From contig DJRZ01000046.1 of the NCBI GenBank assembly GCA_002440235.1, forward strand, positions 69,070 through 112,367: 43,298 nucleotides of DNA, in the 5' to 3' direction. The position numbers were made by a program, and so were the translations under genes. Source of the stretch: Alphaproteobacteria bacterium UBA6347. Lineage in GTDB: Bacteria > Pseudomonadota > Alphaproteobacteria > CAAGCB01 > CAG-977. This document shows positions 1 through 43,298 of this stretch, piece by piece. The notes below the pieces were generated by a model. That model was not told the DNA's origin. It did not search any database and saw only the letters and a program-made list of their open reading frames with translations. Every line of letters begins with the position of its first letter. The stretch's first letter is position 1.

Positions 1-447
1 CTGGGCAAGTTTCTGGCGGCGTGGGCGTTCGTCGGCGCCGCGCTGTTTCTGACCGTCCCGATGTGGCTGACCGTCAACTATCTGGGCAATCCCGACAACG
101 GCGTCATTTTTATGAGCTACCTCGCCAGCTTTCTGATCGCGGGAACGTTTCTGTCGGTCGGATCGTGCGTATCCGCCTGCACGAAAAGCCAGATCGTCGC
201 ATTCGTTTCCACCATGATGGCGTGCGTGCTGCTGACGTTCGTCGGTTCGGACGCGCTGATCGATTCGTTTTCGGGCGTCGCGACCGAAAAAATGATGAAG
301 CTGTTTCAGTCGCTGGGTTTCCTGATCCACTACGTTTCCCTGACGCGCGGCGTTCTGGACGTGCGCGACCTGTTGTTCTTCGCTTCGTTTTCAAGCGTGT
401 TCCTGTTCGCGACGGTAATCGTGCTTGATCGCAAAAAGGCGGTGTAG
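1..447 (+). CDS. ABC-2 type transporter permease, GldF-like (5' end outside window)
   Basis: The reading frame is open from the first base, so the gene starts upstream; 148 C-terminal residues are visible. They contain about four hydrophobic segments (residues about 3-28, 35-60, 63-84 and 121-143), as in the membrane subunit of ABC-2 exporters. The stop is followed after two bases by the start of a GldG-type gene, and a DUF4340 gene comes next. That order is typical of the GldF/GldG family, in which an ATPase gene normally precedes the permease; that part is outside the window. The substrate is unknown. The gliding role of GldFG in Bacteroidetes should not be carried over to this organism. 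Confidence 0.75.
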   Translation: MGKFLAAWAFVGAALFLTVPMWLTVNYLGNPDNGVIFMSYLASFLIAGTFLSVGSCVSACTKSQIVAFVSTMMACVLLTFVGSDALIDSFSGVATEKMMKLFQSLGFLIHYVSLTRGVLDVRDLLFFASFSSVFLFATVIVLDRKKAV

Positions 448-449
448 CC

Positions 450-2336
450 ATGAAAAAACTGACCGATTTCGACAGAAACACTTTGGGCGTCGCGGGACTG
501 GTCTGCGCCGTCGTCCTGTTTTTCAGCGTCAACGTCGTCGCGGCGTTTTTGATGAAAAACTACCGGCTGGATCTGACGCAGGCGCATCTGTATTCCCTGT
601 CCGAAGGATCGGTCCGCGCCGTTTCCGACATCAGGGAACCCATCACGATCCGGTTCTATCTGTCGGGCAAGCTGGCGAAGGCGTCGCAGCTGCACGCGAC
701 CTACGCCGTGCGCGTCATCGAACTGCTGGAACAGTACGTTTCCGCCTCCGACGGCAAAATCAGGCTGGAAGTCATCGACCCCGAACCGTTTTCCAAAAAA
801 GAGGACGAAGCCCTGAGCTACGGACTGAAAGGCATTCCCGTCGGCGATTCGCAGGAATACGTCTACATCGGGCTGACGATTTCCAATTCGTCCGACAGAC
901 GCCGCACCATCGCGATGCTGGATCCGTCGCGCGAACGGTTTTTGGAATACGACATTACGAAATACCTGACCGACCTGACGCGTTCCAAACGCCTGACCGT
1001 CGGCATCATCAGCACTCTGCCCATTGACGGACAGGGCGAACCGCAGCTGATCTATCCGAAATACTATCCCCGCTGGGCGGTCATGGACGTCGTGCGCGAC
1101 ATTTTCGACGTGCGGTTCATTTCGCGCCAGACGCTGGACATTCCGAACGACATCGACGTTTTGCTGCTGGTGAACCCCAAGCATTTCAGCGACGAAACGC
1201 TGTACGCCATCGACCAGCACGTCATGCGCGGCGGCAATCTGATCGTCCTGGTCGACCCGTTTTCGCAGATCGAAGCCGATCTGGGCGACACGCCCTACAC
1301 CGTCCGCCCCGATCTGGACAGGCTGTTCAACGCGTGGGGGGTGTCGTTCGACCCGTCGCGGTTCGTCGCCGACACGACGCTGGCGCGCGTCATCGGACAC
1401 GCGCGGGACGGCAAGAACATTCAGACGAAATATCCGCCGTGGCTGTCTTTGAACGCCGACTACCTCAGCCCCGAAGACCCCGTCACGGGGGCGGTCAGTT
1501 CGGTCAATCTGGCTTACGCGGGATCGTTCGACGTCTTTAAAAAGGTCGACGGGCTGACCGTCACGCCGCTGATGTATTCGTCCAAGGATTCCGAACTGAT
1601 GGAAAACATCGACGGTCTGGATCCCGATCCAGCCGCCATGCTGCGCGATTTCAAACCCGGCGGCAAAAATCTGATTTTGGGACTGCGCGTCAAAGGGACG
1701 CCCGCTTCGTCGTTCGACAAGGCGCCCGAACGCAATTTCCTGAAACAGCGTCCCGAAGCCCACCTGCCCAAAGCCGTCCGCCCCGTGAACATTATTCTGA
1801 TCGCCGACAGCGACCTGCTGGCGGACGGAATGTGGGTCGAAAAATCGGGCGCGCTGGGCGTGCGCCAGCTTTATCCGTTCGCGGGAAACGCGGATTTGAT
1901 CGTGAACGCTTTGGACAACCTCAGCGGCGCGGCGTCCTTGATCGACTTGCGGTCGAAAGCCGAATGGCGACGCCCGTTCACCGTCATCGAAAATCTGGCG
2001 CTGAAAGCCGAAAAGTTGTACCGCGAACAGGAAACGCGGCTGTATTACGAATTGCAGGCGACGCGGGAAAGACTGCGCGAACTGACCAAACGCGCGTCGG
2101 GCGAAGGCAGGGATCTGCTGTCCCGCGAAGACAAAGAGGAATTGAAATCCCTGCAAAAACGCCAGCTGGAACTGCGTTCCGCCTTGCGCAACGTCCAAAA
2201 CGTTCTGGTCAGGGACGTCGCCGGTTTGCAGTCCGACATCGTCCTGATCAACGTGCTGTTCGTTCCCGCCCTGCTGATCGTCGTCGCTCTGTTCGTCGCC
2301 AGACGCCGCCGCGCCGGACGCCGCCGGTCGCGTTAA
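450..2336 (+). CDS. GldG-family ABC transporter auxiliary membrane protein
   Basis: This 628-residue protein has an N-terminal membrane helix (about residues 13-34), a long extracytoplasmic region, a predicted coiled coil (about 525-585, rich in Glu, Arg and Leu) and a C-terminal helix (about 600-620) followed by an Arg-rich tail. This is the layout of the GldG / ABC_transp_aux family, which works with an ABC-2 permease and an ATPase. The ATG lies two bases after the permease stop, so the two are co-transcribed and probably translationally coupled. The large middle domain probably binds a partner or substrate in the periplasm, but neither is known outside gliding bacteria. Family assignment is firm; function is not. 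Confidence 0.85.
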   Translation: MKKLTDFDRNTLGVAGLVCAVVLFFSVNVVAAFLMKNYRLDLTQAHLYSLSEGSVRAVSDIREPITIRFYLSGKLAKASQLHATYAVRVIELLEQYVSASDGKIRLEVIDPEPFSKKEDEALSYGLKGIPVGDSQEYVYIGLTISNSSDRRRTIAMLDPSRERFLEYDITKYLTDLTRSKRLTVGIISTLPIDGQGEPQLIYPKYYPRWAVMDVVRDIFDVRFISRQTLDIPNDIDVLLLVNPKHFSDETLYAIDQHVMRGGNLIVLVDPFSQIEADLGDTPYTVRPDLDRLFNAWGVSFDPSRFVADTTLARVIGHARDGKNIQTKYPPWLSLNADYLSPEDPVTGAVSSVNLAYAGSFDVFKKVDGLTVTPLMYSSKDSELMENIDGLDPDPAAMLRDFKPGGKNLILGLRVKGTPASSFDKAPERNFLKQRPEAHLPKAVRPVNIILIADSDLLADGMWVEKSGALGVRQLYPFAGNADLIVNALDNLSGAASLIDLRSKAEWRRPFTVIENLALKAEKLYREQETRLYYELQATRERLRELTKRASGEGRDLLSREDKEELKSLQKRQLELRSALRNVQNVLVRDVAGLQSDIVLINVLFVPALLIVVALFVARRRRAGRRRSR

Positions 2337-2354
2337 GGAATAAGGAGTCCCGCC

Positions 2355-3428
2355 ATGCACCCGCGTTCTTTTGTCAAGCTGTCGATCGCCGCCGCGGTCA
2401 TGTTCCTGTTCGCCGCGTGCGTCTGGGTGACGACGCCCGAATATTCGGCGGGATCGTTTTCGGGCGAACCGCTTCTGCCCGATTTGATGAACAGAATCAA
2501 CGACGTCGAGGTCGTTTCCATCGAACACGGCGGCGAAACGATGACGTTCATGCGCGACGACGGCGCCGGCTGGGTGATGACGGAAGCCGACAACTATCCC
2601 GCGGACAGGGACAGAATCCGCAACGTTTTGATCGGACTGGCGGGACTGGAAAAAATCGAACCCAAAACCGCCCTGCCCGACTTTTATCCCGATCTGCGGG
2701 TTGAAGACAGTTCGACGAAGGGCGCGCGGTCCTATCTGGTGACTTTGCTGGATTCGAACGGCGCGCAAATCGCCGGCGTGCTGATGGGCAAGCGGTCGGG
2801 CGACGATTTCGGAAACCTGTACGGATATTTCGCGCGCTTTCCCGACGACGCGCAATCGTGGCTGGTGCGCGGCAACGTCGACGTGACGGGAGGTTTGTCC
2901 GATTGGCTGAACACGCGTCTGCTTCCGTTGGAAAAGCGGAAAATCGCGTCTTACACGATCATCGATTCGACCAAAACGCGCGAAGCCGTGTACCGCCGTT
3001 CGACGTGCGACGGCGATCTGAACATCGCCTACCTGTCGGACGGCTACGTCGTGACGGGTCCGGAGTTCGTTCAGAACGTCGAAAAGATCCTGCGTTCGTT
3101 CGATTTTGAAAAATCCGTCGCCCGCACGCCGGAATGGAACGAAATCCGACCCGCCGCCTACGCCGTCGTCGAAACGTTCGACCGGCTGACGGCTTATCTG
3201 TTCATTTATTTAAAGGATTCCGTCCCTTATGTCGCCGTGACGTTCGACGCCCAGCCGAACGCGTCCGCCGCCGTCAAAGCCGAAGCGCAAAAACTGGACG
3301 CGCTTCACGCCCCGTGGCTGTACCGCATGCCGAACGAAAAGGTGACGGATCTGTTGCCGTTTTTGAAAAAACCGGACGAAAAGCCCGCCGCCGCCGCGAA
3401 AACGAAAAAAGCGAAAAAGCGCAAATAA
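2355..3428 (+). CDS. DUF4340 domain-containing membrane-anchored protein
   Basis: A 357-residue protein starts with a hydrophobic segment (about residues 9-23) and then has the beta-rich, repetitive region of the DUF4340 family, including the Trp-containing stretch near residues 65-80 that recurs in such proteins. The C-terminus is Lys/Ala-rich and probably disordered. It lies 18 bases after the GldG-type gene with AAGGAG at about 2340, and is the usual third member of this ABC cluster. The biochemical role of the family is unknown. A Cys at residue 22 follows Ala-Ala, so a lipobox is possible, but the following hydrophobic residues make a plain membrane anchor equally likely. It ends tail to tail with the regulator gene one base away. 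Confidence 0.75.
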   Translation: MHPRSFVKLSIAAAVMFLFAACVWVTTPEYSAGSFSGEPLLPDLMNRINDVEVVSIEHGGETMTFMRDDGAGWVMTEADNYPADRDRIRNVLIGLAGLEKIEPKTALPDFYPDLRVEDSSTKGARSYLVTLLDSNGAQIAGVLMGKRSGDDFGNLYGYFARFPDDAQSWLVRGNVDVTGGLSDWLNTRLLPLEKRKIASYTIIDSTKTREAVYRRSTCDGDLNIAYLSDGYVVTGPEFVQNVEKILRSFDFEKSVARTPEWNEIRPAAYAVVETFDRLTAYLFIYLKDSVPYVAVTFDAQPNASAAVKAEAQKLDALHAPWLYRMPNEKVTDLLPFLKKPDEKPAAAAKTKKAKKRK

Positions 3429-3429
3429 A

Positions 3430-4086
3430 TCAAACGATCCAGACCGTCGCCGCCGTTTGTTCGTCCAATTCGACGCGGCGCGCGCCGACGGTCGCCGCAT
3501 ATCCCCCGCCGTCGGCGCGGCGGGTCACGTTTTCCAGCGCGTCCCCCCGTCCGATTCCCAAAGCGTTCAAGGTTTCGACCGTTTTTTCATCGCCCGTCAG
3601 ACGGCACACGCGCCCCCCGTCCGCGACGCCGACGGTCAGCGGCGCGGGCAGTTTTCCCGCCTGATTCAATTCCTGAAACAGATCTTTCGTCCAATCTTTG
3701 CGGTCGGCTTGCGCGTCTTGCAGGAAATGCACCAGATTGAAAAAACGGTTCGCCGCCGAACCGTCCAGATGATGTTCGATCAAACAGGCGATCTCTTCGG
3801 ATTTTTCGGCGTCGACCCCCAGCAAATCGCGGAAAAAAGCCGTCAGCCGCTCGTGCTTCATATACACGCGCCAGCCGATTTCGCGTCCTTTCGGCGTCAG
3901 ACGGATCGCGCCGTAGGATTCGTGCAGAACCAGCCCCTGTTCCGCCATTTTTTTAACGACGGTGGCGATGGTGCCTTTTGTCAGCTTTAAATTTTCAGCC
4001 AAAGCTGTTACAGTCTGTTTGCCGCCGGTGGTTTCCAGATGAAACAGGGCTTCCAGATAATCTTCCAACCGCGAAGTGACGACCAT
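3430..4086 (-). CDS. DtxR/MntR-family metal-dependent transcriptional regulator
   Basis: A 218-residue protein in three parts: an N-terminal winged helix beginning with a Glu-Asp-Tyr-Leu-Glu motif, a metal-binding dimerisation domain with His-Glu-Arg-Leu and later Glu-x-x-Cys-Leu-Ile-Glu-His-His (the positions of the family's metal ligands), and a C-terminal FeoA/SH3-like domain. Such proteins repress or activate metal uptake genes when loaded with Mn(II) or Fe(II). The frame stays open to 4167, but the ATG at 4086 fits the family N-terminus and has AAGGA about nine bases upstream. A promoter-like pair lies just before it. No metal transporter is nearby, so the choice between Mn and Fe cannot be made. 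Confidence 0.85.
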   Translation of the reverse strand: MVVTSRLEDYLEALFHLETTGGKQTVTALAENLKLTKGTIATVVKKMAEQGLVLHESYGAIRLTPKGREIGWRVYMKHERLTAFFRDLLGVDAEKSEEIACLIEHHLDGSAANRFFNLVHFLQDAQADRKDWTKDLFQELNQAGKLPAPLTVGVADGGRVCRLTGDEKTVETLNALGIGRGDALENVTRRADGGGYAATVGARRVELDEQTAATVWIV

Positions 4087-4109
4087 GACGTTGTATCCTT
4101 TTTGTTTGA

Positions 4110-4138
4110 AGCATACCCGAAACGGTCGCGGAAAGCAA
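4110..4138 (-). promoter_or_regulatory. Predicted sigma-70 promoter of the DtxR/MntR-type gene
   Basis: Read leftward, TTGCTT (4138-4133) and TATGCT (4115-4110) are separated by 17 bases. The -10 lies 23 bases before the preferred ATG at 4086, leaving a short leader. No clear inverted-repeat operator was seen, so autoregulation cannot be argued from the sequence. Confidence 0.5.
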
Positions 4139-4181
4139 CAAATCCGCCGGTGAAAAAGTTTGAACAACGAAAGGTTTTATG

Positions 4182-4982
4182 ATGAAAAACTTTGACGGGC
4201 GCGTTTTTCCGTGGAACGCGGACGGTCTGACGGGACTGGAAGTCAGCCCCGAATCGGACAAAGCCGGAAGACTGGTCGTTTTACTGCACGGCTACGGCGG
4301 CGACGCGCTGTCGAACATGACGTTCGCCTGCGCGATCGCTGAATCGGCTCCCGGCGCCGCCGTCTGCGTCATCGACGGAACAGCCCCCGTCCCGAACGAA
4401 AACAACCCGCAAAAACGCCAGTGGTGGAACTTGGACGACGACGCGTTCGACGGCGCGTGGTGTTCGTTCATGCCCGACCTCGCTCCGAAAAACGCCCGCG
4501 ACACGATGCGGCGCGCGGCGGTCGAAGCGAACGAAACGGCCGGGAAGATCAACCGTTTTGTCATCAACCGGCTGGACAGGGACGGACTGACCCCGCGCGA
4601 CTGCGTCCTGATCGGCATTTCGCAGGGCGGCATGACCGCGTTCGAATGCGTTTTGTTCCGCCCCGAACTGACGCGGGCGGGCGACGCCTTGGGCGGGCTG
4701 GCGTCGATCGGATCGGGAATTTTGCGCCCCGACAGACTGCGCGAAAGAACGACGCCCTTTCCTCCGGTTCCCGTTTTGCTGGCGCGCGGCGAATTTGACG
4801 AAATATTCCCGAAAACCGTCGATCTGTTTTCCCGTTCCCTGCTGACCGAACTGGGAACGACCGCCGGAATCGTCGAACGCCCGTCGGGGCATTACGGGCT
4901 GGAACACGCGGTTTGCGGCGACGTTTGCGCTTTTATCGGCGATCCCCGCTCTTTTTTGCAAAAAAAATCAAACCTTACTTGA
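4182..4982 (+). CDS. Alpha/beta hydrolase, carboxylesterase/phospholipase type
   Basis: A protein of 266 residues with an N-terminal HGYGG oxyanion-type motif, the nucleophile motif Gly-Ile-Ser-Gln-Gly, a Gly-Glu-Phe-Asp stretch where the catalytic Asp is expected, and Ser-Gly-His-Tyr near the C-terminus for the His. This is the organisation of the abhydrolase_2 family (carboxylesterases such as YpfH and acyl-protein thioesterase relatives). It probably hydrolyses short-chain or thio esters in the cytoplasm, since no signal peptide is seen. Two in-frame ATGs lie at 4179 and 4182; AAAGG at 4170-4174 is seven bases from the second, which is preferred. Its stop codon overlaps the -35 box of the rpmH promoter. 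Confidence 0.8.
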   Translation: MKNFDGRVFPWNADGLTGLEVSPESDKAGRLVVLLHGYGGDALSNMTFACAIAESAPGAAVCVIDGTAPVPNENNPQKRQWWNLDDDAFDGAWCSFMPDLAPKNARDTMRRAAVEANETAGKINRFVINRLDRDGLTPRDCVLIGISQGGMTAFECVLFRPELTRAGDALGGLASIGSGILRPDRLRERTTPFPPVPVLLARGEFDEIFPKTVDLFSRSLLTELGTTAGIVERPSGHYGLEHAVCGDVCAFIGDPRSFLQKKSNLT

Positions 4983-5007
4983 CTCTGACTTTTAAACAGG
5001 TTATAGG
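4979..5007 (+). promoter_or_regulatory. Strong sigma-70-like promoter of rpmH-rnpA
   Basis: TTGACT (4979-4984) and TATAGG (5002-5007) are separated by exactly 17 bases, 36 bases before the rpmH ATG. The -35 box overlaps the stop codon of the preceding hydrolase gene. It probably drives rpmH, rnpA, yidD, yidC and engB, which are contiguous or overlapping. Confidence 0.7.
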
Positions 5008-5043
5008 AAGTTACTCGATTTTGATTAAGGAACGGAGTTGTCC

Positions 5044-5178
5044 ATGAAACGTACATATCAGCCCAGTAAAATTGTCCGGACTCGCCGTCATGGGTTTCGT
5101 ACCCGCATGGCAACGGTCGGAGGACGCAAGGTTTTGAACAATCGCCGCCGCAAGGGGCGCAAGCGTTTAGCCGTGTAA
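5044..5178 (+). CDS. rpmH: 50S ribosomal protein L34
   Basis: A 44-residue, very Arg/Lys-rich protein that begins Met-Lys-Arg-Thr-Tyr-Gln-Pro-Ser and carries the L34 signature Arg-x-His-Gly-Phe-Arg-x-Arg-Met. L34 is a small protein of the large ribosomal subunit that binds 23S rRNA. GGAG at 5034-5037 lies six bases before the ATG. The gene stands directly before rnpA, as in nearly all bacteria. dnaA is not adjacent here. Confidence 0.98.
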
Positions 5179-5202
5179 TCGGTCCCGCAGGGATATGCGG
5201 GT

Positions 5203-5604
5203 ATGCCGAAGTTGATACTGATTAAAAAAAGACCGGATTTCCTTCATGTCAACCGCAACGGGTTGAAAGTTGTGAAGTCCGGTCTTATTTTACAAGCCGC
5301 GCCGACCAGACGCGTCTTTGATCCCCCCGTCTTCCGGATCGGATACACGGCGACGAAAAAAATCGGAAACGCCGTTTGCCGCAACCGCGCGAAACGCCGT
5401 TTGCGCGCCGTTTGCCGCGCTTTGTTGCCGCGCGAAGCCGTCGCGGGATACGATTACGTCGTCATCGCGCGCTATTCGACCGCCGAACGCGAATACGACA
5501 AACTGTACAAAGACATGAAATACGCCTTGCGCGAAATCAGGGAGGAAATCAATGGCGACGCCGAAACAGCCGATTCAAACGAATCAGAACGCGCCGGCGG
5601 CTGA
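5203..5604 (+). CDS. rnpA: Ribonuclease P protein component
   Basis: A protein of 133 residues with the basic RNase P signature Asn-Arg-Ala-Lys-Arg-Arg-Leu-Arg in the middle, an N-terminal Phe-Leu/Arg-rich strand region and an acidic, probably disordered C-terminal tail. It binds the catalytic RNA of RNase P and helps it take pre-tRNA and release the 5' leader. It follows rpmH by 24 bases, with CAGGGA at 5188-5193 as a ribosome site. Its last 53 bases overlap the start of yidD in another frame. Length is normal for the family. Confidence 0.97.
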
Positions 5605-6235
5605 GTCCCGCCCGTCGTTGGCGGCGCGCGCGCTGATCGCGCCGGTGCGCTTCTACCGCAAATTCATATCGCCGCTGAAACCGGCGTGTTGCCGTTTCAC
5701 GCCGACGTGTTCCGCCTACGCGCTGGAAGCGTTGCGCGTTCACGGCGCGGTCAAGGGAAGCTGGCTGGCGGTCAAACGGATTTTGCGCTGTCAGCCGTGG
5801 GGCGGATCGGGATACGACCCCGTCCCGCCGAAATCGCAAACTTCCGCCTTTTCGCCGTTCAAACGGCGGCTCACGCTGTACGCCGTCGCGTTCGGCGCGT
5901 TCGCGGCGGCGGCGTTCTTTTGCGTGATGTCCGCGGTCGTGCCCGATTCCCGCGAAACGGCGCGGGCGGCCGATACGGCGCAAACGGCGCGCGAAACCGT
6001 TTCCCCGAAAGAAAACGCGCCGACGCGCTTTTTAATCTGGCTTATCAGATTTTATCAGGATAATATGTCGGGTCTTCTTCCCGGAAAATGCCGTTTCACG
6101 CCGACGTGTTCCGCCTACGGAATCCAAGCGTTAAAGCGTTTCGGCGCAATCAGGGGAAGCTGGCTGACGATCAAACGCGTTCTGCGGTGCAATCCGTGGG
6201 GCGGCAAAGGGTACGACCCCGTTCCCGAAAAATGA
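5552..6235 (+). CDS. yidD: Double-domain YidD membrane insertion factor (two YidD domains in one chain)
   Basis: YidD proteins are normally 70-110 residues with one domain. This one has 227 residues and two complete copies. Domain 1 (about 22-94) and domain 2 (about 157-227) each contain the Arg-Phe-Thr-Pro-Thr-Cys-Ser-x-Tyr core, the Gly-Ser-Trp-Leu helix, Leu-Arg-Cys-x-Pro-Trp-Gly-Gly and the terminal Gly-Tyr-Asp-Pro-Val-Pro. A strongly hydrophobic segment (about 105-130) and a hydrophilic linker separate them. In E. coli YidD is a peripheral inner-membrane protein that helps YidC insert clients. GGAGG at 5541-5545 is six bases before the ATG; the start overlaps rnpA by 53 bases. yidC follows after 13 bases, which supports a YidC-linked role. 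The double form is direct from the sequence; its consequence is inference. Confidence 0.93.
5690..5720 (+). repeat. 31-bp exact direct repeat, copy 1 (yidD domain 1)
   Basis: This stretch, encoding the [10 protein letters not shown] core of domain 1, is identical base for base to 6089-6119 in domain 2. The flanking sequences of the two domains differ much more. Confidence 0.9.
6089..6119 (+). repeat. 31-bp exact direct repeat, copy 2 (yidD domain 2)
   Basis: Second copy of the repeat at 5690-5720, in the same codon phase. Identity at wobble positions as well as at amino-acid level suggests recent homogenisation or a fairly recent duplication with selection. Confidence 0.9.
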
Positions 6236-6248
6236 AACAGGTGAACCG

Positions 6249-7973
6249 ATGGAAAACAACAATTTGGAAAAACGCAATTTGATTTTGGCTGTCGTCTTTT
6301 CGGCGGTGCTGCTGTTCCTGTTCGACGCGATGTTCCCGTCCGATGCGAGAAACGCCAAAGTCGCCCCGCAGCCGGTCGTTCCCGCGACCGCGAACACGGC
6401 TCCGGCGACGGCGCCCGCCCCCGCGAAAGACGCAACCGCCGTCGCGACCGCGCCCGTTTCCGTCGAATCCGCCGCCGAAGAAAACCGCCGCGTCGCGATC
6501 AACGCGCCGTCCGTTCACGGATCCCTGCGTTTGAAAGGCGCGCGGTTCGACAACCTGATGCTGACGAAATACCGCGAAACGCTGGACGAAAACAGCCCGC
6601 ACATTTCGCTTTTGTCGCCCGTCGGCACGGCGTATCCTTTCTTTGCCGAATTCGGCTGGGTGTCGACCGACGGTCTGGCTTTGCCGAACGCGGAAACCCC
6701 GTGGCGGACGGACGGCGCGGAGCTGACCGCCGAACAGCCGCTGACCCTGACGTGGGACAACGGGGCGGGTTTGCGCTTTATCCGTCAAATTTCCGTCGAC
6801 GCGGACTATATGTTCACCGTGTCCGACCGCATTGAAAACTACGGCGCGAAAGCCGTCACGCTGTTCAACTACGGTCTGATCGGCAGAACGAACGTCCCCG
6901 AATCCCAGCGCGGCGCCGTGCTGGAAGGCATGGTCGGCTATCTGGACGGATCGTTAAAGGAATTCGCCTATCCCAAGATGGACAAAGAGGGACAGGCGTC
7001 GTTCAAAACGACCGGCGGCTGGGCAGGCATTACGGACAAATACTGGATGGCGGTTCTGGCGTTCGACCAAAGCGCGCCGAACGTCACCGTCAAATTCAGC
7101 GAACAGGACACGATGGCGGGCAAGCATTATCAGGCGGACTATCTGATGCCCCCGACCGTCGTCGAAGCCGGACAAGCCGTCCAGACGACGAACCGCCTGT
7201 TCGCCGGCGCAAAAGAACTGCGCCTGATCGATTCCTATGAAAAGGATATGGGAATCAAGCGGTTCGACCTGACCGTCGATTTCGGGTGGTACTATTTCCT
7301 GACCAAACCGTTCTTCTTTATCCTCAGCTGGTTCTATTCGATTCTGGGCAACATGGGGCTGGCGATTTTGCTGTTCGCGTTCCTGTTGCGTCTGGCGATG
7401 TACCCGATCGCGAACCGTTCGTTCGAAAATATGGCTAAAATGAAAGACTTGCAGCCGAAAATCGAACAGTTGCGCGACAAATGCGGCGACGACAAGATGC
7501 GGTTCAATCAGGAAATGATGATGCTGTACCAGCGCGAACGCATCAATCCCGCGGCGGGCTGTCTGCCGATGCTGATTCAAATTCCCGTCTTTTTCTCGCT
7601 GTACAAGGTGCTGTACATTTCTCTGGAATTGCGCCAAGCCCCGTTCTACGGCTGGATTCGGGATTTGTCCGCCCCCGATCCCAGCAGCGTTTTCACGCTG
7701 TTCGGCTTGCTGGACTGGTCGGTGCCGTCCGTGATCGACATCGGCGTCTGGCCCGTCCTGATGGGCGTGACGATGTGGCTGCAACAGCTGATGAATCCGA
7801 AACCCGCCGACAAAACGCAGGCGACGATCATCGGTATGATGCCCGTGATGATGACGTTCCTGCTGGGACATCTGGCGTCGGGGCTGGTTATCTATTGGAC
7901 GTGGAGCAACCTGCTGTCCATCGCGCAGCAGTACGCCTTGAAGCTTAAAGGCAAAAAGAGGAAAAAAGCGTGA
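6249..7973 (+). CDS. yidC: Membrane protein insertase YidC
   Basis: A 574-residue Oxa1/YidC family protein of the Gram-negative form: an N-terminal helix (about residues 11-28), an Ala/Pro-rich linker, a large periplasmic beta domain (about 75-340) and the five-helix insertase core (about 345-570). The core carries the Arg in a membrane helix (Leu-Leu-Arg-Leu-Ala-Met-Tyr-Pro) that forms the hydrophilic groove, the cytoplasmic hairpin with Met-Lys-Asp-Leu-Gln-Pro-Lys, and Asn-Pro-Ala-Ala-Gly-Cys-Leu-Pro. The tail is Lys-rich, as in forms that touch the ribosome. It inserts inner-membrane proteins alone or with SecYEG. It sits 13 bases after yidD, and its stop overlaps the GTG of engB. Confidence 0.97.
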   Translation: MENNNLEKRNLILAVVFSAVLLFLFDAMFPSDARNAKVAPQPVVPATANTAPATAPAPAKDATAVATAPVSVESAAEENRRVAINAPSVHGSLRLKGARFDNLMLTKYRETLDENSPHISLLSPVGTAYPFFAEFGWVSTDGLALPNAETPWRTDGAELTAEQPLTLTWDNGAGLRFIRQISVDADYMFTVSDRIENYGAKAVTLFNYGLIGRTNVPESQRGAVLEGMVGYLDGSLKEFAYPKMDKEGQASFKTTGGWAGITDKYWMAVLAFDQSAPNVTVKFSEQDTMAGKHYQADYLMPPTVVEAGQAVQTTNRLFAGAKELRLIDSYEKDMGIKRFDLTVDFGWYYFLTKPFFFILSWFYSILGNMGLAILLFAFLLRLAMYPIANRSFENMAKMKDLQPKIEQLRDKCGDDKMRFNQEMMMLYQRERINPAAGCLPMLIQIPVFFSLYKVLYISLELRQAPFYGWIRDLSAPDPSSVFTLFGLLDWSVPSVIDIGVWPVLMGVTMWLQQLMNPKPADKTQATIIGMMPVMMTFLLGHLASGLVIYWTWSNLLSIAQQYALKLKGKKRKKA

Positions 7974-8620
7974 TTGACGAATTGAACGCCGAACAGCGCG
8001 CGGCTTTGTTCGAAAAAGGACGTCTGCTGTTTGCCAAAGAATGCACTTTCATGCTCAGCGTCGCGTCGCTGACGCAGCTGCCGGAGGGCAAAGAGCCGGA
8101 AATCGCGTTCACGGGGACGTCGAACGTAGGCAAATCCAGCCTGATCAACGCGCTGACGGGACGCAAGATGCTGGCGCGCACGTCGAACACGCCGGGGCGC
8201 ACGCAACAGCTGAACTTTTTCGATCTGGGCGGATACGCGCGGCTGGTCGACATGCCGGGATACGGCTTTGCCAAAGCCCCCGTCGAAACCGTGCGCGCGT
8301 GGCGGGAACTGGTCACGGCGTATCTGAAAGGACGTCCGAACCTGCGCCGCGTCTGCCTGCTGGTCGACAGCCGCCACGGTCTGAAATCGGCGGACGAGGA
8401 GATCATGAAAATTTTGGACAAGTCCGCCGTCGTCTATCAGGTCGTTCTGACAAAAACGGACAAGATATCGGCGTCCGCGCTGAAATCCGTCGCGCAGAAA
8501 ACGCTGGACGCGCTGTCGAAGCACACCGCCGCCTATCCGATGCTGTTCCCGACCAGTTCCGAAACGAAAGCGGGACTGCCGGAATTGCGCGCGGAACTGT
8601 CGACTTTGTCCGGATTTTGA
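7970..8620 (+). CDS. engB: Ribosome biogenesis GTPase EngB/YsxC
   Basis: A TRAFAC-class GTPase of 216 residues with G1 Gly-Thr-Ser-Asn-Val-Gly-Lys-Ser, G3 Asp-Met-Pro-Gly-Tyr-Gly, G4 Thr-Lys-Thr-Asp and G5 Thr-Ser-Ser. EngB helps late assembly of the 50S subunit. The start is GTG at 7970, sharing bases with the yidC TGA (GTGA), with AGAGGA just upstream, so translation is probably coupled to yidC. The gene is the last of the rpmH block: a new promoter is visible after it. Confidence 0.96.
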   Translation: MIDELNAEQRAALFEKGRLLFAKECTFMLSVASLTQLPEGKEPEIAFTGTSNVGKSSLINALTGRKMLARTSNTPGRTQQLNFFDLGGYARLVDMPGYGFAKAPVETVRAWRELVTAYLKGRPNLRRVCLLVDSRHGLKSADEEIMKILDKSAVVYQVVLTKTDKISASALKSVAQKTLDALSKHTAAYPMLFPTSSETKAGLPELRAELSTLSGF

Positions 8621-8628
8621 TTGTTTCC

Positions 8629-8657
8629 TTGCCTTTCGGTTAAAGATTTCTTAGAAT
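8629..8657 (+). promoter_or_regulatory. Sigma-70-like promoter of the four-lipoprotein operon
   Basis: TTGCCT (8629-8634) and TAGAAT (8652-8657) are spaced by 17 bases, 29 bases before the ATG of the first lipoprotein gene. AAAGGA follows near 8675-8680 as the ribosome site. Confidence 0.6.
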
Positions 8658-8686
8658 TTCCGCGCGGTTGAAGCAAAGGATTCAAA

Positions 8687-10123
8687 ATGCCGAAACGTCT
8701 GGTTGTTTTGCTGATGCTTTTGTGCGTTTCCGCCTGCGGGCACACGGGAACGGAACACGCGCGCTTTGTCGACGCCGTGCGCGGCGGCGACATGGAAACG
8801 GCGTACCGGCTGACGCGGGACGACGACTTTTACACCGATTCGGCGTCGTTGAACGCGCGCTGGTTCGAACTGGGGTCGTACCACTATTTGAACGGCGAAT
8901 ACTGTCAGGCTTTGCGCTATTTCGATCAGGCGCGGGAACGCGCGAAAGAGCTGTACACCAAAAGCCTGTCCCGATCTTTCGCGGCGCAGTTCGCGGGCGA
9001 CGGGCTGATTCCCTACGCGGGCGAAAAATACGAACAGTCGATGTTGCGCTTTTACCAGTCCCTGACGCATTACCTGCTGTCGAAACGGGGATACTGCGAA
9101 GCCTACGAAACCGAAGAAGACGGCGAAAAAAAGCTGATCGAAAAGCGCGATTTCGACGCCGCCGAGAAACGCCTGCATTTCAACGCGGCGCGCGCGTCGA
9201 TACTGGACTGGAACAGCCTGCTGACGACGTTCACGCGGGAATCCGACGACAAGGACGAGTTTCATCAGGACATGTTGGCGAAAACGTGGGGCGCGGAAAT
9301 GCACGACATTTACGGGTCGAACGGCGATCGCCAAATCGCCCGCCAGCTGTATCGCGACGTGCCGAAACTGCTTGAATCCGACTACGCCGGCGCGCCGTCC
9401 CTGCAATCGGAAAACGGCGAAAAGCTGAAAGCCTACGCCAAGACCAAAGGCGCCGACCTGTACGCCGGCGACGCGAAAAAAGAAAACGTCCGCTTTGTCG
9501 TCAAGGTCGGGCTGATCGCCCCGAAAAAGGCTGAAAAGATCGATTTCACCATTCCCCTGTCCGCTTTTCTGGCGTCGGGAAGCGGCAACGATTTCGTGTC
9601 CTGTCTGGGCATGATTTTGCCGGGGCAGCGCATTTCGTTCGAAATCGCGTCCGTTCCCGAACCCGCGAAAGTCGCGGATTACCGCCTGACCGTCGCGAAC
9701 GCCGCGGGAAAACGCGTCGCGGACGCGCCGCTGGTGCTGACCGCGCCCGTGTCCGAAACCGCGTACAAAGAATTCAAGCGCAGGCGCGCGGGACTGATTT
9801 CGGCGCGCGGCGCGCGGCTGACCGGAAAATACGTTTCCGCCGCCGTCGCCGCCTGTTCCCTTTACAACAAAGACAACGCGCTGTCCATGCTGATGGCTTA
9901 CGGGGCGTTCGCCGGATCCCTGCGGCTGATCGAATCAAGCGAATACGCCGACACGCGTTACTGGGGGCTGTTGCCAAACGCCGTTTTACAGCTGTCCCTC
10001 CGTTTGAAAAAGGGCGACTACACGGGGGAAATCGTTTCCGGCGGCAAAACAGTGAAAACTTTTTCTTTCACCGTGGACGATTCGCGCGCGGTTTTAGTTG
10101 ACCTGAACATACCGGACGCGTGA
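8687..10123 (+). CDS. COG3014-like outer-envelope lipoprotein
   Basis: A 478-residue protein with a lipoprotein signal ending Val-Ser-Ala-Cys (Cys17). The N-terminal half is helical with TPR-like pieces (for example a repeat around residues 55-110 rich in Tyr, Ala and Leu); the C-terminal half looks like one or more beta domains. It resembles the COG3014 family, whose genes sit next to LPP20-type and LpoB-type lipoprotein genes in other Proteobacteria, and the same neighbours follow here. No enzyme motif is visible. The likely place is the periplasmic face of the outer membrane, because no Asp follows the Cys. The exact role is unknown; a scaffold for the downstream lipoproteins is an inference. 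Confidence 0.7.
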   Translation: MPKRLVVLLMLLCVSACGHTGTEHARFVDAVRGGDMETAYRLTRDDDFYTDSASLNARWFELGSYHYLNGEYCQALRYFDQARERAKELYTKSLSRSFAAQFAGDGLIPYAGEKYEQSMLRFYQSLTHYLLSKRGYCEAYETEEDGEKKLIEKRDFDAAEKRLHFNAARASILDWNSLLTTFTRESDDKDEFHQDMLAKTWGAEMHDIYGSNGDRQIARQLYRDVPKLLESDYAGAPSLQSENGEKLKAYAKTKGADLYAGDAKKENVRFVVKVGLIAPKKAEKIDFTIPLSAFLASGSGNDFVSCLGMILPGQRISFEIASVPEPAKVADYRLTVANAAGKRVADAPLVLTAPVSETAYKEFKRRRAGLISARGARLTGKYVSAAVAACSLYNKDNALSMLMAYGAFAGSLRLIESSEYADTRYWGLLPNAVLQLSLRLKKGDYTGEIVSGGKTVKTFSFTVDDSRAVLVDLNIPDA

Positions 10124-10162
10124 CAATAGGAAAATTTCATTCAAACCGAAGGAGTGTTATCC

Positions 10163-10765
10163 ATGAAAAAACAAATTTTGACCGTTTCCGCCGCCTGTCT
10201 GCTGGCGGCTTGCTCCGGATTCAAACCCGACTACACGGTGACGGACGCGTCCGAATCGTCCAAACCGTTCTGGACGACGCAGTCCAAGACGGCGAAGATC
10301 GACTCGTCGTCCGAACGCAAGGAAAACCGCTATTACGTCGCCAGCGCCGTCGCGCCCGAAGAACGCGTCTGCCTGCGTTCCGCCGAATCGAACGCCACGC
10401 GTAAAATCGCCGCCGAAGTCGCGCAGGAAATCGCCGCGCAGTTCGAAGAATCCAGAAAAGCCACGGGCGAAACCGCCGACGTCAAGATGAAAGACAAACT
10501 GCAGCAGATCGTCGACACGAACCTGCACGGCGTCGTCGTCGCGGAAACGTATTGGGAAAAACGCGCGTATCAGAAACAGCTGGGCGCGGCGAAAGACTAC
10601 GTCGGCTATAAATGCGACGTCGCCGTCAAAATCAAAAAGGCCGCTTTGGCGGAAGCGTTGGAAATGTACAAAGCCAAGACGATCAAAGGGTTGAGCGAAA
10701 AGGATAAAAAGGACGTCAACGCCGCCGTCGACAACTATGTCGCCGCCCTGAAATCCGAAGACTGA
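10163..10765 (+). CDS. LPP20-like lipoprotein
   Basis: A 200-residue lipoprotein with signal Leu-Leu-Ala-Ala-Cys (Cys17). After a Ser-rich linker it has Tyr-Tyr-Val-Ala-Ser-Ala-Val-Ala followed by a helix of Ala/Arg/Glu repeats, the general pattern of the LPP20 fold (also found in Vibrio FlgP). GAAGGAG at 10148-10154 lies eight bases before this ATG; the GTG at 10154 lies inside the ribosome site and is not a start. It is the second gene of the lipoprotein operon, 39 bases after the first. A specific function cannot be read from the sequence. Confidence 0.65.
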   Translation: MKKQILTVSAACLLAACSGFKPDYTVTDASESSKPFWTTQSKTAKIDSSSERKENRYYVASAVAPEERVCLRSAESNATRKIAAEVAQEIAAQFEESRKATGETADVKMKDKLQQIVDTNLHGVVVAETYWEKRAYQKQLGAAKDYVGYKCDVAVKIKKAALAEALEMYKAKTIKGLSEKDKKDVNAAVDNYVAALKSED

Positions 10766-10779
10766 CAAAGGAACGGCTG

Positions 10780-11733
10780 ATGATGAAACGGTTGCGTTTA
10801 ACGATCGGCGGCGTTCTTTCCCTGTTCGCCCTGACGGCTTGCGCCGCGGACGAAACGGTCAAAACGACCCCGCCCGCGTGGGTGAACAGCCCTTACGCGG
10901 CGTGTTCCGCCGACGAACTGTGCGCCGTCGGATCGGCGTCCAACTTCGCTTTGGCGAAGGCGGACGCCCGCGCCGGACTGGCGAAGGTGTTTCAAGCCCG
11001 CATCAAATCGTCGTTCGAAAGCGACGTGCGCGTTAAAAACGACGACGTGTCGTCCGGCGCGCGCGACTTTGTTTCCGAAACGTCCGACGTGATGCTGAAC
11101 GCCACGGAAATCCGCGAAACGTTCAAAGACGGCGGAAAATTCTACGCTCTGGCGACGCTGGACAAATCCAAAGCCGCCCGTGTCACGCGCGACGAAATCG
11201 ACGATCTGGACGAAAAAATGACCGCCCTGCTGACGGACGAATCCCCCGCCGCCGCCGTGCGTTTGGAAAAACTGTACGAACAGCGCCGCGGTTTGAACCG
11301 GCGCCACATCACGCTGACGGGCGAATCGATTCCGGAATCCGTCGGCTACGATCAGGTGTACGGCAACAAAAAGGCGCGCGTCGGCAAACGCCACGTCTAC
11401 CTGTCGCCCAAAGCGGGATCGAAACAGTCTTTCGTTCAGGCGGTGCGCGGCGCGATGACGGAAAACGGCTACACGTTTGCGACGGTTCCGACCGAAAAAA
11501 CGCCCGTCGTCCGGATTTCCATGACGGCGGAACAGCAGTTTTTAAAGGTCGACGGTTTCGTGAAGTACGACTACCACTTCGTTTTGTCCGCGCCCGATAA
11601 AAACGGCGTCGACGTCGAACGGCTGGCGGCGACGTTCACGGAATCGGGACTGAACGAAAAACAGGCGTATTCCAAAGCGATCCGGTCGCTGAAAGATTAT
11701 CTGAAAGAAAACATCTTGAATCTGTACTTTTAA
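10780..11733 (+). CDS. LPP20-family lipoprotein
   Basis: A 317-residue lipoprotein (Cys21 after Leu-Thr-Ala). Residues about 32-130 match the LPP20 pattern: Pro-x-Trp-Val-Asn, then Ala-Val-Gly-Ser-Ala, then a helix of Ala-Asp-Ala-Arg-Ala and a strand near Phe-Tyr-Ala-Leu-Ala-Thr-Leu. A second domain (about 200-317) is mixed alpha/beta. AAAGGA at 10767-10772 is seven bases before the ATG. The gene follows the other LPP20-like gene by 14 bases and precedes the LpoB-like gene by 12, so the three proteins are made together and may form one outer-membrane complex. That last point is inference. Confidence 0.72.
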   Translation: MMKRLRLTIGGVLSLFALTACAADETVKTTPPAWVNSPYAACSADELCAVGSASNFALAKADARAGLAKVFQARIKSSFESDVRVKNDDVSSGARDFVSETSDVMLNATEIRETFKDGGKFYALATLDKSKAARVTRDEIDDLDEKMTALLTDESPAAAVRLEKLYEQRRGLNRRHITLTGESIPESVGYDQVYGNKKARVGKRHVYLSPKAGSKQSFVQAVRGAMTENGYTFATVPTEKTPVVRISMTAEQQFLKVDGFVKYDYHFVLSAPDKNGVDVERLAATFTESGLNEKQAYSKAIRSLKDYLKENILNLYF

Positions 11734-11745
11734 AGGAAAAGACCC

Positions 11746-12360
11746 ATGAAAAGAACTTTTATCGCGCTGATGACGATCGCCGCTCTGACGCTGCAGGGGT
11801 GCGCCGGTTTCAAGGCGGAACGCCTGTCCACGGCGGAAGGCGACGAAAAAGCGATGGAAATCACGGACGAATGGCTGTTGACCGACACGGAAAACGCCGT
11901 CAACGAAATCATGAAACAGCTGGACACGAACCGCGGTTTCCGCCAGTACATGAACCAACTGGGACACCGCCCCAAACTGTTCATCGCCGAAGTCCAGAAC
12001 GAAACGTCGGAAGCGTACTTCCCCATTGACGACATGAACGACGAACTGTTGACGCAAATGTCCGAAACGGGCGATTTCCGCCTGATCGACGCCGCCGCGC
12101 GCGACCGCATTCTGAAAGAAATCCAATACCAGAACGAAGGCATGGTCAAGCCGTCCGACATTCGCAAAATCGGCAAACAGACGGGCGCCGAACTGCTGAT
12201 TTTCGGCGCGATCCGCATGAACCCGAAAACGCTGAAAGGCAAAACGATCAAGGAATACACGGTCAACCTGCGCTTTACGGACATCGAATCGGGCGAGGAA
12301 GTCGCCCGCATGCGCACAAAGGCGTCCAAATATTCGAAACGCGGCGGCTTCGGCTGGTAA
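11746..12360 (+). CDS. LpoB-like penicillin-binding-protein activator lipoprotein
   Basis: A lipoprotein of 204 residues (Cys19 in Leu-Gln-Gly-Cys). The mature part has the LpoB/CsgG-like alpha/beta fold pattern: a strand Leu-Phe-Ile-Ala-Glu-Val-Gln-Asn followed by Glu-Thr-Ser, a helix, Phe-Arg-Leu-Ile-Asp, and Gly-Ala-Glu-Leu-Leu-Ile-Phe-Gly-Ala-Ile. In E. coli, LpoB reaches from the outer membrane to activate PBP1B; relatives in LPP20/COG3014 operons are usually only annotated by similarity and may have other partners. It is the last gene of the operon, followed by a strong terminator. No penicillin-binding protein gene is in the window. Confidence 0.75.
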   Translation: MKRTFIALMTIAALTLQGCAGFKAERLSTAEGDEKAMEITDEWLLTDTENAVNEIMKQLDTNRGFRQYMNQLGHRPKLFIAEVQNETSEAYFPIDDMNDELLTQMSETGDFRLIDAAARDRILKEIQYQNEGMVKPSDIRKIGKQTGAELLIFGAIRMNPKTLKGKTIKEYTVNLRFTDIESGEEVARMRTKASKYSKRGGFGW

Positions 12361-12372
12361 GCGTCCGAACGG

Positions 12373-12401
12373 AAAACACCCCCGCGCGGGGGTGTTTTTT
12401 T
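12373..12401 (+). terminator. Intrinsic terminator after the lipoprotein operon
   Basis: A perfect 22-base palindrome (12375-12396, stem of 11 with centre GCGC in the folded tip) is followed by a T run to 12401. It lies 15 bases after the LpoB-like stop codon. Confidence 0.9.
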
Positions 12402-12427
12402 ATCCCCTCCCCCGACAAAATAGCGTA

Positions 12428-12456
12428 TTGACCGGCGGGCAAAACCACATTATATA
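12428..12456 (+). promoter_or_regulatory. Sigma-70-like promoter of trxA
   Basis: TTGACC (12428-12433) and TATATA (12451-12456) have a 17-base spacer and lie 36 bases before the trxA ATG, directly after the preceding terminator. Confidence 0.7.
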
Positions 12457-12491
12457 GGATTTTATAAAAATTCTTACGGAAAGGTAAAACG

Positions 12492-12809
12492 ATGAAAGTT
12501 ATCAACGACGGCGAATTCGCCGCGGAAATCCAAAATTCGGACGTTCCCGTTCTGGTCGATTTCTTCGCCGAATGGTGTTCCCCCTGCCGTCAGCTGACCC
12601 CCGTTTTGGAAGAAGTGTCCAACGAATTGGGCGGCAAGCTGAAAGTCGTCAAAATGAACATTGACGATTCCCCCGAAACGCCGACGAATTTCGGCGTGCG
12701 CGGCATTCCGACGCTGATCATGTTCAAAAACGGCGAAGCGGTCGCGACGCACACGGGCGCGATGACGAAATCGAAACTGGCAGCTTGGCTGAACGAACAG
12801 CTGGGCTGA
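12492..12809 (+). CDS. trxA: Thioredoxin with Trp-Cys-Ser-Pro-Cys active site
   Basis: A 105-residue, single-domain thioredoxin without a signal peptide, so cytoplasmic. It has the normal Val-Leu-Val-Asp-Phe-Phe-Ala-Glu-Trp lead-in, the cis-Pro in Gly-Ile-Pro-Thr, and the usual C-terminal helix. The active site reads Cys-Ser-Pro-Cys-Arg where most TrxA proteins have Cys-Gly-Pro-Cys-Lys; the codons TGT TCC CCC TGC CGT are unambiguous. The residues between the cysteines tune redox potential, so its properties may differ from the standard protein. GGAAAGG lies seven bases before the ATG. It has its own promoter and appears to be transcribed alone. Confidence 0.93.
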   Translation: MKVINDGEFAAEIQNSDVPVLVDFFAEWCSPCRQLTPVLEEVSNELGGKLKVVKMNIDDSPETPTNFGVRGIPTLIMFKNGEAVATHTGAMTKSKLAAWLNEQLG

Positions 12810-12832
12810 TTTCCCTTTCGAAACAGAAAAGA

Positions 12833-12856
12833 CGGAGGGCGTCACTCCGCCTTTTT
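12833..12856 (+). terminator. Possible terminator after trxA
   Basis: CGGAG (12833-12837) and CTCCG (12845-12849) can pair around a seven-base loop, followed by CC and a T-rich run. It overlaps the last codons of the convergent PAP2 gene. The stem is short, so the call is moderate. Confidence 0.45.
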
Positions 12857-13375
12857 CTTTGCGTACGCGAAAACCGTCAGCCGCGCCGCAACCAGCCCCA
12901 GCAGTCCGCCCGCCAGCACGTCCGTGAAATAGTGGGCGTTCAGGTATATTCTGGAAAGCGCGATCAGAAACGCCAAAACGACGGCGCAGAACCGCCCCCT
13001 GACATGGAGGAAAAACAAAACGCCGGCGGCGGCGAACGACGAAACCGTATGCCCCGACGGAAACGAAAATCCAGACGGACAGGGATAGAACGGCACGGCG
13101 TTCGGGAAAAGGACGCACGGTCGCGGACGGGCGAACAAATGTTTGAACCCCAGCGTGGACACGACGAACGTCGCCGCGACGGCGGTCAGCACCAGCGCGC
13201 CGGTCGTCCGCGTCTTTTGAAAACAGCACAGCGCGATTCCCAGCGTCAGCCACACCGCCCCCGCGTCGCCCAGAACGCTGGCGCCCGTCATCGCCGAATC
13301 GAAAAACGGCGTCCGCAAAGGCGACAGCGCGTTAAAAACCGCCGCGTCGACGAACGAAAAAGCGTCAAAAGTCAT
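12842..13375 (-). CDS. PAP2-family membrane phosphatase
   Basis: A 177-residue protein with about five membrane helices and all three parts of the PAP2 phosphatase signature: Lys-His-Leu-Phe-Ala-Arg-Pro-Arg-Pro, Pro-Ser-Gly-His, and Ser-Arg-x5-His-x3-Asp. The family removes phosphate from lipid phosphates such as undecaprenyl pyrophosphate or phosphatidic acid, usually on the periplasmic face. Which lipid is used here cannot be told; UppP-type recycling or lipid A modification are both possible. GAGG lies seven bases before the ATG and overlaps the stop region of the upstream lipoprotein gene, with which it forms a leftward operon. Confidence 0.88.
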   Translation of the reverse strand: MTFDAFSFVDAAVFNALSPLRTPFFDSAMTGASVLGDAGAVWLTLGIALCCFQKTRTTGALVLTAVAATFVVSTLGFKHLFARPRPCVLFPNAVPFYPCPSGFSFPSGHTVSSFAAAGVLFFLHVRGRFCAVVLAFLIALSRIYLNAHYFTDVLAGGLLGLVAARLTVFAYAKKKAE

Positions 13376-13379
13376 GGCG

Positions 13380-13823
13380 TCACCTCAGCATCGCGGCGGA
13401 TTTCAAACAGGGGACGGGATCTTTTTGCTTCGCCTGAAACGTGGGCGTCCCGATTTCCATATGGCGCACCAGCGCGCCGCCGTCCTCGGTCGACAGGCGT
13501 TCGTCCATATAGATGAACAGCACGCATTCGTCCTGCGCGTACACCCAGACTTCGGACGGCGCTTCGCGGCGTTTCAGCGTCGGCGCGCCCAAAACGGTCC
13601 GAACGTAGTTCGCGCGCAGCATCGGATCCCTGCGCCCCGCCCGCAGCGTCGTTTTCGACGGTTCGGGCGCGGGGGGACGCTCCTCCGTCCGTTCAACGGG
13701 TTCCGCCGCCCGTTCTACCGCCGCGTCCGCGCTTTCGGGCGGCGCGCCCTCCGTTTGTTCAAGCGGCTGCGGCGCGTGGGCGCACGCCCCCAGGAACAGT
13801 GTTAAAATCAAGGCTTTGATCAT
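13380..13823 (-). CDS. Small lipoprotein of unknown function
   Basis: A 147-residue lipoprotein: the signal ends Phe-Leu-Gly-Ala-Cys (Cys14). Residues about 20-60 are Pro/Glu-rich and probably disordered. The C-terminal part (about 66-147) has a compact pattern, with Val-Leu-Gly-x-Pro followed by Glu-Val-Trp-Val-Tyr and a Cys-containing strand, reminiscent of SmpA/BamE-like folds but too weak to assign. The frame stays open far upstream, but the ATG at 13823 overlaps the TGA of the preceding gene (ATGA) and is directly followed by the signal peptide, which decides the start. It lies between EI24 and PAP2 genes in one operon. Confidence 0.7.
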   Translation of the reverse strand: MIKALILTLFLGACAHAPQPLEQTEGAPPESADAAVERAAEPVERTEERPPAPEPSKTTLRAGRRDPMLRANYVRTVLGAPTLKRREAPSEVWVYAQDECVLFIYMDERLSTEDGGALVRHMEIGTPTFQAKQKDPVPCLKSAAMLR

Positions 13824-14503
13824 TCCGCCGTCTCCCGCATTTTCTTTAAAAACAAACGCCGCATGAAATCGACGGCGACCAGAGGGGACACCGTGTTGAC
13901 GACGGGAACGGTCATCAGCACCGCGATCAGCACCCCCGCGCGCGTCCAGTACGGGGCGAAACGGTCGAAAAGCGCGTCCGCCCGTTTTCCGTCCATATAG
14001 CGCAAAGCGACGGCGTAGAAATACTCGCGCGCCAGCAGCCGCCCGTTCAGCGCGTAGTACAGCGCCGCCGGCGCCAGATTGACGACGGGGACCGGTCCCG
14101 CCAGCAGCGACACGGGAATCAGCGCCAGCGACACGCCCGCGCCCTTGAGCGCCCCGATTCCCGCCAGCGTCAGGCTTTCGGACAGCGGAACGGCGCGCAG
14201 AGTCGCTTCTCCGCCGTTTTTCGCCGCCTTTTCGACAACCGAATCGACGAAAAAGCCCGAAACCAGCGTCGCGACCGCCGGAAACAGCATCAGCGACATG
14301 ACGAAAAACGCCAGATACCCCAGTATTTTCACCGTTTTCACCGCGATTCCAGCGTCTGGCGAATCCGCAAAGGACAGCGAGAAGGAAAATCCGGCGAGCA
14401 AAACAATGAAAATCAAGACGGTCGACACCATGCTGACAACGACCAACCATCTGAATTTATTTGAAAATATGTCTTTTATCGATTCTTTCAGTTCCGTCAG
14501 CAC
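13820..14503 (-). CDS. EI24/CysZ-like inner-membrane protein
   Basis: A 227-residue protein with about four to five membrane segments and the Gly-Pro-Val-Pro-Val-Val-Asn-Leu-Ala-Pro and Asn-Gly-Arg-Leu-Leu-Ala-Arg-Glu-Tyr stretches typical of the EI24 domain family in Alphaproteobacteria. E. coli CysZ, a distant member, is a sulfate permease; most members are uncharacterised. The open frame runs to 14596, but the GTG at 14503 fits the usual N-terminus and has GGGGGA seven bases before it; the extra residues are poor in similarity and lie in the control region of the divergent kinase gene. No cysteine synthesis gene is nearby, so sulfate transport is not supported. Confidence 0.72.
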   Translation of the reverse strand: MLTELKESIKDIFSNKFRWLVVVSMVSTVLIFIVLLAGFSFSLSFADSPDAGIAVKTVKILGYLAFFVMSLMLFPAVATLVSGFFVDSVVEKAAKNGGEATLRAVPLSESLTLAGIGALKGAGVSLALIPVSLLAGPVPVVNLAPAALYYALNGRLLAREYFYAVALRYMDGKRADALFDRFAPYWTRAGVLIAVLMTVPVVNTVSPLVAVDFMRRLFLKKMRETAE

Positions 14504-14546
14504 GGCGCGTCCCCCAAAAAAAGTACCTCTTTTTTGTAGCAGACTC

Positions 14547-14574
14547 TTGTTTGAATTGTAAGTTCCTTTATACT
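14547..14574 (+). promoter_or_regulatory. Probable promoter of the PfkB kinase gene
   Basis: TTGTTT (14547-14552) and TATACT (14569-14574) are separated by 16 bases, 35 bases before the ATG at 14610. The -10 is good, the -35 moderate. Confidence 0.5.
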
Positions 14575-14609
14575 GCGAAATATCTTTTAACCCCATACGG
14601 AGGTTTTAT

Positions 14610-15617
14610 ATGAACGCTCTGACACGTTTTGACGTCGTGGCGATCGGAAACGCCATGGTTGACGTGCTGGCCAACATGGACGACGACTTTCTGGCGCGAC
14701 ACAACATGCCCAAAGGCATGATGACGCTGATCGACGCCGATCTGGCGGAACAGATCTACGGACACATCGCGGACAACGGCGTCGAATGTTCCGGCGGTTC
14801 CGCCGCGAACACGGCGGTCGGCATCGCGGCGATGGGGGGCAAGCCCGCCTTTATCGGCAAAGTCGCCGACGACCGGCTGGGCGAGGTGTTCCGCGAAGAC
14901 ATCACGAAATCGGGCGTTCACTTTACGACTCCATGTCTGGAAAACGAAAGACCGACGGCGCGCTGCATGGTCATCGTCAGCCCCGACGCCCAGCGCACGA
15001 TGAACACCTATCTGGGGGCGTGTTCGAAACTGTCGCGCAAAGACATTGACGAAGAACTGATCCGCCGGACGAAGATCGTCTATATGGAAGGCTATCTGTG
15101 GGACAGACCGGAGGCGAAGGACGCGCTGGCTTATGCGGTCGAACTGGCGCACAAGCACAACCGCAAAGTGTCGCTGTCCCTGTCGGATCCGTTCTGCGTG
15201 AACCGCCACCGCGACAGCTTTATGCAGCTGATCAAAAACGGCATCGACATTCTGTTTTGCAACGAGGACGAAATCAAATCCCTGTTCGACACCGACGACG
15301 CGGAAACGGCGTTTGAAAAATGCAAAACCCTGTGCGAAACGGTCGTCGTCACGCGCGGAGCGAAAGGCGCGGTCGCGATTTGCGGCAATAAACGCTATGA
15401 AATTCCGGCGGAACCGATCAACCGCGTGATCGACACGACGGGCGCGGGCGATCTGTTCGCGGCGGGCTATCTGACGGGTCTGGCGCAAAACCGCCCCGTT
15501 TCCGAATGCCTGCAAATGGGGGCGGTCGCGGCGGCTGAAATCATTTCGCATTACGGCGCGCGCCCCGAACAGTCGCTGACGGAACTGATGTCGCGCAAGC
15601 TGGGAAACGCCTCCTGA
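14610..15617 (+). CDS. PfkB-family sugar/adenosine kinase
   Basis: A 335-residue ribokinase-like protein. The first PfkB signature is Gly-Gly-Ser-Ala-Ala-Asn-Thr-Ala-Val-Gly near residue 57; the second, with the catalytic Asp, is Asp-Thr-Thr-Gly-Ala-Gly-Asp-Leu-Phe-Ala-Ala-Gly near residue 276. Overall it is closest to the adenosine kinase group often found in Alphaproteobacteria, which would turn adenosine into AMP, but sugar specificity cannot be settled by reading. GGAGG at 14598-14602 is seven bases from the ATG. The gene stands alone, with its own promoter and a terminator-like hairpin behind it. Confidence 0.85.
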   Translation: MNALTRFDVVAIGNAMVDVLANMDDDFLARHNMPKGMMTLIDADLAEQIYGHIADNGVECSGGSAANTAVGIAAMGGKPAFIGKVADDRLGEVFREDITKSGVHFTTPCLENERPTARCMVIVSPDAQRTMNTYLGACSKLSRKDIDEELIRRTKIVYMEGYLWDRPEAKDALAYAVELAHKHNRKVSLSLSDPFCVNRHRDSFMQLIKNGIDILFCNEDEIKSLFDTDDAETAFEKCKTLCETVVVTRGAKGAVAICGNKRYEIPAEPINRVIDTTGAGDLFAAGYLTGLAQNRPVSECLQMGAVAAAEIISHYGARPEQSLTELMSRKLGNAS

Positions 15618-15624
15618 CAAATTG

Positions 15625-15653
15625 AAACGCCGCGTTTTTCTTCCGCGGCGTTT
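15625..15653. terminator. Hairpin between convergent genes
   Basis: AAACGCCGCG (15625-15634) pairs perfectly with CGCGGCGTTT (15644-15653) around a nine-base T-rich loop. It lies between the kinase gene and the convergent secreted-protein gene and could end both transcripts; the T tail is weak on either side. Confidence 0.65.
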
Positions 15654-15670
15654 GTTTTACGGCGAAACCG

Positions 15671-16213
15671 TCACGAACAGTCGCCCAGCGACAAGCGGCA
15701 GTTCAGAATTTCCGTTCCGCCGGCGTCGTTGTAATGCGCGACCAGATCGATTCCCTTGATCAGCAGAATGTTTTTCACGACGGGGCACATTTTTTCGACC
15801 ACCTGCGCGCAAGCCTGCCGTTTCATCATGTCTTTCAATTCGCCGACCTCGTCGTCCGGCAGCGCGCTTAAATCCATGTCCAGACGGTACGCGTAATGAA
15901 CATTGTCGTTTTCGGCGTAGACGTCCGTCCACGTCACGCCGTTTTCCACCTGATACGGCAACAGCGGTTTCGTCTGCGCGACGATGTCGGCAAGGATTTT
16001 CTTCTTATCGGAATTTGAACGCCCCGATTCCGCCGGCATAGGCTTCGCCGCCGGTTGGCGCGGGAAATCCTTTTGCATGCCCGCGATGAATTCGATTTCG
16101 GACAGGTAACCGTTCTTGTCCGTGTCCATGCGGACGAACTGTTCCGTCAGCGTTTCGGACAAACACGGCGCCGCGATCGGCAACAGCGCGGCTAAAACGA
16201 AAACGAGGCGCAT
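15671..16213 (-). CDS. Secreted EF-hand protein with four conserved cysteines
   Basis: A protein of 180 residues with a signal peptide (about 1-19), a single canonical EF-hand loop at residues 30-41 (Asp, Asp, Asn, Gly, Leu, Ser, Glu at the calcium positions) and a C-terminal domain with C-x7-C-x28-C-x6-C. The same C-terminal pattern, with equal spacing, is in the upstream neighbour, so the two are paralogues. The cysteines probably form disulfides in the periplasm. The frame allows a start at 16231, but the ATG at 16213 with AAGGGG upstream leaves a normal signal peptide and avoids overlap. I do not recognise the family; calcium binding is inferred from the loop only. Confidence 0.75.
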   Translation of the reverse strand: MRLVFVLAALLPIAAPCLSETLTEQFVRMDTDKNGYLSEIEFIAGMQKDFPRQPAAKPMPAESGRSNSDKKKILADIVAQTKPLLPYQVENGVTWTDVYAENDNVHYAYRLDMDLSALPDDEVGELKDMMKRQACAQVVEKMCPVVKNILLIKGIDLVAHYNDAGGTEILNCRLSLGDCS

Positions 16214-16227
16214 GATTTTCCCCTTCG

Positions 16228-16731
16228 TCACTTGCAGTCGGGGTACGACGCGCGGCAGGTCGCCAGTTCGTTTCTGGCGGCGTCGAAGTAATGCACGTAC
16301 AGCGAAATGCCGCGTTTGAACAGCTCGTCCTTAAACAGCGGGCAGAACTTTTCAGCGACGTCGGGGCAGTGTTCCTTTTGGTATTCCTTTTTGAAAGCCT
16401 GCACCTGTTCGCGCGGCGAATCCGTCAGATCCAAGCTCATTTTGTACACGAAATGCAAAGCGTTTCCCTTGCCGTACGCCTCCGTCCAGGTGATGCCCTT
16501 GTTCAGCTGCAGCGGCAGGCGTTTTTTCAGCGCCGCGGAAACGGTGTCCAAAATCTTTTGGTTGGCGTTTTGCCGCGCGTCCACTTTTTCATTGTTTTCC
16601 GCGGCTTTTTTCGCCGTATAAACCGCCGGCGTTTTGGTGGTGTAGGACGTCGTTTTCGTCGTATAGGGCGACGTCTGCGCGAAACAGGGCGCGGCGAAAA
16701 CCGTCAGCAACAGCGCGAACAGATAAGGCAT
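16228..16731 (-). CDS. Secreted four-cysteine protein, paralogue of its neighbour
   Basis: This 167-residue protein has a signal peptide ending Cys-Phe-Ala (about residue 18), a short Thr/Tyr/Lys-rich segment with repeated Tyr-Thr-Thr-Lys-Thr, and a C-terminal domain sharing Gly-(Ile/Val)-Thr-Trp-Thr-(Glu/Asp) and C-x7-C-x28-C-x6-C with the downstream protein. It has no EF-hand. AAGGAGG five bases before the ATG is one of the best ribosome sites in the window, so expression may be high. Only 14 bases separate the two paralogues, which points to tandem duplication and co-expression. Function unknown. Confidence 0.75.
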   Translation of the reverse strand: MPYLFALLLTVFAAPCFAQTSPYTTKTTSYTTKTPAVYTAKKAAENNEKVDARQNANQKILDTVSAALKKRLPLQLNKGITWTEAYGKGNALHFVYKMSLDLTDSPREQVQAFKKEYQKEHCPDVAEKFCPLFKDELFKRGISLYVHYFDAARNELATCRASYPDCK

Positions 16732-16800
16732 TTTTTCCTCCTTGCAATGGTTCGACGGGTATTTTAATCAAAAAAACAACCGTTTTCAAGCGATGCGTAA

Positions 16801-16829
16801 TTGACAACGGGGCTTGATGCTTTTAAAAG
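16801..16829 (+). promoter_or_regulatory. Possible typA promoter with overlapping palindrome
   Basis: TTGACA (16801-16806) is followed after 17 bases by TAAAAG (16824-16829). A perfect 12-base palindrome (16819-16830, GCTTTTAAAAGC) covers the -10 region and could be chance or an operator. Confidence 0.5.
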
Positions 16830-16881
16830 CGTATCTGTGTCAAAAACACGTTTTCAACATTTTTTATAAAGAAGAACTGTC

Positions 16882-18717
16882 ATGCGTAATATTGCAATTA
16901 TCGCCCACGTCGACCACGGGAAAACGACTCTGGTCGACACCATGCTGCGTCAAAGCGGCACGTTCCGCGACAATCAGGTCGTCGCCGAACGCGTTATGGA
17001 TTCCAACGATCTGGAACGCGAACGCGGTATTACGATTTTGGCGAAATGCACGTCCATCGAATGGAAAGGCACGCGCATCAACATCGTCGACACCCCGGGG
17101 CACGCGGATTTCGGCGGCGAAGTCGAACGCATTCTGGACATGGTGGATTCCGCCATCGTTCTGGTTGACGCGGCGGAAGGTCCTTTGCCGCAGACGAAAT
17201 TCGTCGTCAGCAAGGCGTTGAAACTGGGGCTGAAACCGATCGTCCTGATCAACAAGGTCGACCGCGCCGACGCCCGCCCGCAGGAAGTGTACGAAGAGGT
17301 GTTTGACCTGTTCGCTTCGCTGGACGCGACGGACGAACAGCTGGACTTTCCCGTTCTGTACGCTTCGGGACGCGAAGGCTGGGCGGTCAACGATCTGGAC
17401 AAGGATCCGCGCACGTCGATCGAACCGCTGTTCGACGCGATCATGAAATTCGTGCCGCCCCCCAAATGCGATCCGTACGCGCCGTTCACCATGCTGGCGA
17501 CGACGATTGAAAACGACCCGTTCGTCGGGCGCATTCTGACGGGCAAGATTCATTCCGGTTCCGTCAAGGTCAATTCGTTCATCAAGGCGATCGACCGTTC
17601 GGGCAAAGTCATCGAAACCGCGCGCGTCAGCAAAATTCTGGCTTTCCGCGGATTGAAACGCACCGGCATCGACGAAGCCGAAGCGGGCGACATCGTGTCG
17701 CTGGCGGGCTTTACGAAGGCGACCGTCGCGGACACGCTGTGCGACCAGTCGGTGACGACGCCGATTCCCGCCCAGCCGATCGATCCGCCGACGCTGGCGA
17801 TGACGTTTTCGATCAACACGTCCCCGCTGGCGGGCAAAGAGGGCGACAAAGTCACGTCCCGCGTGATCTGGGACCGTTTGCAGAAAGAAGCCGAGGGCAA
17901 CGTCGCCTTGCGCATTTCGCGCACGGGATCGACCGACGCGTTCGAAGTCGCGGGACGCGGCGAACTGCAGCTGGGCATTTTGATCGAACAGATGCGCCGC
18001 GAAGGGTTCGAACTGTCGATCAGCCGCCCGCACGTTTTGATGCAGAAAGACCCCGTTTCCGGCAAAACCCTCGAACCGATCGAAGAGGTCGTCATCGACG
18101 TCGACGAACAGTACGTCGGCACGGTGTGCCAGACGCTGGGCGAACGCCGCGCCGAAATGACGGACATGCGCCCGTCCGGCGGCAACAAGACCCGCCTGAC
18201 GTTCCTCGCCCCGTCGCGCGCGCTGATCGGATACCATTCGCAGTTTTTGACGGACACCTGCGGCACGGGCGTGATGAACAAGATGTTCCACAGCTACGAA
18301 CCGTACAAAGGCGCGATTCCGGGTCGCCGCACGGGCGTTCTGGTGTCGACCGACAACGGCGTCGCCGTCGCCTACGCGCTGTGGAAACTGGAAGACCGCG
18401 GTCCCATGTTCATCGATCCGGGCGCCGACGTGTACGAAGGCATGATCGTCGGCGAACACACGAAATCGAACGACATCGAGGTCAACCCGATCAAAACGAA
18501 GCATCTGACCAACATTCGCGCCGCCGCCAAAGACGAGAACATTCAGCTGATTCCGCCTGTTAAAATGAGTTTGGAAGAAGCGCTCGCCTACATTCAGGAC
18601 GACGAACTGCTGGAAGTCACGCCCAAGACGTTCCGTCTGCGCAAAGCGATTCTGGACACGAACCTGCGCAAACGCGACGCGAACAAACGCGCGCAGATGG
18701 ATCAGGAAAACGGGTGA
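16882..18717 (+). CDS. typA: Ribosome-binding translational GTPase TypA/BipA
   Basis: A 611-residue translational GTPase. G1 is Ala-His-Val-Asp-His-Gly-Lys-Thr-Thr, G3 Asp-Thr-Pro-Gly-His-Ala-Asp-Phe, G4 Asn-Lys-Val-Asp. It has the EF-G-like domains II, III and V and the BipA-specific C-terminal domain (about residues 490-611) instead of domain IV. BipA binds the 70S ribosome in the A site and supports 50S assembly and growth under stress such as cold. Length matches the family. The ribosome site is modest (AAGAAG). The AmpG-type gene follows after 19 bases, so the two may be co-transcribed. Confidence 0.97.
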
Positions 18718-18736
18718 CGAAACCGGACGAACCGCG

Positions 18737-20002
18737 ATGAACGCTTTGAAATCGGCTTTTCTGGTTTATAAAAATCCGAAAATGATCGCCATGCTGATTT
18801 TGGGGCTGTTCAGCGGTTTGCCGCTGGTTCTGGTGTTTTCGACGCTGTCGTTCTGGCTGTCGGATCGCGGCGTCGACGTCAAGGCGGTCGCCGCGTTTTC
18901 GCTGGTGCGTCTGCCGTACAGCTTTAAATTTCTCTGGTCGCCCTACATCGACCGCATGCCGTTGCCGTTTTTGACAAAGCGGCTGGGACAAAGGCGGTCG
19001 TGGGCGGTCTTTTTTCAACTGTGTTTGATGATCGGTCTGATCGCGCTGGTGCATACGGATCCCGCCGTCAATCCGGCGGCGACGGCGGCGTGCGCGGTCG
19101 CGGTCGCTTTTTTTTCCGCGTCGCAGGACATCGTGTTCGACGCGTTCCGCATCGAATATCTGAAACAGCGGGATCAGGGCGCGGCGGCGGCGACGTTCGT
19201 TTTCGGATACCGCATCGGCATGCTGGTCGCCGGCGCGGGCGCGCTGATGCTGTCCGACACGCGGCTGGGCTGGACGCGCACCTATGAAATTCTGGCGTTG
19301 TCGGGCATCGTCGGCATCGCGACGATTCTGCGCGCCAAGGAACCGGAATCCTCCGCCCCGCCCGAAAATCAAAACTTTTTCAAAGACGCCGTCGTCGCGC
19401 CGATCGCCGATTTTTTGAAAAAGCCGGACTGGCTTTCGGTCGTTCTGTTTTTGCTGACCTATAAACTGTGCGAAACGTCCATCGGCACCGTCACCCCGAA
19501 AATGTACAAGGAATTGGGATTTTCCAACACCGAAATCGCCGCGGTCGTCAAGCTGTGGGGCGTCGCCGCGACCGTTTTCGGCGGTTTTCTGGGCGGCGTT
19601 CTGGTCGCGCGTTTGGGATTGTTCAAAAGCCTGCTGATCTGCGGCGTTTTGCAGGGGCTGTCGAATCTGCCTTTCGCCGTTCTGGCGGCAAAGGGGCAAT
19701 CCTTTTTATGGCTGACGACTTCGATCGTTTCCGACAATCTGGCGGCGGGCATGGCGACGGCGGCTTTCGTCGCGTACATGTCGTCGCTGTGCAACAAAGC
19801 CTACACCGCCACGCAGTACGCGCTGCTCAGTTCCCTGATGGCGCTGCCGCGCGACGTGCTGTCGGCGACCAGCGGCTGGCTGGTCGTCGCGCTGGGCTGG
19901 TCGGCGTTTTTCGTCTTCACGGCGTTTTTAAGTCTGCCGAGTCTGGGGATTTTGTGTTTTCTGAACCGCCGTTATCGGGATACATCGGCAGATACACCGT
20001 AA
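18737..20002 (+). CDS. ampG: AmpG-type muropeptide permease (MFS)
   Basis: A 421-residue major-facilitator protein with about twelve membrane helices. It has the AmpG features Phe-Ser-Gly-Leu-Pro-Leu-Val-Leu in the first helix, Pro-Tyr-Ser-Phe-Lys-Phe-Leu-Trp-Ser-Pro-Tyr-Ile-Asp-Arg, and Ser-Gln-Asp-Ile-Val-Phe-Asp-Ala-Phe-Arg. AmpG imports anhydro-muropeptides for peptidoglycan recycling and often affects beta-lactamase induction. No other recycling gene is adjacent. Its last 86 bases, coding for the end of the last helix and the tail, overlap the end of the histidine-kinase gene on the other strand. Confidence 0.82.
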   Translation: MNALKSAFLVYKNPKMIAMLILGLFSGLPLVLVFSTLSFWLSDRGVDVKAVAAFSLVRLPYSFKFLWSPYIDRMPLPFLTKRLGQRRSWAVFFQLCLMIGLIALVHTDPAVNPAATAACAVAVAFFSASQDIVFDAFRIEYLKQRDQGAAAATFVFGYRIGMLVAGAGALMLSDTRLGWTRTYEILALSGIVGIATILRAKEPESSAPPENQNFFKDAVVAPIADFLKKPDWLSVVLFLLTYKLCETSIGTVTPKMYKELGFSNTEIAAVVKLWGVAATVFGGFLGGVLVARLGLFKSLLICGVLQGLSNLPFAVLAAKGQSFLWLTTSIVSDNLAAGMATAAFVAYMSSLCNKAYTATQYALLSSLMALPRDVLSATSGWLVVALGWSAFFVFTAFLSLPSLGILCFLNRRYRDTSADTP

Positions 20003-21392
20003 AGACCGTTCCCGATTCGATGGAGCTTTCCACCCCGATCGCGCCGTTGTGGTGTTTGACGATCTGCTGAACGATCGCCAGCCCCAATCCCGTTCCGACG
20101 GCTTTGTTTTTCGTCGCCGCGACGCGGTAGAACCGTTCGAACAAGTGCGGCAGGGCGTCCGCGGGAATCGGCGCGCCCGTGTTGTGGACGGAAACGGCGT
20201 ACACGGCGGGGGCGTCTTTGTCGGGCAGGTCGATTTCGGGGATCTCGTCCCTGTTCAAAACGCGGCAGGAAACCGTCACGCGACCGCCCGCCTGTCCGTA
20301 TTTCAGCGCGTTGTCCGTCAAATTCTGAAACACCTGCCCCAGTTCGCTTTCGCTGCCGCGAATCGTGCCCGTCTGCGCGCACGGCTTTAAAACGATGGAC
20401 ATGTCCGATTTGACCGCCTTTGCGTCCAGCATCTGCTTGACGGACGGCAGCAAAGCGGGAACGTCGACCGCGCTCACCGGCTTTTCCTTTTCGTTCATCT
20501 GCAATCGCGACAGACACAGCAGGCTTTCGATCAGCCCCGACATGCGCCCCGCCTGCGTTTGCATGATGGACAGGAATTTGCCGCGCGCCGCCGCGTCGTC
20601 CTTGGCGGTCGACTGCAGCGTTTCGATAAAGCCCGACAGCACGGAAAGCGGTGTGCGCAGTTCGTGGCTGGCGTTGGCGATAAAGTCCGCCTGCATCTGT
20701 TCGAACTGTTTGCGCGCGGTCATGTCAAACAAGGTTAGAACGGCGACCGCGCCCGCTTTCGCCACGGCGGGCAGACGTTCCAGCTTCGCGCTGAACACCC
20801 TTTGCCGCAACGTGATTTCCAGCGTTTCCTTGTGCGTTTTTCCCGACAAGACGCGATCCGCCGCGTCGGACAAATTCGGCGAATCGACCAGACCGGTCAG
20901 CTTTTGCCCGCGCGCGTTGAAACCGAACAGTTCGCGCGCCGCCAAATTCGCCCCGATGGCGGTTCCGTCCCCGTCCAGCATCAGCAGCGGGTCGGGCAGA
21001 CTGTCCAGCACCGCCGCGTCGGACAGGGTCTGCGCCGCCAGCTGTTCCGTCCGCGTCGTCCAAATGTTGCGCATCTGGTTGATCGCCGCGACGATGCGGA
21101 CGGACTCCTCGTCCTTTTTGCCGAACGTCGGCATGTCGGCGACGTCCTCCTCCTGCGCGATCTGGTGGACGTACTGCGTCAGATTGCGCAGATTCGTCAA
21201 AAACGGCAAAGCCAGAACGATCGTCAGGCAAACGACCATCGCGAACCCGACGATCGCGGTCATGATTTCGACCTCGCCCGCCAGAACCAGAATGATCAGC
21301 ATCAGCGCCGTCGGCAGCGACACCGTCAGCACGCGTTCCGCAAACAGGTACGGAACGTCGTTTTTATCCTGATTTTGAACGGGCGGCGTCAT
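19917..21392 (-). CDS. Membrane sensor histidine kinase, PhoR-like
   Basis: This 491-residue kinase has two close membrane helices (about 21-41 and 43-68) with almost no periplasmic loop, a PAS domain (about 125-200), a HisKA domain with the phospho-His at 243 (Ala-Ser-His-Glu-Leu-Arg-Thr-Pro) and an HATPase domain with N box (Asn357, Asn361), a G1 box of the His-Asn-Thr-Gly-x-Pro-Ile-Pro type known from CusS-like kinases, and Gly-Thr-Gly-Leu-Gly-Leu. The tiny external loop suggests sensing in the membrane or cytoplasm. No response regulator is in the window. It starts six bases after the malic enzyme gene ends, so they are one operon. The PhoR label rests on layout, not context. Confidence 0.85.
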   Translation of the reverse strand: MTPPVQNQDKNDVPYLFAERVLTVSLPTALMLIILVLAGEVEIMTAIVGFAMVVCLTIVLALPFLTNLRNLTQYVHQIAQEEDVADMPTFGKKDEESVRIVAAINQMRNIWTTRTEQLAAQTLSDAAVLDSLPDPLLMLDGDGTAIGANLAARELFGFNARGQKLTGLVDSPNLSDAADRVLSGKTHKETLEITLRQRVFSAKLERLPAVAKAGAVAVLTLFDMTARKQFEQMQADFIANASHELRTPLSVLSGFIETLQSTAKDDAAARGKFLSIMQTQAGRMSGLIESLLCLSRLQMNEKEKPVSAVDVPALLPSVKQMLDAKAVKSDMSIVLKPCAQTGTIRGSESELGQVFQNLTDNALKYGQAGGRVTVSCRVLNRDEIPEIDLPDKDAPAVYAVSVHNTGAPIPADALPHLFERFYRVAATKNKAVGTGLGLAIVQQIVKHHNGAIGVESSIESGTVFTVYLPMYPDNGGSENTKSPDSADLKTP

Positions 21393-21398
21393 CGCGTC

Positions 21399-22640
21399 CT
21401 ATCCTTTCATGGATTTCAGACGTTCGCGGTAGGCGTCCCAATCCGTCAGCGGCTTGCGCGCCGCGCCCGTTTCGCAGGCGGCTTTCGCCACCGCGGGGGC
21501 GACCGTTTCGATCAGCAGCGGATCGAACGGCGACGGAACGATTCCGTCGCGCGACAATCCGTCCGCCCGCGCCCGTTCAGCCAGCGCGCGCGCCGCCGCC
21601 TGTTTCATTTCCTCGTTGATTTCGCGCGCGCGCACGTCCAAAGCCCCGCGGAAAATGTAGGGAAAGCCCAGCACGTTGTTGATCTGGTTCGGATAATCCG
21701 ACCGTCCCGTCGCCACGATCGCGTCGGGAGCGGCGGCGAGAGCCTCGTCCGGCGTGATTTCCGGATTCGGGTTCGCCAGCGCGAAAATCATCGGCGACTT
21801 CGCCATCGTTTTGACCATCTCGCCCGTCAGCGCGCCTTTGACCGACAGCCCCAGGAACACGTCCGCGCCCCTGACCGCGTCCGCCAGCGTGCGGGCGTCC
21901 GTTTCGGCGGCGAATTGTTCCTTGTACGGGTTCATGCCCGCCGCGCGCCCTTTGTAAATCACGCCTTTGGAATCGCACATTGTGATGTGTTCGACGCCCA
22001 TCGACCGCAACAGCGACGCGCAGGCGATCGCCGCCGCGCCCGCGCCGTTCACGACCAGCTTGATTTCGCCGATTTTCCTGCCCGTCAGTTCCAGCCCGTT
22101 GACCAGCCCCGCCGCGACGACGACCGCCGTTCCGTGCTGATCGTCGTGAAACACGGGTATGTTCAGGCGTTTTTTCAGTTCCGTTTCGATGTAAAAGCAT
22201 TCGGGGGCTTTGATGTCCTCCAAATTGATTCCGCCGAATCCGCCGCCGATCATCGCGGCAGTTTCGACGACCTTGTCGGGATCGCGCGAATCGATTTCGA
22301 TGTCGATCGCGTCGACGTCGGCGAAGCGTTTGAACAAAACGGCTTTGCCCTCCATCACGGGTTTGGACGCCGCCGATCCGATGTCGCCCAGCCCCAGAAC
22401 CGCGGTTCCGTTCGACACGACGGCGACCAAGTTGCCCTTTGCCGTGTACAGATAGGCGTCGTCCGGATTCTTTTCGATTTCCAGACACGGCGCGGCGACG
22501 CCGGGGGAATACGCCAGCGCCAGATCCCTTTTGTCGTTCAGGGGTTTCGTCGCTTTGATCTCGATTTTTCCGGCGCGCCCGCGGGCGTGCAGTTCCAGCG
22601 CTTCGGCTGCCAAAGAATTTTTATTTTCCGTCATGTGCAT
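21399..22640 (-). CDS. maeB: NAD(P)-dependent malic enzyme, short form
   Basis: A 413-residue malic enzyme: Tyr-Ser-Pro-Gly-Val-Ala, catalytic Lys in Glu-Gly-Lys-Ala-Val, the acidic metal site near Phe-His-Asp-Asp-Gln-His-Gly-Thr, and a Rossmann segment Gly-Ala-Gly-Ala-Ala. It converts malate to pyruvate and CO2. Many alphaproteobacterial and E. coli MaeB proteins are about 750 residues because a phosphotransacetylase-like domain is fused behind; that domain is absent, and the next frame is the histidine kinase. The start is uncertain: ATG at 22640 or 22634 (a TTG at 22643 is also in frame). It is divergent from mutS, as often seen in Alphaproteobacteria. Confidence 0.93.
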   Translation of the reverse strand: MHMTENKNSLAAEALELHARGRAGKIEIKATKPLNDKRDLALAYSPGVAAPCLEIEKNPDDAYLYTAKGNLVAVVSNGTAVLGLGDIGSAASKPVMEGKAVLFKRFADVDAIDIEIDSRDPDKVVETAAMIGGGFGGINLEDIKAPECFYIETELKKRLNIPVFHDDQHGTAVVVAAGLVNGLELTGRKIGEIKLVVNGAGAAAIACASLLRSMGVEHITMCDSKGVIYKGRAAGMNPYKEQFAAETDARTLADAVRGADVFLGLSVKGALTGEMVKTMAKSPMIFALANPNPEITPDEALAAAPDAIVATGRSDYPNQINNVLGFPYIFRGALDVRAREINEEMKQAAARALAERARADGLSRDGIVPSPFDPLLIETVAPAVAKAACETGAARKPLTDWDAYRERLKSMKG

Positions 22641-22709
22641 CAAGTCTTTATCAGGTGGTGAAAAAAAGATATATTACCCATAACACATTTTAACGAAGAA
22701 GTGAAAGCT

Positions 22710-25421
22710 ATGAATCAGACCACAGCCCCCGACGCCGAACCGAAGCTGACGCCGATGCTGGAGCAATACTACGAAATCAAGCGGCAGAACGAAGGCTATC
22801 TGCTGTTCTACCGCATGGGCGATTTCTATGAAATGTTCTTTGACGACGCGATTCAGGGATCGCAGGCGCTGGACATCGCGCTGACGAAACGCAACCGCGA
22901 AAAGGGCGTCGACATTCCCATGTGCGGCGTTCCCGTGCATTCCCACGAAATCTACCTGTCCCGCCTGATCAAAAAAGGGTTCAAGGTCGCGATCTGCGAA
23001 CAGATGGAGGATCCCGCCCAAGCCAGAAAGGAACGCGGCAGCTCCGCGCTGGTCAAACGCGAGGTCATTCGCCTGATCACCCCCGGAACGCTGACCGAGG
23101 ACAACATTCTGGAACCGCGTTCGTGCAACCACCTGCTGGCGCTGACGCAAACGGCGGACGGCGTGGGACTGGCGTGGGCGGACGTGTCGACGGGCGATTT
23201 CGCGGCGCAGACGCTGTCCGATTCGCGGGCGGGGACGCTTTCCGCCGGTATTTCCCGACTGGATCCGAAAGAAATCGTCGTTTCCGACAAAATCCTGCAA
23301 AATCCCGAATATTTCGAGGTGTTCAACGATTACAAACGCATTCTGACGCCTCTGCCCGCCGTGCGTTTTTCCCCCGAAAACGGACAGAAAAGGCTGGAAA
23401 AGTTCTTTGACGTCAAAACGCTGGACGCGTTCGGACGGTTCAACCAAAGCGAAGTCGGCGCGGCGGGCGCGCTGGTCGACTATATCGAACTGACGCAAAA
23501 AGGGCGCATTCCCCGCCTGAACCCGCTGAAACGCTACACGACGGGGCGGCTGATGGAAATCGACACGGCGACGCGGCGCAATCTGGAACTGTTCCGGTCG
23601 CTGGGCGACGAAAAGGGTCCGACGCTGTTTTCCGCCGTCGACAGGACGGTGACGGGCGCGGGCGCGCGTCTGCTGTCGCAGTATCTGGCTCTGCCCCTGA
23701 CGGACGTCGCCGCGATCGACAGGCGACTGGATCGGGTCGAATTTTTCGTCAAAAACCCCATGATCCGCCAAAGCGCGCGCGAACGGCTGGCGGAATGCCC
23801 CGACATGGAACGCGCGCTCGCCCGATTGTCGGTCGGGCGCGGCGGTCCGCGCGATCTGGCGGCGATCCGCGACGCGTTGAAACAAATTCCCGATCTGAAA
23901 TCCGCGATGCGTTCCGAAATGGGCATGCCGGCGGCGATCGAAAGCTGTCTTGATTCGCTGGACGCCCTGCCCGATCTGACCGAAACGCTGCACAGGGCTT
24001 TGGCGGACGATCTGCCGCTGATGGCGCGCGACGGCGGATTCATCGCGCCGCTGTATTCGGCGGATCTGGACGAACTGAAACGCCTGCGCGACGACAGCCG
24101 CCGCATGATCGCCGAATTGCAGACAAAGTACGCCGGACTGTCCGGCGTTTCCGGATTGAAAATCGCGCACAACAACATCTTGGGCTATTACATCGAGGTT
24201 TCCGCCAAAAACGCGCAGAAAATGCTGGAAGACGCGCGCGACGGCAAATCCGTGTTCCTGCACCGGCAAACCATGGCGAACGCCGTGCGCTTTACGACCG
24301 TCGAACTGTCGCAGCTGGAAAACAAGCTGAAAGGCGCGGCGGAAAAAGCTTTGGCGCTGGAATTGTCGCTGTTTTCCGATCTGGTCGGCGCGGTCGCCGC
24401 GAACGCCGCCGCCATTGCGAAAAACGCGCGCACGCTGGCGATGCTGGACGTGGCGTCCGGACTGGCGCAAACAGCCGCCGACAACGATTACTGCCGTCCC
24501 GTTCCGGAAAACAGTCTGGCGTTCGACGTCGTCAAAGGACGCCACCCCGTCGTCGAACAGACCATGAAAGCGCACCACGAAACGGATTTCGTCACGAACG
24601 ACTGCCGTTTAGGCAACCCGGAAACCAAAGACGGGCGGCTGTGGCTGATCACGGGTCCCAACATGGCGGGTAAAAGCACTTTTCTGCGGCAAAACGCGCT
24701 GATCGCGATTCTGGCGCAGGCGGGGTGCTTCGTTCCCGCGCAATCGGCGCGCATCGGCGTCGTGGACAAGCTGTTTTCCCGCGTCGGCGCGGCGGACGAT
24801 CTGGCGCGCGGTCGGTCGACTTTTATGGTCGAAATGATCGAAACGGCGGCGATTTTAAACCAGTCGACGGAACGGTCGCTGGTCATTCTGGACGAAATCG
24901 GGCGCGGCACGGCGACGTTCGACGGGCTGTCGATCGCCTGGGCGGTCGTCGAACACCTGCACGACGTGAACAAATCGCGCGCGCTGTTCGCGACGCACTA
25001 CCACGAACTGACCGCGTTGTCCGAAGTGCTGGCGCATCTGTCGCTGTACACCATGCGCATCAAGGAATGGAAAGGCAACGTCGTGTTTTTGCACGAGGTC
25101 GTCAAAGGCACCGCCGACCGTTCCTACGGCATTCACGTCGGCAAGCTGGCGGGACTGCCCCCCGCCGTCATCGCGCGCGCCAAACAGGTTCTGGCGCAAA
25201 TGGAAAAACAGGGGTCGTACGAAATCAACTTTATGAACGACCTGCCCCTGTTCGCTCTGGTCAAGAAAAAAGCCGACGAGCAGCAGGCGAAGGAGGAAAC
25301 CGCCGCCGCCCCGTCCCCCGTCGTCGAAGCGTTGAAAAAACTGCGACCCGACGACCTGTCCCCGCGTCAGGCGCTGGACGAGCTTTATCGTTTGAAACAG
25401 CTGGCGGAACGACCGGAATGA
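22710..25421 (+). CDS. mutS: DNA mismatch repair protein MutS
   Basis: A 903-residue MutS1 protein. The mismatch-reading Phe-x-Glu lies in Met-Gly-Asp-Phe-Tyr-Glu-Met-Phe near residue 40; the connector, lever and clamp domains follow, then the ATPase with Gly-Pro-Asn-Met-Ala-Gly-Lys-Ser-Thr (Walker A), Asp-Glu-Ile-Gly-Arg-Gly-Thr (Walker B/signature) and Ala-Thr-His-Tyr-His-Glu. The C-terminal stretch ends in a small helical segment of the tetramerisation type. A GTG at 22701 is in frame, but the ATG at 22710, with GAAG upstream, is preferred. The stop overlaps the glnD ATG (ATGA), so translation is coupled. mutL is not nearby. Confidence 0.97.
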   Translation: MNQTTAPDAEPKLTPMLEQYYEIKRQNEGYLLFYRMGDFYEMFFDDAIQGSQALDIALTKRNREKGVDIPMCGVPVHSHEIYLSRLIKKGFKVAICEQMEDPAQARKERGSSALVKREVIRLITPGTLTEDNILEPRSCNHLLALTQTADGVGLAWADVSTGDFAAQTLSDSRAGTLSAGISRLDPKEIVVSDKILQNPEYFEVFNDYKRILTPLPAVRFSPENGQKRLEKFFDVKTLDAFGRFNQSEVGAAGALVDYIELTQKGRIPRLNPLKRYTTGRLMEIDTATRRNLELFRSLGDEKGPTLFSAVDRTVTGAGARLLSQYLALPLTDVAAIDRRLDRVEFFVKNPMIRQSARERLAECPDMERALARLSVGRGGPRDLAAIRDALKQIPDLKSAMRSEMGMPAAIESCLDSLDALPDLTETLHRALADDLPLMARDGGFIAPLYSADLDELKRLRDDSRRMIAELQTKYAGLSGVSGLKIAHNNILGYYIEVSAKNAQKMLEDARDGKSVFLHRQTMANAVRFTTVELSQLENKLKGAAEKALALELSLFSDLVGAVAANAAAIAKNARTLAMLDVASGLAQTAADNDYCRPVPENSLAFDVVKGRHPVVEQTMKAHHETDFVTNDCRLGNPETKDGRLWLITGPNMAGKSTFLRQNALIAILAQAGCFVPAQSARIGVVDKLFSRVGAADDLARGRSTFMVEMIETAAILNQSTERSLVILDEIGRGTATFDGLSIAWAVVEHLHDVNKSRALFATHYHELTALSEVLAHLSLYTMRIKEWKGNVVFLHEVVKGTADRSYGIHVGKLAGLPPAVIARAKQVLAQMEKQGSYEINFMNDLPLFALVKKKADEQQAKEETAAAPSPVVEALKKLRPDDLSPRQALDELYRLKQLAERPE

Positions 25422-27904
25422 CGCTGTTTGACGAACTGTCGCGGGTGTGGAACGGCGGCGCGGGACGCGAATCCGCCGTCGCGGCGTTGAAATCGGAACG
25501 CGCCGGAATGCTGGACGCCATGCGGCGAACGCTGGACACACCGAAAACGGTCGGGCTGGAAGCGATGTTCGCCCACGCCGACGCGCTGGATTCGATGCTG
25601 CGTGATCTGTTCGCTTTCGCCTGCGCGACCGGAAACGTCCGCGACCGGCTGGCTTTGGTCGCCGTCGGAGGATACGGCAGACGCGAGCTAGCCCCGTTTT
25701 CGGACGTCGACATTTTGTTTCTGTTCGACGCGGAAACGCCGGAAATCCGCGACGCCGTCGCCCTGATCACGTCTCTTTTGTGGGACGCGGGATTGAAAGT
25801 CGGCGCGTCCGCCCGCACCCCCGCGGAATGCGTCGTCGAAGCCCGCAGGGATTTCAGCGTCCGCACCAATCTGTTGGAAAGCCGGATCATTTGCGGCGAC
25901 GGCGCGCTGTTCGACGATTTCTGCCGCCTTTACAACGGATTGCGCGCGGAAAACGGCGGCGCGGACTTCGTCGAAGCCAAATTGGAGGAACGCGCGCGCC
26001 GCTATCGGCGCATGGGGCAGTCGAAATACATGCTGGAACCCAACGTCAAAGAGGGACGCGGCGGACTGCGCGATCTGCATCTGCTGTTCTGGCTGGCGAA
26101 ATACCTTTACGGCGTGACCGACATGATCGACTGGACGCGGTCGGGAATCCTCAGTCCCGTCGCGTGCCACAAGTTTTTGAAAGCGCACCGTTTTCTGGCG
26201 ACCGTGCGCTGTCACCTGCATTTGCTGAACAACAAAGCCGGCGACATTCTGACGTTCGACGCGCAACAGAAAATCGCCGGCATAATGGGCTATTTCGACC
26301 GCACGGGACAAGCCGCCGTCGAACGGTTCATGAAACGCTACTATCTGATTTCGAAAACCGTCGGCGAATTGTCGGGTCAGGTCATCGTCGCCGTCACCGA
26401 CGCGATCAAAGGCGAGAACATCGTCCGGACGCTGTCCGAAACGACGGACTTTTACCTGACGAACGACCGTCTGGCGTTCAAAGACCACATGCATTTCAAC
26501 GAAGACCCGCTGGTTCTGCTGCGGGCTTTCGTCTGGCGGCAAAGGCTGAAAAAATCCCTGAACCCGCGCGCTTTGCAACTGATTTCCGACAACGCGAAGC
26601 TGATTCGCCGCGCGCGCGGTTCGACCAAAGCGCGCGACCTGTTTTTCGAAATCCTGCTGTCCGACAATCCCGAAACGGCGTTGCGGCAAATGACGGAAAC
26701 GGGCGTTTTGGGCTGTCTGATCCCCGAATTTCAAAACATCGTCGCGCAGGTGCAGTTCGATCTGTACCACGTGTACACGACCGACGAACACACGCTGAAA
26801 ACCATCGGATTTTTATCGGAAACGCCCGCGGACAAAACGCCGCAGTCGCGGCTGGCGCTGTATCTGGGGGCTTTGCTGCACGACATCGGCAAAGGGCTGG
26901 GCGGCGACCACGCCCGCAAAGGCGCGGCGCTGTGCGAAAAAATATCCGCCGATTTGAAACTGGATTCCGATGTTTCCGAAACGCTGGTCTGGCTGGTCGC
27001 CCACCATTTGATGATGAGCCAAACCGCTTTCCGCCGCGATATTTTCGACCCGAAAACCGTCGCCGACTTCGTCGCCGTCGTCCAAAGCCCGGAACGTCTG
27101 AAACTGCTGTACGCCCTGACCGTCGCCGACATCAAGGCGGTCGGCGCGAACGTCTACAACTCGTTCAAAGCGAAACTGCTGGACGACCTGTACACGTTCG
27201 CGCTGGAAAAAATGCAGGGCGCGGACGGGCGCGCGCGCGAACTGACGCCCGCCCAAACCGCTTTGGCGGCGCGGGCGGCGGAACGGAAATACGCTTTTTC
27301 GGTTTCGACCGACGCCGAACGCCTCGTGACGGAATTCATCGTTCTCGCCCCCGACCGCGACGGACTGTTCGCCGAAATAACGGGCGCGATGGCGCTGGAA
27401 GACGTTTCCGTCGTCGAAGCGCAAATCGCGACGCTGGAAAACGGCATGGCTCTGGACACTTTTCTGATTCAGGAAACAACGATCCTGAACGAAAGAAAGC
27501 CGCTGGATTCCGAAAAGAAAATCGCGCGCCTGCAATCAAAGATCGAACACGCCGACGCCGCGGAAATCGAACAAAAACTGTCGGCGAAACGCGCGAAAAC
27601 GCCGGCGTCCGTCCTGTGGTGCCCGCCGCGCGTTTTCATCAACAACGCCGCGTCCGACGCCTGTTCCCTGATCGAAATCAACGGCGCGGACGGCATCGGT
27701 TTTCTGCACGCCGTCACCCGCACGATGACGAAACTGCGCCTGAACATCGTGTCGGCGCACGTCTACACCTACGGCGCGCGCGTCGTCGACGTGTTTTACG
27801 TCACCGGCGAAAACAGCGCGAAAATAACGGACGAAGAACACGTCCGCCGCATTAAATCCGCTTTATTGGAGGCTATCGATGGCAGCTCCCCTTTCAGTCG
27901 TTAA
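25418..27904 (+). CDS. glnD: Bifunctional PII uridylyltransferase/uridylyl-removing enzyme
   Basis: An 828-residue GlnD, a little shorter than usual at the N-terminus. It contains the nucleotidyltransferase motif Gly-Gly-Tyr-Gly-Arg-Arg-Glu-Leu-x-Pro-x-Ser-Asp-Val-Asp (about 76-91), the GlnD helical domain, an HD phosphohydrolase domain (Leu-Leu-His-Asp-Ile-Gly-Lys-Gly, then His-His), and two C-terminal ACT domains that sense glutamine. GlnD modifies PII under nitrogen limitation and reverses this when glutamine is high. The open frame extends far upstream inside mutS, but the ATG at 25418 overlapping the mutS stop gives the correct N-terminus. The end overlaps murJ by 26 bases. Confidence 0.96.
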   Translation: MTLFDELSRVWNGGAGRESAVAALKSERAGMLDAMRRTLDTPKTVGLEAMFAHADALDSMLRDLFAFACATGNVRDRLALVAVGGYGRRELAPFSDVDILFLFDAETPEIRDAVALITSLLWDAGLKVGASARTPAECVVEARRDFSVRTNLLESRIICGDGALFDDFCRLYNGLRAENGGADFVEAKLEERARRYRRMGQSKYMLEPNVKEGRGGLRDLHLLFWLAKYLYGVTDMIDWTRSGILSPVACHKFLKAHRFLATVRCHLHLLNNKAGDILTFDAQQKIAGIMGYFDRTGQAAVERFMKRYYLISKTVGELSGQVIVAVTDAIKGENIVRTLSETTDFYLTNDRLAFKDHMHFNEDPLVLLRAFVWRQRLKKSLNPRALQLISDNAKLIRRARGSTKARDLFFEILLSDNPETALRQMTETGVLGCLIPEFQNIVAQVQFDLYHVYTTDEHTLKTIGFLSETPADKTPQSRLALYLGALLHDIGKGLGGDHARKGAALCEKISADLKLDSDVSETLVWLVAHHLMMSQTAFRRDIFDPKTVADFVAVVQSPERLKLLYALTVADIKAVGANVYNSFKAKLLDDLYTFALEKMQGADGRARELTPAQTALAARAAERKYAFSVSTDAERLVTEFIVLAPDRDGLFAEITGAMALEDVSVVEAQIATLENGMALDTFLIQETTILNERKPLDSEKKIARLQSKIEHADAAEIEQKLSAKRAKTPASVLWCPPRVFINNAASDACSLIEINGADGIGFLHAVTRTMTKLRLNIVSAHVYTYGARVVDVFYVTGENSAKITDEEHVRRIKSALLEAIDGSSPFSR

Positions 27905-29471
27905 ATCCATTCTGACGGTCGGCGGCTGGACCATGGTCAGCCGCGTTCTGGGATTCGTCCGCGACCTGCTGATCGCGAACTTTTTGGGCGCGGGCATGGT
28001 CGCCGACGCGTTTTTCGTCGCGTTCAAACTGCCCAACCTGTTCCGCAGTCTGTTCGCCGAAGGCGCGTTCAACGTCGCTTTCGTCCCGCTGTTTTCCGAA
28101 CGGCTGGAAACCGCCGGCAGGGAACCCGCGCGCCTGTTCGCCGAAGAAGCCTTTTCCGCCCTGTTCTACATCGTCCTGCTTTTCACCGCCGTTGCCGAAG
28201 CCGCGATGCCCCTGTTCATCATGATCCAAGCCCCCGGCTTTATCGAAGAACCCGAAAAATTCGACGCCGCCGTCGCGATGTCGCGCATCACGTTCCCTTA
28301 TTTGCTGCTGGTGTCGCTCAATTCCCTGCAAAGTGGCGTTTTAAATTCGATGGGACGGTTTGCCGCCGCCGCGCTGACCCCCGTTTTGCTGAACCTGACG
28401 ATGATCGCCGCGTTGTTCGCGTTCACCCCTTTGTGCGGCGGGAATTACGGCTACGCGCTGTCGTGGGGCGTGACGGCGGCGGGCGTTTTGCAGCTGGTCT
28501 GGCTGGTCTGGCACACGCGGCGCGCGGGCGTCCCGCTGGGATTGCGAAGCCCGATCAACGTCCTGAAAAGCAAATCCGCCGAACTGAAACTGCTGATGAA
28601 ACGAATCCTGCCGGGGGTTTTCGGATCGGGCATCTACCAGATCAACATGTTTTTGGACACGCTGTTCGTGTCGTTTCTGACGACGGGCGCGGTGTCGTGG
28701 CTGTACTACGCCAACCGCCTGTATCAACTGCCCGTCGGCATCATCGGCGCGGCGATCGGGACGGCTTTGCTGCCTATTCTGACGCGCCAGCTGAAATCGG
28801 GCGAAACGGAGCAGGCGCGCCGCAGTCTGAACCGCGCGCTGGAATTCGCTCTGCTGGCGTCCGTCCCGTCCATGGCGGGACTGATGGCGCTGAGCCTGCC
28901 GATCATCTCCGTTTTGTTCGAACGCGGCGCGTTCGACGCGGCGGCAAGCGAAAAGACGGCGGTCGCCCTGTGCGCCTACGCCGCGGGACTGCCCGCCTAC
29001 ATTCTGACAAAGACGCTCGCCCCCGTGTTTTACGCGCGCGGCGACACCGTCACCCCCGTGCGCATCGCCGCGTGGGCGCTGGGACTGTACGTCGGACTGT
29101 GCGCCGCTTTTCTGCCCGCGTTCGGCTATGTCGGCATCGCGCTGGCGACCGGCATCGTCGCGTGGGTCAACGTCGCGCAGTACGTTCTGCGCATCAAAAA
29201 ACGGTGTCTGCATCAAACGGACGCCCTGTTCTGGCGTCGCGCCCGCGCCATCGTCCTTTCCTCCGTCCTGATGACGGCGGTCGTTCGGGAATTGAGCCGG
29301 CGGGCGGTTCTGCTGTTTCCCGATTGGATTCACGGCGGCGCTCTCGTCAAATTCGGCACGCTGACCGCGCTGATCGCGGCGGGCGGCGTCGCGTTTTCGA
29401 TTTGCGTCCTGATTTCGGGCGGAGTCGATTTGAAAGCGGTCAAATCCCGTCTGTCGCGGCGGCGCGGCTGA
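27879..29471 (+). CDS. murJ: Lipid II flippase MurJ
   Basis: A 530-residue MOP-superfamily protein with about fourteen membrane helices. The N-terminus has the typical Ser-Arg-x-Leu-Gly-Phe-Val-Arg-Asp and Ala-Asp-Ala-Phe-Phe-Val-Ala-Phe-Lys-Leu-Pro-Asn, followed by Arg-x-Leu-Phe-Ala-Glu-Gly-Ala-Phe. MurJ moves lipid II across the inner membrane for peptidoglycan synthesis. GGAGG at 27868-27872 lies six bases before the ATG, which is inside the end of glnD. The order mutS-glnD-murJ is common in Alphaproteobacteria. It ends two bases before the convergent gene. Confidence 0.95.
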   Translation: MAAPLSVVKSILTVGGWTMVSRVLGFVRDLLIANFLGAGMVADAFFVAFKLPNLFRSLFAEGAFNVAFVPLFSERLETAGREPARLFAEEAFSALFYIVLLFTAVAEAAMPLFIMIQAPGFIEEPEKFDAAVAMSRITFPYLLLVSLNSLQSGVLNSMGRFAAAALTPVLLNLTMIAALFAFTPLCGGNYGYALSWGVTAAGVLQLVWLVWHTRRAGVPLGLRSPINVLKSKSAELKLLMKRILPGVFGSGIYQINMFLDTLFVSFLTTGAVSWLYYANRLYQLPVGIIGAAIGTALLPILTRQLKSGETEQARRSLNRALEFALLASVPSMAGLMALSLPIISVLFERGAFDAAASEKTAVALCAYAAGLPAYILTKTLAPVFYARGDTVTPVRIAAWALGLYVGLCAAFLPAFGYVGIALATGIVAWVNVAQYVLRIKKRCLHQTDALFWRRARAIVLSSVLMTAVVRELSRRAVLLFPDWIHGGALVKFGTLTALIAAGGVAFSICVLISGGVDLKAVKSRLSRRRG

Positions 29472-29473
29472 TT

Positions 29474-29890
29474 TTACAGCGCGACTTCGACGCCGATGGA
29501 CAGGGAATAGGATTGTTCCGTTTTGTTGTTGTTGCGTTCGTCTTCTTCGGGAAAGGTATAGCCCGCCGCGGCGCGCACGGAAACGCCGGCGTCCGCGTTG
29601 AAATTCGCGCCGCCCGACAGGGATCGCGGCTTTTTCGAAAAGTCTTTGACCTGCTGGAATTTGGCGTCGTCCTCGATATTCGTTTCGGTTTTCAGGGCTT
29701 CGCGCGTTTTTTGAACGAACGGTTCTGCGTCGTTCAGCCGCGCGCGGACGTTTTGAAACGTGTCGTCGCGCGCCAGACGGGTCAAAACGGAATAATCCAT
29801 CGCCAGAACGAACGGGCGTTCAAATTCCTGCGCGGCGGCGCAACAAACCGAAGCGATAAAAAACAAAGCGGTTAAAAAAGCCGTTTTCAT
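29474..29890 (-). CDS. Small secreted protein of unknown function
   Basis: This 138-residue protein has a clear signal peptide ending Ala-Ala-Ala-Gln (about residue 21). The middle is helical and charged; the C-terminal 50 residues alternate like beta strands (Gly-Gly-Ala-Asn-Phe-Asn-Ala-Asp-Ala-Gly and a last strand Tyr-Ser-Leu-Ser-Ile-Gly-Val), with an acidic, Asn-rich turn between them. Such an end could be a small beta sheet or part of an outer-membrane protein, but it is too short for a barrel alone. It follows ligA in the same direction with a 74-base gap. No family recognised. Confidence 0.6.
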   Translation of the reverse strand: MKTAFLTALFFIASVCCAAAQEFERPFVLAMDYSVLTRLARDDTFQNVRARLNDAEPFVQKTREALKTETNIEDDAKFQQVKDFSKKPRSLSGGANFNADAGVSVRAAAGYTFPEEDERNNNKTEQSYSLSIGVEVAL

Positions 29891-29964
29891 TGCCCGATTC
29901 CCCTTTCGCCGTTGTTGTCCCGATAGACAAAAGGTAGGGCATTTTTTTTCAAAACGCCATTAAA

Positions 29965-33737
<3,773 letters not shown>

Positions 33738-33750
33738 GGCTTTTGTTCCT

Positions 33751-34536
33751 TTATTTTTCGGCGACGGAATCGGGGACGTATTTTTTCATCAGCGCGAAAG
33801 CTTTGGCGTACCACGGGCTGTCGGGGTGGTTGTACCCCAGCACCGCCGCGCTTTTTTGCGCTTCACTGTCCAGTCCCAGCTGCAAATACGTTTCGGTCAG
33901 CCTGTACAGCGCCTCTTGCGCGGGACGGGTCCGCTGATAATTCCGCAACGCGTCCGCAAAACGGTTCAGCGCGGCGATATGTTCGTTGCGCCGCAGGTAA
34001 TACACGCCGATCTTGACGTCTTTCGCCGCCAGATACTCCGTCGCCAGAACGATCCGTTTTTCGGCGTCGGCGGCATACGGCGTGTCGGGAAAGCGGCTGA
34101 CGACCTCGTTCAGCGCGTCCAGCGCCGTGCGGGTCATTTTCTGCCCTCTGCCGGTGTCGGAAATCTGCGCGTAAAAGCACATCGCTTTCAAATAATAGGC
34201 GTAAGGAGCGAACGCGTTGCCGGGATACAGCTGCAAAAACCTGTCCAGAACGACGACGGCGTCGTCGTATTCGCGCTTCAGATAATCGGCGAACGCCTGC
34301 ATGATCTGCGCGCGAACCGCCCAGCGGGAATACGGATAATAGCGGTCGACGTCGTCGAAAGCGGCGATCGATTTGGTGTATTCGCGCTGTTCGACCAGCA
34401 GATCCAGCGCGCGGTTGTACAACGTTTCGGGCGGAGTCGTTTCCGGATCCAACACCTGTTTTCCGGCGCACGAGCAAAGCGTCAACGCGGTCAAAGCCGC
34501 CGCAACACTTTTTTTCGCCCAGTTCCGAACACGCAT
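33751..34536 (-). CDS. bamD: Outer-membrane assembly lipoprotein BamD
   Basis: A 261-residue lipoprotein (Cys23 in Leu-Cys-Ser-Cys) with five TPR-like repeats, including Tyr-Asn-Arg-Ala-Leu-Asp-Leu-Leu and Phe-Asp-Asp-Val-Asp-Arg-Tyr-Tyr-Pro-Tyr-Ser, which is close to the BamD/ComL signature. BamD is the essential partner of BamA in folding outer-membrane beta-barrels. In most Alphaproteobacteria lpxC comes before it; here the gene before it is the ALDH-like one. Gaps of 18 bases to that gene and 13 bases to recN indicate one transcript. Confidence 0.95.
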   Translation of the reverse strand: MRVRNWAKKSVAAALTALTLCSCAGKQVLDPETTPPETLYNRALDLLVEQREYTKSIAAFDDVDRYYPYSRWAVRAQIMQAFADYLKREYDDAVVVLDRFLQLYPGNAFAPYAYYLKAMCFYAQISDTGRGQKMTRTALDALNEVVSRFPDTPYAADAEKRIVLATEYLAAKDVKIGVYYLRRNEHIAALNRFADALRNYQRTRPAQEALYRLTETYLQLGLDSEAQKSAAVLGYNHPDSPWYAKAFALMKKYVPDSVAEK

Positions 34537-34554
34537 GATCAGCCCCGAAAAACG

Positions 34555-36018
34555 TCAGAAATTATAGTTGGTCAGGCACGTTTTCGACTGCATGAAAGGA
34601 CGCCACGCGTCGGACGTGAAACTGCGGTTGTCCTTGCCCGTCGTGAACATCGCCGCCATATCGTAGCCGACCGTTCCCGCGTTGACGATGGCGGCTTCGG
34701 TCTGGACGCCGTCGATGGACGTGAAATAACCGATTTCTTTTAAATTGTTGGAAAAGATGCACGCCAGCAGCGTCTGCGCGAACGCGTTCACGCCCGCCAC
34801 CGCCTGTTTCAAATCGTCGTAGCGCATCACGTACAGGACGGGCGCCAGCAATTCGTTTTTCACGGTGTCCGTCTGTTCGGGCATTTCCACCAAAGCGGGT
34901 TCGACGTAATAGGCGTTTTCACGCAGACCGACGTCGATCCTTTGCCCGCCGAACACCTGTCCGCCGTCGATTTTCGCCTGTTCCAAAGCCAGACGCATGT
35001 TGTCGAACGCCGCTTTGTCGATCAGGGGACCGACTTTTGCGTGCCGTTCGAACGGCGAATCGACTTTCACGTTTGAAAACGCGGATTTCAGCCGTTCGAC
35101 GACCTGATCGTAGACGGACGAATGCACGAACAGCCGTTGCAGGGACGTACTGCGCTGTCCGGCGTCGGCGACCGCGGAAACCACCAGTTCGTCGACCGTC
35201 AGCTTGATGTCCGCCGTCGGCGTGACGATCGCGGCGTTGTTGCCGCCGACCGACAGAATGCTGCGCCCCAGACGCTGACCGACCTTGCTTTGCAGACTGC
35301 GCGCCATATTGGGGGCGCCCGTCGCGCACAACAGCGGAATGTCGCGGCTTTCCGCCATAAGGGCGGAATCGTCGGGATCGCAAATCACCAGCTGGGACAA
35401 ATATTCGGGACAGTTGGCGCCGGACCGCGCTTTGGCGCGGCGCAACAGCGTGTTGACCGCGAACGCCGTCAGCAGCGCCTTGCGCGACGGACGCCAGATG
35501 ACGGAATTGCCGCACACCAGCGCCAGCAAAGCGTTCAGCACCCAGACGCGCAACGGAAAATTGAACGACGTCAGCACCACGACGGGACCGATCGGCTGCC
35601 AGATTTCGGACACGACCAGATTGTGGCTTTCCGTCGGAACGGAAAAGCCGGACATGCGGTGCTGCATGTCGGCGACCATGTCGCAAATCTTGATCGACCG
35701 CCGCACCTCTTTCAGCGCGGTGGCGTGGATTTTGCCCGTTTCGATCGAGATCAGCTGAGCCAGATCGTCTTCGGCGGCGCGCAGTTCTTCGGAAAACAGG
35801 CGCAACAGCTCGCTACGGTCTTTCGGCGCGACCAGACGCCATTCGGCGAACGCGCGTTTCGACCGTTGAATCACGCCGGCGATCCGTTCGGCGTTATAAA
35901 TCGGAAACGACGCGATCTGCTCCCCCGTGACGGGAGAACAGTCCACGCAGTTTCCGCCGGAAATGAATTCCAGATCCAGATTCAGGCGTTTGACGATTTC
36001 GGCGACGCGGTTGAACAT
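34555..36018 (-). CDS. ALDH7-like protein without catalytic Cys and Glu (probable pseudoenzyme)
   Basis: A full-length, 487-residue aldehyde dehydrogenase-fold protein most like the ALDH7/AmaB group: Phe-Asn-Phe-Pro-Leu, Leu-Val-Cys-Gly-Asn, Val-Gly-Gly-Asn-Asn-Ala and a Ser-Asp-Ala-Trp ending. The nucleophile motif, normally Gly-Gln-Arg-Cys-Thr, reads Gly-Gln-Arg-Ser-Thr (codon AGT). The general-base motif, normally Leu-Glu-Leu-Gly-Gly, reads Leu-Ser-Val-Gly-Gly (codon TCG). The NAD-site Lys-Pro-Ser is Arg-Pro-Ser. There is no frameshift or stop, and it lies in a tight operon with bamD, recN and ligA, so it is probably kept for another role. Normal dehydrogenase activity is unlikely; a structural, binding or regulatory role is inference. 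Confidence 0.85.
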   Translation of the reverse strand: MFNRVAEIVKRLNLDLEFISGGNCVDCSPVTGEQIASFPIYNAERIAGVIQRSKRAFAEWRLVAPKDRSELLRLFSEELRAAEDDLAQLISIETGKIHATALKEVRRSIKICDMVADMQHRMSGFSVPTESHNLVVSEIWQPIGPVVVLTSFNFPLRVWVLNALLALVCGNSVIWRPSRKALLTAFAVNTLLRRAKARSGANCPEYLSQLVICDPDDSALMAESRDIPLLCATGAPNMARSLQSKVGQRLGRSILSVGGNNAAIVTPTADIKLTVDELVVSAVADAGQRSTSLQRLFVHSSVYDQVVERLKSAFSNVKVDSPFERHAKVGPLIDKAAFDNMRLALEQAKIDGGQVFGGQRIDVGLRENAYYVEPALVEMPEQTDTVKNELLAPVLYVMRYDDLKQAVAGVNAFAQTLLACIFSNNLKEIGYFTSIDGVQTEAAIVNAGTVGYDMAAMFTTGKDNRSFTSDAWRPFMQSKTCLTNYNF

Positions 36019-36027
36019 GCCGTCCCG

Positions 36028-36735
36028 TCACTCCAAGAAAATGGGGCGAATGGGCAGACCTTCCGCCAGCAGTTGTTCGTCTTTGATTTCGATGAAACCG
36101 TCCTTTTTCACGTCGATGTCGGCGCGGTACACAGAATCGCCGTACAGCATGATGGCGTCCAAAGCGAAACCGTCGCCGGTTTCCGTCACTTTGGCGGGAC
36201 GGATCATGTGCGTGACGTCCTTGCGCTGCTGCGGGGTGGGCGTGTCGGTAAAGGTGTCTTCGTCGACCTTTTCGACCAGACGCAGGGATCCCTGTTCGGT
36301 CTGAACGGCGTCCAGAACAAATGCGGCATAAGCGACGACCGTGTCTTTGTTCAGGATCAAGCCGCCCTTGGGATTGTTTTCGAAAATGGGTTCGCGCGTG
36401 CCGTCCATTTTGATCACTTCGGCGTTTTCGCCCTCGCCTTTGATCAGGTATTCCATCGTCACGGGCGGAATGGAGGAAAACGTCGTCGCCTGCAACAGCT
36501 TGAATTCCGAATAGAACGGCAATTCGGCGATCGTCAGGTGCGAACGTCCCGGGGTGAACATGTCGAACGTCGACAACGCGTTGATTTTTTTAATCAAGAC
36601 CTCGATCTGATCGTCGGGAATTTCATTCCAGTTGTACTGAGGCATCGGTTTTCTCCATATCCAAGTCAATAAAAGCATCGTTATCAGGCACAGCCCTAAC
36701 GCTCTGGTCGGAATTTTAAACTTTCTTGTCTTCAT
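36028..36735 (-). CDS. Membrane-anchored protein of unknown function
   Basis: A protein of 235 residues with a basic N-terminus, one membrane helix (about residues 10-28) and a soluble domain of mixed strands and helices. There are no cysteines in the soluble part and no motif I recognise. The layout suggests a single-pass inner-membrane protein with its domain in the periplasm. It sits 10 bases after the TPR-methyltransferase gene and nine bases before the ALDH-like gene, so all three are probably made together. LptC was considered because of layout and length, but the sequence pattern does not support it. Confidence 0.65.
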   Translation of the reverse strand: MKTRKFKIPTRALGLCLITMLLLTWIWRKPMPQYNWNEIPDDQIEVLIKKINALSTFDMFTPGRSHLTIAELPFYSEFKLLQATTFSSIPPVTMEYLIKGEGENAEVIKMDGTREPIFENNPKGGLILNKDTVVAYAAFVLDAVQTEQGSLRLVEKVDEDTFTDTPTPQQRKDVTHMIRPAKVTETGDGFALDAIMLYGDSVYRADIDVKKDGFIEIKDEQLLAEGLPIRPIFLE

Positions 36736-36745
36736 TGTCCAGTTT

Positions 36746-38563
36746 TCAGTTTGAAGCCGCCGGCGTTTTTTCGGCGACGCAGACGATTCCCGCGACGTCC
36801 GCGCCTTTTTCGCGGCGCAGGATTTCGTCGGTCAGGCGGATTTTTTCAAATCCCGCGCGTTTCGCGACGTCGGCGACATAGTCCGGACGGTGGGCGAAAC
36901 GCCCCGACGCGCGCAGGGAAAACGGCTGTTCCGCGTCCGATTTTTCAACGGTGAGAAAGACTCTGCCCCCCGCCGCCAAAGCGCGGAAGACGGCGCGCGC
37001 CAATTCGTCCAGATCCCCGAAATAGCACGCGACGTCCGCCAGAACGACCGCGTCGAACGCGTCGGGACAGCCGCCGCAGAACGCCGAAACGTCGGAAACG
37101 CGCAAATCGTCGTACAAATTTTTCATTTTCGCGGCGGACAGCATCTTTTCCGACAGATCGACGCCCGTCAGGCGCAACGATTTCGGCTTCAGACAGGCGG
37201 CGCACAGCCCCGTGCCGCACCCCGCGTCCAGTATCCGCAGACCGTCGGGCAGATCCGCGGCGAAAGCGGCGACCAGTTCGGGAACGCGGTAATCGATCTC
37301 TTTCGCCGTTTTTTCAAACGAATCGGCGAAAGAATCGAACAGTTCGCGCACGTATTCCCCGTTCGCGGAATCGACGCCGCCGCCTTCCAGCGCGGCGCAG
37401 ACGTGGCGGGCGACGGCGCTGTCGGGAAAGAACTGCCGCCATTTTCGCGCCAGTTTGACGGCGGTTTCCTTCGCGTCCGGATCCGCGCCGCAGTACAGGT
37501 CGTACAGCGTTTGCGCCAGATAGTGGTGGATTTCGGTCAGCTTCGGATTCAGCGCCAAAGCGTTCACGAACAGTCCGGCGGCTTCGGCGGGATCGCCCGC
37601 CTCTTTGACCGCCAGCGCCAGATTGGAACAGGTCTCCGCCTGTTTCGGATTGATGATGAACGCCTTGCGGTAGCATTCCAGCGCCTCTTCAAACCGTCCG
37701 CCGTCGTACAGCAAAGCCCCCAGATTGTTGAAAGCCGACGCGAATTCCGGATCGAGCCGGACGGCTTTCTTATAGTCGTCCTCCGCCTGCCAGCGTTTGC
37801 CGAATTTGGCGTACACGTTCGCCCTGTTGTTATAGGCGTCGGCGAAATCCGGATCGATTTCGATCGCGCGGCAGTACGCGTGAAAAGCCTCGTCCAGCCG
37901 TCCCAGCCGTTCCAAAGCGATGCCCCGCCCGTTTATGTAAATCGCGTTGCCGGGCGACAGTTCCGCCGCCTTGTCATACTGTTCCAGCGACTGTTCGTAT
38001 TTTCCCGCCAGCCGCAGCGTGACCGCCCTTTGCGCGTAGGCTTCGGCGTTTCGCGGATCGGCGGCGACGGCTTTGTCCAGCCGCGCCAGCGCGCCGTCGA
38101 AATCCCCCGCGTCGCGCGCCAGCAAAGCCAGATTGACGTGAGCCGACGAAAAAACCGGACGCATCGCGACCGCCTTTTCGAACAGTTCGCGCGCCTTGTC
38201 CGCGTCGCCCAGAAAACGGTGGACGATGCCCATGTTGTGATAGGTTTCGGGGTACGAATCGTCCATCGCCAGAACGGTTTTGTAGTGTTCCAGCGCCTCC
38301 TTGGGTCTGCCGGCGTCCTGCAAAGCCTGCGCCAGCGTAAATTCGCACGCGACGTCTTCGGGCGCCAGCCGAACGGCTTTGTACAGCAGTTCGATCGCCG
38401 AATCGTAAGCGCGCCGCCGCATCGCGATCATCGCCAGCAGCCGCGTCGCGCCGACGTGTTCGGGCGCGACCTCCAATATCCGGCGGTAGGCGTTTTCCGC
38501 CTCGTCCAGCCTGCCTTGTTCGTGCAGGCGCACCGCGTTTTGAAAAACCAGATCGAAAGACAT
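36746..38563 (-). CDS. TPR repeat protein with C-terminal SAM-dependent methyltransferase domain
   Basis: A 605-residue protein. Residues about 5-380 hold around ten TPR units, with the usual Gly/Ala/Tyr/Pro spacing (34 residues). A class I methyltransferase domain follows (about 440-600), with motif I Leu-Asp-Ala-Gly-Cys-Gly-Thr-Gly at 445-452, the acidic motif II Gly-Val-Asp-Leu-Ser, and Ala-Asp-Val-Ala-Cys-Tyr-Phe. Proteins of this design are common in Alphaproteobacteria; substrates are mostly unknown. No signal peptide, so cytoplasmic. It is the first gene of the leftward operon with bamD, recN and ligA and is divergent from the large membrane protein gene. Confidence 0.85.
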   Translation of the reverse strand: MSFDLVFQNAVRLHEQGRLDEAENAYRRILEVAPEHVGATRLLAMIAMRRRAYDSAIELLYKAVRLAPEDVACEFTLAQALQDAGRPKEALEHYKTVLAMDDSYPETYHNMGIVHRFLGDADKARELFEKAVAMRPVFSSAHVNLALLARDAGDFDGALARLDKAVAADPRNAEAYAQRAVTLRLAGKYEQSLEQYDKAAELSPGNAIYINGRGIALERLGRLDEAFHAYCRAIEIDPDFADAYNNRANVYAKFGKRWQAEDDYKKAVRLDPEFASAFNNLGALLYDGGRFEEALECYRKAFIINPKQAETCSNLALAVKEAGDPAEAAGLFVNALALNPKLTEIHHYLAQTLYDLYCGADPDAKETAVKLARKWRQFFPDSAVARHVCAALEGGGVDSANGEYVRELFDSFADSFEKTAKEIDYRVPELVAAFAADLPDGLRILDAGCGTGLCAACLKPKSLRLTGVDLSEKMLSAAKMKNLYDDLRVSDVSAFCGGCPDAFDAVVLADVACYFGDLDELARAVFRALAAGGRVFLTVEKSDAEQPFSLRASGRFAHRPDYVADVAKRAGFEKIRLTDEILRREKGADVAGIVCVAEKTPAASN

Positions 38564-38590
38564 AAAATGCGCCCCCGGCGTTCAGAAAAA

Positions 38591-38619
38591 TTGACTTATA
38601 CTTTATGCGAGTCTATGAA
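38591..38619 (+). promoter_or_regulatory. Sigma-70-like promoter of the large membrane protein gene
   Basis: TTGACT (38591-38596) and TATGAA (38614-38619) are spaced by 17 bases, 38 bases before the ATG at 38658. An alternative -10, TATACT, lies at 38597-38602. The whole divergent control region is only 94 bases. Confidence 0.6.
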
Positions 38620-38657
38620 TAAATACCATCTTTATTGTTGTCCAGCGGGAAACGAAC

Positions 38658-41600
38658 ATGGAAGAAACCGATCGCATTGAGGAAAACCACAACGAAGCCA
38701 AAGCCAGAGAAGCCGAACGCAAACAGAAAAACGAGGCGTCCTTCACGTTTTTCATGCACGGGTCGCTGTTCGTGTTTTTCATGACGGCGTTCACGTTCCT
38801 GCTGTTTCTGTACGTCAACAAATATCCGCTGATTCTGAACAACGAAATCCTGCCCGAAGTGCTGTTCGCCTGTTTCGGGCTGCTGGTGTTTTCCTTTGTT
38901 TCCCTGTTTTTGCTGTCGTTCTGCCGTTTTCTGGCGCGCGCGTACATCGCGCTGATCGCGGGGGGCGCGCTGGCGTGCGTTCTGGGGCAGATCCTGCCCT
39001 ACAACGTCGGGAACTACGCGGCGCATTACCTGCCGTTCCTGCCGCGCGACCTGTTGATGATCGTCGCCGACCACGGCAATCAGGCGGTCGCCGTCGCCGG
39101 ATTCGTCTTTTTCTTCGTCCTGCTGCAAATCTGTCGGGGCGGAGCGATGGCTTTCCTGTCCCTGCCCGCCCTGATCGGGCTGTTTTTGCTGATGAACACC
39201 GCCGCGAAACGTCAGGTTCCCGAAATTTCGGGCGTTTCTCCCGCCGATTTCGCGAAAAGCGTCGGCGACGGCGAAAAAACGCAAAACCTGATCTATCTGA
39301 TCTTGGCGAATCACGCCGGATACAACGCCGCCGCCGAAAGCTGGCAAACCCTGCACGACAAGGTGTCCGACCCGCAGAATCTGCCTTTGTCCCCGAAATT
39401 CGTCCCCGCCTTTTACCGTTCGAACAAATTTCTGTTCCACCCGACGGTTTATCTGCGCTACCGCGACAAATACCGCAACATCGGCACCGCGCTGAACCCG
39501 ACGCTGACCGAAATCGGCGACGACCTGTTCAACCGCGACGATTCGGCGTACTACATCGGTTCGACGGATTCGCGGGCGTTCGCGACGCGCAACGATCTGT
39601 TCGCCAAATTCAAGGAACGGGGCTACCGCCTGAACGTCTACCAGACCTACCCGTTCGATTTCTGCAAGGGCGCGGGCAAGGGAACCGTCGATTTCTGCGA
39701 AACGTACCCCGCTCCGCTGGGCGCGCTGTATCAGGCGGACCTGTCCACGGCGACGAAGCTGATGCTGATGTTCGGGCATTGGCTGTATTCCATGCCGGTC
39801 GGTCAGCAGTTCGCCGATTTCGCCTATAAAAAGCTGAAAGGAAGCTTCGACCCGTCGTCCGTTCCGTTCGTCGGCAACCCCTTGTCGCGGTCTTTGCCGC
39901 TGGGGCAGCCGACCGTTTTGTCCCGTCTGCGCAAGGACGTTCTGGCGTCGAAGGGCAAAAACGTGTTTTTCGCCCACGTCAACCTGCCGCACTATCCCTA
40001 TGTGTACGACGAAAACTGCCGTTTGAAAAAAGATCCGATGACGTGGCGCAGTTTCGCCCCCTATACGGAAAAGAAGGAACTGAACGGCGAACTGAAACGT
40101 TGGGAAGACTACAACCGCCAGCTGCTTTGCACTTACGGTCAGCTGGAATACCTGATCAAAGATCTGGAAAACGCCAAGCTGGCGGACAAAACGACGATCG
40201 TCGTCCACGGCGACAAGGGCGCCGGAATCCGAAAGGAAAAAGCCGACGACATCGTGATGCAGCGCGTCGACAAAACCATGGCGCGGTTTAAAAGCGACAT
40301 GACGACGACTTTCGCCGTGTTCAAACCGGAAAACAAAAAGGCGCAGACGGACGCGAAGCCCTGCGATTTGGGAACGCTGATCGCCCGCGACGTTCTGGGC
40401 GACGAAAACGCCTTGTGCCAGTCCCCCGACTTTGCGAACTTCACCCCCGAAGAACGCGAAAAAACTGAAAGCTGGTTGAACACGCCCGTCCCCGAAAGCT
40501 ATATGAAAACGGACGGTTTCGACGGTTATTACGCCGACTGGCGCGAAAAGGGCGGCGACGCGTTCATGGCGTCGCTGGACGAACGCCTGACCTTGGCGGA
40601 CAAAGCGGTCGACAAAAACGCGAAGATCGGCTTCGTCGCCCCGCCCGATTTCGCCGCGGCGTCCGAAAAGACGGCGGCGAAACCCGCGAAACAAAACGGC
40701 GTCCCCGATTTCTTCCCCGTGCCGACGCCGGGAACGGACGCGGTTCCTCCGCCTCCGCCGCCCGCGGTCGACGAAGGGAAAGCCGCCGCGCCGCCCCCTC
40801 CGCCCGCCGACGCGGCGTCGGACGCGCCGAAACAGGCGGACGACACCGTGATTGAAACGCCCGCCGCCGGTAAAAACGCGATCGACATCATCGTCGACGA
40901 TTTCGGCGCGGCGCCCGCCCCGATGGAACTGCCGCCGACGGACGCGGAAGAAAAATGGAAAACCGCCGACATCAAAGCGGGACAAGAAACAACGCTGGAA
41001 AAAGTCCCCGACGAAATTCTGAACGCCGACGGCGTCGCCGCGCGCGACGTTCCGCCCGCGCCCGAATCGGCTGAAACGCCCGCCGTCGTTGTGACGGAAA
41101 CGCCCGCCCCCGCGACCGGACAGGCGCAGGACGTCCCCCCGCCTCCCCCGCCCGCAACGGAGCAGGACGCGACGATTCCGCCTCCGCCGCCCGTGACGGA
41201 GCCGGACGCGGTCGTTCCGCCCCCGCCGCCCGCGGTCGACGAAGAGGAAGCCGCCCGCTTGAAAGCGCAAGCCGACGAGGAAGCCCGCCTTAAAGCCGAG
41301 GCGGAAGAACAAGCCCGCGCCGAAGCGGAGGAGAAAGCCAGAGGCGAAGCCGAGGAAAAGGCGCGCCTTGCCGCCGAACGCAAAGCGCGGGTCGAAGCCG
41401 AAGTCCGCGCCCGCGAAGAGGAACGCCGCAAAATACGCGAAGCCGAAGAAGCGAAAGCCCGCGCCGAGGCGGAGGCGAGAGCGAAAATCGAAGCCGAGGA
41501 AAAAGCCAAACGCGACGCCGAACTGAAAGCCAAAGCCGAGGAAGAGGCGCGCGCCAGAGCCGAAGCGGAACGCAAAGCCCGTGAAGAGGCGGAAAAACGG

Positions 41601-42029
41601 ACGAAAGAACTGTTCGACGTCGACCGGTTGGACATCACGCGCGAAACCGTGACGGAACGCGTCAACGACGACGGCGAAGTGGAAACGTTCATTTACATCG
41701 AACGCAAACCCAACCCCAACCGTTTCAATAAAAAACCGAAAAAAATCGCCGAGGGACGCGATCTGCCGCAGGATCCCGAACGCGCGGCGCCGCCCGTTCT
41801 GAAAACCGAAAAGCCGGACGATCTGATCCGCCAGCCCGTTCCCGACGCGAAACGCGAACTGGTCGACGACGCTCCCGAACAGGCGTCGCCCGATCCGGCG
41901 GCGACCGCCGGAAATTCCGCCGAAACGGCGGCGTCCGGAACGGTTGCCGCGCCGATCGCCCCCGCGGTCGAACCGCCGCCCGCAAATCCCGCCGCCGTTC
42001 AGCCGAACGAACGCGTTTTGGACGATTAA
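38658..42029 (+). CDS. Five-TM sulfatase-fold-like protein with polyproline and long charged helix
   Basis: An 1123-residue protein in several parts. After a charged cytoplasmic start come five membrane helices (about 31-53, 65-90, 95-113, 142-158, 164-181), as in YejM and LTA synthase-type proteins. Residues about 205-560 look like a degenerate alkaline-phosphatase/sulfatase fold: His-Val-Asn-x-Pro-His-Tyr-Pro-Tyr at 440-448 and Val-His-Gly-Asp at 516-519. The tail has polyproline blocks (697-702, 712-716, 827-832, 841-845, 854-858), then a Glu/Ala/Lys/Arg helix (861-985) with a TolA domain II-like pattern, and a small C-terminal part (about 985-1025) before disordered sequence. The family assignment is moderate, the layout certain. 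Possibly an envelope-spanning protein. Confidence 0.75.
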   Translation: MEETDRIEENHNEAKAREAERKQKNEASFTFFMHGSLFVFFMTAFTFLLFLYVNKYPLILNNEILPEVLFACFGLLVFSFVSLFLLSFCRFLARAYIALIAGGALACVLGQILPYNVGNYAAHYLPFLPRDLLMIVADHGNQAVAVAGFVFFFVLLQICRGGAMAFLSLPALIGLFLLMNTAAKRQVPEISGVSPADFAKSVGDGEKTQNLIYLILANHAGYNAAAESWQTLHDKVSDPQNLPLSPKFVPAFYRSNKFLFHPTVYLRYRDKYRNIGTALNPTLTEIGDDLFNRDDSAYYIGSTDSRAFATRNDLFAKFKERGYRLNVYQTYPFDFCKGAGKGTVDFCETYPAPLGALYQADLSTATKLMLMFGHWLYSMPVGQQFADFAYKKLKGSFDPSSVPFVGNPLSRSLPLGQPTVLSRLRKDVLASKGKNVFFAHVNLPHYPYVYDENCRLKKDPMTWRSFAPYTEKKELNGELKRWEDYNRQLLCTYGQLEYLIKDLENAKLADKTTIVVHGDKGAGIRKEKADDIVMQRVDKTMARFKSDMTTTFAVFKPENKKAQTDAKPCDLGTLIARDVLGDENALCQSPDFANFTPEEREKTESWLNTPVPESYMKTDGFDGYYADWREKGGDAFMASLDERLTLADKAVDKNAKIGFVAPPDFAAASEKTAAKPAKQNGVPDFFPVPTPGTDAVPPPPPPAVDEGKAAAPPPPPADAASDAPKQADDTVIETPAAGKNAIDIIVDDFGAAPAPMELPPTDAEEKWKTADIKAGQETTLEKVPDEILNADGVAARDVPPAPESAETPAVVVTETPAPATGQAQDVPPPPPPATEQDATIPPPPPVTEPDAVVPPPPPAVDEEEAARLKAQADEEARLKAEAEEQARAEAEEKARGEAEEKARLAAERKARVEAEVRAREEERRKIREAEEAKARAEAEARAKIEAEEKAKRDAELKAKAEEEARARAEAERKAREEAEKRTKELFDVDRLDITRETVTERVNDDGEVETFIYIERKPNPNRFNKKPKKIAEGRDLPQDPERAAPPVLKTEKPDDLIRQPVPDAKRELVDDAPEQASPDPAATAGNSAETAASGTVAAPIAPAVEPPPANPAAVQPNERVLDD
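40746..41612 (+). repeat. Region coding for polyproline blocks and the charged single helix
   Basis: Inside the large gene, five proline blocks are coded at 40746-40763, 40791-40805, 41136-41153, 41178-41192 and 41217-41231. The first and last are followed by nearly the same stretch coding Ala-Val-Asp-Glu, a sign of internal duplication. From 41238 to 41612 the sequence codes for short, imperfect Glu-Ala-Glu-x-Lys-Ala-Arg type repeats. Confidence 0.8.
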
Positions 42030-42032
42030 GCC

Positions 42033-42061
42033 TTTTCAATCCGGCGAATCGGGTGTATAAT
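42033..42061 (+). promoter_or_regulatory. Probable promoter of the glutaredoxin gene
   Basis: A perfect TATAAT (42056-42061) has TTTTCA (42033-42038) 17 bases before it. The leader to the ATG at 42167 would be about 100 bases long and holds no other gene that I can support. Confidence 0.55.
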
Positions 42062-42166
42062 TCTTTTGTTTTTAAAACGCGGAAAGAGTTTCGCCCGCCA
42101 ATGACGCGCAGGCAGACGCGCCGACGGCGGCGCGAAGATTTCAAACCTCTTTCAAAGGATTGCATG

Positions 42167-42463
42167 ATGACAAAAGACGATATGTTCCGGCTGATCCGGC
42201 GCGAAGTCAATGACAATCACGTCGTTTTGTTTATGAAAGGCACCCCCGCCCGTCCGCGTTGCGGCTTTTCGGCGCAGGCGGCGCAAACATTGAACGACGC
42301 GGGCATCGCGTACAAAAGCGTCGACGTCCTGTCCGACCCCGCCTTGTTCGACGGAATCCGCCAATTCACCAACTACACCCATTTTCCGCAGATGTTCGTC
42401 GACGGACGTTTCGTCGGCAGCAGCGAAGGCATTTCCCGCTTTGTTATGAAAAAAAGCGTCTGA
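42167..42463 (+). CDS. grxD: Monothiol glutaredoxin, Grx4/GrxD type, divergent C-terminal half
   Basis: A 98-residue protein with the Cys-Gly-Phe-Ser active site of monothiol glutaredoxins and the lead-in Val-Val-Leu-Phe-Met-Lys-Gly-Thr-Pro. Such proteins carry a [2Fe-2S] cluster with glutathione and help deliver iron-sulfur clusters. The glutathione-side motifs differ from the usual form: Asn-Tyr-Thr-His-Phe-Pro-Gln in place of Asn-Trp-Pro-Thr-(Ile/Phe)-Pro-Gln, and Gly-Ser-Ser-Glu in place of Gly-Gly-Cys-Asp; the protein is also slightly short at the end. AAAGGA is seven bases before the second of two adjacent ATGs (42164 and 42167). bolA, a usual partner, is not adjacent. Confidence 0.9.
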   Translation: MTKDDMFRLIRREVNDNHVVLFMKGTPARPRCGFSAQAAQTLNDAGIAYKSVDVLSDPALFDGIRQFTNYTHFPQMFVDGRFVGSSEGISRFVMKKSV

Positions 42464-42464
42464 C

Positions 42465-42499
42465 AAAAGCCCCGTTTGTTTGAAACGGGGCTTTTTTTT
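42465..42499 (+). terminator. Intrinsic terminator after the glutaredoxin gene
   Basis: A perfect 10-base stem (AGCCCCGTTT at 42468-42477 with AAACGGGGCT at 42483-42492), a five-base loop and a run of seven T follow the stop codon directly. Confidence 0.92.
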
Positions 42500-42543
42500 C
42501 GCCGGAAACCCTGATATTTTGGGCGGCGAAAGGAATCCGTCCC

Positions 42544-43131
42544 ATGCGCCGCCGATTCGCGTTTTCGCCGCTTGTTTTGTTTTTCGCGCTTTTCGCCGCG
42601 CCGTCCGTCCGCGCGGAAAGCGTCGTTTTGCACGAACTGGCGTGCGAAAACAAACTGGTCGGATTGATCGACGGCGCGCGGGAACGCGTCGACGTGTCGG
42701 TTTATTCGATCAACAACAAACGGCTGGTCGCCGCGCTGATCGCCGCGCACGACCGCGGCGTCAAAGTGCGCGTTCTGACCGACCGCGTGCAGGCGGGCGG
42801 GTCTTCGTCGAAGATTTGGGAACTGCTGGACGCGGGCGTCGAATTGCGCGTCCATTCCCACAAACGCATCATGCACACCAAAGTCGGCATTTACGACGGC
42901 GTTTCGGTGTCCAGCGGATCGTTCAACTGGACGGAACCCGCCGTCAGAAAAAACGAGGAAGTCTGCGACGTTTTCGTCGACGAACCCGACTACGCGCGTC
43001 AGCATCAGGTTTTGTTCGACGCCAGATGGGCGGACAATCCGGCGGAAAAATCGGACGAATGGATCGCGAAAAAACGGGCTGAACGCGCTAAAAAAGCCGC
43101 CCGCAAAGCGGAAGACAACGCGCCGGAATGA
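42544..43131 (+). CDS. Secreted phospholipase D-like protein (single HKD motif)
   Basis: A 195-residue protein with a signal peptide (about residues 1-24) and one PLD catalytic motif, His-Thr-Lys-x4-Asp-x6-Gly-Ser-x-Asn. Small secreted proteins with one such motif, like the plasmid nuclease Nuc, act as dimers and cut DNA or RNA phosphodiester bonds; others act on lipids. The C-terminal 35 residues are Lys/Arg/Ala-rich and could bind nucleic acid or be disordered. AAAGGA lies nine bases before the ATG. It follows the glutaredoxin terminator and so has its own transcription. Nuclease rather than lipase is inference from size. Confidence 0.85.
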   Translation: MRRRFAFSPLVLFFALFAAPSVRAESVVLHELACENKLVGLIDGARERVDVSVYSINNKRLVAALIAAHDRGVKVRVLTDRVQAGGSSSKIWELLDAGVELRVHSHKRIMHTKVGIYDGVSVSSGSFNWTEPAVRKNEEVCDVFVDEPDYARQHQVLFDARWADNPAEKSDEWIAKKRAERAKKAARKAEDNAPE

Positions 43132-43206
43132 TTTTTTCTTTATCTTTTCGTAACAAAGTTTTGTTATTTTTTAGCGGATAAAAGCTTTTAACCAAAGAGG
43201 TTCAAC

Positions 43207-43298
43207 GTGCGCACACGGTTTCAATTCGGTTTCAAACAGCTGGTCGCCGCGGCGGCAACGGCGGCGGTCGCCGCGTGTTCGGCGGGATTGCCCGACCC
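43207..43298 (+). CDS. Start of a lipoprotein gene (3' end outside window)
   Basis: A GTG at 43207 has AGAGG six bases before it. The 30 residues that can be read begin with Arg-rich sequence, then an Ala/Val-rich segment ending Val-Ala-Ala-Cys-Ser, a lipoprotein signal. The rest lies beyond the window, so the function cannot be judged. The 75 bases before it are AT-rich and contain a small inverted repeat (43151-43166) and a 12-base palindrome (43179-43190). Confidence 0.6.
   Translation, partial: MRTRFQFGFKQLVAAAATAAVAACSAGLPD

Follow-up and report, generated by a model that had tools for sequence, protein, structure and literature searches.

A bundle of five transmembrane helices joined to a periplasmic domain of the alkaline-phosphatase superfamily is a known class of protein architecture, with EptA, LtaS and YejM/PbgA as members. 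YejM (PbgA, LapC), from Gammaproteobacteria (PDB 6v8q, 6xlp), lacks the residues expected for catalysis according to the passages of PMC7240159 compared here, and yet a Mg2+-dependent phosphatase activity has been reported for it (PMC12444477, in the passages compared); a basic region of PbgA has been placed at 191-245 (PMC6921655, likewise in part). In TolA and TonB the comparable element is a periplasmic spacer, proline-rich or charged and helical, and a motor-binding SHLS motif of the first transmembrane helix (TM1) is described in the part of PMC12204202 compared.

We analysed a gene in a window (the whole stretch of DNA studied, 43,298 nt; contig DJRZ01000046.1, positions 69,070-112,367, forward strand), in whose numbering all coordinates are given:

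38658..42029, + strand: whole gene, a protein of 1123 aa with five transmembrane helices, an apparent pseudo-phosphatase domain of sulfatase fold and a periplasmic arm
38742..39209, + strand: five transmembrane helices, residues 29-184 (hydropathy, AF2)
39276..40475, + strand: alkaline-phosphatase-superfamily domain, residues 207-606 (AF2, Foldseek/VIA, sub-threshold Pfam Sulfatase)
39306..39308, + strand: A217, in the column of an Asp of the apparently intact relatives that we take, as in LtaS/EptA, for the first metal ligand (A 25, S 4, E 1 of 30 family rows)
39468..39470, + strand: K271, presumably in the column of the Thr/Ser nucleophile (K 22, R 8 of 30 family rows)
40206..40217, + strand: HGDK (517-520) replacing HGDH, with Lys at K520 in the alignment column assumed to hold the last metal-ligand His
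40623..41246, + strand: disordered proline-rich linker, residues 656-863 (pLDDT <50 over most of it)
40878-41027, + strand: moderately conserved linker stretch, residues 741-790 (identity 0.389)
41247..41612, + strand: charged single alpha-helix, residues 864-985 (122 residues)
41625..41729, + strand: predicted beta-hairpin motif, residues 990-1024, LDITRETVTERVNDDGEVETFIYIERKPNPNR, conserved
42003..42026, + strand: acidic C-terminus, ERVLDD in the window protein
36746..38563, - strand: TPR-methyltransferase of 605 aa, the divergent neighbour (Pfam, synteny)

The five membrane helices and sulfatase-like domain of the original prediction are borne out by hydropathy, AF2 (pLDDT 86.0 across residues 1-660, membrane bundle and domain together) and Foldseek. 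The superfamily fold was matched across most of the domain by Foldseek and VIA, although the Pfam Sulfatase match stayed below threshold; VIA rows mostly span residues 203-606, that is the domain rather than the tail, so that the segment 205-560, on which the predicted fold had been staked, does have a phosphatase fold. The novelty that had been seen in this membrane and phosphatase module is lost, being shared by YejM/PbgA, EptA, MCR-1 and LtaS. YejM is the top Foldseek match by E-value only; by TM-score it fares poorly (0.16-0.31, full-length chains), and LtaS, EptC and the soluble sulfatases are level with it or above it by TM-score or Z. Because EptA, EptC, LtaS, YejM and soluble sulfatases are nearly tied, the structural ranking picks no substrate.

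The tail, about 460 residues of proline-rich disorder, charged helix, predicted beta-hairpin and acidic end, lies on the periplasmic side, as had been expected: hydropathy of the window protein gives no transmembrane helix beyond residue 184, the domain cysteines are kept in 46/46 non-canonical rows of our alignment, no cysteine occurs in any tail measured, and we found no evidence pointing to a cytoplasmic location. The helix has the length foreseen (122 residues, or about 18 nm at 0.15 nm per residue).

The domain itself looks enzymatically dead, a pseudoenzyme, to judge from three alignment columns (first Asp/Glu, Thr/Ser nucleophile, last His), of which all three are lost in 43/46 non-canonical rows and two in the other 3/46 (the partial keepers being L009 with Glu in the first column, and P0038 with Thr and P0029 with Ser at the nucleophile). 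Where EptA and LtaS types have an acidic ligand, a Thr nucleophile and an Asp-His pair, the window protein has A217, K271, D519 and K520, and the last-His column in its family reads K 19, R 7, S 2, Q 1 and gap 1 (30 rows); the six canonical rows have D at the first ligand (6/6), T 5 and S 1 at the nucleophile, and the last H in 6/6. Asp519 (28/30), H440 (30/30) and H445 (26/30) are retained in the family, and the sister clade has lost the HGDH Asp (15/15), the last His (15/15) and H440 (14/15). At 90% identity the 30 family rows reduce to 24, and the 15 sister-clade rows stay 15. All non-canonical rows (46/46) keep six domain cysteines, of which the third pair occurs in none of the canonical ones (0/6). 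FastTree separates the 46 non-canonical from the six canonical rows with support 0.999, in an unrooted tree which by itself does not show the direction of change; support is 0.644 for the window's family and 0.443 for grouping P0029 with the sister clade, so that the inner branching is not resolved. Motif loss is no proof of activity loss, since YejM, without the expected residues, is reported as a phosphatase. The apparent pseudoenzyme state was a point missed by the original prediction.

EptA and MCR-1 share the membrane bundle with the window protein, and EptA/MCR and LtaS share the domain fold; unlike in these enzymes, the columns to which we assign metal-ligand and nucleophile roles are replaced. 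Uncharacterised alphaproteobacterial sulfatase-like proteins of 550-567 aa with five transmembrane helices (P0024, P0030-P0032) have a homologous domain with four of the six cysteines, but keep the DE(H/Q), Thr/Ser and HGDHG(S/A)R motifs and stop shortly past the domain, tail-less. YejM shares with the window protein the five helices, the periplasmic domain and, in the passages of PMC7240159 compared, the missing catalytic residues; it differs by its DUF3413 (PF11893) signature, absent from the window protein, and by the tail, none being mentioned for YejM in any of the passages compared. The literature collection searched contains no paper joining sulfatase, pseudoenzyme, Alphaproteobacteria and periplasmic domain, none joining phosphoethanolamine transferase with pseudoenzyme, and none joining YejE, YejF and sulfatase.

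Within the tail, a conserved tip sits on a variable spacer. Mean pairwise identity over 17 full-length family proteins is 0.632 for the hairpin, 0.539 for the domain and 0.282 for the charged helix; the linker scores 0.076 (691-740), 0.389 (741-790) and 0.163 (791-862), and the acidic C-terminus, with ERVLED or RELTD in many relatives, 0.492. None of the 364 other 35-residue tail windows reaches the hairpin (best 0.472). The domain nevertheless holds better conserved stretches, 57/366 of its windows of that length scoring at least as high (best 0.743), and the hairpin model is weak (AF2 pLDDT about 60-65). A hairpin profile finds this gene in 11/12 family genomes, the exception (G011) having the gene cut at a contig end, and in 0/5 non-family genomes; sister-clade tails are without it. 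The idea of a module shared with other proteins was rejected, as this search of 17 genomes found it only in this gene (11 genomes). G003 gave three extra rows and G010 one, with stops and E close to 0.09, and the G002 gene was probably split by assembly, the hairpin match and the gene front lying on different contigs. A database search with residues 982-1028, covering proteins of similar total length, returned 16 candidates, of which 11 were matches, every one a member of this family. That the conserved part of the tail is the hairpin following the helix had also escaped the original prediction.

The rest of the arm varies greatly. P0029 has no tail, sister-clade tails measure 45-373 residues and those of the window's family about 360-630. 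Among 25 relatives, a charged run of 51-179 residues (EAKRQ >=0.83) occurs in 18, 7 have it short or not at all (P0006, P0018, P0021, P0022, L008, L009, L012), and polyproline is missing in 10; this count leaves out L004prot (a wrong-frame ORF), loci L002, L006, L010 and L011, and the short or frame-shifted P0012, P0013, P0020 and P0023, and L012prot and P0021 share the same length and features. The PVP of P0001 aligns at 687, that at 610 being a chance match. A helix absent or short in 7/25 relatives is hardly the key element it had been taken for, and we rejected the notion that it serves as a ruler; a coiled coil is not favoured either (9 LIVMF in 122 residues, 2-4 per phase, without heptad excess).

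In a sample of the class, which gives the fairer count, 20/385 genomes matched: five of the family, five other degenerate (G059, G081, G183, G278, G354), five of canonical type (G013, G090, G106, G108, G309, the G108 call resting on a 391-residue frame whose front is not seen) and five by low-complexity tail only (G076, G082, G094, G184, G378). A second profile matched 16/385, G386 included. Family and order searches gave the same 12 genomes as the prior profile, a 12/12 that is thus circular. The bacteria that carry the gene come from gut and rumen. The TPR-methyltransferase lies across rpsD in three sister-clade loci and about 4.3 kb off in family locus L012.

The resemblance to TolA and TonB, claimed earlier for the arm, shrinks to composition. 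The spacer is of the same kind, and the low-complexity part of the window protein scores 52.1 bits with the TolA model, whose cut-off is 59.45; unlike TolA and TonB, the protein has five transmembrane helices. Pfam and NCBIfam show no match to a TolA/TonB C-terminal domain, in an insensitive comparison where the three TolA candidates of relatives that were scanned also match no such Pfam family. None of the genes scanned next to it in the window is a tol gene, and the single TolR/ExbD match in each of the 12 relatives' genomes lies elsewhere, in stretches with tolQ in 10/12 and tolB in 10/12 (that of L023 is cut at a contig end, that of L024 ends before tolQ, and in L021 and L023 the stretch is cut or lies partly under antisense ORFs). 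Replacement of TolA was rejected as well, since 12/12 family genomes have one ExbD/TolR match with a TolA-like gene beside it, named by position and sequence features, with the sequences of 5/12 read.

What, then, might the protein do? We give about an even chance to the hypothesis that it is a pseudoenzyme resembling YejM, with a distal tip on a tether, and that it connects both membranes as a sensor or tether without enzymatic activity. That it is instead a functional YejM/LapC counterpart, sensing inner-membrane LPS and controlling LPS synthesis with the TPR-methyltransferase in LapB's role, we think unlikely. YejM does come first by Foldseek E-value, LpxC is matched in 19/20 genomes (G081 by a fragment only; G012 has none), and the TPR-methyltransferase is divergently adjacent in 11/12 family loci; but DUF3413 is over cut-off in 0/20 related genomes (one weak match, G013; the E. 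coli control is over cut-off), LapB in 0/17 related genomes (and 1/14 controls, generic TPR matches being found in 17/17), and the linker 185-206, unlike that of PbgA, is not basic (2 K/R vs 4 D/E). The methyltransferase domain is moreover common (333/385 genomes at E 0.001), and its adjacency may be passive synteny, HYP235 (12), ALDH (12), BamD (11) and RecN (10) also being kept in the 12 loci. That the protein is an enzyme still active with a changed metal site, for instance a one-metal phosphatase or phospho-transferase, seems quite unlikely: the activity reported for YejM (PMC12444477, in part), the retention of Asp519, H440 and H445 and the Glu of L009 speak for it, but the nucleophile column is Lys/Arg in 30/30 family rows and the first ligand column Ala/Ser in 29/30, and in the sister clade the protein persists despite further losses.

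To a functionally neutral, low-complexity tail on a relic enzyme we allow only a slight chance. Much of the tail is indeed poorly conserved (0.08-0.28), with helix and polyproline variably present, but the hairpin is on par with the upper sixth of the domain and far above all other tail windows, and stretch 741-790 is moderately conserved. An accessory subunit of a Yej-type importer, handling periplasmic peptides or muropeptides, is very unlikely in our opinion. The gene lies directly upstream of yejE-yejF in 4/4 sister-clade loci (L052, L054, L055, L056), overlapping yejE or 11-12 bp from it; the four yejE candidates match a microcin C permease model best (over cut-off in 2/4), the two yejF candidates tested match YejF best, below its cut-off in both, and yejF in L054 and L055 was named by eye. 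Downstream in the window's family, however, come glutaredoxin (7/12 loci) and PLD (6/12), counts in which L002 and L011 stop at contig ends, and no yejA or yejB was seen, by eye, adjoining the gene. Least probable of all, and hardly to be expected, is a TolQR-powered force transducer docked on the motor via TM1: besides the TolA-like composition, TM1 has His34 in 26/30 family rows and a Ser/Thr four residues upstream in 23/30, so that two of four SHLS positions are matched, but, with the motif placed at the spacing we assume, its Leu and second Ser are not (position 41 is Phe in 30/30, position 45 Ser in 2/30), His34 is absent from the sister clade (15/15), and the relatives' own TolA-like gene adjoins TolR.

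In the hypothesis that we favour, the pseudoenzyme with a tethered tip, the protein would be related to the lipid head-group transferases of the inner membrane (EptA/LtaS/YejM architecture) but without catalytic activity, with the five-helix bundle and a dome-like periplasmic domain placed at the inner membrane, where the domain would probably bind a lipid, an LPS precursor or a protein without doing chemistry. The arm, a disordered proline-rich linker with or without the charged single helix, would be tolerant in length and would bring the small hairpin, conserved near the C-terminal end, within range of a partner either at the cell wall or at the outer membrane, a signal perhaps being returned through the membrane bundle, as YejM does. 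The fold, the replaced catalytic residues, the periplasmic side and the conserved tip on its variable spacer come out of the computations; activity loss, ligand, partner and direction of signalling are what we infer here. We find it improbable that all this amounts to a single-chain trans-envelope sensor, in which the pseudoenzyme reads the lipid or LPS state of the inner membrane and its tip, out on the arm, does the same for cell wall or outer membrane, the two membranes thus being compared by one protein that reports to the cytoplasmic TPR-methyltransferase.

How the supply of inner-membrane lipid is matched to the outer membrane in Gram-negative bacteria outside Gammaproteobacteria is largely an open question, and other routes of LpxC control, alphaproteobacterial examples included, are described as still emerging in the passages compared of a 2025 review (PMC12444477). 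A conserved, apparently dead transferase with an arm able to span to the outer membrane is a specific candidate, with a specific tip. If our proposal is true, it would join YejM as a second example of the fold being maintained in the absence of its catalytic residues, and one for which the class Alphaproteobacteria offers both apparently intact and degenerate members for comparison.

The gene of the window protein and a conserved gene upstream of it lie in the window as follows:
38658-42029, + strand: ORF of the window protein, 1123 residues
36028-36735, - strand: HYP235, a conserved protein of 235 residues with one N-terminal membrane segment (by eye)

Two AlphaFold2 runs, one on the full chain (20 sequences, mean pLDDT 65.6) and one on residues 1-660 (31 sequences, pLDDT 86.0, pTM 0.86), agree on five membrane helices, an alpha/beta domain until about residue 606 and closing helices until about 650. 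Past this point the full-chain model predicts disorder, a helix (864-985), a hairpin (993-1017) and a disordered C-terminus. Hydropathy gives no membrane segment beyond residue 184. Since the cytoplasmic loops are short and positive, the number of helices is odd, and the domain has six cysteines conserved in all 46 non-canonical rows of the alignment against none in the tails measured, the topology is consistent with an N-terminus inside and a periplasmic domain and tail; residues 1-28, net negative (6 K/R vs 9 D/E), do not help the positive-inside argument. Long open antisense frames facing likely genes (38613-41312, - strand, and others) also occur in this GC-rich (59%) sequence, and are taken as mechanical. 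Elsewhere in the window, a pair of neighbouring ORFs (450-3428, + strand) has matches to ABC_transp_aux/DUF7088 and DUF4340, which belong to an ABC transport system so far uncharacterised.

A database search with the window protein returned 23 proteins, among them P0002, which matches it; P0002 and 19 others were aligned, leaving out two fragments (P0012, P0023) and the distant P0024. When one genome per species was scanned with a profile, 12 loci emerged from alphaproteobacterial MAGs, several with rumen or faeces titles. In a class sample of 385 genomes, 20 match: five with family members, five with more distant degenerate proteins (small genomes, 1.4-1.7 Mb), five of canonical type and five through the low-complexity tail only. 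Querying with four degenerate proteins gave 12 database entries (P0033-P0044), one being the query itself.

The six canonical relatives carry DE(H/Q), Thr/Ser and HGDHG(S/A)R. In the 30 family rows, which are interdependent (24 at 90% identity), the first Asp is replaced by Ala (25), Ser (4) or Glu (1), the nucleophile by Lys (22) or Arg (8), and the last His by Lys (19), Arg (7), Ser (2), Gln (1) or a gap (1). In the 15 rows of the degenerate sister clade the first Asp is Pro in 14 and Thr in one, no row keeps the HGDH Asp or the last His, and Thr occupies the nucleophile column in a single row. Over the 46 non-canonical rows, all three catalytic positions are lost in 43 and two in the remaining three (L009, P0038, P0029). 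The ligand and nucleophile roles are those of LtaS/EptA chemistry, transferred by alignment rather than read from a solved structure of the family. FastTree separates the 46 non-canonical rows from the six canonical ones (support 0.999), the latter lacking the third cysteine pair (C569, C587) present in all of the former. The catalytic site of the window protein appears dead.

The charge pattern of the helix is of the single alpha-helix type, not a coiled coil. Among relatives the helix can reach about 179 residues or be absent altogether, and 7 of 25 lack it or have only a short one; 10 of the 25 have nowhere at least three prolines in a row. The hairpin string is found in 24, the exception being locus L009, whose genome is nevertheless matched by the hairpin profile. 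Averaged over all pairs of 17 full-length proteins, identity is 0.632 in the hairpin (990-1024) and 0.605 in the membrane part; the domain has 0.539, the last eight residues 0.492, the stretch 741-790 0.389 and the helix 0.282, with 0.08-0.17 in 691-740, 791-862 and 1025-1115. None of 364 other 35-residue tail windows is as high as the hairpin (best 0.472), and 57 of 366 domain windows match or exceed it (best 0.743, starting at residue 431). By this comparison the tip is as well conserved as a sizeable share of the folded domain, and the spacer that carries it is free in composition. Sister-clade tails vary from 45 to 373 residues and lack this tip (the hairpin profile matched none of the five non-family genomes), and P0029 has no tail.

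We favour a non-catalytic sensor or tether, and think that the other readings (an altered enzyme, an importer accessory protein, an arm driven by a motor, a neutral tail) deserve low weight. Regarding an importer accessory, yejE-yejF lie immediately 3' of the pseudoenzyme gene in four sister-clade loci (L052, L054, L055, L056), identified by family models (over cut-off for two yejE genes only) and, for two yejF genes, by eye; no yejA or yejB was seen beside them by eye. As to a motor-driven arm, the window protein does not qualify as a TolA/TonB member by motif or gene cluster. In several of these bacteria tolB is apparently followed, within the tol cluster, by two small Pal-type proteins, by eye (L013, 2264-3312, and equivalents).

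The TPR-methyltransferase gene is a divergent neighbour in 11 of 12 loci (about 4.3 kb off in L012) and lies beyond rpsD in L052, L054 and L055; it is not near the pseudoenzyme gene in L056, and the L053 stretch stops too early to show it. This adjacency is weak evidence of a functional pair, because upstream genes are kept as well: HYP235 and the aldehyde dehydrogenase in 12 of 12 loci, BamD in 11 and RecN in 10. HYP235, which in each of the 12 loci sits between the TPR-methyltransferase and the aldehyde dehydrogenase, gave no hit in Pfam at E values up to 1.

YejM is the strongest analogy for a sensor or tether. Passages of two papers state that its membrane part is enough for LapB binding and that YejM restrains LpxC degradation (PMC7240159, PMC9356133). 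LpxC was matched in 19 of 20 genomes searched and not found in the MAG G012, which may reflect an assembly gap or a true loss. Membership of YejM fails on family signature, linker and partner (the last checked in the relatives' genomes), so we claim, with modest confidence, only that the window protein may work like YejM.

This fold is already known from membrane proteins that lack catalytic residues, YejM being one. New here are the arm with its conserved tip, a replacement of the catalytic site shared across a distinct alphaproteobacterial cluster, and the absence, for the window protein, of any Pfam or NCBIfam match above cut-off.
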